DNA from: Candidatus Poribacteria bacterium
Lineage (GTDB): Bacteria > Poribacteria > WGA-4E > WGA-3G
Reading direction: 5' to 3'
Assembly: GCA_022821495.1 (NCBI GenBank)
Contig: JAJEDN010000025.1
Location: 1-64,000 of the forward strand
DNA: 64,000 nucleotides
A model generated the notes under the pieces. It had not been told where the DNA came from. It searched no databases and saw only the letters and a list, made by a program, of their open reading frames with translations. This document shows positions 1 through 64,000 of the stretch, piece by piece. How positions within the stretch are numbered: the stretch's first letter is position 1; each line of letters starts with the position of its first letter. A program made the translations under genes and the position numbers.

Positions 1-250
1 CTTTCTTATTTGCTTTTTCACCCAGAGACACAGCAGAGGCGATCCATTCTGAGTTTACAACTGATGACTGTGTTTCTCGCATACAAACCTAACAATATCA
101 ACAACAGACTACCCTCGAAAAAAAATGGGGGTAAGTGACAAATTTCAATGTGAGATGATCAGTTTCTGCAAAATTAACCTTTAAAAGGATACGTTTATGG
201 ATGAGATAACCCATAGAAACCTTAGCAATCAAGGAACTATCTATCTCTTT

Positions 251-290
251 GACTGACGACTGATAACCGATAACTGATAACTGATAACCA
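251..290. repeat. Dispersed short repeat (TGATAAC string)
   Basis: Degenerate tandem copies of a seven-base unit (CTGATAA / CGATAAC) sit in the gene-free stretch before the citrate synthase promoter. Related strings occur at 2057-2144, 12168-12205, 49548-49572 and, more degenerate, 57491-57512. They are non-coding; the apparent short reading frame across them is only the repeat read as codons. The rest of 1-300 shows nothing recognisable. Confidence 0.6.
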
Positions 291-305
291 TTTTCCAATT
301 TTATC

Positions 306-334
306 TTGACTTTTTATCAGAATTCTGATAAAAT
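306..334 (+). promoter_or_regulatory. Sigma-70 promoter with palindromic operator for the citrate synthase-icd operon
   Basis: A -35 box TTGACT (306-311) and a -10 box TAAAAT (329-334) are 17 nt apart. The whole spacer is part of a perfect 22-bp palindrome at 312-333 with half-site TTTTATCAGAA, centred between 322 and 323. An inverted repeat filling the spacer is the classic place for a dimeric repressor. The regulator is not in the window and I cannot name it. The leader from about 341 to 501 is about 160 nt and contains a weak hairpin (CTTCAC...GTGAAG, about 389-412). Confidence 0.65.
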
Positions 335-501
335 ATTATAGGTATTGACACAGATTACAGAGAACTTTCTAAATGGAAACGGGAGCACTTCACCGTTCCT
401 GTCGCGTGAAGCGTAGTTGTGTGGATCCGGACGCGTCAAAATTTCGGCGAAGTTTAAAAGATAGAACTTACTATTAAATAGTCAACGAAGGAGAATTCAT
501 T

Positions 502-2052
502 TTGAACAAGAATTTGGAGGCGACGCAGGAGGCCGCGCTCCGAAAAATCCTGGCAGACGTGCCAGAAGCCTCAGCGTATGCACCGGTAACGGATTCCTTA
601 AACAGAGCAACTGAATTAGGGGAAGATGAGATTGCAGCAGTCCTCAAAAGTTTCAGTTCGATGCCCCAATCCACAACTGTTTTCGCGAATCCGGCACTAC
701 ACAAAGTTGCAGTCGATTGTAGTGGCACACAAATTACTTTGAACATCCGTAGTTTTGCCATTCGCGGGATTGTGTCCGAAAGTGAAATTGTCGCAGACAA
801 ACTCAGTCCCGCAGCCGTTATCTTTGCAGGACTTTTTGGTAGGAGACCTGAAACAGATGATAGTGGACTCGATGAAGAAGCCGTACTGTCAGATTTAATA
901 GACGCGAAATTTTATGAATTCATTACAACCCGCAGAGAGAGTCTAACCGGTGAACAACGCCTCATCAATCAGGTCGCCGAATTTGTTAAAGCCTTCCCCG
1001 AAGCCGGCCCTGAGGCTGCTATCCAACACTTCTCTACACTCCGTAAATTGGGGATCCCAGATCAAAAAGGTATTAACAGTACACGGTCCGCCGATTCACT
1101 CTTGCTCGAATTTATCGAAACGCACATGGAAAACGTCGCTGTCGGGGTCATCTCCGTATATATGCGGCACCAACTCCGTGAGAACACCGCCCTGCATCCG
1201 CAAGTCCTTGCTATGCGGGCAACTGATCTCATAAACGCGCACCAACAAAGCGAAAAGACAGCCTTTCAAACTTGCTATAGCCTCCTCTTAGGACGAGAAG
1301 CAAGCACCGTCGAAGCGAACATTTTAGAACAGATGGGTATCATCCAAACACACCACGGTTCTGCCGGTTCTAACGTTGTCGCACGCTATCTCGCAACTTT
1401 ACATACAGGTGCCGTTTCTGACTTCTTCGTTGCAGCGCAGATGGCTTTAGATGGTGATCGGCATTTCGGTGCGATTCACGATATGACGGCGTTTATCAAC
1501 CAAATTGAACCGCTTGATGACGAAGCGCGCGAAGCGGCGATCCGTGAACGGATGCAATCCGCACTCCCCACCTTTGGACATCCAGAAATCGCTGCCGCCG
1601 GGCGCGCCGATGAAATCCAGCAAGATCCCAGACCCGCTATCTATTTCAATCCGTTCCTCGAAGCGATCGATAACGACGACATCCAACTCAACGACAGCCA
1701 GAAAAAGAGGTTGGCTATTGTGCAACGTATCTATCAAATCGCTTTCATTGAAGGCATGGTCCGCCCGGGACGTGAAGATGAACCCCCCCTCCGTTTAACA
1801 CCGAACACCGACTTTGGGGGCTGGGCAGTCCAAGAAGGATTGGATATCTATGAAAGCGACAGAACGCTATTGACATATATCTTCCGCGGCTTCGGATGGA
1901 TGATGGATGCTCGGGAACAACTCCAGATGAAAATTATCCGACCCGTTATCCCGCCACATCCTGATGTCATCCCGAAACCGACCGACGATATGACAATCGC
2001 GAACGAAGTCGTGGCATTACACAATCGGATGGCAAGCACGAAAGCCTTTTAG
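502..2052 (+). CDS. Divergent citrate synthase-family protein
   Basis: Probably condenses acetyl-CoA with oxaloacetate (or acts as a 2-methylcitrate synthase) at the entry of the TCA cycle; cytoplasmic. The 516-residue protein has a citrate-synthase-like C-terminal half. THHGSAGSNV aligns with the first catalytic-histidine segment, a later PTFGHPEI aligns with the GxGHxxx second-histidine segment, and NTDFGGWAVQ aligns with the segment carrying the catalytic aspartate. It is longer than the usual 380-440 residues because of an unrecognised N-terminal extension of roughly 150 residues. Start is TTG at 502, chosen because AAGGAG lies 8 nt upstream. The next gene is isocitrate dehydrogenase, which supports a TCA role. 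Overall similarity is distant, so substrate is uncertain. Confidence 0.7.
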   Translation: MNKNLEATQEAALRKILADVPEASAYAPVTDSLNRATELGEDEIAAVLKSFSSMPQSTTVFANPALHKVAVDCSGTQITLNIRSFAIRGIVSESEIVADKLSPAAVIFAGLFGRRPETDDSGLDEEAVLSDLIDAKFYEFITTRRESLTGEQRLINQVAEFVKAFPEAGPEAAIQHFSTLRKLGIPDQKGINSTRSADSLLLEFIETHMENVAVGVISVYMRHQLRENTALHPQVLAMRATDLINAHQQSEKTAFQTCYSLLLGREASTVEANILEQMGIIQTHHGSAGSNVVARYLATLHTGAVSDFFVAAQMALDGDRHFGAIHDMTAFINQIEPLDDEAREAAIRERMQSALPTFGHPEIAAAGRADEIQQDPRPAIYFNPFLEAIDNDDIQLNDSQKKRLAIVQRIYQIAFIEGMVRPGREDEPPLRLTPNTDFGGWAVQEGLDIYESDRTLLTYIFRGFGWMMDAREQLQMKIIRPVIPPHPDVIPKPTDDMTIANEVVALHNRMASTKAF

Positions 2053-2056
2053 GGTA

Positions 2057-2144
2057 TCGGTTTTCAGTTAAAATCGGTTAAAGAAGGAACACATTAAATC
2101 AACGCACCTTTTAACTGATAACTGAAGACTGAAAACCGAAAACT
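2057..2144. repeat. Dispersed repeat forming an inverted pair
   Basis: TCGGTTTTCAGT at 2057-2068 is exactly complementary to ACTGAAAACCGA at 2128-2139, with TAACTGATAACTGAAG between. It lies in the 110-nt gap between citrate synthase and icd. It belongs to the same repeat family as 251-290 and could form a hairpin in the mRNA linking the two genes; no U-tract follows, so a terminator is unlikely. Confidence 0.5.
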
Positions 2145-2162
2145 ATTTCGAGAGGACGACCA

Positions 2163-3407
2163 GTGATTGAATTAGAGCAATTAACAGTACCAACAGAAGG
2201 TGAAAGAATCGGACTCGTTGATGGGCAACTTGCCGTGCCGAATGAACCTATTATCCCTGTGATTGAAGGTGATGGCATCGGACGAGACATCATGAAAGTG
2301 ACGCGTCGCGTCGTTGATGCAGCCGTTGAGACGGCTTATAACAGCGAGAAGCGGATCGTCTGGTTTGATATCTATGCAGGCGAAAACGCCATGGCGAAAT
2401 ACAACGAATGGCTGCCACAAGATACCTTTGACGCGATTGAATACTTCCGTGTCGCCCTAAAGGGCCCCTTGACCACACCCGTTGGTGGTGGGTTTCGGAG
2501 TTTAAACGTGACCTTGCGTCAAGTGCTTGAACTCTACGCATGCGTCCGACCCGTCCGTTACTTTCAAGGTGTTCCCGCCCCAGTAACACACCCCGAAAAG
2601 ATGGATGTCGTTATTTTCCGTGAGAATACCGAGGATGTCTATGCCGGTATTGAGTGGGAACAAGGCACACCCGAAGTGAAAAAGGTTATTGAACTGCTTC
2701 GCTCTGAAATGGGAGTAGAGATCCGCGAAGATTCAGGTGTCGGCATAAAACCGATCAGTATTTTCGCCACGAAACGCTTGGCACGCATGGCGATCCAGTA
2801 CGCAATCGACCACGATAGACGCAGTGTCACTTTTGTCCACAAAGGTAACATCATGAAGTTTACCGAAGGCGCGTTCAGTGCCTGGGGATATGAACTCGCC
2901 AAAGAGGAGTTCGCCGAGCAAACCATCACGGAAGACGAACTCTACAGCGATTATGACGGTAAGTGCCCTGAAGGGAAGATTACCGTCAATGACAGAATCG
3001 CCGACAGCATGCTCCAACAGATTCTAACGCGAACCGACGAGTACGATGTCCTTGTCACGCCGAACCTGAACGGAGATTATCTCTCTGATGCAGCCGCAGC
3101 GCAAGTTGGCGGTATCGGCATGGCACCCGGCGGTAACCTCAGCGATGAAGTCGCACTCTTTGAAGCGACCCACGGCACCGCGCCGAAATACACTGACCAA
3201 GATGTTGTCAATCCGGGTTCACTGATCCTCTCAGCAGTGATGCTGCTGGAACACATCGGTTGGCAGGAAGCCGCTGACCTCATTATCAACGGACTTGAGA
3301 AAACCATCCTCCAAAAGCGGGTCACCTACGATCTGGAGCGTCTCATGGAAGGCGCGACAAAGGTCCGTACCTCCGAATTCGGTGCAGCGATCATCGAAAA
3401 CTTCTAA
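2163..3407 (+). CDS. icd: Isocitrate dehydrogenase, NADP-type
   Basis: Oxidatively decarboxylates isocitrate to 2-oxoglutarate in the TCA cycle. The 414-residue protein matches the bacterial E. coli-type enzyme in length and order: [10 protein letters not shown] near the N-terminus; [13 protein letters not shown] with the substrate-binding serine that is phosphorylated by AceK in enterobacteria; [13 protein letters not shown] with the substrate arginines; and [19 protein letters not shown] near the C-terminus. The Lys-Tyr...Val residues in the last motif are those that recognise the 2'-phosphate of NADP. Start is GTG at 2163 after GAGAGGAC. It is read in the same direction as citrate synthase, 110 nt behind it, probably from the same palindrome-controlled promoter. 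Confidence 0.96.
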
Positions 3408-3431
3408 CGCAAGCACTTTCCGGAGTGGCAC

Positions 3432-3569
3432 ATGTCCTTAAAAACGAAACTTATCCTTGGCGCAGGTGTGTTAGCTGCCATCGGCATCGGAATAGGACTT
3501 GAATTACACCGCCTCCACAGACGCATTCTGGAAGAGTTAGTCACTATCCGCCAACAAGGTGAAAAGTAG
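3432..3569 (+). CDS. Small single-pass membrane protein (45 aa)
   Basis: A 45-residue frame starting ATG at 3432 with GGAG at 3422-3425, 24 nt after icd. It begins MSLKTKLILGAGVLAAIGIG, a basic N-terminus followed by one hydrophobic, glycine-rich helix (about residues 6-24), then an amphipathic basic tail with HRLHRRILEEL. The good ribosome-binding site and compact membrane-anchor layout suggest a genuine small gene in the icd transcript. No family recognised. Confidence 0.55.
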   Translation: MSLKTKLILGAGVLAAIGIGIGLELHRLHRRILEELVTIRQQGEK

Positions 3570-3812
3570 TAGGCACGCTCCGTGTACTGTAACCGCGCTC
3601 GGTCTCCGCTGCCTCTACGGACTCATGCAGGATTGATTGAAACCCTGCTTACCGACAATTGACTGCTAACAACTGATTGCCATTTTAGTCCCATAGGGTT
3701 TATTTACTTGGGGACTTCTTCAGTATGTTTATAGATACGCATTCCCACCATCCTCTTTAGCCCGTAGGGGCGGTATCTGTATAGTGTTAAGGACAGAAAT
3801 ATTCCTCTATTT
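3570..3812. other. Intergenic gap with short repeat fragments
   Basis: No gene seen. GTAGTAGGCACGCTCCGTGTA at 3567-3587 resembles the hairpin element at 57119-57141. A degenerate string of the TAACTGAT family lies at about 3648-3682. Confidence 0.4.
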
Positions 3813-3836
3813 ATGCCAGAGAGCGAGGTACACATC

Positions 3837-5102
3837 ATGATTACCGAACTCAGCGCGCAAAACTTCAAATCGTGGAAAGATACGGGTAAATTACAGATAG
3901 CACCCTTGACCGGTTTTTTCGGCGCGAACAGTTCCGGCAAAACCAGTCTGCTACAAACACTGCTCATGCTAAAGCAGACTGTGGAACGTCCACCGGATTG
4001 GAATGAAATAATTGATTTCGGCGATGATGATTCTCTCGTTAACTTAGGCAGTTTTGACGACCTTATTCACCAACACAAACGGGATATACCACTCAAAATT
4101 TCTCTCTCGTGGAAATCTTCCGAAAAACTAAGCATAGCGGACATAGACGGAGTGGATATCCTCTCCTTTGAACTCAGTGTTTTTGACAATGAGAATTCAG
4201 TCCCTAGCGTGTCTTTCAATTATAAGATTGGTAAAAAAAACCTTATAGTAGACTGGGACGGTCAAGATGTTCTTTTGATTTCTGTTCCTGTTGAACTTAA
4301 GCATCATGACGAGTCTCTCTTCCGGTGCTATGGCATTCGTAGTGCTCACTATCATAATCAGGAAATTTTTTCGTCCATCCAAACGCGTTTTGAAAACCTA
4401 TTTCGCAACATTCGCTATCTCGGACCCCTCCGTGAATATCCGCGTCGGAATTACACATGGCAAGGTAAGCATTCACCAGGCGTAGGGCAGCACGGAGAAG
4501 ATATGGTTACTGCCCTCTTTTCCGGACGAATTCAACTCCGTGATACCGAGGAACAGATTCCCATGTGGTTACAACGATTGGATCTCATTGATTCTTATCG
4601 TCTCAATCCTGTACTCAATACAGAAAGAGATTACGAATTTCTCGTCCGTAAATACAAGGGAGGCCCCGAAGTCCGGCTCACAGATGTCGGCTTCGGTGTT
4701 TCACAAGTCCTACCGGTATTAGTGCTCTGCTATTACGTCCCTGAAGGAAGTATCCTCATCCTTGAACAACCTGAAGCACACCTCCACCCGAAAGTCCAGT
4801 CAGAATTAGCGGATCTGCTCATTGAAGTCGTAAAAAATCGGCAGCTGCAGATTATCCTTGAGAGCCACAGCGAGCATCTCCTTATACGGTTAATGCGACG
4901 CATCGCTGAAGAACAGATTTCCGCAGACGACACTGCCTTCTATTTTTGCGAAATGAACGAAGGCGTATCTGAAATTGACAGACTCGATGTGGACGATTAC
5001 GGAAACATCACGAATTGGCCACAAAACTTCTTCGGTGATGAGATGGGCGACTTGGCAGCAAAGGCTAAAGCGGAGATAAAACGTAAGAAAGCCAGCAAAT
5101 GA
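3837..5102 (+). CDS. AAA family ATPase (AAA_15/DUF3696-like), OLD/ABC-type fold
   Basis: An ATPase of the SMC/ABC-like AAA_15/AAA_21 class. From ATG 3837 it is 421 residues; the frame also has an ATG at 3813, but GAGG is placed 9-12 nt before 3837 and the family usually begins MITxLxxxNFKSW. Visible motifs: Walker A GANSSGKTS (residues 29-37), an ABC-signature-like TDVGFGVSQVLP, Walker B with D-loop ILILEQPEAHLHP, and the switch histidine in IILESHSEHLL. The C-terminal DVDDYGNITNWPQNFF resembles DUF3696 proteins. The last codons overlap the next gene by 4 nt (ATGA), so it is translationally coupled to a PIN-like nuclease. ATPase-plus-nuclease pairs of this layout are frequent among anti-phage systems, but the role here is not proven. 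Confidence 0.8.
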   Translation: MITELSAQNFKSWKDTGKLQIAPLTGFFGANSSGKTSLLQTLLMLKQTVERPPDWNEIIDFGDDDSLVNLGSFDDLIHQHKRDIPLKISLSWKSSEKLSIADIDGVDILSFELSVFDNENSVPSVSFNYKIGKKNLIVDWDGQDVLLISVPVELKHHDESLFRCYGIRSAHYHNQEIFSSIQTRFENLFRNIRYLGPLREYPRRNYTWQGKHSPGVGQHGEDMVTALFSGRIQLRDTEEQIPMWLQRLDLIDSYRLNPVLNTERDYEFLVRKYKGGPEVRLTDVGFGVSQVLPVLVLCYYVPEGSILILEQPEAHLHPKVQSELADLLIEVVKNRQLQIILESHSEHLLIRLMRRIAEEQISADDTAFYFCEMNEGVSEIDRLDVDDYGNITNWPQNFFGDEMGDLAAKAKAEIKRKKASK

Positions 5103-5605
5103 TGAAAGTTATTGTAGATACAAATGTTCCGTTGGTTGCCAATGGGAAAGCAGACCAAGCGTCTGAAGATTGCGTGGAAACCTGTATTGACAGACTGATG
5201 CAGATTACCGAAGGTGACGTAAAATTAGTGTTGGATGATGATCGACGAATTATGGGAGAATACCGGAATAAGTTGGATCCGGGCGGTTTTCCCGGTGTTG
5301 GAGACGCGTTCCTCAAATGGGTAGAAATAAATTGGGCAAACCCGCAACAATGCGACTTGGTTTCCATTACGCCTATTGATGATTCAGAAACTGATTTTCA
5401 AGAGTTCCCAACAGACCCGACGTTAACTGATTTCGATCCAGATGATAGAAAATTCATTGCTGTGGCACTTGCACATTCCGAAAAACCTCCGATCCTGCAA
5501 GCAGTTGATAGTGCATGGTGGACCTATCGCGACGCACTCCGTCAAAATGGCGTTACAGTTGATTTCATCTGTGAGGACGATATCCGTTCGATTCTAAATC
5601 AATAA
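5099..5605 (+). CDS. PIN-like nuclease partner of the AAA ATPase
   Basis: A 168-residue protein with the outline of a PIN-domain ribonuclease: it opens MKVIVDTNVPLVANG with the first acidic metal ligand in the VDTN motif, has further acidic residues around DDRRIMGEYRNKL, and a later DFDPDDRKFIAVALAH that fits the usual third PIN motif, followed by LQAVDSAWW with another aspartate. There is no antitoxin gene beside it; instead its start codon overlaps the stop of the AAA ATPase, so the ATPase is the likely controller or sensor. Two consecutive ATG codons (5099, 5102) could start it. Exact family not recognised. Confidence 0.65.
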   Translation: MMKVIVDTNVPLVANGKADQASEDCVETCIDRLMQITEGDVKLVLDDDRRIMGEYRNKLDPGGFPGVGDAFLKWVEINWANPQQCDLVSITPIDDSETDFQEFPTDPTLTDFDPDDRKFIAVALAHSEKPPILQAVDSAWWTYRDALRQNGVTVDFICEDDIRSILNQ

Positions 5606-5630
5606 CGCCTCAAAACACAGGAGAGATAGC

Positions 5631-6251
5631 ATGATCCACGAGATAAGAACCTATAACTTGAAACTCGGGCAACTCCAAGAATACTGGAAACGCTTCGGTG
5701 AAAAACTGCCAGGACGACAAGAACTCTCGAAACTCGGTGGACACTGGTACACCGAAGTCGGTCCCTTGAACCAGATGGTCGCCGTATGGCCCTACGAAAG
5801 CCTTGAACAGCGGGCAGAAATCCGACGCGCCGCGGAAGCCGAACCCAATCCGGTATGGCCACCGGATACCAGTGATCTCATTGTATCAATGGTATCCGAG
5901 ATTTATCTGCCAGTCCCCTTTATGGAACCCTTAGGTGAAAAAGACATCGGTCCCTTATATGAAATGCGTCTGTACACCTATCCTGTAGAAGGCATGCCCC
6001 AAGTTTTAGAGGCGTGGGGTGCTGCTATCCCTGAACGCGTGAAGTTCTCACCATTAGCGGGCTGTTGGTACTCAGAATACGGTGGCACCAACAATTTCAT
6101 CCATATATGGGCATACAAGAGTTTTGAAGAACGCGCACGGATCCGAGCAGAAACACGAGAGAAAGGTGTCTGGCCTCCCAAAGGCTCCGTCAGACCTATC
6201 ACACAGGAGAGCAAACTCCTGCTCCCTGCCCCTTTTTCACCCATGCAGTAG
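5631..6251 (+). CDS. NIPSNAP family protein, two-repeat
   Basis: A 206-residue protein made of two tandem NIPSNAP (dimeric alpha-beta barrel) units. The first runs about 1-100 (MIHEIRTYNLKLGQLQEYW ... GGHWYTEVG ... VAVWPYESLEQR), the second about 108-206 (LYEMRLYTYPVEGMPQVLE ... GCWYSEYGG ... IHIWAYKSFEER). Biochemical role of bacterial members is not settled. ATG 5631 is preceded by GGAGAGATAGC. It lies 25 nt behind the PIN-like gene; codon use and family do not suggest a functional link with the ATPase/nuclease pair. Confidence 0.85.
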   Translation: MIHEIRTYNLKLGQLQEYWKRFGEKLPGRQELSKLGGHWYTEVGPLNQMVAVWPYESLEQRAEIRRAAEAEPNPVWPPDTSDLIVSMVSEIYLPVPFMEPLGEKDIGPLYEMRLYTYPVEGMPQVLEAWGAAIPERVKFSPLAGCWYSEYGGTNNFIHIWAYKSFEERARIRAETREKGVWPPKGSVRPITQESKLLLPAPFSPMQ

Positions 6252-6470
6252 TTTGACTACCACTACAATAGATCCGTCCCTATTGATGAAGAGGTTCCTT
6301 GCGGAAACACCTTGCCTCCCCAAGGTTTACCTTCAGGTTGGCAAGCTCGGTTTTGTGGCGTACTCGCCCCAGGGAATGCCACACGGAAACCTTCATACCG
6401 TTGATTCATGCGACCTGCATTCAGACAATATCACATTACTGCCCAAGTCCCCATGCATTACCGACCAATA
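6252..6470. repeat. Intergenic gap with a dispersed repeat copy
   Basis: No gene is convincing here. The segment 6351-6420 (GTGGCGTACTCG..., GGAATGCC, TTCATACCGTTGATTCATGC) recurs with about 75-80 percent identity by eye at 56217-56284, where it is the core of a 125-bp element with inverted ends. The copy here lacks clear ends and looks degraded. Confidence 0.6.
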
Positions 6471-6474
6471 AAGT

Positions 6475-6503
6475 TTGACATAAAAGGCAGGATGTGCTAC
6501 GGT
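6475..6503 (+). promoter_or_regulatory. Promoter upstream of mutS
   Basis: A consensus -35 TTGACA (6475-6480) followed after 17 nt by TACGGT (6498-6503). The -10 is weak; GGTATAAAA just downstream could be an alternative at longer spacing. The leader to the ATG at 6559 is about 48 nt and contains AAGGAAA before the start. Confidence 0.45.
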
Positions 6504-6558
6504 ATAAAAAGTTAACTTGCAGATAAAACAACCACACCAATCATATTAAGGAAACTAT

Positions 6559-9252
6559 ATGGCACGTTCAAAACAGTCAGACCTGTCGATGATGGAACTC
6601 TACAAACAGGTTAAAAAACAGCACGAAGATGCTATACTCTTGTGCCGGGTCGGCGATTTCTATGAAGCCTTCTTTGAGGATGCCGAGTTAATCGCACGCC
6701 TCCTTGAGATCGCCTTGACAACGAGAAGCCACAAAAATCAGAAATCCCCACCACCACCGATGGCAGGCATCCCACATCACGCACTCGATTCCTATCTCTA
6801 CAAACTCGTCAAAGCCGGACATAAAGTCGCTATTTTGGAGCAGACCGAGGACGCAAAAGTCGCACGAGACGAAAACCGACTCGTCAAGCGCGACATTGTC
6901 CGGATCGTCACACCGGGCACCGTGACCGACCCGAAAGTCCTTGAGCATAAACAGAACAATTATCTCATCTCGATCTATCCAAACAAAGATGTCTACGGTG
7001 TCGCTGTAGCGGATCTCTCTACAGGCGAATTTCTGGTAACCGAACTTGCGGATCCCTCACGCCTCTGGGCAGAGATACACCGCTTTTCCCCGAAAGAGTG
7101 CCTCTTCTCCGAATCCTTTGAAGATGCGGAGATGTGTGACCGTCTCAAGACCGACCTCAAAGCGACGCTCAATTACCTACCGGACTGGCGGTTTGACTTC
7201 GATACTGCTCGCACCGAACTCCTCGACCATTTCCAAACAATTTCGCTTGACGGATTCGGATGCGAACACCTTCCCATTGCGATATCTGCCGCTGGCGCGC
7301 TTATCTACTACCTCAACGAAACGCAGAAACAGGAAGTTGAGCACATCGTCTCGCTGCACACTTATACACTCTCAGATTTTATGGTGCTGGATGCCGATAC
7401 GCAACGCAATTTGGAACTCACGACCTCCATCCGCGACGGTTCCACAAAAGGCACGCTCCTTGAAGTCCTCGATCAGACAGTAACAGCAATGGGTGGCAGA
7501 AAGATGCGTCAATGCCTCTTGCAACCCTTACTCGATGAAAATGAAATTGAGGAACGGCTCAGCGCAGTTGATGAACTCAAAACCCAGATTAGTCTCCAAG
7601 AAGAACTCCGCGAGGCACTCGGACAGATGTACGATATTGAGCGACTCATTTCGCGGATCAGTCTCGGTTCTGTCAACGGGCGTGACCTGCACTCGCTCAA
7701 AGATTCGTTGTGCCTAATTCCCAATGTCAAAGCGCAGCTCCAAGACTGCAGCAGTCCACTATTGGTTTCGCTTGATGGCACCTTAGATCCGCTGCCAGCG
7801 TTAGTCGAACTGATTGAAAACGGCATCCATCCGAACCCACCCGCAACGATTCGTGAAGGCGGTATAATCTGCGACGGCTATAACGAAGAACTCGATGAAC
7901 TTCGGCAAATTGTCGGAGAAGGAAAGGACTGGATCGCTGCTATGGAAGCAGCGGAACGCAAAAGCAGCGGGATCCAATCCTTAAAGATCGGATTCAATCA
8001 GGTCTTCGGCTACTACATCGACGTGACGAAACCGAACCTTGACATGGTGCCTGAGCACTATATCCGCAAACAGACACTTCGGAATTCCGAACGGTTCATC
8101 ACGCCTGAACTCAAAGAGCAAGAAGCGAAAGTGCTTAACGCCGAAGATCGGATCCAAACGCTGGAGTATGAGCTTTTCTGCCAAATCCGAGATGAGGTAT
8201 CAAAGTATACGGAAGCCATCCAGAAAATCGGTGCTGCACTTGCAATGATTGATGTCCTCGCCAATTTCGCGTATGTCGCATCAAGATACAACTACGTAAA
8301 ACCGACCGTCGCATCCGTGGACGAAATCGTTATCCGTGACGGCAGGCATCCGGTCGTCGAGCAGCTATTTACACAAGAGGGTTTTGTCCCGAACGACACA
8401 CTACTCAACTGCGATGACGAGCAATTACATATCATCACGGGACCGAACATGAGCGGTAAAAGCACCTATCTACGTCAAACAGCACTCATTGTACTGATGG
8501 CACAGGTCGGATGTTTCGTACCCGCTGCCGCCGCGAAGATCGGTTTGGTTGATAGGATTTTTACACGCGTTGGCGCGTCGGACAATCTTGTGATGGGACA
8601 GAGTACTTTCCTCGTCGAGATGAACGAAACAGCGAATATCCTCAACAACGCGACCCGCAACAGTCTCGTTATCTTTGACGAAGTCGGACGCGGGACCAGC
8701 ACGTTTGACGGACTCAGCATCGCATGGGCGGTTTCTGAGTATCTTTTGGATGAGAAACGGATGGGTGCAAAAACGCTCTTTGCTACGCATTATCACGAGT
8801 TAGTAGAACTCGCCGGTAAGTATAAACGTGCTAAGAACTACAACGTCGCCGTCCATGAAGATGGTCAAAAGGTGACATTTCTCCGAAAGGTTGTGCCCGG
8901 TGGTGCAGACCAGAGTTACGGTATCCACGTCGCACGACTTGCTGGGCTCCCCCAAGTCGTAATCACACGCGCACAGCAGATACTTGAGGTGCTGGAACAA
9001 CACAATCTCAGTGTTGAGGCAGACGGTGCAACAGAACAACAGCCAAAAGCACACCCGACAATGCCGAAACCGCGACGCCGCGTTTCCCGAAAAACGATGC
9101 AAAGCGAGTCGCTACAGATGGCACTCTTTACACCGAAAACGCATCCACTCGTCGAAGAGATCCGACGCTTGGAACTCACGCAGGTGACACCGTTAGACGC
9201 AGTAAATATCCTCTATGATTTGAAAGCAAAAGCGGAGGAATCTGAGGGTTAG
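6559..9252 (+). CDS. mutS: DNA mismatch repair protein MutS
   Basis: Recognises mismatches and small loops and recruits MutL. At 897 residues it has the length and order of MutS1. The mismatch-binding Phe-x-Glu is F34-Y35-E36 in VGDFYEAFF. The connector, lever and clamp regions follow. Walker A is GPNMSGKSTYLRQ near residue 630, then the Ser-rich TFLVEMNETANIL, Walker B VIFDEVGRGTSTFDG and the signature histidine in LFATHYHEL. The C-terminus (MALFTPKTHPLVEEIRRLELTQ and on) is the tetramerisation-type tail. It converges on mtaB and the two stop codons overlap by 4 nt (9249-9252), so the pair may produce overlapping antisense transcript ends. No mutL is visible. Confidence 0.98.
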   Translation: MARSKQSDLSMMELYKQVKKQHEDAILLCRVGDFYEAFFEDAELIARLLEIALTTRSHKNQKSPPPPMAGIPHHALDSYLYKLVKAGHKVAILEQTEDAKVARDENRLVKRDIVRIVTPGTVTDPKVLEHKQNNYLISIYPNKDVYGVAVADLSTGEFLVTELADPSRLWAEIHRFSPKECLFSESFEDAEMCDRLKTDLKATLNYLPDWRFDFDTARTELLDHFQTISLDGFGCEHLPIAISAAGALIYYLNETQKQEVEHIVSLHTYTLSDFMVLDADTQRNLELTTSIRDGSTKGTLLEVLDQTVTAMGGRKMRQCLLQPLLDENEIEERLSAVDELKTQISLQEELREALGQMYDIERLISRISLGSVNGRDLHSLKDSLCLIPNVKAQLQDCSSPLLVSLDGTLDPLPALVELIENGIHPNPPATIREGGIICDGYNEELDELRQIVGEGKDWIAAMEAAERKSSGIQSLKIGFNQVFGYYIDVTKPNLDMVPEHYIRKQTLRNSERFITPELKEQEAKVLNAEDRIQTLEYELFCQIRDEVSKYTEAIQKIGAALAMIDVLANFAYVASRYNYVKPTVASVDEIVIRDGRHPVVEQLFTQEGFVPNDTLLNCDDEQLHIITGPNMSGKSTYLRQTALIVLMAQVGCFVPAAAAKIGLVDRIFTRVGASDNLVMGQSTFLVEMNETANILNNATRNSLVIFDEVGRGTSTFDGLSIAWAVSEYLLDEKRMGAKTLFATHYHELVELAGKYKRAKNYNVAVHEDGQKVTFLRKVVPGGADQSYGIHVARLAGLPQVVITRAQQILEVLEQHNLSVEADGATEQQPKAHPTMPKPRRRVSRKTMQSESLQMALFTPKTHPLVEEIRRLELTQVTPLDAVNILYDLKAKAEESEG

Positions 9253-10604
9253 GCGGCAGCGATGCAGTCCCCTTCTAATGAACCCAAGGTGACGCGCTGG
9301 ATCTGATTAATGGCACTTTCTGGAGCATCTACAAGGACGCGGAGATAGTTGTCCGTGAAACCGGCGAGGTAGTCGTTCTCACCTTCCCTGCTTGCTTCGA
9401 TCAATACTTCTTTCTGTTTCCCAAGCATCCGTTGTCGAAATACTGTACTGAGGCGTTCACCGAGCGCAATCATTTCTTGGCTACGCGACGCAGAGATATG
9501 CGGAGACACTTGGTCCGGGTAACTCGCAGCGGGTGTTCCTTTTCGAGGTGAGTAGCGGAATACATGCAGCTGGCTGAAGGCGATATCTTCAACGAACTGG
9601 CACGATTCTTCAAAGTGGGCATCCGTTTCACCCGGGAATCCTACCATAATATCGGTAGTAATTCCAACATCGTCGCCGAAGACGCGCCGTAAGTTCTCAA
9701 CGAGATGTGCAAACTGTGCCGTAGTATAACGCCGACGCATCTGGCGTAAGACTTCATCTGAACCGGCTTGCAGTGGGAGATGGAAGTGAGGCATACACTT
9801 CGGCAGTGCTGCCATCCGTTCACCAAGGGCATCCGGGAAATACATCGGCTCGATTGAACTGAAACGGATGCGTTCAATGCCCTCAATGTCATGGATACAC
9901 ACTAATATATCAGCAATATCTTTGTCTCTATCAGTGTCCATACCATAAGCACCCAGATGCACGCCCGTGATGACGATCTCTTTGATACCGCTGTCAGCAA
10001 TACGATATGCTTCATCGGCAATATCGTCGAGCGAACGACTCGTCATCCGACCGCGCACGTAAGGGATAATACAGTAGGTACAAAAAGCACTGCAGCCATC
10101 TTGCACCTTGATGAGCGCGCGTGTCCGTTGACCAGCATCACTCACGCCTTGACTAAAACGTGCGTGCTCACGGATAGCATCGTGTTGTACGGGTTCTATG
10201 GAGAGCAGCGGGTTCAGGGAGTGAGATGCCTCTTCTGAGGATGATGGCGTTTCGGCGTGCAGTAGATCCAGATAGTCCTGAAAATCAGCCTTCTCTCGGT
10301 TACCGAAAACCAACGTTACACCCGGTATCTCTTCAATCGCCTCGCGGTCGCTTTCAGCATAGCAGCCTGTAACAAGAACTTTTGCGTTCGGATGCTGCCG
10401 AAGTGCTCTCCGAATGACTTGCCGTGCCTTTTGATCAGCGGTATTTGTTACTGTGCATGTATTGATGAGATACAGGTCAGTCTGCTGTTGTGAGACTTCT
10501 GCGTCTACCACAGTATATCCATTACGTTGTAGTGTCTCACGCATGGATTGTGTATCGTATTGGTTGACCTTACAGCCCATCGTAATCAGTTTTGCAGTTT
10601 TCAT
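9249..10604 (-). CDS. mtaB: tRNA t6A37 methylthiotransferase MtaB
   Basis: Radical SAM enzyme that adds a methylthio group to t6A at position 37 of ANN-decoding tRNAs. The 451-residue protein starts MKTAKLITMGCKVNQYDTQS; the GCKVNQYD form of the first motif separates MtaB from MiaB and RimO. Order: UPF0004 domain with three cluster cysteines (GCKVN, NTCTVTN, VTGCYAE), radical SAM domain with CSAFCTYCIIP near residue 158-166, and a TRAM-like C-terminus (KQKEVLIEASREGENDYLAG). Upstream to 10960 there is about 350 nt without a gene. Confidence 0.95.
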   Translation of the reverse strand: MKTAKLITMGCKVNQYDTQSMRETLQRNGYTVVDAEVSQQQTDLYLINTCTVTNTADQKARQVIRRALRQHPNAKVLVTGCYAESDREAIEEIPGVTLVFGNREKADFQDYLDLLHAETPSSSEEASHSLNPLLSIEPVQHDAIREHARFSQGVSDAGQRTRALIKVQDGCSAFCTYCIIPYVRGRMTSRSLDDIADEAYRIADSGIKEIVITGVHLGAYGMDTDRDKDIADILVCIHDIEGIERIRFSSIEPMYFPDALGERMAALPKCMPHFHLPLQAGSDEVLRQMRRRYTTAQFAHLVENLRRVFGDDVGITTDIMVGFPGETDAHFEESCQFVEDIAFSQLHVFRYSPRKGTPAASYPDQVSPHISASRSQEMIALGERLSTVFRQRMLGKQKEVLIEASREGENDYLAGFTDNYLRVLVDAPESAINQIQRVTLGSLEGDCIAAA

Positions 10605-10959
10605 ATTTTTAAATATGGGCCTCTCCGCTCATTTTTTCGCGATGCAAAAAAATGGTTTCTTGTTACATTGGGTACGGCTTCGCGAGAGTGCCTGTTTTTT
10701 AAGTATCTATGAAATAAATCTCTGGTTTGTCGATAAATATTATACCCAGTTTTTGGCTGGATTGCAAATAGAGTTATTGGGTTTCCTACTAAAAGCAGGT
10801 TGGTTCGATGCAGTCAGGCGCATTCAGTTTTAAACGGTTGCCGGTTATCAATACGGAGATCCTTATCAAGCCTCTCTTAACCGACAACCTTGACCAAGAA
10901 CTCGCCTACAGATAATTTTGCTAAGACGCGAGTTCTTGGTCAAAACTGAAAACTCTCTA
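10605..10959. other. Gene-free stretch with one strong inverted repeat
   Basis: I see no gene. A short frame on the plus strand (10453-10833) mostly lies antisense to mtaB and then runs through AT-rich spacer. The only marked structure is the inverted repeat at 10890-10943, described separately. Confidence 0.5.
10890..10943. repeat. 16-bp perfect inverted repeat
   Basis: TTGACCAAGAACTCGC (10890-10905) is exactly complementary to GCGAGTTCTTGGTCAA (10928-10943), with a 22-nt loop. It lies 17 nt beyond the stop of the minus-strand oxidoreductase gene (10960) and could stabilise that transcript's end. Neither strand has a U-tract after the stem, so it is not a standard intrinsic terminator. Confidence 0.75.
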
Positions 10960-11931
10960 TTATGATAATTCAACGGTTTTGCCGGTGCGGGCACATTCGT
11001 AGATAGCCATATTAAGCGCGACAGAGCGTCTACCTTCATAGCCATCAACTGCCGGTGATGCATTGTCATTGACAACACGAAGTGCATCCTCAATTACATT
11101 GTTAGGATACGGCGGAAGGGCAATACTCGGTTCGTCGTCATCGACGAATTCCCACATCTCCGGTCCGAGACCAACGATGCCTTTTTCGCCGTGGATGTGG
11201 ATCATCGAAATGCTGCTGCCGGGGAATGTTGTCGTTGTCAGGACGTGTCCGAGCGCACCACTTTCAAATTCGAGGATCGCCGAGGTCATGTCCTCAGTTT
11301 CACAATTCTCGTGATCATAGACATCAAAATGCGCGCCGATAACACGTTTGACGGGTCCCATAAACCAGAGCATCAGGTCGATATAATGGACACCTTGGTT
11401 CATAATGGAACCACCACCGTCAAGTTCCCATGTGCCGTGCCAACCGACGTAGTAACTATCCGGACGTTTCCATTTCATACGGAGTTCACACAACAACGGT
11501 CTACCGAGCGCACCTGTTTCGAGTACCTGCTGGATCCGGCGGTTGTGCGTACCGTAGCGTTCCCCGAAATCCACAAGCAGCTTGACATCGTTATCTTCGC
11601 ATGTTTTAATTAGGGAGTTACAATTTTCGACACTGACATCCATCGGTTTCGTGGTGATGACGTGTTTGCCACGCCGCGCCGCTTCCTCTCCGAATTTTCC
11701 GTGCAGACCACTCGGGGTCATAATCATTGCCACGTCGATATCGTCGCGATCGAACATCTCAAGCGCATCGTCGTGGCTTTCACATCCGAAACGCTCTTCA
11801 GCTGCCTTGCGTCGATCTTCAACAAGATCTGCCACAGCGACAAGTTCTGCACCGTCAGTGCTATGTATTACACCGGAGCGGTTCATACCCATACCTAAAC
11901 CGACAACGCCAAAACGTAGATTGTTAGCCAT
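10960..11931 (-). CDS. Gfo/Idh/MocA family oxidoreductase
   Basis: NAD(P)-dependent sugar or inositol-type dehydrogenase. The 323-residue protein has the N-terminal Rossmann fold (FGVVGLGMGMNRSG, then VAVADL with an acidic end to the second strand, as in NAD-preferring members) and the family lysine in TTKPMDVSVEN where most members read EKP. The C-terminal GFO_IDH_MocA_C domain carries GGGSIMNQGVHYIDLMLWF with the catalytic-type histidine. Substrate cannot be told. RBS AAAGGAG lies before the ATG at 11931. It is divergent from the FG-GAP protein gene. Confidence 0.9.
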   Translation of the reverse strand: MANNLRFGVVGLGMGMNRSGVIHSTDGAELVAVADLVEDRRKAAEERFGCESHDDALEMFDRDDIDVAMIMTPSGLHGKFGEEAARRGKHVITTKPMDVSVENCNSLIKTCEDNDVKLLVDFGERYGTHNRRIQQVLETGALGRPLLCELRMKWKRPDSYYVGWHGTWELDGGGSIMNQGVHYIDLMLWFMGPVKRVIGAHFDVYDHENCETEDMTSAILEFESGALGHVLTTTTFPGSSISMIHIHGEKGIVGLGPEMWEFVDDDEPSIALPPYPNNVIEDALRVVNDNASPAVDGYEGRRSVALNMAIYECARTGKTVELS

Positions 11932-12167
11932 TAGAAATTCTCCTTTTATAGCTGTCAGTTGTTATACCATCTCTGAAAGTAAATATTACACGCATAACTT
12001 TTCGGAAAAGGTTTACAATAGCATAAATTAACAGTTTCTGTTACATGCGCATTGAAAAGTATTCAATGAAAAATGGTATTAGTTATCAGTCAAGAAGTTT
12101 TCGTGTTTGAAACATACCACTACCATTTGGCGTGTACCAGAGTGAGATGCGTTGTTACAAGCAAACC

Positions 12168-12205
12168 TCTTAACTGACAACTGATAACTGATGACTGATA
12201 ACCAT
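12168..12205. repeat. Dispersed short repeat (AACTGATAACTGATGACTGATAACC)
   Basis: Tandem copies of the TGATAACTGA family immediately before the FG-GAP gene (ATG 12225). The divergent 293-nt gap 11932-12224 otherwise shows no clear promoter; a stray TTAGTTATCAGTC at about 12077-12089 is another fragment of the family. Confidence 0.55.
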
Positions 12206-12224
12206 TATAGCATATAGACAGACT

Positions 12225-13901
12225 ATGCGTTACAAAAAATTGAAAATACCGACGATCAGCTTTATTCTTCTTTTCTTTCTTCTCTACGCCATACCGTGGT
12301 GCACGATCGCACAGCCAGCGCAACCACAAAACCAATCCGTGCGGTTCACTGATGTGACGGCGCAGCTGGGCATCCAATTTCGGCACGCCAACGGTGAAAG
12401 CGGACAGAAATACTTTATTGAACCCATCGGCAGTGGCGTTGCCCTCTTCGATTTTGACAATGACAACGATTTAGATCTCTACCTCGTCAACGGCAGTAAC
12501 TTACCCGGACTCACCTCACCAACCCTACCCACAAACCGCCTCTATCGCAACGATGGAGATACTTTTACCGATGTAACAGCAGAAGCGTCCGTCGGCGATA
12601 CACGCTATGGATTGGGATGCTGCGTCGGTGATTACAACAACGACGGTTTCACCGACCTCTATGTGACGAACTACGGAACGAATGTCCTCTATCGCAACAA
12701 CGGAGACAGCACTTTTACAGATATTACCGAGTTCGCTGGAGTCGGTGGGAATCAGTTTAGCAGCGGTTGTGCCTTTGTAGACCTTAATGCCGATGGTTAT
12801 CTGGATCTCTATGTCGTTAACTACGTTCAATTCGATCCAGCGACAAACCGAGAATGCACTCGTCAGGGAGTTCGGACTTACTGCACGCCGGAGGCACTGC
12901 AAGGTGCTACAGATACCCTCTATCGCAATAACGGCGATGGCACTTTCATGGATGTGACAAAAAAAGTGGGTATAAGTGGCGCAAATGGAAAAGGGTTAGG
13001 TGTGGTCTGCGGTGATATAGATAACGATGGCGACAGCGATATTTTTGTTGCCAACGATACCACACCGAATTTTCTTTACCGGAATGACAGTAATTCTGCT
13101 ATTAAAATGACAGAGGACGCGCTTTTCGTAGGTGTTGCACTTAGCGAGGAGGGACGCGCTTATAGCGGAATGGGTGCGAACCTCGGCGATTTCGACAACG
13201 ACGGTTATCTCGATATTGTTATCACAAATTTTCAGGATCAGACGAATAGTCTCTATCACAACACGCAGCATGGATTTTTCAACGAGGTGAGTTTCGCTAA
13301 AGGTATCGGTGAGCGGAGTCTTCCATATTTGGCGTGGGGTGTCGATTTCATCGATTTTAACAATGACCGTTGGTTAGATCTGTTCGTCGCCAATGGACAC
13401 TTGGACAATAATATTGCTGCGATTGATCCGATTGGCACGTACGCACAACCAAATCAACTTTTCCTGAATAACCGAGGTATCAATTTTTCGGCGAATCCTG
13501 ATGCGGCAATAGCAGAACAAAAAGTGAGTCGTGGCACCGCATTCGGTGATATAGATAACGATGGCGATGTAGATATCGTTGTCTCTAACCTCAAAGACGC
13601 ACCGACTGTTTTACGGAACGATAGTGACAGCACGGCACGATGGTTAAGTGTCAAACTCGTCGGCACGCATTGTAATCGTGATGCGATTGGTGCGCGGGTA
13701 ACCCTTGCTTCAGGCGACTCAACACAGATCCGTGAAGTCAAAAGCGGTTCGGGGTATATCAGTCAGAACGACCTCCGTCTACATTTTGGATTAGGGAACA
13801 CGACGCAGGTTGATGTATTGACAGTCCGGTGGCTCTGCGGTAAAGTCCAGGCGCTACAGAACGTTGAAGCGAATCAGATGCTTGTTATTTCGGAGGAATA
13901 G
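12225..13901 (+). CDS. Secreted FG-GAP/VCBS repeat protein with ASPIC/UnbV domain (CRTAC1-like)
   Basis: A 558-residue exported protein. Residues 1-28 are a signal peptide (basic start, long hydrophobic core, ends about TIAQPAQ). Then seven FG-GAP/VCBS blades carry calcium-binding loops of DxDxDxDxD type: DFDNDNDLDLY, DYNNDGFTDLY, DLNADGYLDLY, DIDNDGDSDIF, DFDNDGYLDIV, DFNNDRWLDLF and DIDNDGDVDIV, which should fold as a beta-propeller. The last 90 residues are an ASPIC/UnbV domain (AIGARVTLASGDSTQIREV, LHFGLGNT, LTVRW). Such proteins are cell-surface or secreted; ligand unknown. It converges on a PhyH gene with only 8 nt between stops. Confidence 0.92.
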   Translation: MRYKKLKIPTISFILLFFLLYAIPWCTIAQPAQPQNQSVRFTDVTAQLGIQFRHANGESGQKYFIEPIGSGVALFDFDNDNDLDLYLVNGSNLPGLTSPTLPTNRLYRNDGDTFTDVTAEASVGDTRYGLGCCVGDYNNDGFTDLYVTNYGTNVLYRNNGDSTFTDITEFAGVGGNQFSSGCAFVDLNADGYLDLYVVNYVQFDPATNRECTRQGVRTYCTPEALQGATDTLYRNNGDGTFMDVTKKVGISGANGKGLGVVCGDIDNDGDSDIFVANDTTPNFLYRNDSNSAIKMTEDALFVGVALSEEGRAYSGMGANLGDFDNDGYLDIVITNFQDQTNSLYHNTQHGFFNEVSFAKGIGERSLPYLAWGVDFIDFNNDRWLDLFVANGHLDNNIAAIDPIGTYAQPNQLFLNNRGINFSANPDAAIAEQKVSRGTAFGDIDNDGDVDIVVSNLKDAPTVLRNDSDSTARWLSVKLVGTHCNRDAIGARVTLASGDSTQIREVKSGSGYISQNDLRLHFGLGNTTQVDVLTVRWLCGKVQALQNVEANQMLVISEE

Positions 13902-13909
13902 GGCATCTC

Positions 13910-14824
13910 CTAAGGTGTCGCGTAATCGTCTGGATTGTTCTTCCGCCAATTCGGGAGATATCCGTCCGAATGTCCGAAGCCGTAAGAGGGTCCGATCTGG
14001 TTCACGCTCGACCAGGGCCACGCTTGCCCACCAATGAGACGAAAATCATCACCCATACCACATAGCCAATAAAACATGTGTGCCACGTATCTCGCAACGC
14101 CGTGTCCACCATATTCGGCAGACTGAAAATCGAAATCTGCTTCTTCTTTCCAATCCCGTGATGGTGGAACTGTTCGCCAATAACTATATTTCAACATGTG
14201 ACGCAATCCTTCCGCAGTGGATTCACCCCGACGATGGAGAATGCTTTGCGAGTGGATAACAAAAGAACCCGCGGGACCATCACTCGAAACGCCTTTTTCC
14301 GCTATATCTCGACTCGTTGAACGGATATGCGAGCCAGGAAAAAGTTCTGTCGGACCCAGTTCCAACGGTGTATTTTGTGGAAAATAAAATACCTCAACAA
14401 AATTGGTTTCAGGTCCAAAGACGTGATCCGCATCGTGATGCCACCCTTGTGCGGGCATCGGACACTCCACACGATGGTTGCTCACCAACACAGGTAACCC
14501 GACATTCTTACCGAGCAGTGAGCGCAACGCGCCAGCCAGTTCACGGTTCAGCAGCACATGCTCAATATACCAATCTTCAAGCAGAATAGAGCTCGGTTCG
14601 TGTGTATCCCGCATGCGTTCTAAATCGGCGTGCGTCATACCTGGCGGCATAAAGCACGGATTTATCGGTAAGTCACCGTTGAGATAATCACACGTCCGTC
14701 GGTTAATCTCATCGGGGACAACGCCTTTAAGTTGTAGGTATCCGTCTCGGCAATACTGCAGTACCTGCGTATCCGTAAGTGTCGGTTCACAATCAAAAGT
14801 ACGATTGACATTATCATATTTCAT
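13910..14824 (-). CDS. Phytanoyl-CoA dioxygenase (PhyH) family protein
   Basis: Fe(II)/2-oxoglutarate-dependent oxygenase of the PhyH fold, 304 residues. Iron ligands visible: the HxD motif in GWHHDADHVF and a distal histidine in HSQSILHRRGES. Start LTDTQVLQYCRDGYLQLKGV is the usual PhyH opening (short helix, then DGYLxLxGVV). Substrate unknown; family members hydroxylate many small molecules. It is the last gene of a minus-strand run (frameshifted PhyH, two GNATs, this PhyH) with a 47-nt gap from the preceding gene. Confidence 0.9.
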   Translation of the reverse strand: MKYDNVNRTFDCEPTLTDTQVLQYCRDGYLQLKGVVPDEINRRTCDYLNGDLPINPCFMPPGMTHADLERMRDTHEPSSILLEDWYIEHVLLNRELAGALRSLLGKNVGLPVLVSNHRVECPMPAQGWHHDADHVFGPETNFVEVFYFPQNTPLELGPTELFPGSHIRSTSRDIAEKGVSSDGPAGSFVIHSQSILHRRGESTAEGLRHMLKYSYWRTVPPSRDWKEEADFDFQSAEYGGHGVARYVAHMFYWLCGMGDDFRLIGGQAWPWSSVNQIGPSYGFGHSDGYLPNWRKNNPDDYATP

Positions 14825-14871
14825 TTTTGATTCCCCATACTTCTTATGTCCATTAAATTAAACTGCTAAAA

Positions 14872-15648
14872 TCACGACGTTTTTACGAACACACCGAGTG
14901 CTTCGTACACATCATCACGGACATACCCCAGCTTTTCTGCCAAATGAATAGAAGGTGCATTTTCCTTGCTCGCAGACCAGTGCGGATAAATGCCGTGCGC
15001 AATGCAGTGGACAAGCAGTTTAGCACCGATAGCTGTCGCAAAGCCCTTGTTGCGAAAGTCAGCATGTGTTTCAATCCCAATATGAATCCCCTCACGACAT
15101 TGCATCAGTGAGACAACATGGCTAATAATTCGGTTCTCAATCCTTGCACAGAAACCGATTCCGCGTTCAGCAAAATCAGCGGATGAACTGAAACCTGGGA
15201 AACTCGAAAGCCCTTCATTTTTAAGTTGGTCCGCCAAGGAGATGTCAACACGTTCAATCTGGCAACCGAAAGGGATCCGTTTTTGAAGGTTCCTCAGATG
15301 TTTAAGATCAAGGGATTCCGATGAAAATGTAATGCCGCGTATCTCTTTGAGATGAGGACCATGAACCTGGCGTATTAACGCACGCCACGCCTCTGAGGTA
15401 GGGATAATCCACATTTCTGATAATTGCTGGACCAATTTTTGCGCGATCGGATGCGTTACATCACCACCGAGTATCGCCCAACCGGGATGCATTAATTGGG
15501 CAACCCGTGGATTCGTTTTTGAATCTGCAAGCGCGACCCCACTATGCCCCTCAAGAACACTGTTAACAAAGATGCGCTGCGGAAGATAATCGGCAAAAAG
15601 AGGGATAAGCACACCCCGTTTATCCGAGTCAAGTGACACAATATTCAT
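14872..15648 (-). CDS. GNAT acetyltransferase (GNAT_acetyltr_2-like)
   Basis: A 258-residue GNAT protein. The open frame continues upstream to 15963 but that part is antisense-frame shadow of the next GNAT gene; ATG at 15648 is chosen because it starts 4 nt after the stop of that gene and GGAAAAG precedes it. The C-terminal third holds the acetyl-CoA site: GIGFCARIENRIISHVVSL (strand 4), HADFRNKGFATAIGAKLL (the R/Q-x-x-G-x-A loop) and HWSASKENAPSIHLAEKLGY (C-terminal motif). The N-terminal part resembles the substrate half of the GNAT_acetyltr_2 family. Substrate unknown. Confidence 0.8.
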   Translation of the reverse strand: MNIVSLDSDKRGVLIPLFADYLPQRIFVNSVLEGHSGVALADSKTNPRVAQLMHPGWAILGGDVTHPIAQKLVQQLSEMWIIPTSEAWRALIRQVHGPHLKEIRGITFSSESLDLKHLRNLQKRIPFGCQIERVDISLADQLKNEGLSSFPGFSSSADFAERGIGFCARIENRIISHVVSLMQCREGIHIGIETHADFRNKGFATAIGAKLLVHCIAHGIYPHWSASKENAPSIHLAEKLGYVRDDVYEALGVFVKTS

Positions 15649-15652
15649 CGAC

Positions 15653-16060
15653 TTACTTTTCCAATCTATAGACACCAATCTTGAAGCCGTAACGCTTGTA
15701 AAAAGTAACGGCACCCTCGTTATGAGCGAGTACGTCCAATCTGACTTTCTTATCTGTCCATACGTTTTCATACAGCCAATCAAGCAGCTCCGTAGCGATG
15801 CCTTTTCGTCGATGTGCTCTGTCCACATACAATTGCCGCATGTAGTAGTGTCCACCATCATCTCTGTATAGGCAGTAGGCGATGATATGTCCCTTCTTTT
15901 TCGCGACGTAGCAGATATAGTCAGTTGCCAACCATTCTTCCATTCGTTCGGTGAGTTGGGCAATATTCATGGGATTGGGATGCTGTTCGTCCTCAATAAG
16001 ATGTTTGTTCAGTTTGGCGAGGACATCGGCATCGGTGAGTGCGGCTTTAACGATTTCCAT
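15653..16060 (-). CDS. GNAT family N-acetyltransferase
   Basis: A 135-residue single-domain GNAT: IVKAALTDADVLAKLNKHL opens the fold, HYYMRQLYVDRAHRRKGIAT is the core strand plus acetyl-CoA pyrophosphate loop (R-x-x-G-I-A), and HNEGAVTFYKRYGFKIGVYR is the C-terminal motif. It lies 32 nt behind the frameshifted PhyH and 4 nt before the second GNAT, so three genes are probably co-transcribed. Substrate unknown. Confidence 0.9.
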   Translation of the reverse strand: MEIVKAALTDADVLAKLNKHLIEDEQHPNPMNIAQLTERMEEWLATDYICYVAKKKGHIIAYCLYRDDGGHYYMRQLYVDRAHRRKGIATELLDWLYENVWTDKKVRLDVLAHNEGAVTFYKRYGFKIGVYRLEK

Positions 16061-16092
16061 TGCAGTGTTCCGCTGATTACGTCAACGTTACA

Positions 16093-16886
16093 TTATCCTG
16101 TTTCACGAGGTCCTTTATTTCCCATTCCGAACCGTAAGCCGCCAACGCTTTCGTTTCTGGAGACAATCGTTCCATCACTTCTGGCGGGAAAACTTCTCGG
16201 ATACCGCGCTCGTCCTGAAAAAAACTGCGTCTTATACCGCAAAATCAGGAATCTTCGATCGCGATCTGTCGGTTTCCATACCAACACACCATGTGTCAAC
16301 ATTTCGGTGATGATTACGACATCTCCCGCTTTTGGTGTTAGATTGATGATCGCTGGATGGAGCGGTGCATCTGGGTTGTCAGGTTCAGGAAAAACAGGTT
16401 TTCCGGACGCTTAAAATTGCGTTTATGGGAACCCGGTAAAACCATCAAACCTCCGTCCCCCGGACAAACGTCCGTGAAATAGAAGAAAGCAACGACATCA
16501 TTTGTAAAAATCTGACTATTTTTGACATCATACCGTCGCGTCCAGCGGAACCCCTCACCCGCACAATGGAGCGGTGTCATCTCCTGTCGTTCGTGTGTAT
16601 TAACAACAAGCGACCCACGATTGAAACGCGGTTTATTGAAAGTCAGTTCCTTGATAATGGGCCATGTGGTGGGGTGGAGCGTCAACGCTTCGAGCGATTT
16701 ATCCGCTGAAAACCCGTTTGAAAAACCTTCGCCACCTCTGCTAATCCCAGGAGGCAATTCATTTGGTGCTGCCTGCACAAGTCGTTCAACGGCTGCTTGT
16801 GCGTTACCGAGTGCTTCCGGTGTTAAGACGTTCTCTAAATGCAGGTAGCCGCGTAGGTCGAAGGTATATTTCTGTTTCGGGGTCAT
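16093..16886 (-). pseudogene. Frameshifted phytanoyl-CoA dioxygenase family gene
   Basis: From ATG 16886 the first frame gives 182 residues (MTPKQKYTFDLRGYLHLENV ... DGGLMVLPGSHKRNFKRPENLF) and then nonsense to a stop at 16338. Reading on in the next frame after an A5 run on the plus strand (16390-16394) restores the family: PEPDNPDAPLHPAII, then TPKAGDVVIITEMLTHGVL and WKPTDRDRRFLILRYK to a stop at 16093. One missing base in the homopolymer explains it. It is either a true inactivation or a sequencing/assembly error. The intact paralogue is at 56353-57099. Both have LHxxG where most PhyH have HxD. Confidence 0.8.
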
Positions 16887-16930
16887 GTCCGTCCCTCAGG
16901 CACTATGAAGTCATCCGATTCCTGCCAAAC

Positions 16931-16959
16931 ATAATATAAAGATTTGTTTTAAATTTCAA
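16931..16959 (-). promoter_or_regulatory. Promoter of the PhyH-GNAT-GNAT-PhyH run
   Basis: On the minus strand TTGAAA (complement of 16954-16959) and TATTAT (complement of 16931-16936) are 17 nt apart, placing a start about 40 nt before the ATG at 16886. It overlaps the opposing plus-strand promoter at 16944-16972. Confidence 0.55.
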
Positions 16960-16972
16960 GATAATTTACAAT
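16944..16972 (+). promoter_or_regulatory. Promoter toward the antitoxin remnant
   Basis: TTGTTT (16944-16949) and TACAAT (16967-16972), spacing 17. The leader to the ATG at 17086 is about 105 nt and has no gene in it. Confidence 0.45.
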
Positions 16973-17085
16973 GTTAATATGGAATACCAAGAAGTATTGG
17001 TTGGAGTAAACACCGAAAAACCGATGTTTATGCTAAGGATTGTCATGCGAGCGAATAGAACTGAAAAAAGGAAGGATGTGTAGCA

Positions 17086-17292
17086 ATGGAATCTATCATT
17101 ATTGAAAAACTCAAGAAGCTTCCACCTGAATACCATAAAGAAGTCATTGACTTCATTGATTCCCTTCTAACTAAAAAGGTTGTAACTCCAAAAAAGAAAC
17201 CCAAATTAGATTGGATTGGCGGTTTGGAAGAATATCGCGACCAATATACAGCACTTGAACTTCAAAAGAAAACATTGGAATGGAGAGATTAG
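17086..17292 (+). CDS. DUF2281/VapB-like antitoxin
   Basis: A 68-residue protein of the DUF2281 antitoxin family: IIEKLKKLPPEYHKEVIDFI (helical N-terminus), a basic linker of lysines, then KPKLDWIGGLEEYRDQYTAL and ELQKKTLEWRD, the conserved C-terminal half that binds the toxin. GGAAGGATG precedes the start. The family normally sits directly before a PIN-domain VapC toxin, with overlapping ends; that is the case here (overlap 17280-17292), but the toxin is broken. It may persist as a solitary antitoxin. Confidence 0.8.
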   Translation: MESIIIEKLKKLPPEYHKEVIDFIDSLLTKKVVTPKKKPKLDWIGGLEEYRDQYTALELQKKTLEWRD

Positions 17293-17451
17293 TGTATCTT
17301 GTAGATACCAATATCTTTCTTGAAGCGTTATTGCGTCAAGAGAGGGCAGCCGAAGTCGAATCATTTTTTCAGTAGTTTTGATAAAGATTCTGATTCGACA
17401 GAAAGAGGTCGAAAAGAACCTATTGATGTGCTAAAAGGCACATCCAATTGA
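17280..17451 (+). pseudogene. vapC PIN-toxin remnant with internal deletion
   Basis: From ATG 17280 the frame reads MERLVYLVDTNIFLEALLRQ and stops after 31 residues (TAG 17373-17375); the YLVDTNIFLE start is a PIN active-site motif. At 17374 another frame reads SFDKDSDSTERGRKEPIDVL to a stop at 17451, which matches the end of VapC proteins of this family (SFDxDFDR... near the last acidic ligand). The middle, roughly 80 residues, is missing and the two ends are out of frame. The toxin is therefore dead. Confidence 0.75.
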
Positions 17452-17518
17452 AGAAAGTCCCGTACCGAAAAAACATGGTCAAAAGTTTTCAATTTCTTGC
17501 GGATAGATGATTCCAATT

Positions 17519-18913
17519 CTACTCATAATCCTCCAGTTCATTGCGTAATCGTTCCAATTCCGCTTTCAATTCCATAACAACCCCCGCATACGCCGGATCC
17601 GCATAAACGTTGTGCATCTCGTATGGGTCTTTCTCCAGATCAAACAGTTCCCATTCCGGTGGTGTTGCTCGGTCAATCGCACCGCCTGACCCTAACGCCT
17701 CCCCATAATAATAGATGAGCTTATAGCGTTCCGTTCGCACGCCGTAATGCGCAGGGATATTGAAATGCGCGAGGTGCATCCAATATCGGTAATACATGGA
17801 AGTCCGCCAATCCGCAGGCGTTTTACCCGCCAACGAAGTTCGGAGACTCCTTCCCTGCATATCGTCTGAAATTGCTATGCCAGCGTAGTCGAGCAGTGTC
17901 GGTGCGAAATCGACGTTCAGGGCAATCTGCTCGCTGACACCCGCCGCTGGAATCTCACGTGGATACCGGACAAGCAACGGAATCCGCATCGATTCTTCAT
18001 ACATGAACCGTTTATCGTACCAACCGTGATCTCCCAAAAAGAACCCATGGTCCGCCGAATAGATGACGATGGTATTTTCCGCTAAATCTTCAGCATCCAG
18101 ATAATCGAGCAGTCGTCCAACGTTTTCGTCGATAGCATGCACACAACGTAGGTAGTTTTGCATATAGCACTGATAGTTCCATCGCTTCAAATCATCACCT
18201 TCCAGATTTTCAGGCGTCGGCTCTGGTAGATGATTTTTCCGCTGCATGATATCTACCTTCGCGGTATTCATACCAGCGGCAGCCGCTCGATTTTCATAAT
18301 TATCATTGAAAGTTGGCGGTTCAGGAATTTCGTCCCTATAAAGGTTTAAATGCTTCGGATTTGGGAAAAATGGATCGTGTGTCGCTTTATAGGTCGTCAT
18401 CAAAAAAAACGGCTGATCTGTCTCTCTGTTTTGTAACCAGTTCAGTGAACTGTCCGTCACGATGTCTGCGGAATACCCGTCAAATTTTTTCCGTTCCCCC
18501 ATTTCAATCATTTCAGGATTGATGTGCGCGCCTTGCACTGGAAACACGTTCCAGTAATCAAATCCATGTGGATCGCTGACACTGCCGTGTCCGAGGTGCC
18601 ATTTCCCGACAATCGCTGTCTGATATCCGTCTGTATGCAATAGCTGCGCGACTGTCTGTTCCCGCGTGTGGTCAATTGTATCCGCGAGGGTTTTGATGCC
18701 GGTTTTATGGCTGTATTTTCCTGTTAGAATAGAACCGCGTGCCGGTGTACAGATTGCGTTTGTGCAGAAACAGTTGTTGAACCGCATCCCACCATTGCCG
18801 ATTCGGTCGATGTTCGGCGTGCGATTCATTTCGCTACCGTAGCAGCTAATCGCGGGTGCCGCATGGTCATCGGACACAATGAGGAGTATATTCGGTCTGG
18901 GTGTCGTTGACAT
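17519..18913 (-). CDS. Sulfatase (arylsulfatase family)
   Basis: Hydrolyses sulfate esters, probably on carbohydrates. The 464-residue protein begins PNILLIVSDDHAAPAISCYG with the metal-binding Asp pair (D15-D16). The formylglycine motif is C55-T-P-A-R followed by GSILTGK, the cysteine form that needs a formylglycine-generating enzyme (none in the window). Other landmarks: GKWHLGHG, TTYKATHDPFFPN, and YSADHGFFLGDHGWYDK with metal-binding Asp and His. No signal peptide is visible, so it may act in the cytoplasm. Its start is 4 nt after the alcohol dehydrogenase stop, so the two are one operon. A second sulfatase lies at 53392-54729. Confidence 0.95.
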   Translation of the reverse strand: MSTTPRPNILLIVSDDHAAPAISCYGSEMNRTPNIDRIGNGGMRFNNCFCTNAICTPARGSILTGKYSHKTGIKTLADTIDHTREQTVAQLLHTDGYQTAIVGKWHLGHGSVSDPHGFDYWNVFPVQGAHINPEMIEMGERKKFDGYSADIVTDSSLNWLQNRETDQPFFLMTTYKATHDPFFPNPKHLNLYRDEIPEPPTFNDNYENRAAAAGMNTAKVDIMQRKNHLPEPTPENLEGDDLKRWNYQCYMQNYLRCVHAIDENVGRLLDYLDAEDLAENTIVIYSADHGFFLGDHGWYDKRFMYEESMRIPLLVRYPREIPAAGVSEQIALNVDFAPTLLDYAGIAISDDMQGRSLRTSLAGKTPADWRTSMYYRYWMHLAHFNIPAHYGVRTERYKLIYYYGEALGSGGAIDRATPPEWELFDLEKDPYEMHNVYADPAYAGVVMELKAELERLRNELEDYE

Positions 18914-18916
18914 GGT

Positions 18917-19939
18917 CTATTCCCAAGGTTTGAGGATAATCTTAGAACTTTCATGGGATACAGAGGTCTCGAATGCCGCTTGGATTTCACTCATCGGGAA
19001 GACGTTGCTGATGAGCAGGTCGAGGAGCGTTGAACCTTCGATGACCTTCATTAATCCCGGGAATTGGTTCAGGTTATAGTGCCATGCCCCAACGAGACGT
19101 AATCCCTTGCCGATGAGGTCCGGACTCACATGGATAACAGTATCGTTTCTCCCGCTCTGCCCGACGAAGGCGATTGTGCCGCGCCGACGCGTTGCGTCAA
19201 TGCAAAGCCGATGTGCTTGGACGTTGCCAGAACAATCAAGTGCGAAATCGACACCGCGTCTGTCTGTTGTGAGATCGCGAATCTGATCAACGGCATCTTC
19301 ATCGGTTGGATTGATGACCGCTTCAACACCCATCTGTTTCGCACGTTCAGCACGCCACGGAATCAGCTCGGCTGCAATGACCTTCGCACCGCGGAACCGG
19401 GCGTTGGTAATCGCACCGAAACCGACAGGACCAATGCCAGTAATTAACACAGTATGCGTCGCATTAACACCCATCTCGTCAAAAGCACGGTACGACGGTC
19501 CCAAAGCGCAACACGCAAGCGAAGCGTGTTCGTAGGAGATGTTATCTGGAATCTTTGGGAGTAACCAAGACGGCTTCAGAATATACTGCGCCATCGTCGC
19601 ACTGCCATAACGGGATCCGACGAATTCCTCAAAATTGTAGTTGTTTTCGCAGTGGATATAATCTCCGTCAGTGCAAAGCACGCATTTTCCACAAGGGTAT
19701 TGCGGCATCACGACCACTCGATCGCCTATCTCCACTTTTCCGGGTTGTGCGATATCCACAACCTCACCAGCCGCTTCGTGTCCAAGCCCATCGGTTTTGC
19801 TGCCATGCTCAAAAGCGTGGTATTCGGTACACATCGGGGATGCGTGGATTTTCACAACCACCCAATCCTCTTTTGGTGTCGGATCCGGTGCGTCAACCAA
19901 GCCTGCTTGCCGTTCACCTAAAATTGCTGCTACCTTCAT
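18917..19939 (-). CDS. Zinc-binding alcohol dehydrogenase (MDR family)
   Basis: A 340-residue medium-chain dehydrogenase. Catalytic zinc region: SPMCTEYHAFEHG and GLGHEAAGEVV; structural zinc: four cysteines in CGKCVLCTDGDYIHC; Rossmann loop TGIGPVGFGAITNARFRGA with VIAAEL after it, suggesting NAD preference. Probably oxidises a polyol or sugar. First gene of a two-gene operon with the sulfatase, consistent with use of a desulfated sugar. RBS on the minus strand is GTGAGGCG before the ATG at 19939. Confidence 0.9.
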   Translation of the reverse strand: MKVAAILGERQAGLVDAPDPTPKEDWVVVKIHASPMCTEYHAFEHGSKTDGLGHEAAGEVVDIAQPGKVEIGDRVVVMPQYPCGKCVLCTDGDYIHCENNYNFEEFVGSRYGSATMAQYILKPSWLLPKIPDNISYEHASLACCALGPSYRAFDEMGVNATHTVLITGIGPVGFGAITNARFRGAKVIAAELIPWRAERAKQMGVEAVINPTDEDAVDQIRDLTTDRRGVDFALDCSGNVQAHRLCIDATRRRGTIAFVGQSGRNDTVIHVSPDLIGKGLRLVGAWHYNLNQFPGLMKVIEGSTLLDLLISNVFPMSEIQAAFETSVSHESSKIILKPWE

Positions 19940-19994
19940 AATCGCGCCTCACTATTTGCTAAAGATATAGGGAATTTTGGTTAAATCTCCGCAT

Positions 19995-20023
19995 ATTTTA
20001 GCATAGGTCGCTCTATAAAGCAA
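19995..20023 (-). promoter_or_regulatory. Promoter of the alcohol dehydrogenase-sulfatase operon
   Basis: On the minus strand TTGCTT (complement of 20018-20023) and TAAAAT (complement of 19995-20000), spacing 17, giving a leader of about 50 nt before the ATG at 19939. Confidence 0.5.
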
Positions 20024-20042
20024 ATTGTAGCATAGTATTTTT

Positions 20043-20071
20043 TTGACTGTTTTCGTCAAATATGTTACCAT
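20043..20071 (+). promoter_or_regulatory. Promoter of the SodC-like lipoprotein gene, with inverted repeat
   Basis: TTGACT (20043-20048) and TACCAT (20066-20071), spacing 17. TTGAC at 20043-20047 is mirrored by GTCAA at 20055-20059, a short operator-like repeat inside the promoter. The TTG of this -35 box is also the first possible start of the long open frame, which is why that frame should not be taken as starting here. Confidence 0.5.
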
Positions 20072-20180
20072 ATTTACAGTTAGTATTGGACGTATTAGCA
20101 ATCAAGAGAAGATGGCTAATTCTGGCACCCTTATTTCGTCAAAATCCTTTTACTTTTATGCGTTTCGCACTCGTTTGTCT

Positions 20181-21401
20181 ATGAATATTAAATACCCTGC
20201 ATACACACTGTTAATAACCCTCTTTATAGCGACAGGTCTCATAAGCGGTTGCGAAAGAATTCCGACACAGGTTGTGACTACGGAACCTGTCGAAAAAGTT
20301 GCAATAGCCGTTATTTTAGAGAAAGACGGAAGTGGTCTGACAGGCAAAGCCACATTCGTGGAAATGGATGGTTTGGTTCACGTCAAGATTGAGATTCAGA
20401 ATGCGACCTCCGGTTTACATGCAGCGCATCTTCATATAGGCAGCTGCACTGACGTGGGACCACATTGGCACCCTATGGGAATTCCAGCAGGCACAATCGG
20501 TGTACCCGTCGCCGTGGGGACACCCGATATGCCACCCATCGGTGTCGGTGAAATTGGTAACATCTCTGTCGGCGAAGACGGTACAGGGGTTTTGGAATTT
20601 ATTACACCGCTCTGGTCTCTTAGCGGCGATCCAAGCACCGACATCCTCGGTAAACTGATACTTATCCACGAAACAGGCGATACCTTTCAAACCAACCCAC
20701 ACGCACACCATACTCCGATGGAGACATCAGATATATCTACCACCGACGCAGGCGTGGGCACGCATACCCATAACATAGCGCAGATGCAGATGGAAACGGA
20801 GATAGTGGCAGCCACGCATATTTGTACGCAGACAGTGCTCGGTCAGCAGATCGACTTGGAATTGGAACATCACCTTCCGGGTCAAGTAGTGGACCCGCAT
20901 AGTCACGATCCGTTGGAGCTGCTGCTTAAATGCTTTTTTACCCCTGAACAACTGCTGGATCTTGCGTTTTTGTCTGTGATTCAACTTACAGAATCGCCAG
21001 CGTACCAAGCGTTTTTGGAAAGTGAACCCGATAGTTTAGCTGCCTACCACGAATTTTTTCTGTCTAACGGGACACCTATCGATCCTGATTTCTTCACAAA
21101 CCAATATCGGCTTACCTTCCCTACCGGCGCGCCTGAAGCATTCGAGCAGGAGATGCGGATGCGATTAACGCACCTCTACATCGCATCAGGCATAGATTTT
21201 GAAAGCCCTGCTGACTTGATGGGTTACAACCAACTCCTCATCACGTTTTTGGATGCTCGAACGACTGCGTGGATGTTAGGCTATTTCCAAGGGGACGATG
21301 TAGCGTTCGGCGAATGGATTGTTGGGGTCCTTAGAGAGGTGCCAGTAAAAGCAGGTGGCGGTGCGCGCATCGGTTGCGGCGTGATTGAATTGATGGAATA
21401 A
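20181..21401 (+). CDS. Lipoprotein with Cu/Zn superoxide dismutase-like domain
   Basis: Start ATG 20181 is chosen because it gives a lipoprotein signal (MNIKYPAYTLLITLFIATGL then ISGC, lipidated Cys24); ATG at 20112 is possible. 406 residues. Residues about 50-170 resemble SodC/CHRD-type domains: GLHAAHLHIGSC, GPHWHPMG, GEIGNISVGEDGTGVLEF and GKLILIHETGDTF follow the order of SodC motifs (HxH, GPHFN, GDLGNI, VVHE), although the arginine and full metal set cannot be confirmed. The following histidine-rich segment (HAHHTPM, HTHNIAQMQ, HHLPGQVVDPHSHDPLEL) may bind metal. The C-terminal 190 residues are unrecognised. Likely anchored at the outer membrane. Confidence 0.7.
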   Translation: MNIKYPAYTLLITLFIATGLISGCERIPTQVVTTEPVEKVAIAVILEKDGSGLTGKATFVEMDGLVHVKIEIQNATSGLHAAHLHIGSCTDVGPHWHPMGIPAGTIGVPVAVGTPDMPPIGVGEIGNISVGEDGTGVLEFITPLWSLSGDPSTDILGKLILIHETGDTFQTNPHAHHTPMETSDISTTDAGVGTHTHNIAQMQMETEIVAATHICTQTVLGQQIDLELEHHLPGQVVDPHSHDPLELLLKCFFTPEQLLDLAFLSVIQLTESPAYQAFLESEPDSLAAYHEFFLSNGTPIDPDFFTNQYRLTFPTGAPEAFEQEMRMRLTHLYIASGIDFESPADLMGYNQLLITFLDARTTAWMLGYFQGDDVAFGEWIVGVLREVPVKAGGGARIGCGVIELME

Positions 21402-21484
21402 AGACTTTACCCTTCTGTAGAATTCTTGCTGCGAAGCACTCCCACTCGCGGGTCCCCGGTAAATTTATAACGCCCCCAAATTTC

Positions 21485-21513
21485 TTGAATTAAACGTCGT
21501 GTTATGGTATCAT
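21485..21513 (+). promoter_or_regulatory. Promoter of the rhamnonate-dehydratase-like gene
   Basis: TTGAAT (21485-21490) and TATCAT (21508-21513), spacing 17, with the ATG at 21541 about 21 nt after the expected start. This likely serves the following three genes, which are spaced by 1 and 4 nt. Confidence 0.55.
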
Positions 21514-21540
21514 GTGGCAAACCTTCAACGGAGTGAGCGC

Positions 21541-22710
21541 ATGAAAATCAAAGACATACAGACAGTCCGAATCAATGTGCCGCCGCGAGACACTAAACGC
21601 ACAGAACCCCGACGCCAGCCGTGGAACGCCCACGCCGAAGTCGCGAATCCAATGTCGCGCTACCCGCAATACAAACGCCACCGTTCGAGTTGGATGCCGA
21701 AATGGGATCAAGTCTACGTCAAAGTCACCGCCGAAGATGGGACTTGGGGGATAGGCGAAACCTCCTTCGGGACGCCAGTTGCAGCAATTATTGATGAACA
21801 CTTCGCACCGATGCTGATCGGCGAAAACTGCTTCGCCGTTGAGAAGATTTGGGATATGATGTTTCGTATGTCCAAACCCTACGGTTCGCAAGGCTTAACG
21901 AGTTGCGCGATGAGCGGGATCGACATCGCCTTATGGGATCTGAACGGCAAAATCAAGAACCAACCCGTCTATGAACTGCTCGGTGGTCCCTTACGTGAAA
22001 AAATGTTCGCTTATGCCACGGGCAACGACACTGATTGGCAGTTGGAACTTGGGTTCAAAGCCGTGAAGTTGGCATGCCCATACGGCCCCACAGACGGTGA
22101 ATGGGGATTAAAAGAGAACGAAAAACTGGTCGCGAAAACCAGAGAGACAGTCGGTGATGATGTTGAAATTATGCTTGACTGTTACATGGCGTTCGATGTC
22201 GATTACACCATTCGCTTGGCACACCGGCTCCGTCCGTATCGCCTCAAGTGGATAGAAGAATTTCTCATCCCAGAAGACCTTGACGGCTTGGTGAAGGTCA
22301 GGGAGGTTGTCGATTGGATAAGCCTGGCAAGTGGTGAGCATCACTACACCCGCTTCCCGTTTCAGCAAATCATTGAGAAACGGTGTTTAGACATCTTACA
22401 ACCCGATACGTTCTGGGTCGGTGGTATAACTGAATGCGTCAAGATTTGTCATCTCGCGGATGCCGCAGGGCTTACTGTTATTTTTCATGGCGGCGGTCTC
22501 CGTCAATCAGGACTCCATCTCTCCGCGGCGATGCCGAATACACCTTGGGTTGAATACTACCTCGGTGTCCCCCCCGGTGTACCTCTGGAGGAAACGAAAT
22601 TGTTTGAAGGTGAATCTCTCCCGAAAGATAGTTACATTTCTCCAAACGACGGACCTGGACTCGGTTTACATATTGAAGAGGCATGGCTGACACCGAGAAA
22701 CCCGAGATAA
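21541..22710 (+). CDS. Enolase-superfamily sugar-acid dehydratase, L-rhamnonate dehydratase-like
   Basis: A 389-residue member of the mandelate racemase subgroup. ATG 21541 follows GGAGTGAGCGC; the longer frame from 21499 lies over the promoter. ANPMSRYPQYKRHRSSW near residue 35 resembles the ATPMSKY segment of RhmD. The barrel shows GFKAVKLACPYGP, metal ligand Asp in IMLDCYMAFDV, then WIEEFLIPED and SGEHHYTRFPF, and the general-base region VIFHGGG. Predicted reaction: dehydration of L-rhamnonate or a close aldonate to the 2-keto-3-deoxy acid. It ends 1 nt before a SurA-like gene, an unusual operon partner. Confidence 0.82.
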   Translation: MKIKDIQTVRINVPPRDTKRTEPRRQPWNAHAEVANPMSRYPQYKRHRSSWMPKWDQVYVKVTAEDGTWGIGETSFGTPVAAIIDEHFAPMLIGENCFAVEKIWDMMFRMSKPYGSQGLTSCAMSGIDIALWDLNGKIKNQPVYELLGGPLREKMFAYATGNDTDWQLELGFKAVKLACPYGPTDGEWGLKENEKLVAKTRETVGDDVEIMLDCYMAFDVDYTIRLAHRLRPYRLKWIEEFLIPEDLDGLVKVREVVDWISLASGEHHYTRFPFQQIIEKRCLDILQPDTFWVGGITECVKICHLADAAGLTVIFHGGGLRQSGLHLSAAMPNTPWVEYYLGVPPGVPLEETKLFEGESLPKDSYISPNDGPGLGLHIEEAWLTPRNPR

Positions 22711-22711
22711 C

Positions 22712-23683
22712 ATGCAACGCTGTATCATCTTTTTCCTCTTACTCTGTATCAGTGGGAACACATCCGCGCAAGTAATTATTGATGCTGTCATCGCAGTTGT
22801 CAATACGGATGCTATTACACGCAGTGAACTCGAAAATGAGTTCCGAATCGCTGCGATTATGGGCAAACCTACTACCGAAACACCAACTGCTGCTGAGAAA
22901 CGCGCGGTTTTAGAGACTATCATTAACCGCAAATTCGTCCTACAGGAATCAGATCAGATTGGCGTTGTAGTTGCAGAACGCGATGCGCAGATTGCAGCGC
23001 AGATTGCAGAGATTCGTGCAAGGTATGCTTCCCAGACAGATTTCCAAAACGCTCTGGAGCAGTACCAGTTAGAAACCGAAACCTTGAAAATGTGGGTCTA
23101 TGAGCAGCTCATTTACGGTGAATTTTTCCGACGTAAATTTTTCAACGCCGTCAATAGTGCGGAGGTCGAAAGATTGACCAAATCGTATTATGAGAAAAAT
23201 AAAGAAGAATTTGTTGTACCACCCACTGTTACCTTCTATTCACTGCTGATAGTTGTCCCAGATGCTACATCAGAAACCGAAAAGCAAAACACAACGGACC
23301 TGACCCAGAAACTCAGTGAGCGTTTACAGAACGGAGAAACATTTGAGACAGCGCGCAAGGCTTATGAGACACAATTGTCACTTCAGTTTAAAGTCCTGAC
23401 GGTTGAAACACATACACCATTAGGAACCGTTGTAACCGAATTGCAAACTTTTGAGCGAAGTCAGCCACTTGTTGTTGAAGAAGGATATCAAATTGTTGAA
23501 CGCATTCGGAATAACCCACCTCGCCAAAAGGCGTATTCAGAAGTCAGTGAGGCGATAGCAGAACGGGTTCGACAAGAGCAAGCGGAAAAGCAATTTGAAG
23601 CGTGGTTAAATGGGCAAAAAGAAGAGGGGATATGGCATATTTTAGATAATGCCCTCACACGACGGGAAAACGAGGTGAAGTAA
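22712..23683 (+). CDS. SurA/PpiC-like periplasmic chaperone
   Basis: A 323-residue exported protein with signal peptide (MQRCIIFFLLLCISGNTSA). The mature start QVIIDAVIAVVNTDAITRSE is the characteristic SurA N-terminal segment, followed by RAVLETIINRKFVLQESDQ and a helical chaperone region. A parvulin-like region (about 165-270: TVTFYSLLIVVPDA ... GETFETARKAYE ... VVEEGYQIVERI) is shorter and diverged, so isomerase activity is doubtful. Likely assists folding or outer-membrane targeting of exported proteins. It starts 1 nt after the dehydratase stop and 4 nt before the TPR gene. Confidence 0.8.
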   Translation: MQRCIIFFLLLCISGNTSAQVIIDAVIAVVNTDAITRSELENEFRIAAIMGKPTTETPTAAEKRAVLETIINRKFVLQESDQIGVVVAERDAQIAAQIAEIRARYASQTDFQNALEQYQLETETLKMWVYEQLIYGEFFRRKFFNAVNSAEVERLTKSYYEKNKEEFVVPPTVTFYSLLIVVPDATSETEKQNTTDLTQKLSERLQNGETFETARKAYETQLSLQFKVLTVETHTPLGTVVTELQTFERSQPLVVEEGYQIVERIRNNPPRQKAYSEVSEAIAERVRQEQAEKQFEAWLNGQKEEGIWHILDNALTRRENEVK

Positions 23684-23687
23684 ACAG

Positions 23688-25355
23688 ATGTCGGACTATC
23701 AGAACTTGAATCATCACGGATATCGACGACCACGCGGTCCCGTTCCACGGGTAAGATGGAAGTATTTCATCATTGCGATACTTGTGTTTGCTGCATCGGT
23801 CTCAGGAGACACTTTACAGACGGATGTAACTGACGACGCTAAAACGTTTCAGAAACGGTTGAAAGCGGCACAACACGCATTTCAAGCAGAACAATGGGAA
23901 GACGCTCTCCGTTTATATCGCGCCCTCGCCAAAGAGGCTCCTGAATTATCCGTTGTTTATATTGGTGAAGGGGATGCCGCCGCAAAACTGAAGGACTATC
24001 CTGCGGCTATTACTGCCTTCGAGCATGCCTTGAAACGCCTTTCAACGGAACAGCAGACCGATATTTCGATCGCACGCCTGCAATTCATTGTGCAAGCCAA
24101 ACTCGCCACCGCATATCACCGCAACAAGCAGCTTGACGCAGCAGATATATGGTTCCAAAAAGCCATCAAAGGTGCAGGTGAAGATGCCCCCGCTGCATGG
24201 TACGTCGCTTTAGGACAGATTGAAACCGAGCGCGGGAATTTAGAGCAGGCGCGTAGATACTATATTGTTGCCGTACAACTACATCCAGACACAACTGCTG
24301 CCTATAACAATCTTGGACATGTACTTCTCAAGCTCAACCGTGTTGATGAAGCCGATGCCGTTTTTCGGGAAGCACTCGCCCAAGACGAAACGCTCGCCAG
24401 TGCGGCGTTCGGGCGCGGTGAGGTAGGCGTAAACCGCGGACAATTTGACGTTGCCCGCCATTTTTATCAACACGCTACCGAACACGCACCACACGAACCT
24501 ATATTTCACAAATCACTCGCAGATGTCCTCCGCAGTATAGGAAACAATAAAGCAGCCGAAGCAGCCGAAGCGCGTTACCGTCGAACACTTGCCGAACGTT
24601 ATCTCCGTCAAGCGCATTGGTTTATTGAAAACAAGCAGTTACAGCGTGCATTAGCGCCGCTGCAAAAGGCACTTGAAACGGATGATAGGTTTACACCTGC
24701 GCTGAAAGATTACGCATACATTCAGATGCAACTCGGCGAATTAGCAGCCGCCAAGCAGAAGTATCAGCGCGTCCTCACGATAGAACCGAACTCTCGGCAG
24801 GCACTTTTACACCTCGGCATGATAGAAGCCAAACTCGGAAACCCGACAAATGCCATAGCAGCCTATCTTGCACTCATCAAACACGAACCGGATTTTATGG
24901 ATACCTACGTGCAACTTGCGAATCTGCACGAGAGGTTAGAAGACTTAGCAGCTGCCGAACAAGCGCTCACGATGGGAATAGAACACGAACCGACGTGGGC
25001 ACCCGGGTATCTATGGCGTGGAAAGATTTATCAAAAACAGAAGGCATCTAACAGGGCAGAAGCCGATTTCCGTCAGGCAATCCAACTCGCGCCAAATGTC
25101 CCCTTTCCGAAAGAAGCACTGGCATCACTACTCGCAACGGAAAACAGGAAACTTGCCGAAGCACGGACGCTTGCTGAGGCTGTCGTTAAAAGTGATAGCC
25201 GCCCGGTACACCGTGCCACGCTTGCCTTCGTCTATTACCGTCTCAATCGTATTTCCGATGCACAACGTGAAATTGAAAACGCTTTTAGGAAGGATCCTAA
25301 GCACCCGTATATTCTAAAAATCCGATCAAAAATTCTGAATCCCGATAGGCAATGA
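23688..25355 (+). CDS. TPR repeat protein with N-terminal membrane anchor
   Basis: A 555-residue protein. Residues 21-40 (RVRWKYFIIAILVFAASVSG) form a basic-then-hydrophobic signal or anchor. After that nearly the whole chain is tetratricopeptide repeats: for example ALRLYRALAKEAPELSVVYI, AAWYVALGQIETERGNLEQA, AAYNNLGHVLLKLNRVDEAD and APGYLWRGKIYQKQKASNRA. A scaffold in the periplasm, perhaps with the SurA-like protein encoded 4 nt upstream. GAGGTGAAG precedes the ATG. Confidence 0.9.
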   Translation: MSDYQNLNHHGYRRPRGPVPRVRWKYFIIAILVFAASVSGDTLQTDVTDDAKTFQKRLKAAQHAFQAEQWEDALRLYRALAKEAPELSVVYIGEGDAAAKLKDYPAAITAFEHALKRLSTEQQTDISIARLQFIVQAKLATAYHRNKQLDAADIWFQKAIKGAGEDAPAAWYVALGQIETERGNLEQARRYYIVAVQLHPDTTAAYNNLGHVLLKLNRVDEADAVFREALAQDETLASAAFGRGEVGVNRGQFDVARHFYQHATEHAPHEPIFHKSLADVLRSIGNNKAAEAAEARYRRTLAERYLRQAHWFIENKQLQRALAPLQKALETDDRFTPALKDYAYIQMQLGELAAAKQKYQRVLTIEPNSRQALLHLGMIEAKLGNPTNAIAAYLALIKHEPDFMDTYVQLANLHERLEDLAAAEQALTMGIEHEPTWAPGYLWRGKIYQKQKASNRAEADFRQAIQLAPNVPFPKEALASLLATENRKLAEARTLAEAVVKSDSRPVHRATLAFVYYRLNRISDAQREIENAFRKDPKHPYILKIRSKILNPDRQ

Positions 25356-25876
25356 CGCTTTAATATGATTTTTTCTTGAAAATTTAAACAAACTTTAGTA
25401 CGCTTTATATCACGTGAGTTTGATAAATAATTGAAAGTTTTTGGATAAAGAGAACCCCTTTAGGATAATGAAATTACCACATTTCTCTAACCAACCCTTT
25501 ACCCCAAAAGTATTTTCAAGCAAAATTAGCAATTTTACGGATATAATTTGCTTTTTTCCTGAAAGTATCCTATAATTCATAGTTAGGTATAGGGTTTTTT
25601 ATTTTTTTCTGTAAATAAAAATAAAATTTGACCTATTATAACCTAATAAGTGTGTCAATTGCCTCGCGATGCGTCGCGAGGAGCAGCGCGAAGCCGCTAT
25701 CAAACATTCGCTCTACAGGTTAACGGTTGACTACAGTTTATTCTCAAACTCACGTTTTATATAACGTTGTGTATACATGAACCTGAAGAGTTAAATTCCG
25801 AGATGAATGGGCTTTGTCGCATAAAGTCCACAACTCTTCGTCAATTTTATTCAAATATAGAAAAAGGAGCATTATA
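25356..25876. other. AT-rich gene-free stretch with a GC hairpin
   Basis: About 520 nt without a gene. It is strongly AT-rich except for an island at 25660-25700 holding a perfect hairpin: CCTCGCGA (25662-25669), TGCG loop, TCGCGAGG (25674-25681). The last 40 nt (CAATTTTATTCAAATATAG, then AAAAAGGAGC) closely match the region just before the MDGD lipoprotein gene (27035-27065). Confidence 0.5.
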
Positions 25877-26752
25877 ATGCTTAAATTTCAGATAGCCTTG
25901 GCTATCATTTTAGTCGGTTGTATCGCTTTCTCATCTTGTGATCGGAGACTGGGTGAGTTAGATATGGTTCCCGATGACACGGGCACCGACATGCCCACGG
26001 ATATGACCCTGGACCTGATAAAAATGGGCGCGTACACGTCATGGATGCATAAGATGTTGCCAGCACCGGTGCCCATGGCCGATGCTATGAGCCCAGCCGA
26101 GACTGGCGCAGCACACAATCCGGCCCATGCGACTACGGGTATTACTACCGCCCGGACCTTCTACATCAACGACATTGGTGTCATGGCGAACAAGGAGGGG
26201 ACGATGTACCCCGCCGGGACCGTGATTGTCAAGGAAATTATGGATGATACCAACATGTTCGTCGATAAAGTCGCCGTGATGATGAAGAGCGACGATCCGA
26301 TGTATGCTGGTCACAACGGCTGGGTATACAAAAAATATGCCCGTGCCAGTCAAGATGCTGAGTATATGCAGGTCAGGGGCTCTAACCTTGAAGATGCAGG
26401 GAACGGCTGCCACGGTTGCCATGCCAAAGCCACTAATGACAGTGTCTTTGTGTCACTCGCTCCGGACGTGACCGGTGATGGAATTGGCAATATACAAGAC
26501 CTTGTTTCAATCGCGAGCGCAATAGGTCAGCCGGTAACCGCAGATAACATGCATCTTGACGTGAACGGTGATGGCGTTATTGACCAAGCGGATGTAGAGG
26601 CTGCGGCAACAGCCCTTGGTGCTGACCCAGCGGATATAGAGGCTTTATTATCAGCAGGCGCTGGTGATGGTGCTACGCCCGAAGGGACTGGTGATGGAGC
26701 TGGCAACGGGGACGGAAACGGGAACGATGATGTTCCTCCCCAACCCCAATAG
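25877..26752 (+). CDS. Lipoprotein: cytochrome P460 domain fused to dockerin-like repeats
   Basis: ATG 25877 with AAAAAGGAGC upstream; 291 residues. Lipoprotein signal MLKFQIALAIILVGCIAFSS then Cys21. Residues about 90-195 fit the cytochrome P460 family: ARTFYINDIGVMANKEG, YPAGTVIVKEIMD, VAVMMKSDDP, GWVYKKYARA and the heme motif CHGCH in NGCHGCHAKATND. P460 proteins bind a lysine-crosslinked c-type heme and act on hydroxylamine/NO or stay uncharacterised. Then two EF-hand-type dockerin repeats (DVTGDGIGNIQDLV and DVNGDGVIDQADVE) and a low-complexity GDGxGNG tail. A P460-dockerin combination on a lipid anchor is unusual. Its own terminator follows. Confidence 0.8.
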   Translation: MLKFQIALAIILVGCIAFSSCDRRLGELDMVPDDTGTDMPTDMTLDLIKMGAYTSWMHKMLPAPVPMADAMSPAETGAAHNPAHATTGITTARTFYINDIGVMANKEGTMYPAGTVIVKEIMDDTNMFVDKVAVMMKSDDPMYAGHNGWVYKKYARASQDAEYMQVRGSNLEDAGNGCHGCHAKATNDSVFVSLAPDVTGDGIGNIQDLVSIASAIGQPVTADNMHLDVNGDGVIDQADVEAAATALGADPADIEALLSAGAGDGATPEGTGDGAGNGDGNGNDDVPPQPQ

Positions 26753-26774
26753 TTCCATCTCTAATACCTATAAG

Positions 26775-26826
26775 AAGGGGATTGGCAACCGTATTTTTGG
26801 GTTGCCAGTCCCTTTCTGCTTTTTTA
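26775..26826 (+). terminator. Intrinsic terminator after the P460 lipoprotein gene
   Basis: AAGGGGATTGGCAACC pairs with GGTTGCCAGTCCCTTT around a 9-nt loop, then TCTGCTTTTTT. The stem and the preceding TAGTTCCATCTC are shared with the terminator of the paralogous gene at 27518-27566. Confidence 0.85.
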
Positions 26827-26903
26827 CATGCACTATATCAACGCGCTCTATTATAAAACACACGAACCATTGATCTTGCCCAATTTCACCCTCAAAAAAA
26901 AAA

Positions 26904-26932
26904 TTGACTTTTTTTTACAAATGTTTTATTAT
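26904..26932 (+). promoter_or_regulatory. Promoter of the MDGD-repeat lipoprotein gene
   Basis: TTGACT (26904-26909) and TATTAT (26927-26932), spacing 17. The leader would be about 135 nt. A consensus TATAAT at 26984-26989 lacks a fitting -35 box. Confidence 0.5.
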
Positions 26933-27072
26933 TTTAAAAATCAGGTTGTAGTAGCAAGTGGAGTAGAGATTTTTTCCGCCTGCTATAATATCATTGTTTA
27001 ACTAAAACTCTCACGAATAGGTTGATAACACTTTGTCAACTCTATTTCAAATATAGGGGAAGGAAATTAACG

Positions 27073-27495
27073 ATGTTTAAATTTCAGATAGTCTTAATTG
27101 CTGTTTTGATCTGTTGTGTTGCCTTTATTACGTCTTGTGACCGAGTATCACCAAGTGGTACCGATGTTATAATGGACGGTGATATGGACGGCGACATGGA
27201 CGGTGATATGGATGGCGACATGGACGGCGACATGGACGGTGATATGGACGGCGACATGGATGGCGACATGGACGGCGACATGGACGGCGACATGGACGGC
27301 GACATGGATGGTGATATGGATGGCGACATGGATGGTGATATGGACGGTGATATGGATGGCGACATGAATGGCGACATGAATGGCGACATGAACGGTGCTA
27401 ATGGCAATGGTGCTAATGGCAATGGTGCCAATGGCAATGGTGCCAATGGTAATGGTGCCAATGGTAATGGTGCCGGTAACGGTGATGCCCAATAG
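27073..27495 (+). CDS. Lipoprotein with 16 MDGD repeats
   Basis: ATG 27073, AGGGGAAGGAAAT upstream; 140 residues. Lipoprotein signal MFKFQIVLIAVLICCVAFIT then SC (Cys22), clearly paralogous to the P460 lipoprotein's signal. After a short linker come 16 perfect Met-Asp-Gly-Asp units (27172-27363), two Met-Asn-Gly-Asp units, and about five Asn-Gly-Asn-Gly-Ala units. The acidic D-x-D spacing suggests calcium or other cation binding; no family recognised. Repeat units are 12 bp and 15 bp, so copy-number change keeps the frame. Same terminator type as the preceding gene. Confidence 0.75.
   Translation: MFKFQIVLIAVLICCVAFITSCDRVSPSGTDVIMDGDMDGDMDGDMDGDMDGDMDGDMDGDMDGDMDGDMDGDMDGDMDGDMDGDMDGDMDGDMDGDMNGDMNGDMNGANGNGANGNGANGNGANGNGANGNGAGNGDAQ
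27172..27399. repeat. 12-bp tandem repeat (ATGGACGGCGAC)
   Basis: Sixteen units ATG-GAY-GGY-GAY followed by two ATG-AAT-GGC-GAC units, with third-position differences (GAC/GAT, GGC/GGT) scattered among copies. The synonymous variation in an otherwise perfect amino-acid repeat shows selection on the protein, not only recent slippage. A 15-bp array (AATGGCAATGGTGCC) follows at about 27394-27470. Confidence 0.95.
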
Positions 27496-27517
27496 TTCCA
27501 TCTCATAGCACATATAA

Positions 27518-27566
27518 GAAGGGGACCGGTAACAACATGTAGTTGCTGCCGGTCCCTTCTTTTTAT
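27518..27566 (+). terminator. Intrinsic terminator after the MDGD lipoprotein gene
   Basis: GAAGGGGACCGGTAACAAC pairs with GTTGCTGCCGGTCCCTTC (one bulge, two G-U pairs) over a 5-nt loop, followed by TTTTTATTT. It separates this gene from the convergent GH13 gene ending at 27576. Confidence 0.9.
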
Positions 27567-27575
27567 TTCTATATC

Positions 27576-29360
27576 TTAGGCGATAAACGCACCACTCTGT
27601 GCTGCAAGCGAAACCCTTACAGAACTCTCTGATACTATCACTCGGTTTCGATTCAACATATCTTCGGTGGAATGCTGAAATGACGGAATCGGAATATTAA
27701 TTGTTGCAGAACGTCTACCAATATTCAGTGCGATCAAGACGGAATCAGTTTCCAAAGTAAGTAGATACGCATAAGTGCCATTTTGGACATTTAGATGAAC
27801 GACCTCCCGCCTGCCTGAAGTAATTGCTGGAAACCGCTTCCTTAATGCACCCAAGCGTCGGAAGTAAGCCAATAAATCTTTGTCCTGTTCATCTCCCCAT
27901 AGCATCGGTAAACGTGCCTCCTCAAAACGTCCAAGCGGGTTGCGTTGCGAAACGCCGACTTCAGTGCCGTTGTAAATTACAGGGGGCACCGAGAGTGTGA
28001 ATAGTACCAGGGCCGCCAACTTGACTTTCGCCTTATCTTCGCCAGCCAAATAGAGGATACGCGTCATATCGTGGTTGTCCAGAAATGCCGGGAGTGAAAA
28101 GTCATTCCGGAAATACGTTTCATGTGCTGCTAAAAACGCTTCAAACGCCAATAACGTTGAAGTTTCGAGGGCAAAGGTTCGTCGGAGTGCGTCCGCGAGT
28201 AGAAAATCGAGGCAGCCATCAAAATGCGGGACATACGATGCTATTGTGTCCGAATGGCTGACCACTTCCCCAAAAAGAAAAGCATCAGAATTCACTGCTT
28301 TACAGGCTTGGCGAAAATCCGCCCAAAACGTATGCGGTGGTCCTGGCGCATAATCGAGTCGGTAACCGTCAACGCCATTTTCTAACCAATACTGGGCACA
28401 CTTCAAAAGATAGCCGCTCGCAGGTTTATGCTTTAAGTTGAGTTGTGGCATCCCTTTCACGCCGAAAAAACTGGTGTATTCATCCGGCCATCGTTGCCAC
28501 GTGTACCACGACCGATACTCGCTGTTTTCGTCATGTTGCGCCGCCTGAAATGTCGGATGCTGATTTGACCAGTGATTCGCGACAAAATCCAAAATAACCC
28601 GGATGTCACGCTGATGCGCTTTTTCAATCAGTTCCTTGAGATCCGCGTTCGTGCCGAACCGAGGTTCAACGGTGTAATAGTCTGTTGCATCGTAACCGTG
28701 ATGCGATGGGCTTGCAAAGAGCGGTGATAGCCAGATCGCGTTGCATCCGAGCGATTGGATATAGCCAAGTTTCTGAATCACACCGCGGAGTGTTCCACCA
28801 AAAAACCCTGAAAGATTTGTCGATTTTTTCCATGAGACACCATCACCCGGATAGAAACGATCTAAAAAGATATGATAAATAACAGCATCACGTACCCACG
28901 TTGGGACCTCGTAATCGTCAACTGAGATAGCAAATTCAGTTGCTTCCGACAACACGCGTGCTTGATTATCCGCAAAGATCCATTTTGGCGTAGCTGGCAA
29001 GCCAAAACTTGCTGTCGAACTACCCGTCCCTATGACGCGTCCGCCAATTTTGTAGCTCACGATTGTTCCACTTGCTTGTGGTGGAATTTGTCCGGACCAG
29101 TGGCGAACATACTGCCATTCAAGTGTATTCCATACGGATTCTCCTGGCACCAATTCAAATGTTGTCTCTTCATCATTCACAGTCATCCAACAACGAACCG
29201 AATCGTAAGCGATATCACCAGAGGTTGTTACATGGAGTGCAATCGGTTCATTCGGTTGCGGAGCAGACGGTCTTTTCAATCGGTGTAGGTGCTTAATGCC
29301 TGTTAAACTGTTGCGATATTCGGTGATACGATCATCAAAATCCCGTTGTGTACCAAACAT
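27576..29360 (-). CDS. GH13 alpha-amylase family glycoside hydrolase
   Basis: A 594-residue GH13 enzyme of the neopullulanase/cyclomaltodextrinase-like type. N-terminal beta-sandwich (about 1-150), then the barrel from RDAVIYHIFLDRFYPGDG. Conserved regions: LDFVANHWSNQHP (region I), DGYRLDYAPG with the nucleophile Asp (region II), LFGEVVSHSD with the acid/base Glu (region III) and FLDNHDMTR with the transition-state Asp (region IV). The C-terminal domain includes TYAYLLTLETDSVLIALNIG. No signal peptide, so it acts on imported or stored alpha-glucans. A 31-nt dispersed repeat is embedded in frame (28983-29013; residues around ASFGLPATPKW). Confidence 0.95.
   Translation of the reverse strand: MFGTQRDFDDRITEYRNSLTGIKHLHRLKRPSAPQPNEPIALHVTTSGDIAYDSVRCWMTVNDEETTFELVPGESVWNTLEWQYVRHWSGQIPPQASGTIVSYKIGGRVIGTGSSTASFGLPATPKWIFADNQARVLSEATEFAISVDDYEVPTWVRDAVIYHIFLDRFYPGDGVSWKKSTNLSGFFGGTLRGVIQKLGYIQSLGCNAIWLSPLFASPSHHGYDATDYYTVEPRFGTNADLKELIEKAHQRDIRVILDFVANHWSNQHPTFQAAQHDENSEYRSWYTWQRWPDEYTSFFGVKGMPQLNLKHKPASGYLLKCAQYWLENGVDGYRLDYAPGPPHTFWADFRQACKAVNSDAFLFGEVVSHSDTIASYVPHFDGCLDFLLADALRRTFALETSTLLAFEAFLAAHETYFRNDFSLPAFLDNHDMTRILYLAGEDKAKVKLAALVLFTLSVPPVIYNGTEVGVSQRNPLGRFEEARLPMLWGDEQDKDLLAYFRRLGALRKRFPAITSGRREVVHLNVQNGTYAYLLTLETDSVLIALNIGRRSATINIPIPSFQHSTEDMLNRNRVIVSESSVRVSLAAQSGAFIA
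28983..29013. repeat. 31-nt dispersed repeat inside the GH13 gene
   Basis: TTTTGGCGTAGCTGGCAAGC followed by CAAAACTTGCT matches 31427-31457 with one difference by eye. It is translated on the minus strand as ASFGLPATPK, in the linker between the N-terminal sandwich and the barrel. Confidence 0.75.
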
Positions 29361-29394
29361 GATGTTCCTCTACCGTTTCGTAGTGTGCGTTCAG

Positions 29395-29440
29395 AAAATA
29401 AAAAAGCCGTGTCACGAGTACACGGCTTCTTTATTTTTAT
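29395..29440 (-). terminator. Bidirectional-looking intrinsic terminator
   Basis: AAGCCGTGT (29404-29412) pairs with ACACGGCTT (29420-29428) across a 7-nt loop. It is flanked by A-rich sequence on the left and CTTTATTTTTA on the right. For the minus-strand lipoprotein gene that stops at 29453 the complement provides the U-tract. Confidence 0.85.
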
Positions 29441-29452
29441 TGTGAATTTTGG

Positions 29453-30379
29453 CTACTTATCGCCCCAAGCGGGTCCACGTTTTATCCATAAGAATTGTCC
29501 GACGCTCAGTTTCGTCCGGTCAAAGATATAATCATCCTGATTGCCGGCAACTAACCGTTTCCACTTCTCTGGATCATCGTAGATTTCTGGACGTGCAGCG
29601 ATGCGTTTGAGAGCTGCTTCGCCATTTTCTTCCTGAATGTCCTGTTCCTGTACATGGTATCTGTCAAGTTTCTCAGGACTGGTTACACTGAAACTGAAAC
29701 TATGCGGACTTGCGAGTGCATTTCCTGCCATATCAGACGCACCCGAAACAGTAACGGTATACATGCGTCCCGCACGCATAGGCATGTCGGATGTAAACGT
29801 CACAGAATCACCAGTTCCGCTCACTGTTCCTGACAGCATTCCGTCCATTGGTTCGCTCATCGAATCTTCGGTTTTCGCGACCGCTACACTCACTGAAACG
29901 GTGTTACTATCTACCGGTTCACTAAACGAGACAGTCAAACTATTCATCACATTGAGCGAATCTTCGTATTCGGAGATGACAGTGCCGTCCGTTGGTTCGG
30001 TCATCGTTACCGTTGGCGGTGTTGCGTCGGTGTAGGTAAATTGCTGTGAGAGCGTGACCGGTACTTCGGGTTTCCCTTTGTTTGTGATGACAACAGAGAC
30101 GGATTCTCCCGCCATACCGCCCGGTGTCACTGCTGTAATTTGGGTCTCACTCGGAACTGTCACGCTTGTGGCGTTTTTCCCACCAAACGTCACGGTTACT
30201 CCGTTTTTCATATCAAATTTTTCGCCGGTAATCTGGACAGTCGTCCCGCCGGTTTCGGGGCCTTGCGTAGGGCTTATCCCGCTCGGCACCGGTTCTGGAT
30301 TACAGCCACCGCAGCCCACCATCCACGCGCAGACAATCGTGAGGATAGCTAATACGGCTATGTTTCTGGGTTTTTTCAT
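29453..30379 (-). CDS. Lipoprotein with IPT/TIG, Ig-like and LysM-like C-terminal regions
   Basis: Start at 30379 gives a lipoprotein signal (MKKPRNIAVLAILTIVCAWM, then VGC); 308 residues. Residues about 30-115 form an IPT/TIG domain (GISPTQGPETGGTTVQITGE). About 120-230 form a SbsA-type Ig-like domain (PPTVTMTEPTDGTVIS, LTVSFSEPVDSNTV, YTVTVSGASDMAGNAL). The last 60 residues (PEIYDDPEKWKRLVAGNQDD, then LSVGQFLWI) resemble a LysM repeat's end and may bind peptidoglycan. Surface or periplasmic structural role likely. Ends just before a strong terminator. Confidence 0.8.
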   Translation of the reverse strand: MKKPRNIAVLAILTIVCAWMVGCGGCNPEPVPSGISPTQGPETGGTTVQITGEKFDMKNGVTVTFGGKNATSVTVPSETQITAVTPGGMAGESVSVVITNKGKPEVPVTLSQQFTYTDATPPTVTMTEPTDGTVISEYEDSLNVMNSLTVSFSEPVDSNTVSVSVAVAKTEDSMSEPMDGMLSGTVSGTGDSVTFTSDMPMRAGRMYTVTVSGASDMAGNALASPHSFSFSVTSPEKLDRYHVQEQDIQEENGEAALKRIAARPEIYDDPEKWKRLVAGNQDDYIFDRTKLSVGQFLWIKRGPAWGDK

Positions 30380-30549
30380 TAATTCGATCTCCTTATCATC
30401 GGAACGGGTCTCATTAGATCTCACGGATTTTAGGATTTCATGGATTAGAGGGATACCTCTAAATTACACCTTGAAATTATTATACACACAAACGGGTAAA
30501 GTTGTCAACTCTTTTTACGAATTTACAAGCAAATACGCGCTATAAAGCC

Positions 30550-31398
30550 CTAACCGCGCCAACTTGTCCGTTTTAGCGGATCTTGGACAGCAACGGCGAG
30601 TTCTGGACCGAAGCCTTCTATTGCTAATCTCACCGTGTCTCCATCCCCAACTGCGGTAAGGGCTTCATGGTGTGTTCCAGTGGATACAACATCCCCCGGT
30701 TCCAGCGTTACAACATTGGTTACTTCCGCCAGCAATTCTGGAATGAAACGTGCCATAGAGTTCGTTGAGAAATCGTGTTGTAAGCGATCATTAATCCAAA
30801 GTTTTACGCCGAGTGCGTTTCCATCAGACACTTCATCAGCGGTAACGAGAGTAGGTCCCATCGGTGCAAACGTGTGCCAACTTTTCCCTAAGAAAAACCC
30901 ACCGGGCAAACCTCGCGCAGATACGTCAATGAATTGCGTGTAACCGAATACGCAGTCAAGCGCATTTTCTTCGGAGAGATGCTTCGCTGTTTTGCCGATA
31001 ACTATTGCTAATTCAGGTTCAAAGTGGAACACAGTGACATCTGCCTCGGGTAGTTCTACTGTGTCTTTTGTAGCAACGATGCCGGTTGGCGATTTCAGAA
31101 AGGCGTTAAATTCGCCGCGAGACGGGCTGTCCGGCTCAATGTAATTGCCGGCAAGACATACCAGTTGACCCGGTCGCGGTAGCGGCGCTTTGAAACTCAC
31201 ACTGTCTAAAGGTGTAGCCGTTCCATTTTCCGCTGCATCCGCTATTGCTGAACGCAGGTTATCAAAGTCTTCAATCACCATTCGTATCTGTTCTTGGGGC
31301 GTATGATATGAAATACCACTGAGCGCATCGCTGATGTCAACAACCCCGTCTTCTGTGATTACACCGAGTTGATAGTCATTAAAGAATGTAAGTTTCAT
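30550..31398 (-). CDS. Fumarylacetoacetate hydrolase family protein
   Basis: A 282-residue FAH-fold enzyme; the family cleaves, decarboxylates or isomerises beta-keto acids. Visible: LVCLAGNYIEPD at the domain start, the metal site FHFEPELAIVIGKTAKHL with conserved Glu residues, CVFGYTQFIDVSARG, KSWHTFAPMGPTLV and EPGDVVSTGTHHEALTAVGDGD. Last of four minus-strand genes (PhyH, dlgD, Gfo/Idh, FAH) that look like one operon for a sugar acid, where it may act on a 2-keto-3-deoxy acid. Confidence 0.92.
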   Translation of the reverse strand: MKLTFFNDYQLGVITEDGVVDISDALSGISYHTPQEQIRMVIEDFDNLRSAIADAAENGTATPLDSVSFKAPLPRPGQLVCLAGNYIEPDSPSRGEFNAFLKSPTGIVATKDTVELPEADVTVFHFEPELAIVIGKTAKHLSEENALDCVFGYTQFIDVSARGLPGGFFLGKSWHTFAPMGPTLVTADEVSDGNALGVKLWINDRLQHDFSTNSMARFIPELLAEVTNVVTLEPGDVVSTGTHHEALTAVGDGDTVRLAIEGFGPELAVAVQDPLKRTSWRG

Positions 31399-31426
31399 TC
31401 AGTTTTTTGCTCCTCTGTTAAGGCAC

Positions 31427-31457
31427 TTTTGGCGTAGCTTGCAAGCCAAAACTTGCT
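31427..31457. repeat. 31-nt dispersed repeat, intergenic copy
   Basis: Nearly identical to 28983-29013 (TTTTGGCGTAGCTTGCAAGC followed by CAAAACTTGCT). It fills most of the 57-nt gap between the Gfo/Idh and FAH genes and contains TTGGC...GCCAA complementary ends. Confidence 0.75.
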
Positions 31458-32559
31458 ATGAAATTGCAAGCGGATGACCCCGCTCCTCCAATGGCAGCTG
31501 CACCTTTGTTCCACTAAAATGGGATACATAGGTTGCACTCACACATTCAAGAGATGTAAGTGCATTGCGTCCACCGAGTTCTGGTTGATTTCCGTTAAGA
31601 ATCGCGTCCCGCATATTTTTCGCGCTCCAGATCGTGTGGCGAGACTGCCACGCTTTTCCAGAGATTAAAAATGCTGACGCGTCAAGTTCTATCTGTTCCC
31701 ATTTAGGCGTGTGTGCTGCAAACGAGACATCGAACGGACAGTACCACATCTCATCTATACCTGTGTCAGGGTTCGGTTTTACCATCAGTTGCCCTTCTGA
31801 GCCGAGCAGATGGGGTCCCATCATCCACCCATGTCTCGATTCGCGGCAATAAAGTTCCATAATGCCGTAGGCACCGTTCGCGCCGCCGATATGCACGAGC
31901 ATCGTATCTCCCGCGACGATGCCATTATCGCGCCGGTCGGTTTTGCACAACTCACTGCTGTGCATAATATCTGCTTCCGCCACATCATGCCCCTGATAGG
32001 TAATATGCGCTTGAATCCAAGAGATGCCATCTAAGAAAAAATCCATCTCGTCAAAGTAGTGAACCCCCATTTCCATCAATTCAAATCCGGCTTCGCGTCC
32101 TTTACCAACTTCTCGAATTGAACGGAGTTCACCAATTTTGCCGTCATCAATCAAGGCTTTCGCGTGCCGAAAGAGCGGTGTGAATCGAAATTGATGGCTG
32201 ACTGCCAGATGCACCCCCGCCTCACGACATGCAGCAAGCATCTGATCCGCTGTTTCTAAATCAACAGATAACGGTTTTTCAGATAAAACGTGGGTGCCCG
32301 CTTTCGCTGCGGCGATAGCGATTGGTGCATGTAGCGGGGCATGCGTACATACACTTACGAGATCAAGTGCTTCGCGTGCGAACATCTCCTCGTAATCCGT
32401 ATATCGGTTTGCAACACTATATTCATCAGCACGGTTGTTGAGGGCATCGCGATTGATGTCGCACATTGCGACGAGGTCAATCCCTTCCAAGTTCGCATGT
32501 GCTGCGGCGTGGCTTTTACTAATCCCTCCACAACCGACAATCCCTGTCCGTAAGGTCAT
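31456..32559 (-). CDS. Gfo/Idh/MocA family oxidoreductase
   Basis: A 367-residue sugar dehydrogenase-type protein. Rossmann motif TGIVGCGGISKSHAAAH, acidic residue at MCDINRDAL for NAD, CTHAPLHAPIAIAAAKAGTH and the catalytic lysine in SEKPLSVDLETAD. The C-terminal half includes MEMGVHYFDEMDFFLDG with the conserved histidine. Third in the PhyH-dlgD-Gfo/Idh-FAH operon, 31 nt after dlgD. Substrate unknown but probably a sugar acid or lactone. Confidence 0.92.
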   Translation of the reverse strand: MTLRTGIVGCGGISKSHAAAHANLEGIDLVAMCDINRDALNNRADEYSVANRYTDYEEMFAREALDLVSVCTHAPLHAPIAIAAAKAGTHVLSEKPLSVDLETADQMLAACREAGVHLAVSHQFRFTPLFRHAKALIDDGKIGELRSIREVGKGREAGFELMEMGVHYFDEMDFFLDGISWIQAHITYQGHDVAEADIMHSSELCKTDRRDNGIVAGDTMLVHIGGANGAYGIMELYCRESRHGWMMGPHLLGSEGQLMVKPNPDTGIDEMWYCPFDVSFAAHTPKWEQIELDASAFLISGKAWQSRHTIWSAKNMRDAILNGNQPELGGRNALTSLECVSATYVSHFSGTKVQLPLEERGHPLAIS

Positions 32560-32590
32560 TAATTATCCCCCAAATTCGGTTTGTGCTTGT

Positions 32591-33595
32591 TTAAGGCATC
32601 TCCAATAACGCCTGCCACTGTGTCTCGTCCACAAGCACCCCTTTTTCGAGGCTTTCTTGCCGTGTCCGTAACATACCTTCCCCGGGATACCGGACCGTCT
32701 CGTTTTCATCCAAAGGTGTAGCAGTATGGAAATCGTTGATGATCGTTGCGACGGTCTCATCCAACACCGCTTGTCCCATCAATCCTGTGGCGTTAATCGC
32801 GATGTACACCTGGGAAACCGAGTATTCTGAGTCCTGATTTCCGATTTCGTGTGTGGCTTGTCCACCCGAAATTACGGATGCCATCGTGTCAAGTACCAGT
32901 GCCAGTCCTGACCCTTTCCAATAGCCGATCGGAAGCGCCCTTCTGGAATCAAGGATCTCGCCGGGGTCAATCGTTAGCTCCCCATTCGTGTCATATCCAC
33001 CGGGTAGTGGCAATTCTTTTCCTTGCAGCTTTAGGACTTCTAATTTACCGTTCGAGTACTGACTCATCGCCATGTCAAGTAGGATATGTCCTTCTTCTCT
33101 TGGCACAGCAATCGCCATCGGATTATTTCCAATCTTCTTTTCCGCGGAACCCCACGGCGGCATAAGGCGCGTCGTATTCGTCCAACAGATGCCGATATAT
33201 CCGGCTTCCGCGGCTTGCAGTGCGTAGGCACCACCGCGCATCCAGTGGTTTGTGTTTGAAAGTCCGACGCATCCGATGCCGTGTACTTTGGCAAGTTCCG
33301 TTGCACGCTGCATACAGATATGGGCGTTGACGAGACCGACCCCCATCTTACCGTCCCAGCGTTCTAATGCACCGAAACTTTCGGTTTTCTCTGGTTGCAC
33401 TCGGAAATTGATCTGTTTGCCCGCCAATCCAGCAACGAATCCAGGGAAACGGTTTAATCCGTGCGAATATACGCCATCACGCTGATTTTCGGCGAAAAGT
33501 TGGGCACATAACACCGCTCGCTCATCAGCAAAACCGACCGAAGCGAGTACACGATAAAATTCGTCTCGTAAAGTTTCAAAAGGCACACGTATCAT
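32591..33595 (-). CDS. dlgD: 2,3-diketo-L-gulonate reductase-like dehydrogenase
   Basis: A 334-residue member of the Ldh2/malate-L-lactate (YiaK/DlgD) family; the E. coli enzyme reduces 2,3-diketo-L-gulonate to 3-keto-L-gulonate with NADH. Strong resemblance along the whole chain: ENQRDGVYSHGLNRFPGF with the catalytic histidine, LSNTNHWMRGGAYALQAAEA, GYIGICWTNTTRLMPPWGSA, IGNNPMAIAVP, and LPIGYWKGSGLALVLDTMA. This links the operon to breakdown of ascorbate-like or uronic acids. It starts 4 nt after the PhyH stop. Confidence 0.92.
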   Translation of the reverse strand: MIRVPFETLRDEFYRVLASVGFADERAVLCAQLFAENQRDGVYSHGLNRFPGFVAGLAGKQINFRVQPEKTESFGALERWDGKMGVGLVNAHICMQRATELAKVHGIGCVGLSNTNHWMRGGAYALQAAEAGYIGICWTNTTRLMPPWGSAEKKIGNNPMAIAVPREEGHILLDMAMSQYSNGKLEVLKLQGKELPLPGGYDTNGELTIDPGEILDSRRALPIGYWKGSGLALVLDTMASVISGGQATHEIGNQDSEYSVSQVYIAINATGLMGQAVLDETVATIINDFHTATPLDENETVRYPGEGMLRTRQESLEKGVLVDETQWQALLEMP

Positions 33596-33599
33596 TGTT

Positions 33600-34457
33600 C
33601 TACCACTTTTCGAGCCACTGCTCCACAGGTGTCACCGGTTGCGTTTCGCTACGGATAACCCACTTAAAATCGGGGTCCCCCCAATAAATTGTGCCGGGGT
33701 GATCACCGTCACGGAGATAGCGGATGTCAATTGCCCAACGGACGATTTCACTTGTGGTGTGCGGTAGTGATCGGTGGAGCGTCAGATTGTGGAACACTAA
33801 GGCATCCCCTAATTCCATTGGACATGTTACAATACGAGAATCCTCAATAAGTTCGTCCATCACCTCAAGAAACTTACCTTCCCGTTCTTCTGTCCGATGA
33901 TCAATCACGCCTAACCGATGTGATCCGGCAACCACTTGTAAGCAACCGTTGGTCTCGTCTACTGGTACAAGCGGTATCCATGCAGTCGGGATGAGCGAAG
34001 CTTCACTCACTGTACCGAAATAGCCACTATCCTGATGCCACGGGACGACCGTCAATTGTTGACCCGGAAGTTTCGGACGCGCATTGAAAACGGGGTGTCC
34101 GATGACATCCGTACCTGTGAGTTGTCCGATTGCGTCCACAAGTGGCGGCGCGTGATGTATTTCAAAGATTTCAGGTGTCGCAACTTGGTTCCGCCAAGAA
34201 CGACCAAAACGGCTGGCATGCTCACCAGCGACTTGTGAAAATCGGGTTTCAAAGGGGAGTTCTAAACCCTCATCTTCAATAACACCATCCGCTTTCAACT
34301 CGCGAATGATGCCATCTACGACACGGGCAAAACTGTCGCGGACACCATTGATAGCAGACTCGGGAACAACGCCTTTTAACAACAAATATCCATCGTTTTC
34401 CCACTGATCCATCTGTTCGGATGATAGTGGACTCATCTGTTTTTGATTAGTTTTCAT
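33600..34457 (-). CDS. Phytanoyl-CoA dioxygenase (PhyH) family protein
   Basis: A 285-residue Fe(II)/2-oxoglutarate oxygenase. Start at 34457 (MKTNQKQMSPLSSEQMDQWE); MSPL, 7 residues on, is an alternative, and the open frame to 34541 is promoter sequence. Iron ligands: HxD in VVPWHQDSGYFG and distal His in HNLTLHRSLPHTT; the 2-oxoglutarate arginine is in VRWAIDIRYLRDG. First gene of the sugar-acid operon. Substrate unknown. Confidence 0.92.
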   Translation of the reverse strand: MKTNQKQMSPLSSEQMDQWENDGYLLLKGVVPESAINGVRDSFARVVDGIIRELKADGVIEDEGLELPFETRFSQVAGEHASRFGRSWRNQVATPEIFEIHHAPPLVDAIGQLTGTDVIGHPVFNARPKLPGQQLTVVPWHQDSGYFGTVSEASLIPTAWIPLVPVDETNGCLQVVAGSHRLGVIDHRTEEREGKFLEVMDELIEDSRIVTCPMELGDALVFHNLTLHRSLPHTTSEIVRWAIDIRYLRDGDHPGTIYWGDPDFKWVIRSETQPVTPVEQWLEKW

Positions 34458-34522
34458 TTTTTTCGTTCTAAAATTTAGGCAATCTTGAGAATTAAGATGA
34501 CAAAAGTAAAAAAGATTGTAAA

Positions 34523-34551
34523 ATAATAGCATATCTGGCAAAAAGAGTCAA
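34523..34551 (-). promoter_or_regulatory. Promoter of the PhyH-dlgD-Gfo/Idh-FAH operon
   Basis: On the minus strand TTGACT (complement of 34546-34551) and TATTAT (complement of 34523-34528) with 17 nt between. The leader is about 59 nt. Confidence 0.65.
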
Positions 34552-34619
34552 AGAAAATAGCCCGATCACTTTGATACCTCGTTTAGTAGATACCCCAACA
34601 CATCAAAGGAGGATACACA

Positions 34620-35993
34620 ATGGCAACTTTAACACAAACAGAAAACCGTATTAGACCACTCTATATTGACGGATATACCAACCAACTCAGCTATGTTCCC
34701 GGTGAAGAAATTGCATTCCACATCTCAACAAGCGCAGGCAGCTACTCACTTGAAATTGCACGTATCGGTGCCACGCGCGAGGTCGTCTGGAGCCAAGCAG
34801 AACTTCCCGGTGAAGCGCAACCGATCCCGTCAGATGCGTCATCGCAGGGATGCGGATGGTCACCCGTTTTTACACTCGAAGTCCCTGAAACGTGGCAGAG
34901 CGGCTATTATGAAGGCACACTCCGCACTGCAGACGGTGGCGGTGACACCATCTATAGGAATCATCGGACTGCCGAAAGCACACTGTTTTTCATTGTCCGT
35001 CCTGCGAAGCCGGGAGCAAACACCCCGATGCTGCTCCAACTGTCTACCAATACCTACAACGCCTATAACAACTGGGGAGGCTTCAGCCTCTATGGGTATC
35101 ACGGTGCAAGCAAAATACAAGGGAACCGCGTCTCGTTTGATCGACCTACCCGTGGTATCTTCAGTAACTGGGAGGCGGCTTTTGTTGCCTGGGCGGAACA
35201 GAACGGGTACACGCTTGATTACGCCGCAAACTCCGATTTGGAATTCCACCCTGAAATGCTGGAACATTACAAACTCGTGTTGAGCGTCGGGCACGATGAA
35301 TACTGGTCTGCCCCAATGCGCGATAACCTTGAAGCGTTTATTGCCAACGGCGGAAACGCCGCCTTCTTTAGCGGAAATTCCGTCTGCTGGCAGGTTCGCT
35401 CCGAAGACGATGGCAGGGCACTCGTCTGCTGGAAGCAAACTTACAACCAAGACCCGGTTTATAAAACCGATGACCACAGCACGCTTAGCACCCTCTGGAG
35501 CCACTATCTGGTGAACCGTCCTGAAAACCAATTGACCGGTGTCGGTTTCCTGCAAGGCGGCTATCACTTGAGTCACGGGCAATTTATGGATGGTGCGGGC
35601 GAATACACAGCCCATCGTCCGGAACATTGGGTTTTTGAAGGAACAGACCTCTCGCGAGATGCGACTTTTGGTGGGGCAAATACCATCGTCGGCTACGAAT
35701 GCGACGGATGCGAATTCACACTTGAAGACGGTTTACCTGTACCGACCTACCAAGACGGCACGCCTGACAGTTTCACGATCCTCGCGACGGCACCTGTCCG
35801 CTGGCATCCTGACGATTGTGAATGGTACGAGCGTTGGGAAAGAGGGAGAACCGGTGCCGCAACGATGGGTATTTACACCCAAGGCGGAACGGTCTTTACT
35901 GCTGCGACAACCGACTGGTCACACGGATTAGCAGGCGGCGATGCTGTCGTTGAACGCATCACGCATAACGTCCTGCAACGACTGGCAAAATAG
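34620..35993 (+). CDS. N,N-dimethylformamidase large-subunit-like protein
   Basis: A 457-residue protein resembling the C-terminal part of the beta (large) subunit of N,N-dimethylformamidase. Residues about 10-115 form a beta-sandwich (IDGYTNQLSYVPGEEIAFHI). The conserved catalytic-like region follows: LQLSTNTYNAYNNWGGFSLY, RGIFSNWEAAFVAWAEQNGY, LVLSVGHDEYWSAPMRDNLE and GGNAAFFSGNSVCWQVR, a fold related to class I glutamine amidotransferases. The family is large and mostly not true dimethylformamidases. GGAGGATACACA precedes the ATG. It stands alone, divergent from the PhyH operon. Confidence 0.8.
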   Translation: MATLTQTENRIRPLYIDGYTNQLSYVPGEEIAFHISTSAGSYSLEIARIGATREVVWSQAELPGEAQPIPSDASSQGCGWSPVFTLEVPETWQSGYYEGTLRTADGGGDTIYRNHRTAESTLFFIVRPAKPGANTPMLLQLSTNTYNAYNNWGGFSLYGYHGASKIQGNRVSFDRPTRGIFSNWEAAFVAWAEQNGYTLDYAANSDLEFHPEMLEHYKLVLSVGHDEYWSAPMRDNLEAFIANGGNAAFFSGNSVCWQVRSEDDGRALVCWKQTYNQDPVYKTDDHSTLSTLWSHYLVNRPENQLTGVGFLQGGYHLSHGQFMDGAGEYTAHRPEHWVFEGTDLSRDATFGGANTIVGYECDGCEFTLEDGLPVPTYQDGTPDSFTILATAPVRWHPDDCEWYERWERGRTGAATMGIYTQGGTVFTAATTDWSHGLAGGDAVVERITHNVLQRLAK

Positions 35994-36014
35994 ATGGGCG
36001 TGTTATTGTTGAGA

Positions 36015-37466
36015 TCATATCTCTTTGCACTGGAATGAGATGTGCGCTGTCGCGAACAGCACAACGAAAAAGAGCAACAACAGTATCACATCCAAGATCG
36101 CGCCTTTGAAGGCATCTCCTAAACGTACGCTGTCTTGAAATTTCGGGATACTCTCAAAGGAGACGAGTTTATCGGACATACCTTCCCTAACAAAAGGAAC
36201 GTGCGGACTGTCGGGGTCAGAGCGGTCAGCAGAGATGAGAAAATCGTTGAATACATCGGCGTAACGCTCGACGTTTTTCAAGAAATCCAGATGTCTTTGG
36301 AACCCAGTTCCTGCAAGGGATTCAACGGCGTACTGCACAATCGCTGTCGGTGAGATACGATTGAACTCTCTGGCAATCTGGATCTGGTCTATTTGTGCGT
36401 TTAAGTACGCTCTGTGCAATCTCGCGCCTTCTCTCGCCTCCGCGTTTAGAAACTCAGCCCAGAGCAGTGTTGCCGGTGTCGGTGGACGTTCACGGGCTGG
36501 GGCTGCGTCTTCCAATCCGCGGGCTATGTAGCGTTCCTTGAGTCCACTACGTCCGAAATATACCGGACTCGGACCCCGGCGGATTGATGGCTGGTTCAGT
36601 CCACTCATAACTGTCCCAAGCATTGACGGCACGAGGATCACCCCAATTACCCATATCAGCAGCAGAATTACAAGGCTTGTTGAGGCGTTGTTAACGAGTG
36701 TTGATATGAGAAACCCTAAAGCGATAAAGACAGCGATATACATTAAACCCACAACGAAAATACTGCCGATTCTGCTCCATTCTTGGGCATTGAGTTGAAG
36801 CGTTCCAGAGAGATAGAGTAACAGGAGATTAACCAGTACACCACTCATAAAAACAGCACCAAGACTCATAAGACTGCTTAAGAATTTACCAGTGAGTACT
36901 GTCCGACGCGCAACAGCATTAGATAATGTCAATCGAAGGGTGCCATGTTCCACTTCACCAGAAATCGCGTCAAATGTGAAAACGAGCGCGAGAAAACTAA
37001 GGACATTAGAGATAATGAGAATCCAGTCGATTTTTAAGAATACTGGGAACATATCTTTCGCTTTTATGGATGGAAATCCGCTATATTTCAGCCGCCAGAT
37101 ACCGGAGACGTTATAAGTGTTGCCGTCTATTATGTCCGCGTTCCATCCCCATCCCGCGCGTTTCCCTGATGCAAATTCGGGCAGATTATTTTCACTGCCG
37201 TGCGCACAGAAAGCGAGTGGTGAAGGTTTCTTATAAAGTTCACCGGGACCATTCAAAACGAGTTTGTAGAGATTATTACTATTCTGTTCAAGTCTCACCA
37301 AGTATGCTGAAACCTGCTGTCCATATTCCGCTTGTTGTGTTTTATATTCGTCAATGTGGCCCACAGCGTTGACAAGCATTAAAAAAACAGTGAGCAGCAT
37401 CGCGAGTGCGAAACGGAGGCTATTGACTTGCTCAAACAATTCTCGTTTCACAATATGCCAAAGCAT
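36015..37466 (-). CDS. ABC-2 type permease, DUF3526-like (second of pair)
   Basis: A 483-residue membrane protein; ATG 37466 is preceded on its strand by AGGAGGTCTGAG. One helix at residues 20-37 (FALAMLLTVFLMLVNAVG), a large extracytoplasmic stretch, helices from about 150 (ILIISNVLSFLALVFTFDAI), the ABC-2 motif GEVEHGTLRLTLSNAVARRT, then four helices, another long loop (residues about 295-445) and a final helix at the C-terminus. Layout as in Gld/NosY-type permeases. It begins 1 nt after the stop of a paralogous permease. No ATPase gene is adjacent. Confidence 0.85.
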   Translation of the reverse strand: MLWHIVKRELFEQVNSLRFALAMLLTVFLMLVNAVGHIDEYKTQQAEYGQQVSAYLVRLEQNSNNLYKLVLNGPGELYKKPSPLAFCAHGSENNLPEFASGKRAGWGWNADIIDGNTYNVSGIWRLKYSGFPSIKAKDMFPVFLKIDWILIISNVLSFLALVFTFDAISGEVEHGTLRLTLSNAVARRTVLTGKFLSSLMSLGAVFMSGVLVNLLLLYLSGTLQLNAQEWSRIGSIFVVGLMYIAVFIALGFLISTLVNNASTSLVILLLIWVIGVILVPSMLGTVMSGLNQPSIRRGPSPVYFGRSGLKERYIARGLEDAAPARERPPTPATLLWAEFLNAEAREGARLHRAYLNAQIDQIQIAREFNRISPTAIVQYAVESLAGTGFQRHLDFLKNVERYADVFNDFLISADRSDPDSPHVPFVREGMSDKLVSFESIPKFQDSVRLGDAFKGAILDVILLLLFFVVLFATAHISFQCKEI

Positions 37467-37467
37467 C

Positions 37468-38943
37468 TCAGACCTCCTGCCGACTGACAACCGCGAAGGT
37501 AATCATAAGTAGCATTGGATTGAAAAGGAAAAGTAGAAATAGGTCGCGGAGTGCGCGGTTACTGGCATCTTCAAACACACTCGGTGACTGATAAAAGAAT
37601 CGTGGAATATCATCCCATCGGACGGCTCCTTTATCACTCGCGAACCATTGGCGGGAACTGAACGCCTTTTTATCGTAAAAATAGTCCAATATTGTTTCCC
37701 TATACTGTCGTCCGGCTTTAAAAAAGTCTTCCACGCTCGCAAGCCCCGTCCCTGCCCACGCTTCTGTTGAGAGATGATATAAGCCTGTGGGTGAAAATCG
37801 GAGTGCGTTTCGGGCGATACTGGATTTACGAATATAGGTTTCGGAAAAGGCTTTCTCGCGTATCCGCCAGACTGTGCCAGCGGTCCGAACCCGTCCAGAT
37901 GTTAGTTCTTGGAAGTAGGCTTTAACCGTTGGGACATGGATCTCCGACGCGTCTGGGATGAACGTAATATTTTTTTGTAGATGCGTGTAACTGGAACTCC
38001 CGCTACCTGACTTGCTACCCCTTAGTAATGGTGGGTTCTTAAACGGATCCGCAGGGGCTTCTTCAGCCCAATAGAATTGTTCCAAGATCTGGTCAATTGC
38101 TTGATCTGCTTGCTTTACTTTCGTCTCTGTATCAATGAAGCGGTTGACGAGGAACAGGCTCACATTCGGATAGAGCAGTGTCAACGTCACCCAGATAAAC
38201 ATTGACACGATTAATGATGTTGCCGGGCGGTGAATCACACTGGAGATAAACAATCCGATGAGATAGAACGTAGAGGTATAGATGACTGTTGTGAGAAAGA
38301 TACCGCCAATCCGGAGGAATCCGTCCGCCCCATAATGGATAGCATTAGATTGTAATTGCAGCAGCAAAGTTAACAAGAAACTCATCAGTAATGGGAGGGT
38401 AAGGCATAGCATGGCACCCAAATACTTTGACATTACAATCAGACCGCGTCCGACAGGATTGACAAGGATGAGGCGTAACGTACCGTTCTCGCGATCGCCA
38501 GCGATTGCATCGTACGCAAAAACCAGAGCGAGAAGGCTGAAAAGGATTTGGAAGACAGATACCAGATCTATATCGGCGAGCAGATAGCGAAAAGGATTAC
38601 TGAAACCTGTGTTACGGCTAACATTACCCCATAAGAAAGGGACCTCTCCAATTTTGATTTGGAGAGAGTTCTTCGCGCGCTTGTCAAGTCCTTGATTAAA
38701 AACACTCAATGGATTCGCCGCTCTGTCGAGACGCGGCATGAAAGATGAATACGTTTTTCCGCTAAAGTTCCCTTCTTGGTGTTTTTGGAAATCCTCATTG
38801 TAACTCGCGAGTCTCCGCTCATAATTGTCCGTCAAGACGATGCTCCCTGCCAGCACAAGTGCCATACTCGCGATAACCGCAACAAGGAAGCGGAACGTCA
38901 TTAAATTCATTAAGAGTTCATGGCGAATCAGCGTCCAAAGCAT
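37468..38943 (-). CDS. ABC-2 type permease, DUF3526-like (first of pair)
   Basis: A 491-residue paralogue of the following gene: MLWTLIRHELLMNLMTFRFL with a first helix (about 17-36), extracytoplasmic loop, helices from VSVFQILFSLLALVFAYDAI, the motif GDRENGTLRLILVNPVGRGL, four further helices and a terminal helix. The shared GxxENGTLRL motif is the usual contact with the ABC ATPase. AAAGGAG precedes the ATG at 38943. The pair probably forms a heterodimeric exporter whose ATPase is encoded elsewhere. Confidence 0.85.
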   Translation of the reverse strand: MLWTLIRHELLMNLMTFRFLVAVIASMALVLAGSIVLTDNYERRLASYNEDFQKHQEGNFSGKTYSSFMPRLDRAANPLSVFNQGLDKRAKNSLQIKIGEVPFLWGNVSRNTGFSNPFRYLLADIDLVSVFQILFSLLALVFAYDAIAGDRENGTLRLILVNPVGRGLIVMSKYLGAMLCLTLPLLMSFLLTLLLQLQSNAIHYGADGFLRIGGIFLTTVIYTSTFYLIGLFISSVIHRPATSLIVSMFIWVTLTLLYPNVSLFLVNRFIDTETKVKQADQAIDQILEQFYWAEEAPADPFKNPPLLRGSKSGSGSSSYTHLQKNITFIPDASEIHVPTVKAYFQELTSGRVRTAGTVWRIREKAFSETYIRKSSIARNALRFSPTGLYHLSTEAWAGTGLASVEDFFKAGRQYRETILDYFYDKKAFSSRQWFASDKGAVRWDDIPRFFYQSPSVFEDASNRALRDLFLLFLFNPMLLMITFAVVSRQEV

Positions 38944-38978
38944 TGTGAATCAGCATCTCCTTTGATACAACCTTCACT

Positions 38979-39006
38979 TATATACGTACATGGATGCACT
39001 TTCCAA
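38979..39006 (-). promoter_or_regulatory. Promoter of the permease pair
   Basis: On the minus strand TTGGAA (complement of 39001-39006) and TATATA (complement of 38979-38984), spacing 16; leader about 30 nt. Confidence 0.4.
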
Positions 39007-39066
39007 GCGTTTAGCAGAATGATGGTATCTTGGCATAATTTGCCTTAATTAGGGTTATTTATTGTA

Positions 39067-39095
39067 TTGCCAATTCTATGATGACGTGCTATCCT
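39067..39095 (+). promoter_or_regulatory. Promoter giving a probably leaderless radical SAM mRNA
   Basis: TTGCCA (39067-39072) and TATCCT (39090-39095), spacing 17. Transcription would begin at about 39102-39103, on the ATG itself. There is no ribosome-binding site before that ATG (sequence TATCCTATTTAAC), which agrees with a leaderless message. Confidence 0.5.
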
Positions 39096-39102
39096 ATTTA
39101 AC

Positions 39103-40554
39103 ATGAAAACGGAAACGCTAATCTCCTCAGCGACGCACACACCCGGTGCAATCCTTTTAATCTCCTGCTACGAGCTTGGACACCGACCCGCAGGACTTAC
39201 GCGTCCGCTCCGCGCACTCGAGATAGCAGGATTTACACCTGATACAATTGATATTGCTGTTGAGGCGCTGGATGTTGAAAAAGTCAAACGTGCGCGGTTT
39301 ATTGGGATCTCTGTCCCGATGCATACGGCACTGCGGCTCGGTGTTCATCTTCTACAACGAATTCGAGAGATTAACCCGGATGCCTCTATATGTATGTACG
39401 GACTTTACGCTACGCTCAATGCAGATTATCTGCTCTCGCACGGTGTCGATTTCTGCCTTCCGTCTTCAGTAACCCCCCAACCCCCCTTATCAGGGGGGCA
39501 GGATAGGGACACATCAATGCAACTTGTCGGGTTGGTGCAATCTTTTGTGGACGGAAAGCAGGTTGAGACGCAGAAGACTGGTTTTCGTACTGCGAAACTG
39601 CCGCCGTTAGAGACATACGCCCAGTTTGAAGACAACGGCGAGGTGCGGACTGTCGGTTATACAGAGACGACACACGGATGCAAGCATCTCTGCACACACT
39701 GTCCTATTCCGCCTGTTTACAAAGGTAAGTTTTTTGCTGTGAATAGGGAGACAGTGCTGAATGAGATTGAGGAACAAGTGGTTGAAGGTGCGACACACAT
39801 AACATTCGGTGATCCAGATTTCCTCAACGGACCGATGCACGGACTCCGCATCCTCCGTGCAATGCACGAAGCATATCCGAATCTGACCTTTGACTTTACA
39901 ACCAAGATTGAACATATTCTTAAACACAGAAAACATTTCCCGGAATTCGCACAGCTCGGATGTCGGTTTATCATCTCTGCTGTGGAATCGCTGAGTGAGA
40001 CGGTCCTAACGATTTTGGAGAAACACCACACACGGGGCGATGTGGAAATAGCACTTGACATTGTTCACGGTGCCGGGATTGCCCTGCGTCCAACATGGGT
40101 GCCATTTACGCCATGGACAACTTTAGACGACTATCTTGAGATTCTGCGGTTTGTTGATACGCATCACCTTATCTATCACGTAGATCCAGTGCAGTATGCT
40201 GTTCGATTATTAATTCCACCGGGTTCGTATCTACTTAATCGTCCTGAGACAATAGCACTTTCACTTACACTTGACGAAACCTCTTTCAGTTACACATGGA
40301 CACACCCGGACGCACGAATGGATGAACTTCACAAAACGGTCAGTGCCCTCGTTGAAAACGACGCTCGAGCCGGTGTAAACACACTGGAGACCTTTTATCG
40401 GATATGGACACTTGCTGCGGATATACACGGTAGCAGGCACACGCCGTTGGATTTCCATAGCAAAGACGCACATCAACCCGCACCACGGATTACCGAAGCA
40501 TGGTTCTGCTGAGCGGAACCCACCGAAGGGCAGTTTGCCCCGATACACGTTTAA
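39103..40554 (+). CDS. CUAEP-tail radical SAM selenoprotein (in-frame UGA at 40510)
   Basis: A radical SAM protein that appears to contain selenocysteine. The frame runs 469 residues to TGC-TGA (TGA 40510-40512) and then continues GCG-GAA-CCC, so the product reads Cys-Sec470-Ala-Glu-Pro and 11 more residues to TAA at 40552-40554 (483 residues). CUAEP/CCAEP tails define a known radical SAM family. Order: cobalamin-binding-like Rossmann domain (residues 15-118, ILLISCYELGHRPAGLTRPL; no DxHxxG motif), linker with a repeat-derived insert (123-133), radical SAM core with C193-x3-C197-x2-C200 in HGCKHLCTHCPIP, and FGDPDFLNG as in B12-type enzymes. Substrate unknown. A DUF169 gene follows 53 nt later. 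Read conventionally the gene would look complete but lack its tail. Confidence 0.85.
39469..39502. repeat. CCCCCTTATCAGGGGG repeat inserted in the radical SAM gene
   Basis: GTAACCCCCCAACCCCCCTT followed by ATCAGGGGGGCA matches the complement of 57537-57568 at most positions. It adds VTPQPPLSGGQ in frame in the linker between the B12-like and radical SAM domains. Confidence 0.7.
40510..40541 (+). promoter_or_regulatory. Candidate bacterial SECIS element
   Basis: Directly after the UGA (40510-40512) the mRNA can form GGGCA (40528-40532), loop GUU (40533-40535), UGCCC (40536-40540). The apical loop begins with G and lies 20 nt after the UGA, inside the 16-37 nt window known for bacterial SECIS elements. 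The hairpin is within the coding extension and would be bound by SelB. Stem length (5 bp) is short, so this part is less certain than the CUAEP tail. Confidence 0.6.
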
Positions 40555-40607
40555 AGTGACCTTCATACCGAACGTCATCTAACCGAACCGTAAGGAAAAT
40601 TAAAAAT

Positions 40608-41294
40608 ATGTCAGAACAAATTCAACAATTACTCAATTTAGAAATCGCTCCTGTCGCGCTAACTTTTCATGATGCGAAACCGGAGGGTGTTTCTCGGATA
40701 GAAAAAGCTGAAGCCTCGGGTTGCACCTATTGGCGACGTGCAGCAGCAGGCAAAACCTTCTATACCGAAGCCGCTGATCATTACAACTGTCCCATCGGAT
40801 GTTATACACACAACATTGAATTGCCAGACGCACAGATGGAGGAACTCGAAAACACGCTTGGATTGATGGCGGAACTCGGCTACATCGCTATGGAAGAAGT
40901 CCCCGGCATTCCACGACAGGAAAAATCGTTCAAGAATGCTGTCTATTCCCCGTTAGCAGATGCGACTGACACACCTAATGTTGTCATCATTTCTGGCACG
41001 CCGAGACAGATGATGCTCTTGATGGAAGCCGCGACCGCTGCCGGCATCGGTAGTGAGAACAGCGTTATGGGGCGACCGACGTGTGCCGTTGTCCCGGCTG
41101 TCATACAAGGCGGACGGAGTGTGAGCAGCTTGGGATGTATCGGCAACCGCGTCTATACTGCACTCTCCGACGACGACTTCTACTTCGCCTTCCCCGGTGA
41201 ACATATTAACGCGCTTGTTGAAAAGTTAGAGACGATTGTGAACGCGAATCAGGCATTAGCGGAATATCATCAGCAACGTCAAACGGAGATTTAA
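40608..41294 (+). CDS. DUF169 domain protein
   Basis: A 228-residue DUF169 protein of unknown biochemical role; ATG 40608 with AAGGAAA upstream. Typical opening IQQLLNLEIAPVALTFHDAK. Conserved cysteines suggest a metal or cofactor site: C39 in SGCTYWRRAAAGKTFYT, C61 and C65 in YNCPIGCYTHNI, and later RPTCAVVPAV and SLGCIGNRVY. It is the direct downstream neighbour of the CUAEP radical SAM selenoprotein and is likely its functional partner (inference from position). Confidence 0.88.
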   Translation: MSEQIQQLLNLEIAPVALTFHDAKPEGVSRIEKAEASGCTYWRRAAAGKTFYTEAADHYNCPIGCYTHNIELPDAQMEELENTLGLMAELGYIAMEEVPGIPRQEKSFKNAVYSPLADATDTPNVVIISGTPRQMMLLMEAATAAGIGSENSVMGRPTCAVVPAVIQGGRSVSSLGCIGNRVYTALSDDDFYFAFPGEHINALVEKLETIVNANQALAEYHQQRQTEI

Positions 41295-41316
41295 ACTTAC
41301 CTTGCGGAGAAACAAC

Positions 41317-41421
41317 GTGGACTGGGCATTGAATAGTTTCTACCAAAGAGTTGAAGAAACACCCAAGCAATACGCAGAAATACCCAAGCAAAAACACCCT
41401 TCCACTTCGTTTCAGGCTTAG
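41317..41421 (+). CDS. Possible 34-residue peptide
   Basis: GTG at 41317 with CGGAGAAACAAC before it opens a 34-residue frame (MDWALNSFYQRVEETPKQYA ...) ending at 41421, between the DUF169 and SDR genes. The DNA contains a near-direct duplication (ACACCCAAGCAATACGCAGA / ATACCCAAGCAAAAACACCC). No family; could be spacer by chance. Confidence 0.25.
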   Translation: MDWALNSFYQRVEETPKQYAEIPKQKHPSTSFQA

Positions 41422-41457
41422 GTTTCGTTGCTAATTTAATGCGGAGAACTGAATGTC

Positions 41458-42267
41458 ATGCAAAAGGTTGCTGTTATTACGGGTGCAGCGAGTGGGATCG
41501 GACGAGGATTAGCGGAACGGTTCGTCGCAGAGGGTATGAAAATCGTCATCGCTGATGTTGAAGAAAAACCGTTAGCCAGACTTGAGGCAGACTTAAGGGC
41601 TAAAGGGGCGACTGTTCTGGTTGTCAAAACAGATGTTTCAAACGCTGACGCGGTCGAAAACCTCGCAGAACAGACCCTCGACACCTTTGGCGCGGTGCAT
41701 ATCCTCTGTAACAATGCCGGTGTTGTCTGTAGCCGTCCTATCTGGGAACATACCCTTGCCGACTGGGAATGGGTGTTGGGTGTTAACCTGTGGGGCGTGA
41801 TCCACGGTGTCCGATCATTTGTGCCACGTATGCTTGCACAAGGTGACAGGTGTCATATTGTGAATACTGCCTCTATCTTGGGTTTGGTCGGCGGCAGTGG
41901 CGAAGGCATCTATAAGGTGAGCAAACACGGGGTCGTCGTGCTTTCGGAGACGCTCGCCGATGAACTCGCACAAAAGGAAGCAAATATTCAGGTGCATGTG
42001 CTTTGTCCAGGATGGGTTCGTACAGGGATTTTGGATTCTGCCCGGAACCGTCCAGATGCACTACAAAACCCAAAAGTGGAGGCACCGCCGCGTCAGGAAA
42101 CCATTGGTGGCTCGCGGAATGTTCGCGCTGAGATGGAGGCGGGAATGCCACCCGCAGAGGTCGCAGAGCATGTCTACAACGCGATCCAGACGGGTACCTT
42201 CTATATTCACACACATCCTGAGCACAAGGCGTGGATTCGTGAACGCATGGAGCGGATTCTTGAGTAA
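41458..42267 (+). CDS. Short-chain dehydrogenase/reductase (SDR)
   Basis: A 269-residue classical SDR. NAD(P) loop TGAASGIGRGLAERF, acidic residue at IVIADVEEKP (NAD preference), NNAG motif in LCNNAGVVCS, catalytic Ser in VNTASILGLVGGSG and the catalytic pair in YKVSKHGVVV (Tyr-x-x-x-Lys), then HVLCPGWVRTGILD. Substrate unknown. An ATG 5 nt earlier (41453) is in another frame. Same direction as the selenoprotein/DUF169 pair, 163 nt after DUF169, so co-transcription is possible but not shown. Confidence 0.92.
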   Translation: MQKVAVITGAASGIGRGLAERFVAEGMKIVIADVEEKPLARLEADLRAKGATVLVVKTDVSNADAVENLAEQTLDTFGAVHILCNNAGVVCSRPIWEHTLADWEWVLGVNLWGVIHGVRSFVPRMLAQGDRCHIVNTASILGLVGGSGEGIYKVSKHGVVVLSETLADELAQKEANIQVHVLCPGWVRTGILDSARNRPDALQNPKVEAPPRQETIGGSRNVRAEMEAGMPPAEVAEHVYNAIQTGTFYIHTHPEHKAWIRERMERILE

Positions 42268-42390
42268 CCAGTGCAATTGAATATAAAATGTAGTAAACAG
42301 TTAGATTAGCAATTTGAGCGGAGTTCTGGCGTACGATCGCAAAATTGCAGAAACAGTATACTATAACGACAGCGAGGTTAATATAACCAA

Positions 42391-42582
42391 ATGAGACGTA
42401 AATTGGAAGTGGAATTAGATTTTATCACAGACTTATCACCGCTGGAACTCGCGTCAAAAGTTGCCCCGCTTGTTCGCGAGGCTATTGACGCGGTTAAAGA
42501 ATCTTTGGGTGTTGAATTAGAGTTCGATATCTTTCTCATGCTTGATGGACAAGAGGTTCGCTTCGTGATGGAGCCAATGTAA
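42391..42582 (+). CDS. Small conserved-looking protein (63 aa)
   Basis: A 63-residue frame: MRRKLEVELDFITDLSPLEL opens, an amphipathic helix follows (ASKVAPLVREAIDAVKESLG), then beta-like LEFDIFLMLDGQEVRFVM. GAGG lies about 11 nt before the ATG. Composition looks like a folded small protein, but I recognise no family. Confidence 0.45.
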   Translation: MRRKLEVELDFITDLSPLELASKVAPLVREAIDAVKESLGVELEFDIFLMLDGQEVRFVMEPM

Positions 42583-42643
42583 TCTGCACTGCACACATTA
42601 GACTCCGTGCAATTTCGACCTTTGTCAAGTTTCAAAAGTATTG

Positions 42644-42892
42644 TTAATCCGTTTCAACGGATAAATCAGTGTACTCATATACAGGCGTTTGGATGGTGCG
42701 GACAGGCTGGCACTGTTCCCATACTGCTTGATGTAAGCGTTCAACGGTTTCTGGAGAAAAGTGTTGTTCTCCTGTTTCAACATTGACTCGAGCAGGTACG
42801 TTTTCAATCAAAAAAAATTGTCCATTCAGTTCAATAGAGTACGTCACGTTTTTCTCAATTAGAGTTTCATTCCAAACTGCTTTGTTAGACAT
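42644..42892 (-). CDS. YgiT-type antitoxin-like protein lacking zinc cysteines
   Basis: An 82-residue protein. ENVPARVNVETGEQHFSPET strongly resembles the middle of YgiT/MqsA-type zinc-finger antitoxins, which usually read VPAxVCxxCGExxFSxE after an N-terminal CxxC. Here all four cysteine positions are replaced, so no zinc is expected. The reading start overlaps the stop of the DUF4258 gene by 8 nt, the usual order for DUF4258 (toxin) followed by YgiT-type antitoxin. Confidence 0.65.
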   Translation of the reverse strand: MSNKAVWNETLIEKNVTYSIELNGQFFLIENVPARVNVETGEQHFSPETVERLHQAVWEQCQPVRTIQTPVYEYTDLSVETD

Positions 42893-43202
42893 TTTTTCCT
42901 CTCAATTTGAAATTGATCCATTGTAACGGATCTGGTTCATACAAAGTTATAATTTTGATTAGAGGTCTTGATGGATAACTACACTGAATGTGTAGAGGGC
43001 GTCTCAATCGTGTAAATCCTAAGATTAGACAACTTGGACCATACTTATCGTTCGGGTAATCTTCAATTATTTCACACTCATCAATAGCCTCTCGAATTTC
43101 TTGCACTTGGATCTGACGAATTATACTTTGATCCGTAGCATGTCGTGAGAATTCAAATTGCCCATTTTTTATTTTTCTTCGGATTTCATTAAGGATTGTC
43201 AT
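42885..43202 (-). CDS. DUF4258 family protein (probable toxin)
   Basis: From ATG 43202 a 105-residue protein (an ATG at 43247 would add 15 residues). KNGQFEFSRHATDQSIIRQI with the conserved histidine, then EIREAIDECEIIEDYPNDKYGPSCLILGF is the DUF4258 pattern, a small RelE/BrnT-like fold often annotated as toxin. Later IKIITLYEPDP is the last strand. Overlaps the antitoxin-like gene by 8 nt. Function as a toxin is inferred from this pairing. Confidence 0.7.
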   Translation of the reverse strand: MTILNEIRRKIKNGQFEFSRHATDQSIIRQIQVQEIREAIDECEIIEDYPNDKYGPSCLILGFTRLRRPLHIQCSYPSRPLIKIITLYEPDPLQWINFKLRGKNV

Positions 43203-43273
43203 AAGGCTGTTAGGCTTGTTGATACCAGTGGAAATTGTGATGAACAAACTTCTATTCCAGTTATGGACGCATG

Positions 43274-44356
43274 CTAAGTCAAATCCAGCACACTCCGCGC
43301 GACTTCGCCGTTTGCCAATGCCTCAAATGCGTCGTTGATTCCCTCCAACGGATAGGTGCGTGTGACGAGTTCGTCAAGTTTGAGTTGCCCAGATTTATAA
43401 AGCGAAACCAACCGTGGGAAATCCACATGCGGACGCGCAGTCCCGTACATTGAACCGATAACCATTTTCTCTGGCATCAACATCCTTGCATCAAATTCGA
43501 CAGGCGTGTTCTCTGGTGCATGTCCGACGAAAACCGTCACACCTCTGCTCCGCGTACAGAGGATCGCTTGCCGAAACGTTTCACCGATCAACCCGATCGC
43601 TTCAAATGCATAGTGGACACCGCTTCCGTCGGTAATCTCCTTAATCTGTTCTACTGGATCCCTTTCGGAGGCGTTGACGGTATGTGTAGCACCGAACTGC
43701 TTGCCGAGTTCCAATTTATTATCCAGTACATCAACGGCAATAATGGGTTCGCCACCGGAGAGGGCAGCACCTTGAATACAGTTTAGTCCAACGCCACCGC
43801 ATCCAAATACTGCCACTGAGCTGCCGGGTGAAACTTGTGCCGTATTGATAGCAGCACCAACACCTGTCATCACACCACATCCGATGAGTGCTGCCTGTGC
43901 CAACGGCATGTCTTTATCAATGGGAACAACAGCGTCTTGTGGCACAATCGTCTCGGTGCCAAAGGTCCCCAATCCCGCCATCTGGTCAATTTCACGTCCG
44001 CTTGTTTTCGTGGTAGGTCTACCTGAACCATCAGCCGGAAGTGCACATAGGTTTGGATACCCCTTTTGGCACATCTCACAAAATCCGCAGTTCCGTTTCC
44101 ATGAGAGAATAACGTGATCACCGACTTGGATTTGGGTTACATCGCTGCCGATCTCTTCCACAATTCCGGCACCTTCGTGTCCAAGGATGACAGGCAGCCT
44201 GACGAAGGGCCAGTCTCCCTTAACGACATGCCAATCGGAGTGGCAGACCCCACTGGCGACCAATCGTACCCGCACGTGGTTCGGACCTGGGCGCGGTAAG
44301 TCGAATTCTTCAATTTTTAAGTGCGTTTCAATTTCATACAACACTGCAGCTTTCAT
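43274..44356 (-). CDS. Zinc-dependent alcohol dehydrogenase
   Basis: A 360-residue medium-chain dehydrogenase of the class III/NAD type. Catalytic zinc: VASGVCHSDWHVVKGDWPF and GHEGAGIVEEIG; structural zinc: CGFCEMCQKGYPNLC; NAD fold: VFGCGGVGLNCIQGAALSGG with an acidic IAVDVLDNKL. Length and motifs fit S-(hydroxymethyl)glutathione or aryl-alcohol dehydrogenases; the specific substrate is open. Separate from the sulfatase-linked dehydrogenase at 18917. Confidence 0.93.
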   Translation of the reverse strand: MKAAVLYEIETHLKIEEFDLPRPGPNHVRVRLVASGVCHSDWHVVKGDWPFVRLPVILGHEGAGIVEEIGSDVTQIQVGDHVILSWKRNCGFCEMCQKGYPNLCALPADGSGRPTTKTSGREIDQMAGLGTFGTETIVPQDAVVPIDKDMPLAQAALIGCGVMTGVGAAINTAQVSPGSSVAVFGCGGVGLNCIQGAALSGGEPIIAVDVLDNKLELGKQFGATHTVNASERDPVEQIKEITDGSGVHYAFEAIGLIGETFRQAILCTRSRGVTVFVGHAPENTPVEFDARMLMPEKMVIGSMYGTARPHVDFPRLVSLYKSGQLKLDELVTRTYPLEGINDAFEALANGEVARSVLDLT

Positions 44357-44403
44357 GAGATTCCTCCGAAGTTCAATAGGGCGAGATCCAGTCTATTTTC
44401 ACT

Positions 44404-44931
44404 TTAGTGAGTCTCGCTGTCTGCCATTATATTAGACGAAATAATAGCAACCCCACCCGTTAGGGTCATGCAACCGAAAACACAGCCCGCAGCAACTGAT
44501 TTAATTTGATACGATCGCATTTTCGCCTGATAGGCATCGGCGTAAAATTTGACATATTCAGGCGATTTTCCGATCAATCTTTCAGGTGGCGGATTCAGTG
44601 GACGCATATAATATGGAATTAGTAAGCTTAATGCCCCCGCAGCACTCATTGAAGCAGTTATGTAAAAAAGATCGTCCTGCTCATATCCAAGCGTCAAGTC
44701 GGCAATGAATCCAGTCATCAAACCACACATCCCTGCGGCGAAAATCGCACTCATGCCTGCTCCAAAATAAGCCAACACATCAACATCGCGTTTCGCATCC
44801 GATTCAGCATCTGCTTTTGCCTGAAAACGTATAGAGTCGTGTGGCATATTCTTATAATGTTTAGAACCGCAGCCAGCAAACCCAATGCTCCACACGATTG
44901 ACAAACAACAGAAATATCGCAAGAATTTCAC
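44404..44931 (-). CDS. Lipoprotein with two or three hydrophobic segments
   Basis: A 175-residue protein with lipoprotein signal MKFLRYFCCLSIVWSIGFAG and Cys21. Hydrophobic, glycine/alanine-rich stretches follow at about 55-80 (YFGAGMSAIFAAGMCGLMTG), 92-108 and 150-170, giving it the look of a glycine-zipper membrane lipoprotein. No family recognised. Confidence 0.65.
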   Translation of the reverse strand: MKFLRYFCCLSIVWSIGFAGCGSKHYKNMPHDSIRFQAKADAESDAKRDVDVLAYFGAGMSAIFAAGMCGLMTGFIADLTLGYEQDDLFYITASMSAAGALSLLIPYYMRPLNPPPERLIGKSPEYVKFYADAYQAKMRSYQIKSVAAGCVFGCMTLTGGVAIISSNIMADSETH

Positions 44932-45191
44932 AAGAAATCTCCTTACATACCGCGGAAAGTTATCTGAACCTTGTGCCTTTTCCTATCTTGAGGATCTCCG
45001 CGTTGGCTGACGTGTCGGTCTGAACACACATTCCATTGCAAATCTCGTGGCTTGAAAATTACCCGCGATTTGAAAAACTTTGTCGGGCACTCTCAATTTT
45101 GACGCTGTTTTCCGAACCGATTAAAACTTTGGTAGGCTTCATAGGTATCATTATAGCACCTTTCAAAAGGGATACAAGACAAGATTTCAGA
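44932..45191. other. Gene-free stretch
   Basis: About 260 nt between divergent lipoprotein genes with no convincing gene; a frame at 45036-45308 crosses the promoter below and lacks family features. Confidence 0.4.
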
Positions 45192-45221
45192 TTGACATTC
45201 ATCACCGAAAAAAGATATAAT
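45192..45221 (+). promoter_or_regulatory. Consensus promoter of the lipoprotein-permease operon
   Basis: TTGACA (45192-45197) and TATAAT (45216-45221), both perfect consensus, spacing 18. Leader about 62 nt to the GTG at 45290. Confidence 0.8.
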
Positions 45222-45289
45222 AAATTAGACGGACTTCTTGGCATAGAAAGCCGTAAACTACACCTAAAACGGACCAGAGGAGAATCAAT

Positions 45290-45808
45290 GTGTTGCGCTT
45301 TAACTTAATCCCCAAACCTATATTAAAAAGCCGACAAGTCTTACTTGTCAGCATCTGCGTACTTGTGATGTTTTCATGTGGAAGCGGGGAGATTCAGAAT
45401 TTTGAAGGCATCGCAATCCACGCGGATCCGCGTGTTGACAGAATTGACTTGAGGATCTATTTGGTGGACAGAAATGGCACGCCGTTAATCTGGAACCAGA
45501 GCATTCTCAGCCCCAGCGTCGGCGTGAGTACCATCTCCGAAGCTGATTTTACCACCAACGCCAAAGTCTACTCCATGCGTAATGGCGAAAAACATAAGAA
45601 AGTTTATGAGGGAAGGTTGATTGACCTGCGCTGGTCACAGGAACTTAATAGACTGGATCGACTCATGACTGCGGAGATTCCGCGTGCTTTTATTGAGGAA
45701 GACCCAGAACGCGATTCGCCGTTCGGAATCATCATGGTTGAAGTTAAGACTGAAAAGCAGGGACCTTTCTCGGACACTTTAGACAAAGCTGAAATCTATA
45801 AATTCTAA
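45290..45808 (+). CDS. Lipoprotein of unknown function, upstream of ABC-2 permease
   Basis: A 172-residue protein starting GTG at 45290 after AGAGGAGAATCAAT. Signal: basic start, ILKSRQVLLVSICVLVMFSC with Cys at residue 30, which may be lipidated. The mature part is beta-rich (GIAIHADPRVDRIDLRIYLV ... ERDSPFGIIMVEVKTEKQG). No family recognised. It is 28 nt before a permease and shares a consensus promoter with it. Confidence 0.7.
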   Translation: MLRFNLIPKPILKSRQVLLVSICVLVMFSCGSGEIQNFEGIAIHADPRVDRIDLRIYLVDRNGTPLIWNQSILSPSVGVSTISEADFTTNAKVYSMRNGEKHKKVYEGRLIDLRWSQELNRLDRLMTAEIPRAFIEEDPERDSPFGIIMVEVKTEKQGPFSDTLDKAEIYKF

Positions 45809-45836
45809 ACCAATTTACTGAAAACTACTCAAAAAT

Positions 45837-46694
45837 ATGCCTATTCACACACAAGACTACCGACATTGGGAAGGCACACTGAAACCACGTAATTACACAA
45901 GGTGGTGGATCATTGCCAAGGCTGAACTTAAACTGCTTGCGCAACGCAAGATTGTCCGATTAATCGTTGCGATTCCACCTATCATCTACATCTTCGTTCA
46001 CGCGATACTCATCTATATCATTAACCAAGTACCAGATGCGACGCTTCCGTTTGAAGTGAACGCTGATTTTTTTCAGAAATTCCTATTCCGACTTGTGCCG
46101 CCATCAGCGATGTTAATTGCCTTGATCGCCATTTTTGGGGGTTCCGGGTTAATCGCTACAGACCTGAAGAACAACGCGCTTTCCTTGTACCTATCTAAAC
46201 CTATTTCATGGATAGATTATCTCATCGGAAAATTTGCGGTCATTGGAATCCTACTTGGCTGCCTCACGGTGGTTCCTGGACTTTTACTATTTCTTGAGCA
46301 GGTACTGTTAGCCGATATATCTTTTCTTAAAGAGAACTATTGGCTGCCTTTTTCGATCATCGCCTACTCGGCACTAATTGTCCTCTCTGCCGGTCTATTG
46401 ATACTACTCTTTTCGTCACTCACCTCAAACCCTCGCTATGCCACAATCGGTTTCTGTGCCGTGTGGTTTGGTTCACCTGTCATCCAACAGCTGCTTAAAA
46501 CGATTACCCGTACCAGTAAGACAGCTGTTGTCTCGCTTTGGGCAAACTACGATATTATCGGTTCAGCCTTATTTGCCAGTTCATACGACCATGCTGTGCA
46601 TTGGATCTGGACACTCCTCACCCTACTGGCCCTGATAGCCTTCTGTATCTTCATGCTCCGCCATCGGATTCGGGCAGTTGAAATTGTTAAGTAA
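45837..46694 (+). CDS. ABC-2 type permease without adjacent ATPase
   Basis: A 285-residue membrane protein with about six helices: IVRLIVAIPPIIYIFVHAIL, MLIALIAIFGGSGLIATDL, FAVIGILLGCLTVVPGLLLF, SIIAYSALIVLSAGLLILLF, a weaker one near 215, and LTLLALIAFCIFML. The DLKNNALSLYLSKPISWIDY loop matches the ABC-2 motif that contacts the ATPase. Follows the lipoprotein gene in one operon; the ATPase must come from elsewhere. Confidence 0.85.
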   Translation: MPIHTQDYRHWEGTLKPRNYTRWWIIAKAELKLLAQRKIVRLIVAIPPIIYIFVHAILIYIINQVPDATLPFEVNADFFQKFLFRLVPPSAMLIALIAIFGGSGLIATDLKNNALSLYLSKPISWIDYLIGKFAVIGILLGCLTVVPGLLLFLEQVLLADISFLKENYWLPFSIIAYSALIVLSAGLLILLFSSLTSNPRYATIGFCAVWFGSPVIQQLLKTITRTSKTAVVSLWANYDIIGSALFASSYDHAVHWIWTLLTLLALIAFCIFMLRHRIRAVEIVK

Positions 46695-46697
46695 CCG

Positions 46698-47558
46698 TTA
46701 GCGTAATCTCGCGCCATTCGCATCCCACATTTCACCTTCTGAATAAGCTTGCGGTGGTGTTATTGGGGTCAGTGTTGGCAACCAATTTTCACGGAACTGT
46801 TGGACAAGTCGCACCGCATTCTGATAGGCAATCCGTTCTTTTGTTTCATCGTCAAGGCGCGCCGCCTCAATCTGTGCTTGGACTAACCGGAAATCGTAGT
46901 AAGGTAGATCGCTACCGAACATAATCCTATCGTTGCCGAGGTGATTGACGAGGTGCACCAAGTCCCAACTTTCGTCCGCCCCTTCTGGCTTCTGTGCTAC
47001 ATCGAACCAGATATTCTCCTGCTTCCCGCACTGCTCAATAGCATCAAGATGTCCGGCTTTGCTCATCGAAACATGTCCAATAATAAACGTTACCGATGGG
47101 AATCGCCTCGCATAAGCGGCGATATTTTGCGTGGAGCCTGCCTGATGCAGTAGACACAACCCATTATGCATCGCTACCACCTCAAGGAATGCGTAAAGTT
47201 CACCACCGAGCGAATGACCAGACAACCCTGGATGGCACATAAATCCGACTAAACCGTCTGCCTGCATCGCTCTGTCGAGTTCATCTACACCTGCCTGTTC
47301 GTGTCGGACTTCCACATTGCCGAGTCCGATGGGAAAACGTTCTGGGTACAGCTTGCAGGCGTTAGCGACTGTCTCGTGTTGGGCACGCGTATCCAATACG
47401 CCGTGGGCCTGCGGTCCGCCGCCTGTTGGACACGGAATCGCACCGATAACGTTTGCTGAAGCCATCCGAGCAAGACATCGTCCAACGCTCTGTCCTATCG
47501 TTGGGGCGCGCGATACCGTCATACCAATATGGCAATGTACATCAAAATAGGGACGCAT
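46698..47558 (-). CDS. Amidohydrolase family (metal-dependent hydrolase)
   Basis: A 286-residue TIM-barrel amidohydrolase of the amidohydro_2 group. It opens YFDVHCHIGMT with the HxH metal pair, has MCHPGLSGHSLGG, HQAGSTQN, FIIGHVSMSKAGHLDAI with another ligand histidine, and FGSDLPYYDFRL with the catalytic Asp near the end. Members hydrolyse or decarboxylate lactones and aromatic acids; a sugar-lactone role would fit this region but is a guess. It converges with the ABC-2 permease (3 nt between stops). Confidence 0.88.
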   Translation of the reverse strand: MRPYFDVHCHIGMTVSRAPTIGQSVGRCLARMASANVIGAIPCPTGGGPQAHGVLDTRAQHETVANACKLYPERFPIGLGNVEVRHEQAGVDELDRAMQADGLVGFMCHPGLSGHSLGGELYAFLEVVAMHNGLCLLHQAGSTQNIAAYARRFPSVTFIIGHVSMSKAGHLDAIEQCGKQENIWFDVAQKPEGADESWDLVHLVNHLGNDRIMFGSDLPYYDFRLVQAQIEAARLDDETKERIAYQNAVRLVQQFRENWLPTLTPITPPQAYSEGEMWDANGARLR

Positions 47559-47613
47559 AAGTTATCCTTTCCCAAGTTTTAGAAAAATTCGTGCATTTGC
47601 TTGCAAAATAGGA

Positions 47614-47695
47614 AGACTGGAAGGAGTTGGGTTGGAAGGATGGGTACCCACTCTTCCAACCTTCCATTCCTCCATCCTTGGATTCTTCCTGTCCT
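47614..47695. repeat. GGAAGG/CCTTCC inverted repeat
   Basis: A purine-rich left half (CTGGAAGGAGTTGGGTTGGA) and pyrimidine-rich right half (CTTCCAACCTTCCATTCCTC) can fold into an imperfect hairpin around GGATGGGTACCCAC. A similar arrangement is at 53259-53385. It fills most of the gap between the amidohydrolase start and the PhyH stop. Confidence 0.6.
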
Positions 47696-47722
47696 CAATA
47701 TTTGTGTTATACGTAAGTCCTG

Positions 47723-48490
47723 TTAAAATTCTGGAACAGGTGTGTAGGTATTAAAGCCATCTGTTCTATCTTTGCCCTGCAAGAGATAGATGTAGTGTGC
47801 GCGTCGCCACTCTGCACCGGGGTACCGGACATCTGCTGGCATGTAGCGCATTGTGTAGCCGCACCGGCGTTTCTCCGAAACGTTCGGACTGGAATTGTGG
47901 ATTGTCCACGCATCGTGGAAATGGCATTCGCCGACCTCTAATTCCAAGTTGACAACCTTGGAGGTGTCAAGATCATCTTCCACCACTTCGCTCCCGAAAA
48001 GCATATTTTTCCGATCAACAGATTCATAGCGACGATCGCGTAACGTGTGGCTGCCAGAGATGACGCGCATACATCCGTTTTCGACCTTCGATTCATCTAC
48101 TGCCAACCACATCGTGATAACATGCATCGGATCAAGCGACTCACCCCAGTAGACCCCGTCTTGGTGCCAGGGCACCTCCATGCCGTCGTTCTCTCGTTTG
48201 CTAATAAAATGGCTCGACCAGAGAACAATATCCGGTCCGATAAACCGCTCTATCACCTTTAACACGCGTGGATGCGTCAGGTATTTGAACAGATAGGGAT
48301 GCTCAAAATGCGGGACATCCATCTGCTCTGGACGTCTACCTTCCGGTAAATTCTCGATCATATCGTCCACATAATCCCGAAGTTCGTCTAACTCCGGTTT
48401 CGTGAAGATGCGTCCATACGTGAGGTACCCGTTTTCTTTGTAAAATTCGACCTGTTCGTCAGAGACAGTCGTTTCCAATTGCCAGTCCAT
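47723..48490 (-). CDS. Phytanoyl-CoA dioxygenase (PhyH) family protein
   Basis: A 255-residue Fe(II)/2-oxoglutarate oxygenase. SDEQVEFYKENGYLTYGRIF opens it; iron ligands are HxD in VPWHQDGVYWG and the distal histidine in HDAWTIHNSSPNVSEKRRCG; arginine for 2-oxoglutarate in GYTMRYMPADVRYPG. MRVISGSHTL is a typical family segment. On its strand GGTGACACATGG surrounds the start at 48490. Substrate unknown. Confidence 0.92.
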   Translation of the reverse strand: MDWQLETTVSDEQVEFYKENGYLTYGRIFTKPELDELRDYVDDMIENLPEGRRPEQMDVPHFEHPYLFKYLTHPRVLKVIERFIGPDIVLWSSHFISKRENDGMEVPWHQDGVYWGESLDPMHVITMWLAVDESKVENGCMRVISGSHTLRDRRYESVDRKNMLFGSEVVEDDLDTSKVVNLELEVGECHFHDAWTIHNSSPNVSEKRRCGYTMRYMPADVRYPGAEWRRAHYIYLLQGKDRTDGFNTYTPVPEF

Positions 48491-48611
48491 GTGTCACCTA
48501 TTTTTCAATCTTGATTTATTACCGGGCGGCATTCAAACCCACCGGCAACAATATATGGTTAGTTATGGATTACTATTTTTTTGAAAATCCAGAAGGATCG
48601 CCAAAAAGAGA

Positions 48612-49451
48612 TTATTTTCTTTTTATTTTTCCCCAAGCGGTAGCCAGTTTATCATTTGGTGAAACAGCTTCCGCCCCCAATGCACGTGCAAGCCCTTTCT
48701 CGGCGATTTCTGTTATCTGATCTTCTGTGAGTACAATGTTGAAGAGTGCGACTTCGTCCATTGCTCCATCCACAAGGGTACGGACTGCGACACCGACTTC
48801 ACCACCAATCGTGAAAGGTTTATGGTTATCTTCATTCTCTTTTTGGTGCGCGGAAATATCTTTTTCAACTTCCAGTTTCCCGTCCCGGTACAATTTCATC
48901 GCGCCTTTTCGGTCAGCAGTTGCAGCGAGATGGTGCCATTTTCCATCATTGATGGGTGATGTACCAAAAAGGTGAACGCCTGCACCCTGCGCCAATCCGA
49001 ACCAGAACAGCGGTTTCCCTTTGTTGTTCGGGTCAAGGTTTCCGCGAACGCACAAGATATAGCCGTGTCTCGGCATAGCGAGGTCAGCCTTTGAGATGAG
49101 GCTTGCATGCCATCCGTCGGGCGTTTTTGAATATTTGAACCATGCGGCCATAGAAAAATTTGATTTGCCGACGTTCAGAAGCGGCGAGATTCCTGCTTCA
49201 ACCAAACCACCGCTTTTGAATTCCAATCCGCCATCAAATTTACCATCAGTCCATTTCACGGGGGCCAAGAACTTCGCATCAAGTGCGTTTTCCGTCAAGT
49301 CTTTGGCGATATCCCCTTTTTCTTCATTAAAGAGCCAAACACCCACTGCGGTTTCAGGATCAACTACGCTGAATCCTTGTGTGACGGACATTAGTATTAT
49401 CGCACTGATAACAGACCAGAAAACCGTTGATTTGTCACATTTGCGCCTCAT
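48612..49451 (-). CDS. Secreted LamG/concanavalin-like lectin domain protein
   Basis: A 279-residue exported protein: signal peptide STVFWSVISAIILMSVTQGF, then a LamG-type jelly roll (about 30-245): GVWLFNEEKGDIAKDLTENA, GLEFKSGGLVEAG, FSMAAWFKYSK, GKWHHLAATADRKGAMKLYR, GAMDEVALFNIVLTEDQITE. Such domains bind carbohydrates. The C-terminal DKLATAWGKIKRK is a short basic tail. Strong RBS GGAGGTGAGCGGAA precedes ATG 49451. Confidence 0.9.
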   Translation of the reverse strand: MRRKCDKSTVFWSVISAIILMSVTQGFSVVDPETAVGVWLFNEEKGDIAKDLTENALDAKFLAPVKWTDGKFDGGLEFKSGGLVEAGISPLLNVGKSNFSMAAWFKYSKTPDGWHASLISKADLAMPRHGYILCVRGNLDPNNKGKPLFWFGLAQGAGVHLFGTSPINDGKWHHLAATADRKGAMKLYRDGKLEVEKDISAHQKENEDNHKPFTIGGEVGVAVRTLVDGAMDEVALFNIVLTEDQITEIAEKGLARALGAEAVSPNDKLATAWGKIKRK

Positions 49452-49482
49452 TTCCGCTCACCTCCAAGATTGTTCGCTTTGG

Positions 49483-49512
49483 ATTTTGGCACGAATTCGC
49501 ATCGGATGTCAA
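49483..49512 (-). promoter_or_regulatory. Promoter of the LamG gene
   Basis: On the minus strand TTGACA (complement of 49507-49512) and CAAAAT (complement of 49483-49488), spacing 18; leader about 25 nt. Confidence 0.45.
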
Positions 49513-49547
49513 GTAATTTTTTCCTTTTCAATAGTATGTTCGGTTTT

Positions 49548-49572
49548 CCGACAACTAACAACCGATAACTGA
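49548..49572. repeat. Dispersed short repeat (AACAACCGATAACTGAG)
   Basis: A copy of the TAACTGAT-type string in the divergent gap between the LamG and TonB receptor genes. Confidence 0.5.
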
Positions 49573-49598
49573 GTTCTTCTGAATGCGTCAGACATTGA

Positions 49599-49626
49599 TT
49601 GACTTTTTTGTTCGGTATGTTAAAAT
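49599..49626 (+). promoter_or_regulatory. Promoter of the TonB-dependent receptor gene
   Basis: TTGACT (49599-49604) and TAAAAT (49621-49626), spacing 16. The leader is about 83 nt and ends with GGGGGAAAC before ATG 49717. Confidence 0.7.
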
Positions 49627-49716
49627 ATCGTTTGTCCATTATACGTAAGATGTGGCGTTTCTACTACCGCGTCCCTATTTTATGCCAGTTTTTTATATCT
49701 TATTTTTGGGGGAAAC

Positions 49717-51948
49717 ATGAACTTTAGCAAATCGGTTTATGCTTTGGCTTTCTTGATGATGTTGTCTATATCTTTAACGGTTGGTGCCGATGAGGAGACC
49801 GAAGAAGTTGTTAGAATGGAAGAAATCGTGGTTACTGCGCGTAAACGTGAGCAAAGTTCTTTTGAAGTACCGCTCTCCGTCTCGACGCTTCGGGGTGAAA
49901 GATTCGACGCTATACGCTCGTCGGGTATGGATGTCCGCTTTTTGTCGAACCGCATACCGAGTTTACAGATAGAATCGTCATTTGGACGTATCTTTCCACG
50001 CTTTTATATCCGCGGACTCGGCAATACGGATTTCGACCTCAACGCTTCGCAGCCGGTTTCGCTGCTCTACGACGGCGTTGTACTGGAAAACGCCTTGCTA
50101 AAAGGATTTCCCGCCTTTGACTTGGATCGGGTTGAAGTATTGCGGGGACCACAAGGCACACTGTTCGGACGCAATACCCCCGCGGGTATTGTGAAGTTTG
50201 AATCGGCGCGTCCGACGCAGACCTTGGAAGGATACGGACGGTTGAATTACGGGCGATTCAACAGCAGTAATTTTGAGGGCGCGGTGTCGGGACCGATTGT
50301 TCCATCTGTGCTGTCGGCGCGGCTTTCACTGCTCGCGCAGTGGCGGAACGACTGGGTAGATAATGAACATACAGGCGAAGATGATGTCTTAGGTGGACAT
50401 CAGGACTTGGCGGGGCGCGTCCAATTGTTGTGGACACCTATGCCGGAATTGGAGGCACGATTCAAGTTCCATGCGCGCGATCTTGACGGCACCGCACGCC
50501 TGTTCCGCGCCAATATCTTATCAAAGGGCGAAGGCAGTTTGGTGCAGAACTTTGCCCGTGATCGCATTGCACACGACGGACCTAATGAACAAACATTGCG
50601 TACGCAAGGGTTGTCTGCTGAAGTCCGCTACGATATTGGCGACTTCCAACTCGTTTCGCTGACGGGGTTTGAACGACTGACGAATTTCTCGCGCGGAGAC
50701 ATTGACGGTGGATACGGGGCTGCGTTTCTTCCTGTGAGTGGTCCCGGCGAGATTCCCTTTCCTTCTGAAACCGCGTCCGGTATTCCGAGCCTACGGCAAT
50801 TTAGCCAAGAAGTCCGCTTGATGAGTCCAGCAGCGCGCCGTCTTACCTATCAGTTCGGCTTCTACTATTTTTCGGAGTTCGTAGAGATGGAAGATTTCAA
50901 CTACGATACACTATCTGGCGGTGCATTGGATGGCATCGCACGACAAGAGCAGACATCTACAGCACGCGCGGCGTTCGCAGCGTTAACCTTCCAAATGCTT
51001 GAGAACCTCGAACTCGGTGCAGGTCTACGATTGTCCAGTGATGCAAAGAATTATACAGCATGGCGGGATCAAGCACCTGCTGTTACCGGGGCAGGTCCAC
51101 TCGATCCTATCCACAAGAACCCTGAAGACACGGTGTGGAGCGGAGATATGAGCCTCCGCTATCAAGTGGCACCGAGTGTGCAGACGTATCTGCGCGCATC
51201 GCGAGGATTTCGGGCACCGAGCATTCAGGGGCGCTTGTTGTTTGGCGATGCTGTCACAGTCGCGGATACCGAGACGATTCTCTCTTTTGAAGGCGGCACG
51301 AAATTACGCTTGTGGGACCAGCGGTTGCACCTGAATATAGCGGGGTTCCAGTACTTTATGCAGGATCAGCAGCTGACTGCCGTGGGCGGCGAAACCAATT
51401 TCAACCGGTTAGTGAACGCTGATAGCACGATTGGACGCGGCGTTGAAGCGGAGTTGATTTTTATGCCAATCACTGCACTTGAGGTCTCAGCAGGCCTCAG
51501 TTACAACCACACACGGATTAACGATCCGAATTTGGCGATACAGGGGTGTGGTGCGCCGTGTACAATGCTGGATCCGCCTGTTGGTGATGGCATTTATTCC
51601 ATTGACGGGAACAGTCTACCGCAGGCTCCAGGATGGATTGCAGATGTGGCACTGAGCTACGCGCTCTCGCTTCCCTCGGACATCCGCCTTGTCGTTTCCA
51701 CGGATTGGGCGTATCGCAGCCGAGTGCGGTTCTTTCTCTACGATTCCGTGGAATTCGCCGACGATTGGCTCTTGGTGGGTGGTGTCCGGCTTGCCTGCCT
51801 ATTGCCCTATAACGATATAGAAGTGGCACTCATAGGACGGAACATTCTCAACGATACATCTCCGACCGGTGGCATCGATTTCAACAATCTGACGGGTTTC
51901 GTCAATGAACCGCGGTTTTGGAGTCTGGAATTAGTGAAGCGTTTTTGA
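49717..51948 (+). CDS. TonB-dependent outer-membrane receptor
   Basis: A 743-residue outer-membrane transporter. Signal peptide to about residue 24 (SVYALAFLMMLSISLTVGAD), TonB-box-like MEEIVVTARKREQSSFEVPL, plug domain with IYIRGLGN-type RFYIRGLGNTDFD and VEVLRGPQGTLFGRNTPAG, then a barrel with alternating strands ending in SLELVKRF, whose terminal Phe is the usual assembly signal. The plug motifs are of the iron-complex/carbohydrate OMR type common in proteobacteria. By eye it is richer in GC and GCG/CGC codons than neighbours, a hint of transfer. It stands alone with its own promoter; ligand unknown. Confidence 0.95.
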   Translation: MNFSKSVYALAFLMMLSISLTVGADEETEEVVRMEEIVVTARKREQSSFEVPLSVSTLRGERFDAIRSSGMDVRFLSNRIPSLQIESSFGRIFPRFYIRGLGNTDFDLNASQPVSLLYDGVVLENALLKGFPAFDLDRVEVLRGPQGTLFGRNTPAGIVKFESARPTQTLEGYGRLNYGRFNSSNFEGAVSGPIVPSVLSARLSLLAQWRNDWVDNEHTGEDDVLGGHQDLAGRVQLLWTPMPELEARFKFHARDLDGTARLFRANILSKGEGSLVQNFARDRIAHDGPNEQTLRTQGLSAEVRYDIGDFQLVSLTGFERLTNFSRGDIDGGYGAAFLPVSGPGEIPFPSETASGIPSLRQFSQEVRLMSPAARRLTYQFGFYYFSEFVEMEDFNYDTLSGGALDGIARQEQTSTARAAFAALTFQMLENLELGAGLRLSSDAKNYTAWRDQAPAVTGAGPLDPIHKNPEDTVWSGDMSLRYQVAPSVQTYLRASRGFRAPSIQGRLLFGDAVTVADTETILSFEGGTKLRLWDQRLHLNIAGFQYFMQDQQLTAVGGETNFNRLVNADSTIGRGVEAELIFMPITALEVSAGLSYNHTRINDPNLAIQGCGAPCTMLDPPVGDGIYSIDGNSLPQAPGWIADVALSYALSLPSDIRLVVSTDWAYRSRVRFFLYDSVEFADDWLLVGGVRLACLLPYNDIEVALIGRNILNDTSPTGGIDFNNLTGFVNEPRFWSLELVKRF

Positions 51949-51965
51949 ATCCGGGCAGTAAACAA

Positions 51966-51990
51966 AGATAGCGAGCAAAACTCGCTCCTA
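51966..51990. repeat. Short GCGAG hairpin repeat
   Basis: ATAGCGAGCAAAACTCGCTCC: AGCGAG pairs with CTCGCT over a CAAAA loop, 18 nt after the TonB receptor stop. No U-tract directly follows, so it is probably a repeat of the intergenic type, with a possible transcript-end role. Confidence 0.45.
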
Positions 51991-52046
51991 CAAAAGATAG
52001 TATCTTTTTGATCTCGTACGGATGTATTTGTGTGGGACAGCTGAAT

Positions 52047-52075
52047 TTGACAAATCGCGGAGCATGTGATAGATT
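52047..52075 (+). promoter_or_regulatory. Promoter giving a probably leaderless glycerate kinase mRNA
   Basis: TTGACA (52047-52052) and TAGATT (52070-52075), spacing 17; the ATG at 52083 is 7 nt after the -10 box, so the message would start at or next to the start codon. No ribosome-binding site is present (ATCCATT). Confidence 0.55.
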
Positions 52076-52082
52076 ATCCATT

Positions 52083-53258
52083 ATGAAAATTGTAGTTGCA
52101 CCTGACTCATTTAAGGGAAGCGTAAGTGCGCTTGAAGCTGCAAATGCGATTGAGCAAGGACTCCGTCGCGTGTTTCCTGATGCTGTTATTGACAAAATCC
52201 CGATGGCAGACGGCGGCGAAGGTACGGTGCAGTCGCTCGTTGATGCCACCGGGGGGCACCTCCGAACCCAACGCGTCCTCGCCCCGCTCGAAAACGCTGT
52301 TGACGCACAATTCGGTATCCTCGCAGATTCGGAGACCGCTGTCATTGAGATGGCATCCGCCTCCGGTCTCACGCTTGTCGCACCGCATGAACGGAATCCA
52401 CTTCGCACCACCACCTACGGCACCGGACAATTGATCCACGCCGCTCTGGAAGCAGGGTGCAGACGCTTAATTATCGGTATCGGCGGCAGCGCAACAAACG
52501 ACGGTGGTGCCGGTATGGCGGAGGCACTCGGTGTTCGGTTGCTGGATGCAAATGGCGAACAGATTCCACGCGGCGGTGGAGGTCTCGGACGATTAGCGTC
52601 AATAGATATAACAGGCTTACACCCTGCTATTGCAGAGACCGAAACCGTTGTCGCTTGTGATGTCAACAATCCATTGACAGGGCCAGATGGTGCGTCACAC
52701 GTCTATGGTCCGCAGAAGGGTGCCACACCTGAAATGATCGAAACGTTAGATGCACATCTGGCACATTTTGACGGCGTTTTGACGCGGACACTTGGCAAAT
52801 CTTTTAACGATATACCGGGAGCAGGGGCTGCCGGTGGACTCGGTGCCGGATTGATGGCGTTTCTCAACGCTGAATTACGACTCGGGGTTGATATTATGAT
52901 TGATGCCGTCAACCTTAGAGAACGTGTGAAAGGTGCTGCCATCGTTTTTACGGGTGAGGGACAACTCGATTTTCAGACGGCATTCGGGAAGACCCCCGTC
53001 GGTGTTGCGAAGGTCGCAAAGGCGGAAAATATTCCGGTCATTGCGATTGCAGGTGGCATCGCTGAAGGGGCTGAAGCCGTTTACGAAGCGGGTATTGATG
53101 CGATGTTGGGTATCGTACAAGAGCCGATGGCATTAGCGGATGCCGTTGCGGACGCGTCGCGGTTAATCGCTGACACGGCGGAGCAGGCTGCGCGATTGAT
53201 TGCTATCGGTCAGAGTGAATTCCATAGGCGGGTTACGGCTACGGTCAAAGAGAAATAG
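52083..53258 (+). CDS. Glycerate kinase (GarK/GlxK type)
   Basis: Phosphorylates D-glycerate, feeding it to glycolysis. 391 residues from ATG 52083; the open frame back to 52008 overlaps the promoter. MKIVVAPDSFKGSVSALEAA is the exact family opening, with DKIPMADGGEGTVQSLVDAT, the glycine-rich IGIGGSATNDGGAGMAEALG, GAAGGLGAGLMAFLNAEL and the ATP-side FTGEGQLDFQTAFGKTPVGV all present. The family makes either 2- or 3-phosphoglycerate; this type usually gives 2-phosphoglycerate. Together with dgoD nearby it fits sugar-acid breakdown that ends in glycerate. Confidence 0.95.
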   Translation: MKIVVAPDSFKGSVSALEAANAIEQGLRRVFPDAVIDKIPMADGGEGTVQSLVDATGGHLRTQRVLAPLENAVDAQFGILADSETAVIEMASASGLTLVAPHERNPLRTTTYGTGQLIHAALEAGCRRLIIGIGGSATNDGGAGMAEALGVRLLDANGEQIPRGGGGLGRLASIDITGLHPAIAETETVVACDVNNPLTGPDGASHVYGPQKGATPEMIETLDAHLAHFDGVLTRTLGKSFNDIPGAGAAGGLGAGLMAFLNAELRLGVDIMIDAVNLRERVKGAAIVFTGEGQLDFQTAFGKTPVGVAKVAKAENIPVIAIAGGIAEGAEAVYEAGIDAMLGIVQEPMALADAVADASRLIADTAEQAARLIAIGQSEFHRRVTATVKEK

Positions 53259-53385
53259 GAAGGATGGAAGAAGGGAAGGGTAGAAAAGCGAGAATGAGCG
53301 GAAGGATGGATACCGCAACCTTCCAGCTTTCCAATATTCCAGTCTTCTCTTCCAACCTTGCAACCTTCCAGCCTTCCAATCAATA
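53259..53385. repeat. GGAAGG/CCTTCC inverted repeat between convergent genes
   Basis: Left half rich in GGAAGGATGGAAGAAGGGAA, right half rich in CAACCTTCCAGCCTTCCAAT. Several complementary pairs are possible, so the transcript of either convergent gene (glycerate kinase, sulfatase) could fold into a long imperfect hairpin. Same composition as 47614-47695. Confidence 0.6.
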
Positions 53386-53391
53386 TTCATC

Positions 53392-54729
53392 TTACACTGG
53401 TAATACCGGCGTGTCTTTCATGAAATCGTCCGTCTCGGTTTGCCACATTTTCATATCTGCAGCAAGTGATCGGATGCGGTCGGCATGTTCAGGTAGATCG
53501 GCAAGGTTTGTTGTCTCCCACGGATCTTGCTCTAAGTCGAAGAATTGGATACAATCCGTGCCTTTACCTGTCTCTTCAGAGACATAGTAACGGATGAGTT
53601 TCCAACGTCCGTCGCTGATGGTCCGGTGAATATCTTTATACGCAGCGAAGACTGTCTCCCGGACCTGCTCAACACAACCTTCCATCAGTGGGACTAAACT
53701 CTTACCTTCAGTCGTATCAGGACAGTCAACATCGGTGAGATCACAAACAGTAGGAAAGACATCGTAGAGATAGGTGAGTGCGTCAACTGTCGTCCCTTCA
53801 GGGATCCCGGGTCCGGCGAATATTGATGGTACGCGGATACTATGGTCGTAGAGATTCTGTTTGCCGAGCAGTCCGTGTTGCCCGACAGCAAGTCCGTGGT
53901 CAGCGGTATAGATGACGATGGTGTTATCGAGATGTCCATTGGCTTCCAATGTGTTTAGCAAACGTCCCATTTCGGCATCTTGGCTGGTAATCATCCCGTA
54001 GTAATCAGCAATATGTTGCTGAACGATTTCAGGTGTTCGTGGGAACGGAGCGAGTACTTCGTCTCGGATACGCATTTCGCCGTTGTCAAACGGGTGTTCC
54101 GGGTAGAAGTTCTCTGGAACAGGGACCTCTTCTGGTGAATACATCGTCGCGTATTCTCCGGGTGGCGTTCTCGGATCGTGCGGTGAAGTGAAAGAGAGGT
54201 AGAGGAAGAAAGGGTTCGTTTGGTCGTAGTTTTCTATAAATTGCACAGCGGAATCGGTAAACAGTTCTGTAGAAAACTTATCGCCAATATACCTATCATC
54301 TTTCGGATAGGCACCGGTCGGATCAAAATCGAAAATTGGCACTTTATATTGATCGCCCATGCCGCCGAAGAAAATGGTCCCACCGGCATCAAAACCATCT
54401 ACAAACGTTTGTCGGTCGTTGTGCCATTTACCAGAAAAAAATGTGTGGTACCCTGCTTGACGCATTACCTCGGGCCAGATAGCGTAATCTCGGTTAATCT
54501 GGTTTGCACCGCTTCGGAATAGACTCGCACTTGTGAGAACAGCGGCGCGACTCGGAACACAAACGGCTCCGGAAAGCGAACCCATGATGTGGGTTTGGCG
54601 GAAGGTTGTTCCGCGTGACATGAGCGAATCCATCGTCGGTGTCTTAACGGTTGGGTCGCCCATACCGCCGATGGCATCCCACCGGTGATCGTCGGCGATC
54701 ATAAAAAGAACATTCGGTTGTGAGGACAT
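53392..54729 (-). CDS. Sulfatase (arylsulfatase family)
   Basis: A 445-residue sulfatase. ATG 54729 is chosen because PNVLFMIADDHRWDAIGG should be close to the N-terminus (metal ligands D13-D14). The formylglycine motif is C57-V-P-S-R, followed by AAVLTSASLF. Other landmarks: FSGKWHNDRQTFVDGF, LYLSFTSPHDPRTPPG, and YTADHGLAVGQHGLLGKQNL with metal-binding Asp and His. The motif details resemble choline- or glycosaminoglycan-type sulfatases; substrate unknown. No signal peptide. It differs strongly from the sulfatase at 17519. Confidence 0.95.
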   Translation of the reverse strand: MSSQPNVLFMIADDHRWDAIGGMGDPTVKTPTMDSLMSRGTTFRQTHIMGSLSGAVCVPSRAAVLTSASLFRSGANQINRDYAIWPEVMRQAGYHTFFSGKWHNDRQTFVDGFDAGGTIFFGGMGDQYKVPIFDFDPTGAYPKDDRYIGDKFSTELFTDSAVQFIENYDQTNPFFLYLSFTSPHDPRTPPGEYATMYSPEEVPVPENFYPEHPFDNGEMRIRDEVLAPFPRTPEIVQQHIADYYGMITSQDAEMGRLLNTLEANGHLDNTIVIYTADHGLAVGQHGLLGKQNLYDHSIRVPSIFAGPGIPEGTTVDALTYLYDVFPTVCDLTDVDCPDTTEGKSLVPLMEGCVEQVRETVFAAYKDIHRTISDGRWKLIRYYVSEETGKGTDCIQFFDLEQDPWETTNLADLPEHADRIRSLAADMKMWQTETDDFMKDTPVLPV

Positions 54730-55008
54730 ATTTTTAAGTTTCCTTGCGGTTCGGTCAGGCAAGTTTAGGGTTTGAAGTGCCATCCCGTATATCCGCTCTC
54801 TATTACATCACGAGCTACGGGTTTTGAGGCTACCTTAAGAGAGAGGCAGTCTTTGTTAGACGAAAACCGCTCAACCGCCTGCTGGCTGCTGACGATTTTC
54901 GATTGCTATGGTGAAAGAAACACCAAAATTACCAAACAGAGTTGAGACCTAATCAGAAACCACCGCGTAATGAAATGGAGCGGTGACCAGGAGGCCATAG
55001 TTAAAAAA

Positions 55009-56154
55009 ATGAAAATTGCGACGATTGAACAATTTTACCCACGCCGTCGGACGCGGCTTGTCAAAATTACGACAGATACCGGTATCGTCGGCTGGGGTGA
55101 AACGACACTTGAAGGTAAACCCAGAAGTACGTGTATGGCTGTCACGGAACTTGCCGACTATTTTATTGGCAAAGATCCGTTGCGGATTGAGCACCACTGG
55201 CAGCACGTCTATCGTTCCGCCTTCTTCCGAGGCGGCAATATCTTGATGTCCGCTTTGTCCGGCATTGATCAGGCGTTATGGGACATCGCTGGTAAATACT
55301 ACGACGTGCCTGCCTATCAACTTTTGGGTGGTGCCGTGCGCGATCGTATCCGCGTCTATGCGCATTGGGGCATCGGCAGCCTGACTGACGAGGGTAAAAC
55401 CGCTGCAAAAGAACGCCTTGAATTTTTACAGCAAAAAGGCGGCTATACGGCGTTTAAAAGCGGTCCCGGTGGCAAGTGGCGCGGACATGAACCTCCCGCG
55501 GTGATTGACGAGTTCGTAAAACGTGCGTATCTCATGCGCGAGTGGGTCGGTCCCGATGTTGAACTCGCCTTTGATTTCCACGGTAAGATGACCCCCGCAC
55601 TCGCCATCGAGATTTGTCATGAACTTAAAGGGATGCGCCCGATGTTCGTTGAGGAACCTGTGCCACAAGAGAATGTAGACGCGCTCAAACTGGTCTCCGA
55701 CCATGTGCCGTTCCCGATTGCCACAGGTGAACGGCTGCTGACCCGTTGGGGGTTTCGCGAGGTTTTCGAGAAACAGGCGGTCGCTTACCTACAACCCGAT
55801 ACCTCCCATGCCGGTGGCATTACTGAACTGAAGAAGATTGCGAACATGGCGGAGGTTTATTATATGCACATCGCACCGCACTGTGCTATCGGTCCCGTTG
55901 CTTTCTCTGCCTCCCTTCACGTGGATGCCGTTGTGCCGAATTTCCTCATCCAAGAACAGATCGACCCTGGGTTAGGAGACGGTCTGTTCATCAAGGATTG
56001 GCAGGTTAAAGACGGACATATTGAATTACCGACAAAACCCGGACTCGGCTTTGAGATTGACGCGAAAGAAGCGGAACAGACGCTCGACACCTATCCTGAA
56101 GAACTCGGCGGCGAGTACTATTACGATACCGATGGCAGCGTCGCGGATTGGTAG
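55009..56154 (+). CDS. dgoD: D-galactonate dehydratase
   Basis: Enolase-superfamily enzyme converting D-galactonate to 2-dehydro-3-deoxy-D-galactonate. From ATG 55009 it is 381 residues, the length of the E. coli enzyme, and begins MKIATIEQFYPRRRTRLVKI; GGAGG lies 14 nt upstream. Signature segments: GWGETTLEGKPRSTCMAV, HWQHVYRSAFFRGGNILMSA, ALSGIDQALWDIAGKYYDVP, AFDFHGKMTPA with the first metal Asp and the catalytic His, FVEEPVPQEN, IATGERLLTRWGFRE, LQPDTSHAGGITELKKIA and MHIAPHCAIGPVAFSAS with the second catalytic His. It fits with glycerate kinase upstream. Confidence 0.95.
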   Translation: MKIATIEQFYPRRRTRLVKITTDTGIVGWGETTLEGKPRSTCMAVTELADYFIGKDPLRIEHHWQHVYRSAFFRGGNILMSALSGIDQALWDIAGKYYDVPAYQLLGGAVRDRIRVYAHWGIGSLTDEGKTAAKERLEFLQQKGGYTAFKSGPGGKWRGHEPPAVIDEFVKRAYLMREWVGPDVELAFDFHGKMTPALAIEICHELKGMRPMFVEEPVPQENVDALKLVSDHVPFPIATGERLLTRWGFREVFEKQAVAYLQPDTSHAGGITELKKIANMAEVYYMHIAPHCAIGPVAFSASLHVDAVVPNFLIQEQIDPGLGDGLFIKDWQVKDGHIELPTKPGLGFEIDAKEAEQTLDTYPEELGGEYYYDTDGSVADW

Positions 56155-56204
56155 ACAGACCGTGAAGTGCTTTGTCAAGTTTTACATCATAAGTGATCCT
56201 GTTC

Positions 56205-56329
56205 GTAGTAGGGCAATTCTGTGGCGTACCCACCTCGGGGAATGCCATAAGGCATTCATACCGTTGATTCATGCGAAGTGCATCATTGTCCGTTGTTCTC
56301 TGCCGACGTGCGATGAATCGCACTACTAC
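56205..56329. repeat. 125-bp element with inverted ends (MITE-like)
   Basis: Starts GTAGTAGGGCAATTC (56205-56219) and ends GAATCGCACTACTAC (56315-56329), which are complementary at 12 of 15 positions. Inside, GAATGCC (56240-56246) and GGCATTC (56251-56257) form a perfect hairpin. The core (56217-56284) recurs at 6351-6420. It carries no gene. It sits between dgoD and the convergent PhyH gene. Confidence 0.65.
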
Positions 56330-56352
56330 AAACTTACCCTAAGACTAACGCG

Positions 56353-57099
56353 CTACACCACTGGTTTGCGGTGTGCGACATAAGGGGGTTCGAGCATTAA
56401 CTTCTGATCTTCCTCTGACATCAGGTTACGGAGTTCGTCGTCGTATCTGCCTTGTCCCCATGAAGCGTGCCCTGGCGAGTACTTGAACAAGATTGAGCGG
56501 CGTTCGTGTGAGGCAGTCCACGGGAGTGTGCCGTGTGTTAACGCCTCCGTAAAGATGACCACGTCGCCTGCTTTTTGATGTACCGGTGCCATGCAGGTTT
56601 CGTTTTCTACCACCGGTCGAAATTCCGGCGGACACGGATAGTTACTTTTGTGGCTGCCGGGGATACAACAGAAGCCACCGTGTCCCGGTAGCATATCGGT
56701 GAGTGCCCACGAGACGACGGTTAATCCGTTATACATCCGGTCATTTCGGAAGACATAGTATTGTGACGGATCATAAGGCGTGCCGCCACCATGGAGCGTC
56801 CCGCCTGGGTTGCCTTCTATCATCAAGATGCCGTAAACGTGATCCAATCGGAATTTTGGACCGACGATCTCCGCCAAAAACGGCATAACATGAGGATGGT
56901 TGAGGAGTTTACGGAACGCGTCGTTCTCCCAACTCAAGAATCCGCCGAACCGTTGCGAATGGACATTATCATCTACTGGATCCGGGTAATCTTGTGCATC
57001 GATAAGGGCATTCAGTTCCGCGAGTTCTTCAGCCCCTAAAACGCCTTCAATGTTCACGTATCCCCAGAGATCAAACAAATATTTTTCTTTGGGGCCCAT
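56353..57099 (-). CDS. Phytanoyl-CoA dioxygenase (PhyH) family protein, HxD-variant
   Basis: A 248-residue protein; ATG 57099 has GGAGGTGTCTCA before it, better than the start at 57129. MGPKEKYLFDLWGYVNIEGV opens it as in the frameshifted gene at 16093-16886. The usual HxD is not evident: the corresponding place reads GGTLHGGGTPYDPSQYYVF. The distal motif FTEALTHGTLPW and ERRSILFKYSPGHASWGQGR are present, and FCCIPGSHKSNYPCP follows the family. Iron binding may use a different acidic residue, or the activity is altered. It is 53 nt behind a NIPSNAP gene on the same strand. Confidence 0.88.
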   Translation of the reverse strand: MGPKEKYLFDLWGYVNIEGVLGAEELAELNALIDAQDYPDPVDDNVHSQRFGGFLSWENDAFRKLLNHPHVMPFLAEIVGPKFRLDHVYGILMIEGNPGGTLHGGGTPYDPSQYYVFRNDRMYNGLTVVSWALTDMLPGHGGFCCIPGSHKSNYPCPPEFRPVVENETCMAPVHQKAGDVVIFTEALTHGTLPWTASHERRSILFKYSPGHASWGQGRYDDELRNLMSEEDQKLMLEPPYVAHRKPVV

Positions 57100-57118
57100 T
57101 GAGACACCTCCGTTAAAA

Positions 57119-57141
57119 GTAGTAGGCACACGCCGTGTGCC
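57119..57141. repeat. GTAGTAGGCACAC hairpin element
   Basis: GGCACAC (57125-57131) pairs perfectly with GTGTGCC (57135-57141) over a GCC loop, preceded by AGTAGTA. It lies in the 53-nt gap between NIPSNAP and PhyH. A related copy is at 3567-3587. Confidence 0.6.
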
Positions 57142-57152
57142 AGAGTCATGTT

Positions 57153-57476
57153 TTATTGATGTGCTGAGCGTGAAGTTGGTTCAAGCCGTGTGACAACGAT
57201 CTGTTCTCTGTCAATGAGTTCACCGACGCGTGGTGAAATTTCGTTTACCCAGCGATCATCTTCGTAAACCGCTGCGTAAAGTTGCTCACGCTGTTTTTCG
57301 CTCTCGAACCGTCGGATCCAGACGTAAAGGTCATCTTCTTCTTCACCGATAAAACTGCCAATCACAACCATTCCCTTAGAAATTTGGAAGGGTAGGATTG
57401 TTTCTTCCATGTATTTCACCCAGTTTTCGCGTTGACCGGGTTGCGTTCTGTACTGCCTTAATTCAAAAAAAGCCAT
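57153..57476 (-). CDS. NIPSNAP family protein, single-domain
   Basis: A 107-residue dimeric alpha-beta barrel protein: MAFFELRQYRTQPGQRENWV, ILPFQISKGMVVIGSFIGEE, LYVWIRRFESEKQREQLYAA and a final strand IVVTRLEPTS. Likely first gene of a NIPSNAP-PhyH pair, since the PhyH starts 53 nt later on the same strand. AAAAGGAGA precedes ATG 57476. Biochemical role unknown. Confidence 0.88.
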   Translation of the reverse strand: MAFFELRQYRTQPGQRENWVKYMEETILPFQISKGMVVIGSFIGEEEDDLYVWIRRFESEKQREQLYAAVYEDDRWVNEISPRVGELIDREQIVVTRLEPTSRSAHQ

Positions 57477-57514
57477 AAAAATCTCCTTTTTAGCAGTTAT
57501 GGGTTATCAGTTAG

Positions 57515-57629
57515 GGCTTACGCATTTTCTCTTAAAGTCCCCCTGATAAGGGGGATTTAGGGGGTTAAATAACTTAAACATCAACTTTTCGGTGAAATAT
57601 ATTGCTTTTGGACACAATTTGCGTAAGTC
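57515..57629. repeat. 115-bp MITE-like element with CTTACGCA ends
   Basis: Left end GGCTTACGCATTT (57515-57527) and the complement of the right end GACTTACGCAAAT agree at about 11 of 13 positions. The centre holds CCCCCTGATAAGGGGG followed by ATTTAGGGGGTTA (57539-57570), the same core that is inserted in the radical SAM gene at 39469-39502. A TAACTGAT-type fragment (GGTTATCAGTTAG) lies just outside. No transposase is encoded. Confidence 0.65.
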
Positions 57630-57681
57630 GTGTCAGTTTTCAGTTGATGGCTTGCTTATAGGACCATAGACATTTAGAAAT

Positions 57682-58146
57682 TTATGTAGTTTCGCTCGTC
57701 TCAGATTTCTTGAACAGCATCCCCAGAGTATCCAACAATCCACCCATCAAGAATACAGTAATAATTAGGGTACTAAGCACAACAATTTGTTTGATAAGCG
57801 TCCAGTTGTCCAATTGACTTATCAAAAAGAACATAACGAAAAGAAGAAAAAAGTGTGGTTTCGTGAAGTTGTTGCCAAGCGTTCCTAACAACGTGCGTGA
57901 AGATGCGAACTTTCCACAATGCTCACACGGTGTGTAGAACAATTTACCTATTTTAGGCCTGTTGCGAGATGCCCACAACAAGAATTCGATTAGTCCACTC
58001 AGACAGATGCAGCCACACGCCACGCCAACCGTCTGTAGAGAAGTCCATTCGAACAGATTGGTTAATGCTATATAGGCTGCTAAAATGACTAAAAAATCAA
58101 GTTCCTTGAAAGATTTTTGAAGACCTCCTATAAATTTATCCTTCAT
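57682..58146 (-). CDS. Small multi-pass membrane protein with CxxC
   Basis: From ATG 58146 (GGAG 6 nt before it; an ATG at 58158 is also possible) a 154-residue protein with four hydrophobic helices: LDFLVILAAYIALTNLF, VGVACGCICLSGLIEFLLWA, FFLLFVMFFLISQLD and VVLSTLIITVFLMGGLLDTL. Between helices 2 and 3 CEHCGKF could bind zinc or be redox active. No family recognised. Confidence 0.65.
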   Translation of the reverse strand: MKDKFIGGLQKSFKELDFLVILAAYIALTNLFEWTSLQTVGVACGCICLSGLIEFLLWASRNRPKIGKLFYTPCEHCGKFASSRTLLGTLGNNFTKPHFFLLFVMFFLISQLDNWTLIKQIVVLSTLIITVFLMGGLLDTLGMLFKKSETSETT

Positions 58147-58190
58147 TTTACTCTCCATTTCACGTCAGTGTGAACTATGCCTGTGATACA

Positions 58191-61100
58191 TTAGAGGCGG
58201 TTATAGCCGTAGCCTTTGCCTGTGATTTCAAAGAGTGCTGCGGCTGCTTGGAAATGGATTTCTGCGTCCTGATCTTCGAGGATCACTTCAAGCAGTGAGA
58301 CGGCGTTTGTATTTTTCGCGTCGCCAAGAGCCTTGATAACATCAAGTCGGAATCCTCTTGTGATTTGGGCTTCATGCAACGCTGTCAGTTTTTCTACCAA
58401 TGCCGTTACGGCTTTATCGGTTCCGATATCACCCAATGCCCGTGAGGCATCGCGCCGGATCTCGACGTGATTATCGTCGTTATTCATCACTTCGATGAGT
58501 GCGTCGGTCGTTGATGGATCCGCCAAGACCCTGAGTCCTTGTGTTGCGGCTCGACGAACGTCCTTGTTGTCTTCATTTTCGCCCTTCATGATCTGAACGA
58601 GGTCCGGTATAAACTCCGAAAGACCGGCTTCGCCAACAGCGAGTGCTGTGGCTTTGCGAGTGTCCACATCTGGATCGGTAAGCCGCCGTTTGAGATCAGA
58701 GACATCGAGTGCTGCATCTGCTGTTTTGCAACGTCCTAATGCGACCATGGCGGCGTTCCTCACAGCATTATCTTCCCATTCATCTGCGGCGCGTTCTGAC
58801 ATCTTGGATGCAACAAATGCGGGTAGGTCAAGTTTTTTGGCAGCAACGACGAAAATCTCCCAACTCCAATTGCGTTTCAGCTCATCAAGTCCGAGGTTTT
58901 TCCTGTTCGCTGCGTCTTCAAGAGCGACGATATATTCCGTATCGTCAATGAGTTGCCTTCCGATAGCTTCAGCGGCACGGGTGCCACCGATTGTGCCGAG
59001 AGCGCGTGCGGCTTTTGTACGTGCGGAAGCATTCGCTAAAACTGCCGTCCCCGCATTCAGCGGGACCCGCTTATCCCCAAGAATAGTAATCAGTTTCGGA
59101 ATAGCCGTTTTACTTTCGAGTTTGCCGAGTGCGATTATGGCATTATTAGCGATGTTTCCGACGCGGATGTCGAGTGCACGAATCAGCACGTCTTCAGCTG
59201 TTTTGTCGCCGATATTACCGAGGGCAGCGACTGCAGCAGCACGGACATTGTCCGGCTCCAGCGGATTCTCAACGATTTCGCTGAGTTTGGCAACAGCTTT
59301 TGCATTTTTGAGGGTGCCCAAAGCAGCGGCGGCTTGCAATCGGATCTCGGCATTTTCATCAGAGAGTGCTGTTAGCAGCGGTACAGCGGCGCGTTCATCT
59401 TTGAGTGCACCGAGTGAAATAATTGCAGATGCCCGGATAGATTTCATCTCATCGCTGTTTTCGAGCACCGTGATGAGCGGATCAACTAACCGCCGTTCTT
59501 TAAAACCACCGAGTGAGTTTGCCGCCCGTTTCCGGACAACATAACTCGGATGTTTTAGTTCCTCAAGCATCGCATCGGTAGCGATTTTTTTCGCAGATGC
59601 CCCAAGGATATGGACACATGCCCACCGCGTCCATTCATCATCCGCGGACTTAAGGGCATCAAGAACAAATTCTGCTGTTGCATTATTATTATTTAGAATT
59701 AGAGCACCGATGACCTGGTTTTGTACGGAGAGGACTTCGTATCCGTCATCAAAGCTTCCCAAGCCTTTTTTCAAAATATCCACAAGTCCTTTATCCGCTG
59801 CTTGAATCTCCCGGAGTGCAACTGCTGCTTGAAAGCGCGTTGTCTCATACTTATCATTGCGCAGTACATCTAACAGCGGATCAATAACTCTCTGCCCCTT
59901 TATTTTTCCGAGGGCAATAGCAGCTTCTTGTCGAACAACCCCTTGTTTATCTTTCTTCAGCGCGGTAATAAGGGCAGTAGTTGCGACGTCTCCCTTGACT
60001 TCGCCGAGTGCCCAGGCTGCGCTTTGGCGCACTGTTGCGCGTCCGTCATCCTCAAGGGCATTCACAAGGGATTCTATCACGGTATCCCCTTTGATAATAC
60101 CGAGCGCGTGGGCGACTTCACTCCGCACGAGACTCGGTACCGGTTTGAGTTCACCCCATGTCCGATAGTTTGCGCGCGGGTAATCAACTGTCCATTCAAT
60201 GTTGAAAGATTCGACCTGTGTTCGGAGTGCGTCAAGTGTTTTATACGCCCGCTTCATGTGCCGCTGGAAGTCGGAAATTTCATCGAATTGCGTAGACAAC
60301 ACCCAAAGCAACACAGGTGTAGTTTCAGGTGCCTTGATACGGCTGAGAACCTTGACAGCGTTGGCACGTATGACAGGACTGGTTTCATCGCTGAACATGA
60401 GAAGGAGCATCGGTTGTGTGGCTTCTTCAGGCTTGAGTTGCCAGAGTGCCGTAATCGCAGCAATACGTAGGGTTTCGCGCATCTGCTTATCCATCGCCAT
60501 GATGATCAATTTTTCGACAACGTCCTCTGTCGTTACGCCAATTTTTCCAATTGCATCCGCAGCATTAGTGGCAGTGGTGTCGTCGTAAGAGAGTGCCGCC
60601 GTAAGCGCGGGGACTGAGCGACGCGCATGCATATTGCCAAGCCCTATCGCTGCCAACGCTTTTACCTCTTTATGCGGATCGTTATTTAATGCGTCAATAA
60701 GCGGTGTTATTGCGCGCCGGTCCCCGATTGTTCCGAGTGCCTCTGCGACTTTTACCCGAATTTCATTGGTGCCGTTTTTGAGTGCGTCAAGCATCAGTGG
60801 TACAGCAACACCACGCATCTCAACGAGTGCCGCCAAAGCAGCATTTCGCAATTCCTCGTTCGCGAGCTCTTTTATCAGCGGTCGGACAGCGGCTTCCGCT
60901 TTGAGGAGTCCGAGCGTTTGGATTGCAGCGGACTGTGTGCCAATGCGGTATTTTTTCATCCACAGATCGTCAATATAAGCACTCGCGATGTATTGATAGT
61001 CGGTGGTAAAGCCGGTGTCCTCGTCGGGAATCAGGTTTCGCGCGCTCGTTTCCAAGACCTCAAGGAGCGCGGGAGTTGCGGAGTTTCCTACACGGTTGAG

Positions 61101-62039
61101 TGCAGCTATGGCTGTATCCTTGACGTAGTTATTTGGATCCGCAAGCAGTCGGACGAGATCGGGAATAGCAACCTCGGTTTGGATGCTGCCAAGTAATTTT
61201 GCGGCGTGCATACGGACCTGTGCACTATTGTTTTTCAAGGCAAGTTGGAGTCCCGGCACAATAACGTCGCTACCAGCGGCACCCGAACTCGCCAATTGTT
61301 CAAGCGCAACAATTGCCCTATATGCGACTTCAGAGATGTTTACCGTTCTCGTGAGCACCTCTTCAAAGGTCGGAATTAATTGGGGGTTCTGCATCGCCCC
61401 AAGATGACGCACTGCTTCTTTTTGTATGGCGGAATCTTCGTGGTGTGTTGCCTGCTGCATTAATTCGATAACCGCATTCCCGCCTCCGAGTTTTTTCGTG
61501 AGTTGTACGACTGCCGCGCGTGGGTCGGGTTGGTAACACTTTTCAGCGGCTAAAAGTGCTTGGACGACAGCAGAATCCGAGTGTGCGACAAGTTCTGTTA
61601 GCAATTCTGCCCGCTTTTCGACCGCCTCAGCGAGCGATACAGCAAAAAGCCCAGAGATAGAATTTTGTGCACGAATGAGGCGTTCCTGTTGGTCAAGGTC
61701 ATCAGAATCAGGATCTTCCAGCAATGTAATAGCCCGGATATCGGCGGAGAGTGTTTCAAGGTAAGCGTTTGATTGCGCAATCGCTTGGTGCCAACTCTCT
61801 GTCTCTGTGCGTGTCCGGTTTTGTAGGAAAGCCTTCAGGTGTCGCCCTTCCGCATTCCCGGAATCTGTTTTTTCGACTGCCGTTTGTGCAGCGGTATAGT
61901 CTCCGCGAACAATAGCGGCTCGCGCTTCAATAATATCCCTATTTTCTTTCTCACCACATGCAATCAACAGTGCGATAGCCGCAATGAGTGGAAGATGGAT
62001 ACTGATTCTCAATAGATTACAAATACGGTGTCGCTTCAT
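58191..62039 (-). CDS. Giant HEAT-repeat lipoprotein (PBS lyase-type repeats)
   Basis: A 1282-residue protein. The N-terminus (MKRHRICNLLRISIHLPLIA, then AIALLIAC) is a lipoprotein signal with Cys28. Residues about 35-200 are helical; from about 205 to the end nearly everything is HEAT/PBS-lyase repeats of about 30 residues, each like AVRHLGAMQNPQLIPTFEEV, AAIGLGNMHARRSVPALTAA, AAWALGEVKGDVATTALITA or AAVALGEIQ-type variants. A rod-like scaffold facing the periplasm or surface is expected. It is unusually long for the family. It lies 47 nt downstream of glyS on the same strand. The antisense strand is open over long stretches because of the alanine-rich codons. Confidence 0.93.
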   Translation of the reverse strand: MKRHRICNLLRISIHLPLIAAIALLIACGEKENRDIIEARAAIVRGDYTAAQTAVEKTDSGNAEGRHLKAFLQNRTRTETESWHQAIAQSNAYLETLSADIRAITLLEDPDSDDLDQQERLIRAQNSISGLFAVSLAEAVEKRAELLTELVAHSDSAVVQALLAAEKCYQPDPRAAVVQLTKKLGGGNAVIELMQQATHHEDSAIQKEAVRHLGAMQNPQLIPTFEEVLTRTVNISEVAYRAIVALEQLASSGAAGSDVIVPGLQLALKNNSAQVRMHAAKLLGSIQTEVAIPDLVRLLADPNNYVKDTAIAALNRVGNSATPALLEVLETSARNLIPDEDTGFTTDYQYIASAYIDDLWMKKYRIGTQSAAIQTLGLLKAEAAVRPLIKELANEELRNAALAALVEMRGVAVPLMLDALKNGTNEIRVKVAEALGTIGDRRAITPLIDALNNDPHKEVKALAAIGLGNMHARRSVPALTAALSYDDTTATNAADAIGKIGVTTEDVVEKLIIMAMDKQMRETLRIAAITALWQLKPEEATQPMLLLMFSDETSPVIRANAVKVLSRIKAPETTPVLLWVLSTQFDEISDFQRHMKRAYKTLDALRTQVESFNIEWTVDYPRANYRTWGELKPVPSLVRSEVAHALGIIKGDTVIESLVNALEDDGRATVRQSAAWALGEVKGDVATTALITALKKDKQGVVRQEAAIALGKIKGQRVIDPLLDVLRNDKYETTRFQAAVALREIQAADKGLVDILKKGLGSFDDGYEVLSVQNQVIGALILNNNNATAEFVLDALKSADDEWTRWACVHILGASAKKIATDAMLEELKHPSYVVRKRAANSLGGFKERRLVDPLITVLENSDEMKSIRASAIISLGALKDERAAVPLLTALSDENAEIRLQAAAALGTLKNAKAVAKLSEIVENPLEPDNVRAAAVAALGNIGDKTAEDVLIRALDIRVGNIANNAIIALGKLESKTAIPKLITILGDKRVPLNAGTAVLANASARTKAARALGTIGGTRAAEAIGRQLIDDTEYIVALEDAANRKNLGLDELKRNWSWEIFVVAAKKLDLPAFVASKMSERAADEWEDNAVRNAAMVALGRCKTADAALDVSDLKRRLTDPDVDTRKATALAVGEAGLSEFIPDLVQIMKGENEDNKDVRRAATQGLRVLADPSTTDALIEVMNNDDNHVEIRRDASRALGDIGTDKAVTALVEKLTALHEAQITRGFRLDVIKALGDAKNTNAVSLLEVILEDQDAEIHFQAAAALFEITGKGYGYNRL

Positions 62040-62086
62040 AGTTCTCTCCTGTGGTATCAGCAGGCGCGCTCAGATGTCTCCTATAT

Positions 62087-64000
62087 TTAATTTCCCGCGA
62101 TCACGAGTTTTGTTAAGTCTGCGATGGCATAAATATTCTGTCCGATTTTATTCAACAACGCCAACCGATTGGTGCGTAGTTCAGGTGCCTCCGCCATAAC
62201 TAAAACATCGTCAAAGAAACCGTCAATTGCTGGCTGTAAAGCGGCAAGTTGTGTTAAAAGTTTGGCGTACTCACGTTCCTGAATGCTCTGTTTGAAGTCC
62301 GGTTCTGCCGCAGTGATATGCTCAAAGAGTTGTTTTTCCGCATCATCTTGCAGCAGTGTCGCATCCACGGTCTCCGGTGCACCCGGCGGCAAAATTCTCA
62401 GGACTCGATTGAGGGCATTATACACTTCCTCAAAGTTTGGTGTCAAGCGAAATTCGGCAAGTGTGCTGGCGCGTTTGAGAACATCAATAACGTTAACATC
62501 GCCAACTGCCAAGATCGCATCAGCAAGGTCAGGCGCGTATTGCTGATTTTGCAAGATAACACGTAGACGTTCTTTGATGAAACTGAGAACACTCGTTTGT
62601 GTATCGTCTGCTAACGGCACTGTGTAGAGCGACAGCGCCTTTTCGATCACAGCATCTAAAGAGAGTGTCAGCTGCCGATCTTCGAGGATACGGATCGTGC
62701 CGAGAGCATGCCGTCGTAGGGAGTACGGGTCCTGTGAACCTGTGGGGCGTTCTTCTATCCCAAAATATCCGACGATAGTGTCGAGTTTATCAGCAATAGC
62801 GAGAAGGGCACCGACTTCAGTTTCGGGTAGTGGTGTTTCCGCGCCAAGAGGTTGATAATGCTCAGCGATAGCGGTAGCGACGGGTTCAGGTTCTCCTGAG
62901 TTTTGTGCGTAATATCTCCCAGTAATGCCCTGCAATGTCGGGAATTCAATGACCATTTGGGTCGTTAAATCTGCCTTACAGAGCCACGCGGCACGTTCGG
63001 CATGCACGGCAGTCGTTTCTGTGTAGGAGGGGTTTGTAACCCCGATTTCCTTAGCGATAAACGCAACCAACGCTTTAAGCCGTTCTGCTTTATCCAAGAG
63101 CGATCCGAGTTTGGCGTGAAAGACGACCGCCCCCAGACGTTCAACTTTGTCAGCGAGACTGGTTTTCTGGTCTTCCTCGTAGAAGAACTCGGCATCGTTG
63201 AGTCTTGCTCGGAGGACGCGTTCGTTTCCGTGCTGGACACCGTCGAAATTTCCATCCGTTCCGTTGGAGATCGTGATGAATTTCGCCGCCAATTCCGATT
63301 CGTTTTTCCATATCGGGAAATAGCGTTGATGCTTCTTCATGGCGGTAATCAGCACTTCAGACGGTAGTTCCAGATGCGATTCGCTAAAATTACCGACGAT
63401 GGGTTGTGGGTTCTCCACGAGGTAGTTCACCGTGTCCAACAATTCGTCGTCAAGTTTCGGGAGATTGCCCTCTGCTTCCAAAATGGACACCACCTGTTTT
63501 TTGATTGTCTCGCGTCGTTCATCGGGAGAAACAATCACATCTACAGCACGCAGCGCCTCTATATATGCGTCTAAGTTTGCTGATGTCAAGGTTATCGGAT
63601 CGGGATGCAGGGAGCGATGTCCGTAGGTTATCCGTTCTGCTTGTGCAGCACCGTAGGCACAGTTAATAACATCATCCCCTAACAGGGCGACAAGCCAACG
63701 GATCGGGCGTGCGAAGCGAGCGAATGCACGGGGTTCCTCCGATTTAGTTTCCCAGCGCATGGTTTTTGGAAAACGCAGTGCCTCGATCCATTCAGGGAGA
63801 AGTACTTGCAATACCTCCCGCGCTGCGACACCTTCTTCAAGTTTTGAAGCAGCTATGTATTCTCCACGTTCAGTTTCGACGACACGGAGATCGGAGATTT
63901 CAACACCTTGCGTCTTTGCAAAACCGATCGCTGCTTTTGTCGGTTCACCGTTTTCATCAAAGGCGATGCGTTTCGGGGGCCCCACAACTTCTGTCTCTTC
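62087..64000 (-). CDS. glyS: Glycyl-tRNA synthetase beta subunit (5' end beyond window)
   Basis: Beta subunit of the alpha2-beta2 glycyl-tRNA synthetase. The frame is open to the right edge of the window (…EETEVVGPPKRIAFDENGEP), so the N-terminal part of about 60 residues is missing and the codon at 63985 is an internal GTG. Conserved pieces: TKAAIGFAKTQGVEIS, MRWETKSEEPRAFARPIRW-type region (about 63700), the ITAMKKHQRYFPIW segment, FFYEEDQKTSLADKVERLGA and the C-terminal anticodon-binding-like domain with NRLALLNKIGQNIYAIADL. A separate glyQ gene should lie further right or elsewhere. Confidence 0.95.
   Translation of the reverse strand, partial: EETEVVGPPKRIAFDENGEPTKAAIGFAKTQGVEISDLRVVETERGEYIAASKLEEGVAAREVLQVLLPEWIEALRFPKTMRWETKSEEPRAFARFARPIRWLVALLGDDVINCAYGAAQAERITYGHRSLHPDPITLTSANLDAYIEALRAVDVIVSPDERRETIKKQVVSILEAEGNLPKLDDELLDTVNYLVENPQPIVGNFSESHLELPSEVLITAMKKHQRYFPIWKNESELAAKFITISNGTDGNFDGVQHGNERVLRARLNDAEFFYEEDQKTSLADKVERLGAVVFHAKLGSLLDKAERLKALVAFIAKEIGVTNPSYTETTAVHAERAAWLCKADLTTQMVIEFPTLQGITGRYYAQNSGEPEPVATAIAEHYQPLGAETPLPETEVGALLAIADKLDTIVGYFGIEERPTGSQDPYSLRRHALGTIRILEDRQLTLSLDAVIEKALSLYTVPLADDTQTSVLSFIKERLRVILQNQQYAPDLADAILAVGDVNVIDVLKRASTLAEFRLTPNFEEVYNALNRVLRILPPGAPETVDATLLQDDAEKQLFEHITAAEPDFKQSIQEREYAKLLTQLAALQPAIDGFFDDVLVMAEAPELRTNRLALLNKIGQNIYAIADLTKLVIAGN

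What the first reader, a model, noticed from the sequence alone, without database searches (positions are those of the whole stretch)
39103..40554. Hidden selenoprotein: radical SAM gene reads through UGA into a CUAEP tail
Seen: TGC-TGA-GCG-GAA-CCC at 40507-40521 gives Cys-Sec-Ala-Glu-Pro, in frame with a 469-residue radical SAM protein (C193-x3-C197-x2-C200), then 11 codons to TAA. Known: CUAEP or CCAEP tails mark a radical SAM family in which U is selenocysteine. Inference: UGA at 40510 is selenocysteine 470 and a conventional gene call cuts the functional end. The organism would need selA, selB, selC and selD.
Basis: partly seen in the sequence, partly recalled or inferred. Interest (0 to 1): 0.93.

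Follow-up and report, generated by a model that had tools for sequence, protein, structure and literature searches.

The report
Radical SAM selenoprotein with CUAEP tail
A sponge-symbiont-type bacterium (Poribacteria) reads one UGA 'stop' codon as selenocysteine near the end of a radical enzyme; the protein family is already catalogued, but its unknown job now has testable partner genes and a link to the enzymes that make an arsenic antibiotic.

Summary
UGA 40510-40512 interrupts a radical SAM gene whose extended product (483 aa) scores 618.7 bits against NCBIfam NF040546, 'CUAEP/CCAEP-tail radical SAM (seleno)protein' (cut-off 500). At this codon 80 homologues from several phyla carry only UGA (57) or Cys (23). 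After the UGA, codons evolve as protein up to the real stop and drift beyond it. A 5-bp hairpin with an AGUU loop is kept with compensatory changes in the Sec forms (97% paired) and lost in the Cys forms (44%, as shuffled). selA occurs in 16/18 non-poribacterial Sec genomes and 1/23 Cys genomes. The window's genome has selA, selB and tRNA-Sec; selD falls off a contig end. So this is a real selenoprotein, but a member of a known family. Not found in the papers I could search: the family is a relative of ArsL (arsinothricin synthesis, about 35% identity, also ending in a Cys-Cys tail); in 59 genomes it is co-inherited with a DUF169 gene (39/39 versus 1/20), even where unlinked; and across the class with an ATP-grasp amino-acid ligase (49/50 versus 5/33). 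The chemistry is unproven.

The parts
39103..40554 (+). CUAEP-tail radical SAM selenoprotein CDS, 483 aa with Sec470, including TAA stop
   Evidence: (NF040546 618.7 bits, cut-off 500)
39679..39702 (+). C193-x3-C197-x2-C200, site of the radical SAM [4Fe-4S] cluster
   Evidence: invariant; PF04055 43.5 bits, over its cut-off
40507..40521 (+). CUAEP motif; Sec codon UGA at 40510-40512
40527..40541 (+). Bacterial SECIS hairpin: stem GGGC/GCCC (40528-40531 with 40537-40540), loop AGUUU with its G 20 nt after the UGA; the outer fifth pair is A-C here
   Evidence: Sec forms, covariation; absent in Cys forms
40608..41294 (+). DUF169 (PF02596) protein, 228 aa, co-inherited partner; invariant C39, H58, C61, C159, C177
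39479..39498 (.). Palindromic repeat (AACCCCCCTTATCAGGGGGG) in frame inside the radical SAM gene, near an insert of about 14 residues
   Evidence: 368 copies genome-wide with up to 2 mismatches, 0 for the reversed pattern

Best explanation
Shown by comparison: UGA 40510-40512 is translated as selenocysteine 470, directed by a bacterial SECIS hairpin about 15 nt downstream and served by SelA, SelB and tRNA-Sec of the same genome; the true stop is TAA 40552-40554. The protein is a radical SAM enzyme of the NF040546 family, most closely related among named families to ArsL. Inferred: the Cys469-Sec470 pair on a mobile C-terminal tail acts with the SAM/[4Fe-4S] site as a soft thiol/selenol ligand, holding or reducing a thiophilic (metalloid- or sulfur/selenium-type) acceptor while the radical transfers a SAM-derived fragment (3-amino-3-carboxypropyl, as in ArsL) onto it; Cys replaces Sec in lineages that lack the Sec machinery. 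The product is probably handled with DUF169 and coupled to an amino acid by the ATP-grasp ligase. The confidence given is for Sec decoding; for the ArsL-like transfer chemistry I put 0.35, for DUF169 and the ligase working in the same pathway 0.75.
For: Family. UGA or Cys only, 57 versus 23, in 80 loci; every full or near-full class match over the cut-off holds exactly one TGA. In 29 distinct sequences of the nearest poribacterial group, the mainly third-position variation continues through codon +13 after the UGA and conservation collapses after the stop at +14. SECIS: 97.1% of cells paired, 27 double-changed cells, 0 of 500 shuffles, and every slid register is worse; Cys forms are at shuffle level. 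selA in 16/18 versus 1/23 genomes, Fisher 2.3e-8. Own genome: selA 607.9 bits, selB 343.8 bits, tRNA-Sec 77.5 bits with anticodon TCA beside selB. ArsL kinship: 308.6 bits over 412 of 423 model positions, about 35% identity, C-terminal RCCLKC. Partners.
Against: selD is missing from this 94.7%-complete assembly. No direct protein evidence. The phylogeny is not removed from the selA and hairpin contrasts: Cys forms are mostly Nitrospirota, and the tree needs only 3 to 5 changes. For the chemistry: no ars genes recognised in the neighbourhoods looked at, the ArsL cut-off is not reached, and the model gives low confidence to the last residues, so the tail cannot be placed at the active site.
Confidence: 0.96

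Rival explanations
1. UGA is an ordinary stop; the protein ends at Cys469 and the downstream similarity is chance or a decayed tail.
For: Ordinary gene callers stop here, and a public record of a homologue does so.
Against: Third-position substitution pattern after the UGA in 29 sequences; 23 homologues from other phyla encode Cys and continue through AEP; hairpin covariation only in Sec forms.
Confidence: 0.02
2. UGA is read as another residue (Trp or Cys by suppression or code change) rather than Sec.
For: Homologues with UGC/UGU exist, so Cys would be tolerated.
Against: A SECIS-type hairpin and the selA association would have no reason; other long frames of the window end in TGA with no conserved continuation; no homologue in the set has Trp there.
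Confidence: 0.02
3. It is a selenoprotein, but Cys-Sec is a redox pair (selenenylsulfide) that reduces the enzyme's own substrate or cluster, and the reaction is not an ArsL-like fragment transfer.
For: Adjacent Cys-Sec or Cys-Cys pairs are commonly redox active (general knowledge); Fe-S maturation genes (SufS, SufU, HesB type, Nfu) flank the gene in Ignavibacteria and Nfu in Acidobacteria.
Against: The closest named relative, ArsL, has a C-terminal CCLKC and is published as transferring the 3-amino-3-carboxypropyl group to As(III) (PMC8552651).
Confidence: 0.35
4. It is a cobalamin-dependent radical SAM methyltransferase or related enzyme, with Sec as a structural or auxiliary ligand.
For: N-terminal Rossmann-like region with a weak B12-binding hit; best folds include OxsB and TsrM with cobalamin.
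Against: The B12-binding hit (23.2 bits) is below its cut-off (32.1); the top fold hit AprD4 and the MiaB hits are radical SAM enzymes not known to use B12 in catalysis (general knowledge).
Confidence: 0.2

Closest known systems
NCBIfam NF040546, CUAEP/CCAEP-tail radical SAM (seleno)protein
   Same: Equivalog-level score, radical SAM motif, C-terminal C-U-A-E-P tail.
   Different: No difference that sets it apart; the window gene carries an in-frame palindromic repeat near an extra stretch of about 14 residues, shared with L080.
ArsL, NF040542 (RCCLKC-tail; arsinothricin biosynthesis)
   Same: Aligned from residue 17 to 418, about 35% identity, CxxxCxxC in the same place, adjacent cysteines at the C-terminus; some Bacilli arsL-type clusters also hold an ATP-grasp ligase.
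   Different: Below the ArsL cut-off (308.6 of 450); longer C-terminal part; Sec; no arsM, arsQ or ars resistance genes recognised nearby; the CUAEP-linked ligase is only 22-28% identical to the Alicyclobacillus one.
AprD4, OxsB, TsrM, MiaB (solved structures)
   Same: Fold of N-terminal Rossmann domain plus radical SAM core.
   Different: 11-16% identity in the structure matches; none is known to carry a Cys-Sec tail.
TIGR04167 radical SAM selenoprotein and TrsS (NF045646), listed in PMC13188914
   Same: Radical SAM proteins with Sec.
   Different: Separate families; neither appears among the scored matches of this protein. The review text names neither NF040546 nor a CUAEP tail.

Membership tests
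NF040546 CUAEP/CCAEP-tail radical SAM (seleno)protein | Score over curated cut-off (500 bits) | tested here: met
   618.7 bits, 1-467 of 468
NF040546 CUAEP/CCAEP-tail radical SAM (seleno)protein | C-terminal C[UC]AEP | tested here: met
Bacterial selenoprotein | In-frame UGA with Cys homologues at the same position | tested here: met
   57 UGA, 23 Cys, no other residue in 80 loci
Bacterial selenoprotein | SECIS hairpin just after the UGA with G in a small apical loop (PMC1088965) | tested here: met
   absent in Cys forms; description of the feature
Bacterial selenoprotein | selA, selB and tRNA-Sec in the genome | tested here: met
Bacterial selenoprotein | selD in the genome | tested here: inconclusive
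   Not in G000; over cut-off in 74 of 83 class genomes; contig C31 ends just beyond pyrE, where relative G082 has selD next
Bacterial selenoprotein | Selenium in the protein | not testable with these tools
   Needs mass spectrometry or 75Se labelling
ArsL (NF040542) | Score over cut-off (450 bits) | tested here: not met
   308.6 bits
ArsL (NF040542) | RCCLKC C-terminus | tested here: not met
   CUAEP plus 10 residues instead
ArsL (NF040542) | arsQ/arsM neighbours | tested here: not met
   Neighbours are DUF169, SDR, ADH, ATP-grasp, Nfu; no ars genes recognised
Cobalamin-dependent radical SAM (B12-binding PF02310) | B12-binding domain over Pfam cut-off | tested here: not met
   23.2 bits, cut-off 32.1; cofactor itself not testable

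The most novel reading that the evidence does not exclude
CUAEP radical SAM, DUF169 and the ATP-grasp ligase (with Nfu/Suf helpers in some phyla) form an undescribed biosynthetic pathway, spread over several bacterial phyla, that uses a Cys-Sec tail to hold a metalloid, sulfur or selenium acceptor, attaches a SAM-derived amino-acid fragment to it and ligates the product to an amino acid: a second branch of natural-product chemistry beside arsinothricin.
Probability: 0.25. Interest if true: 0.8.

Novelty: new member of a known kind. Interest (0 to 1): 0.5.

Why it matters
The selenoprotein family is already named, so the UGA reading alone adds a well-supported member. The value lies in what follows: an enzyme family with no assigned function gains an evolutionary relative of known chemistry (ArsL), two co-inherited partner genes and a cultured organism with a UGA-containing copy (Thermomicrobium roseum), so its function becomes directly testable. 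If the partners act together, Poribacteria, Planctomycetes, Nitrospira and Rokubacteria may make a small molecule nobody has looked for.

Tried and rejected
ars-type neighbourhood in Poribacteria: none recognised. Literature on CUAEP, CCAEP or NF040546: none in the library; the two Haft papers cited for related families are not held. DUF169 by fold: a confident model (pLDDT 92.4) but no PDB match below E = 0.05, so its role stays open. Rfam on the window at gathering thresholds: nothing; the short SECIS had to be tested by alignment. A stem with UGA in its loop was set aside: it uses the conserved codons of WFC-UGA-AEP and was not tested further. Single-sequence folding of the hairpin alone is weak (z about -1.4 to -2.1); the covariation is what carries the claim. 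The L009 'selD' hit (95.6 bits, cut-off 125) was set aside: it lies below the cut-off, and relatives carry such a copy besides true selD.

Full report
What is there. The ORF 39103-40512 ends at TGA 40510, and the frame continues for 13 codons to TAA 40552. The window is contig C19 of a 133-contig genome of 5.37 Mb, 94.7% complete; its nearest relatives are Candidatus Poribacteria.

Family. The protein scores 618.7 bits against NF040546, NCBI's equivalog model for CUAEP/CCAEP-tail radical SAM (seleno)proteins, cut-off 500; without the tail it scores 598.0. The next family is ArsL (NF040542) at 308.6 bits, below its cut-off of 450. Thus the family, and the idea that U is Sec, were already catalogued; no paper in the searched library names it.

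Is UGA read? Four lines say yes. (1) In the class, 48 of 83 genomes hold a match over the cut-off, and every full or near-full match has exactly one in-frame TGA; 30 of 30 tails read WFCUAEPT. In a wider scan, 80 loci from Poribacteria, Planctomycetota, Rokubacteria/NC10, Tectomicrobia, Acidobacteria, Gemmatimonadota, Nitrospirota and Ignavibacteria/Bacteroidetes show TGA in 57 and TGC/TGT in 23 at this codon. The ratio is not unbiased, because one of the two search patterns was a Cys form. (2) In 29 distinct sequences of the nearest poribacterial group, codons +1 to +13 mostly keep the residue while the third base varies, and conservation collapses after the stop at +14. (3) A hairpin of five pairs (positions 18-22 with 28-32 counted from the U of UGA) with an AGUU loop is kept in the Sec forms: 97.1% of cells pair, 27 cells are changed on both sides, no shuffle of 500 reaches either value, and all slid registers are worse. 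In the Cys forms the same positions pair in 43.5%, equal to shuffles, although the glutamine encoded across the stem and loop is invariant in the protein alignment. The loop G lies 20 nt after the UGA; a small apical loop with a guanosine is the published mark of bacterial SECIS elements (PMC1088965). (4) selA is over cut-off in 16 of 18 non-poribacterial genomes with the Sec form and 1 of 23 with the Cys form (Fisher 2.3e-8). The lines are not free of phylogeny: Cys forms are mostly Nitrospirota, and a tree needs 3 to 5 Sec/Cys changes.

Machinery in this genome. selA C23 (607.9 bits), selB C115 (343.8 bits), tRNA-Sec C115 beside selB (77.5 bits, anticodon TCA). selD was not found. In 74 of 83 class genomes selD is present over cut-off and carries an in-frame TGA itself. 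In G082 it lies next to pyrE; in G000 pyrE lies at the extreme end of contig C31, so the missing gene is best explained by the assembly break. In G082, whose genome is a single contig, the radical SAM gene and selD are on the same contig.

Public annotation. The Thermomicrobium roseum homologue (49% identity) is named CUAEP/CCAEP-tail radical SAM protein, yet its CDS ends ...SWFC at TGA; the DNA continues GCG GAG CCG, followed by a GGACCC-GUC-GGGUCC hairpin (hairpin read by eye).

What it may do. ArsL-type proteins from plasmids are about 35% identical, share the CxxxCxxC and end in CCLKC. ArsL is published as transferring the 3-amino-3-carboxypropyl group of SAM to As(III) (PMC8552651). AlphaFold gives a confident model (pLDDT 85.0) whose fold matches AprD4, OxsB, MiaB and TsrM. 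I infer that Cys469-Sec470, on a mobile tail (low confidence in the model), is a soft ligand or reductant for a thiophilic acceptor. This is inference; acceptor and product are unknown.

Partners. A DUF169 gene lies just downstream (40608-41294). On the same strand near the radical SAM gene it is found in Poribacteria, Planctomycetota and Nitrospirota. In the 59 genomes of family f1, 39 of 39 with the radical SAM gene (two of them as fragments) have it, against 1 of 20 without; the exception, G053, has its DUF169 gene 58 bases from a contig end, where the upstream gene would be cut off. In G043 the two genes sit on different contigs, far from the ends of the one that holds the radical SAM gene, so co-inheritance is not only linkage. 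G065, G030 and G045, which lack the radical SAM gene, have only short DUF169 remnants. An ATP-grasp ligase with an L-amino-acid-ligase C-terminal domain (PF18603) lies downstream in Nitrospirota, Rokubacteria, Acidobacteria and Ignavibacteria and occurs unlinked in Poribacteria: 49 of 50 genomes with the radical SAM gene, 5 of 33 without. The window's genome has it intact on C95 (434 aa). Nfu, HesB-type and Suf genes flank some copies. Fisher values ignore relatedness, and the counts treat genome absence as real although several genomes are incomplete.

Verdict. The finding is right and well supported, in a family already known. The module and the ArsL link are the parts worth a specialist's time.

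Noticed in passing
window 39479-39498 (and 57538-57557, - strand): A palindromic repeat AACCCCCCTTATCAGGGGGG, 368 copies in the genome with up to 2 mismatches and none of the reversed control; one copy sits in frame inside the radical SAM gene near about 14 extra residues.
   Followed up: partly
L174:7944-9380 (Thermomicrobium roseum, NC_011961.1): Record annotates the family name but stops the CDS at the Sec codon, losing the AEP tail.
   Followed up: yes
L052-L059 and other class genomes: selD over cut-off carries one in-frame TGA in 74 of 83 class genomes: the selenophosphate synthetase is itself a selenoprotein.
   Followed up: no
window 40608-41294: DUF169 has invariant C39, H58, C61, C159 and C177, which suggests a metal or Fe-S site; a confident model finds no significant PDB match.
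   Followed up: partly
L176:430-1662 and L177:1-700: ATP-grasp ligase genes sit near arsL-type genes on Bacilli plasmids, suggesting ligated forms of arsinothricin-like products.
   Followed up: partly
window 36015-38943 (- strand): Two successive 491-aa ABC-type permease genes, conserved as a pair in several relatives at this place.
   Followed up: no

Follow-up and report, generated by a model that had tools for sequence, protein, structure and literature searches.

In bacterial selenoprotein synthesis, SelB carrying Sec-tRNA is recruited by the loop of the SECIS element and selenocysteine (Sec) is delivered to a UGA codon. According to published criteria, bacterial SECIS (bSECIS) elements have a stem of 4–16 bp and a loop of 3–9 nt at 16–37 nt from the UGA, with a G within the first two loop positions, usually a G or U next to it, and a minimum free energy (MFE) of −7.5 kcal/mol or lower (PMC13188914). 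The NCBIfam family NF040546 comprises radical SAM (seleno)proteins with a CUAEP or CCAEP tail; a literature search on this family did not return any paper, and a look-up by accession prefix found no entry for it in the table of a 2026 review. ArsL (NF040542), which represents a sister radical SAM family, transfers the 3-amino-3-carboxypropyl group of SAM to As(III) in arsinothricin biosynthesis (PMC8552651).

The DNA stretch analysed here (the window; 64,000 nucleotides) corresponds to contig C19 of a draft genome of 5.37 Mb, with Candidatus Poribacteria as its near relatives. From the comparison of homologous sequences we are highly confident that a hairpin at 40528–40540 is the SECIS element belonging to a gene for a radical SAM selenoprotein in this genome.

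The radical SAM gene and its tail

Plain ORF calling ends the radical SAM gene at a UGA codon (ORF 39103–40512), whereas readthrough of this codon yields UAEPTEGQFAPIHV followed by TAA at 40552–40554. The resulting protein comprises 483 residues, with a predicted Sec at codon 470, and ends in WFC-U-AEPTEGQFAPIHV; its match in the whole genome spans one TGA. NF040546 was matched over the full length with 618.7 bits (cut-off 500) and WFCUAEP contains the tail that defines this family, with Sec encoded by UGA and no notable difference from it. The radical SAM domain (PF04055) was found with 43.5 bits, and a B12-binding domain gave a weak match below the cut-off. Among homologues, the tail around the UGA reads WFC[U/C]AEP and is conserved apart from the U/C position. 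As the window protein is a member of NF040546, the assignment of its UGA to Sec was already catalogued, and the hairpin was the open point. The similarity to ArsL amounts to 308.6 bits over 402 residues, which is under the cut-off of 450 and leaves the protein outside of that family. Moreover, the tail motif of ArsL is RCCLKC, in contrast to CUAEP in the window protein.

A DUF169 gene (PF02596, COG2043) is located closely 3′ of the radical SAM gene, at 40608–41294. Such a gene was also observed near the radical SAM homologue in most Poribacteria loci and in three Planctomycetes loci (L033, L059, L060). This neighbourhood across loci suggests a shared pathway.

Table 1. Features at the 3′ end of the radical SAM gene, and stem sequences found in Sec forms of four phyla.
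Feature	Position	Strand	Basis
Radical SAM (seleno)protein gene, CUAEP-tail family	39103..40554	+	translation with TGA as U; NF040546 and PF04055 matches
Second hairpin GGUUCUGC-UGA-GCGGAACC, UGA as triloop, function uncertain	40502..40520	+	folding and RNAalifold
In-frame UGA, read as selenocysteine (predicted)	40510..40512	+	aligns with UGA in 63 tails, UGC/UGU in 15
Coding extension AEPTEGQFAPIHV and stop TAA	40513..40554	+	tail past UGA conserved across phyla
Bacterial SECIS upper hairpin (predicted): GGGC 40528–40531, loop AGUUU 40532–40536, GCCC 40537–40540	40528..40540	+	RNAalifold, covariation in Sec tails
Poribacteria stem: GGGC(AGUUU)GCCC			
Rokubacteria stems: GAGGGCC(AGUU)GGCCCUC, GAGGGCC(AGUUC)GGCCCUC			
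Planctomycetes stems: GGGUC(AGUUG)GACCC, GAGACUC(AGUUC)GAGUCUC			
Chloroflexi stem: CUGGUC(AGUUU)GACCAG			

The hairpin downstream of the UGA

The original prediction had described a GGGCA-GUU-UGCCC hairpin which starts 16 nt after the UGA and lies within the short coding extension. The three segments are indeed present (40528–40532, 40533–40535 and 40536–40540), the stem begins with the 16th nucleotide past the UGA, and it is situated inside the 14-codon extension that ends with the TAA. Folding recovered the stem in all four stretches of RNA that were folded. The proposed size of 5 bp with a loop of 3 nt, however, has to be revised. Several UGA-bearing homologues have TTC or TTG codons at the fifth pair (A40532-U40536), which is thereby disrupted. 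Since this pair is not conserved, support is limited to a stem of 4 bp with the 5-nt loop AGUUU. The apical loop does contain the expected G, but at its second position instead of at its start. Judged by the homologous tails, the conserved form of the hairpin is GGGC(AGUUU)GCCC.

In this form the hairpin agrees with all published bSECIS criteria. Stem (4 bp) and loop (5 nt) are within the limits, the loop A-G-U-U-U has its G at an accepted position, and the distance from the UGA to the loop, for which the bacterial range had been anticipated, is 19 nt. The MFE of 40510–40554, from UGA to TAA, is −10.3 kcal/mol, and covariation of the stem and its tie to the UGA, which are also expected of a bSECIS element, were both found. 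Of the 63 UGA-bearing tails, 57 lie within all of the published limits. In four others the region folds slightly more weakly than −7.5 kcal/mol, and in the remaining two the stem is broken, with fewer than 4 bp. Compared with the bSECIS consensus, the window stem is at the short limit, and the loop of the radical SAM family, AGUU(N), is nearly invariant.

Taken on its own, the hairpin does not stand out from shuffled sequence (z between −0.8 and −1.8; 11 to 42 of 200 shuffles fold equally well), and 7% of synonymous recodings of the window peptide have at least four anchored pairs. The single sequence alone thus proves nothing, and the significance of the hairpin comes from the comparison with its homologues.

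Conservation and covariation in homologues

A scan of genome contigs gave 80 loci with 78 complete tails, including that of the window, of which 63 carry the UGA (Sec forms) and 15 a Cys codon (Cys forms). The Sec forms come from Poribacteria, Rokubacteria, Planctomycetes and Chloroflexi. Both the stem sequence and the amino acids encoded by it vary by clade among them, with the pairing being kept around the AGUU loop (Table 1). Most stems of Poribacteria measure 4 bp, compared with 5 to 8 bp for the other phyla. RNAalifold placed a common 4-bp core stem in 45 Sec tails with 5-nt loops and no stem downstream in the 15 Cys tails.

For a 7-pair version of the stem, the Sec forms exhibited 25 double-changed cells versus 6.9 in shuffles, and a covariation score of 0.288 versus 0.115, which was not reached by any of 500 shuffles. 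Covariation was lower in slid controls than at the true stem position, and Cys forms showed no excess over shuffles. A synonymous-codon null gave a similar picture. The mean stem was 4.06 in Poribacteria (null 1.43, sd 0.18) and 6.37 in the other Sec forms (null 2.28), neither value being reached in 500 recodings, whereas 123 of 500 reached the stem of the Cys forms, which is hence not above the null. Loss of the stem or absence of covariation despite a retained UGA had been named in advance as the outcome that would speak against a SECIS element; the stem is kept in 61 of the 63 UGA-bearing homologues, with many compensatory changes.

A stem of at least four pairs is present in 61/63 Sec forms versus 1/15 Cys forms, for which the Fisher p of 1.7e-12 is a naive value, as the sequences are related. 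The tree needs four changes between Sec and Cys, and only 3 to 4 such changes are independent of each other, which is not enough for a sign test. Three independent contrasts could be drawn on branches with good support; in nearly all of their pairings the stem accompanies Sec, but three contrasts do not suffice for significance. The loop G, which is a synonymous third codon base, is present in 63/63 Sec forms, and so is the codon CAG; CAA has a share of 49% in Poribacteria genes and was found in 5/15 Cys forms at the loop-G codon.

Both UGA forms with a broken stem belong to Poribacteria. In L027:2942-3001 a CGG codon replaces the usual GGG, and in L073:4306-4365 a GCG codon stands in place of GCC or GCT. 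These damaged stems could be draft errors or weak alleles. The only Cys form with a 4-bp stem at the SECIS position is L078:4279-4338, whose genome contains a match to tRNA-Sec of 66 bits and no SelB over the cut-off. Its stem is possibly a relic of a change from Sec to Cys, or due to chance.

Selenocysteine machinery

The genome to which the window belongs encodes SelB (343.8 bits) adjoining tRNA-Sec (77.5 bits) on contig C115, and SelA (607.9 bits) on contig C23. A search of this draft (94.7% complete) for SelD, using both the family model and the protein of a relative, yielded nothing over the cut-off and only a weak, paralogue-like match. SelD was present in 19 of 20 relatives and missing from one (G016). 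An assembly gap appears to be the likeliest reason for its absence from the draft. Across the sampled genomes, SelB exceeded the cut-off in 17/17 Sec-form genomes versus 5/16 Cys-form genomes.

Each of the 19 SelD genes (L091-L109) has one in-frame TGA, SelD of these relatives being a selenoprotein gene in its own right. Short hairpins, for instance GCUC(CGGGG)GAGC and CAGUCC(AGUU)GGACUG, come after the TGA at a comparable distance. These resemble the window hairpin in their short stem, small G-containing loop and spacing, a comparison made partly by reading the sequences by eye as the automatic picks were off-register in several rows. Two genomes have the AGUU loop in common with the window; the stem sequences differ, and in the nearest genus most loops read CGGGN.

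Alternative readings

A second hairpin of 8 bp, which holds the UGA in its loop, is located just upstream of the SECIS stem (Table 1), and the working signal might consist of both. We consider such a two-part signal unlikely. Both hairpins are placed by RNAalifold, and the one pair that is free to vary, at the third base of the Ala codon following the UGA (Ala+1), has a purine, which keeps the U-R pair, in 59/63 Sec versus 6/15 Cys forms (p 1.4e-5, a naive value). In Poribacteria, GCC or GCU accounts for 41% of the Ala codons in the radical SAM gene and never occurs at Ala+1. However, the codons for WFC-U-AEP leave no choice in seven of the eight pairs, no pair column shows a change on both sides in any homologue, and the hairpin is mostly present in Cys forms too. 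Furthermore, a link of the Ala+1 purine to Sec was not supported by the independent Sec/Cys contrasts, and the SelD tails of some relatives have GCC or GCT at Ala+1. Because seven pairs are coding-forced and the contrasts are uninformative, the UGA-triloop hairpin is not supported as a proven element and was rejected as such. A further-reaching reading for this family seems unlikely, namely that the UGA is presented in the triloop of its own 8-bp hairpin with the SECIS hairpin right behind it, that both hairpins are needed, and that the protein motif WFC-U-AEP owes part of its conservation to an RNA structure which its codons form round the Sec codon.

The UGA at 40510 could also be an ordinary stop, with the protein ending in ...EAWFC and the hairpin being a palindrome that arose by chance between this gene and the following one. 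The closure of the plain ORF at this codon and the unremarkable fold of the single sequence relative to shuffles are compatible with this idea, yet several phyla share a conserved frame past the UGA (AEPTxGQ), the homologues with Cys are translated straight through this position, and the stem covaries. An ordinary stop is thus very improbable. A chance hairpin, possible from one sequence, was ruled out by the synonymous-codon null and the covariation in homologues. Finally, a role of the G+C-rich hairpin at the gene end as an intrinsic terminator, or as some other regulatory RNA without connection to selenium, is barely conceivable, as no U-run follows it, a terminator scan predicts none there, an Rfam scan of 39000–41400 gave no match at the hairpin, and the stem tracks the UGA rather than the gene as such.

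Discussion

The assignment as a SECIS element is supported by a covarying stem with a nearly invariant AGUU loop, which lies at a constant distance behind the UGA, is kept together with it and is missing from 14 of the 15 Cys homologues, by the agreement with bSECIS criteria, and by the presence of SelA, SelB and tRNA-Sec in the host. The hairpin very probably directs insertion of Sec near the end of the radical SAM enzyme. It adds a real, if minimal, case to a known class of bacterial signals, within a selenoprotein family that had been catalogued before. SelB carrying Sec-tRNA would bind the loop through the G and U of AGUUU once the ribosome arrives at the UGA; Sec would be inserted at position 470, and translation would run for 13 more codons to the TAA. 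ArsL, the enzyme of the sister family, suggests by analogy that the Cys-Sec pair of the tail might help to bind or act on the substrate of the enzyme; the tail may serve to hold a soft element or contribute to catalysis.

Plain ORF calling truncates the protein at the UGA, and a likely functional Sec is thereby lost. Covariation, with the Cys homologues as a natural control, confirms a short SECIS element in the CUAEP-tail selenoprotein family, and the natural stem variants from 4 bp to 8 bp are ready material on the minimal size of a working SECIS element.
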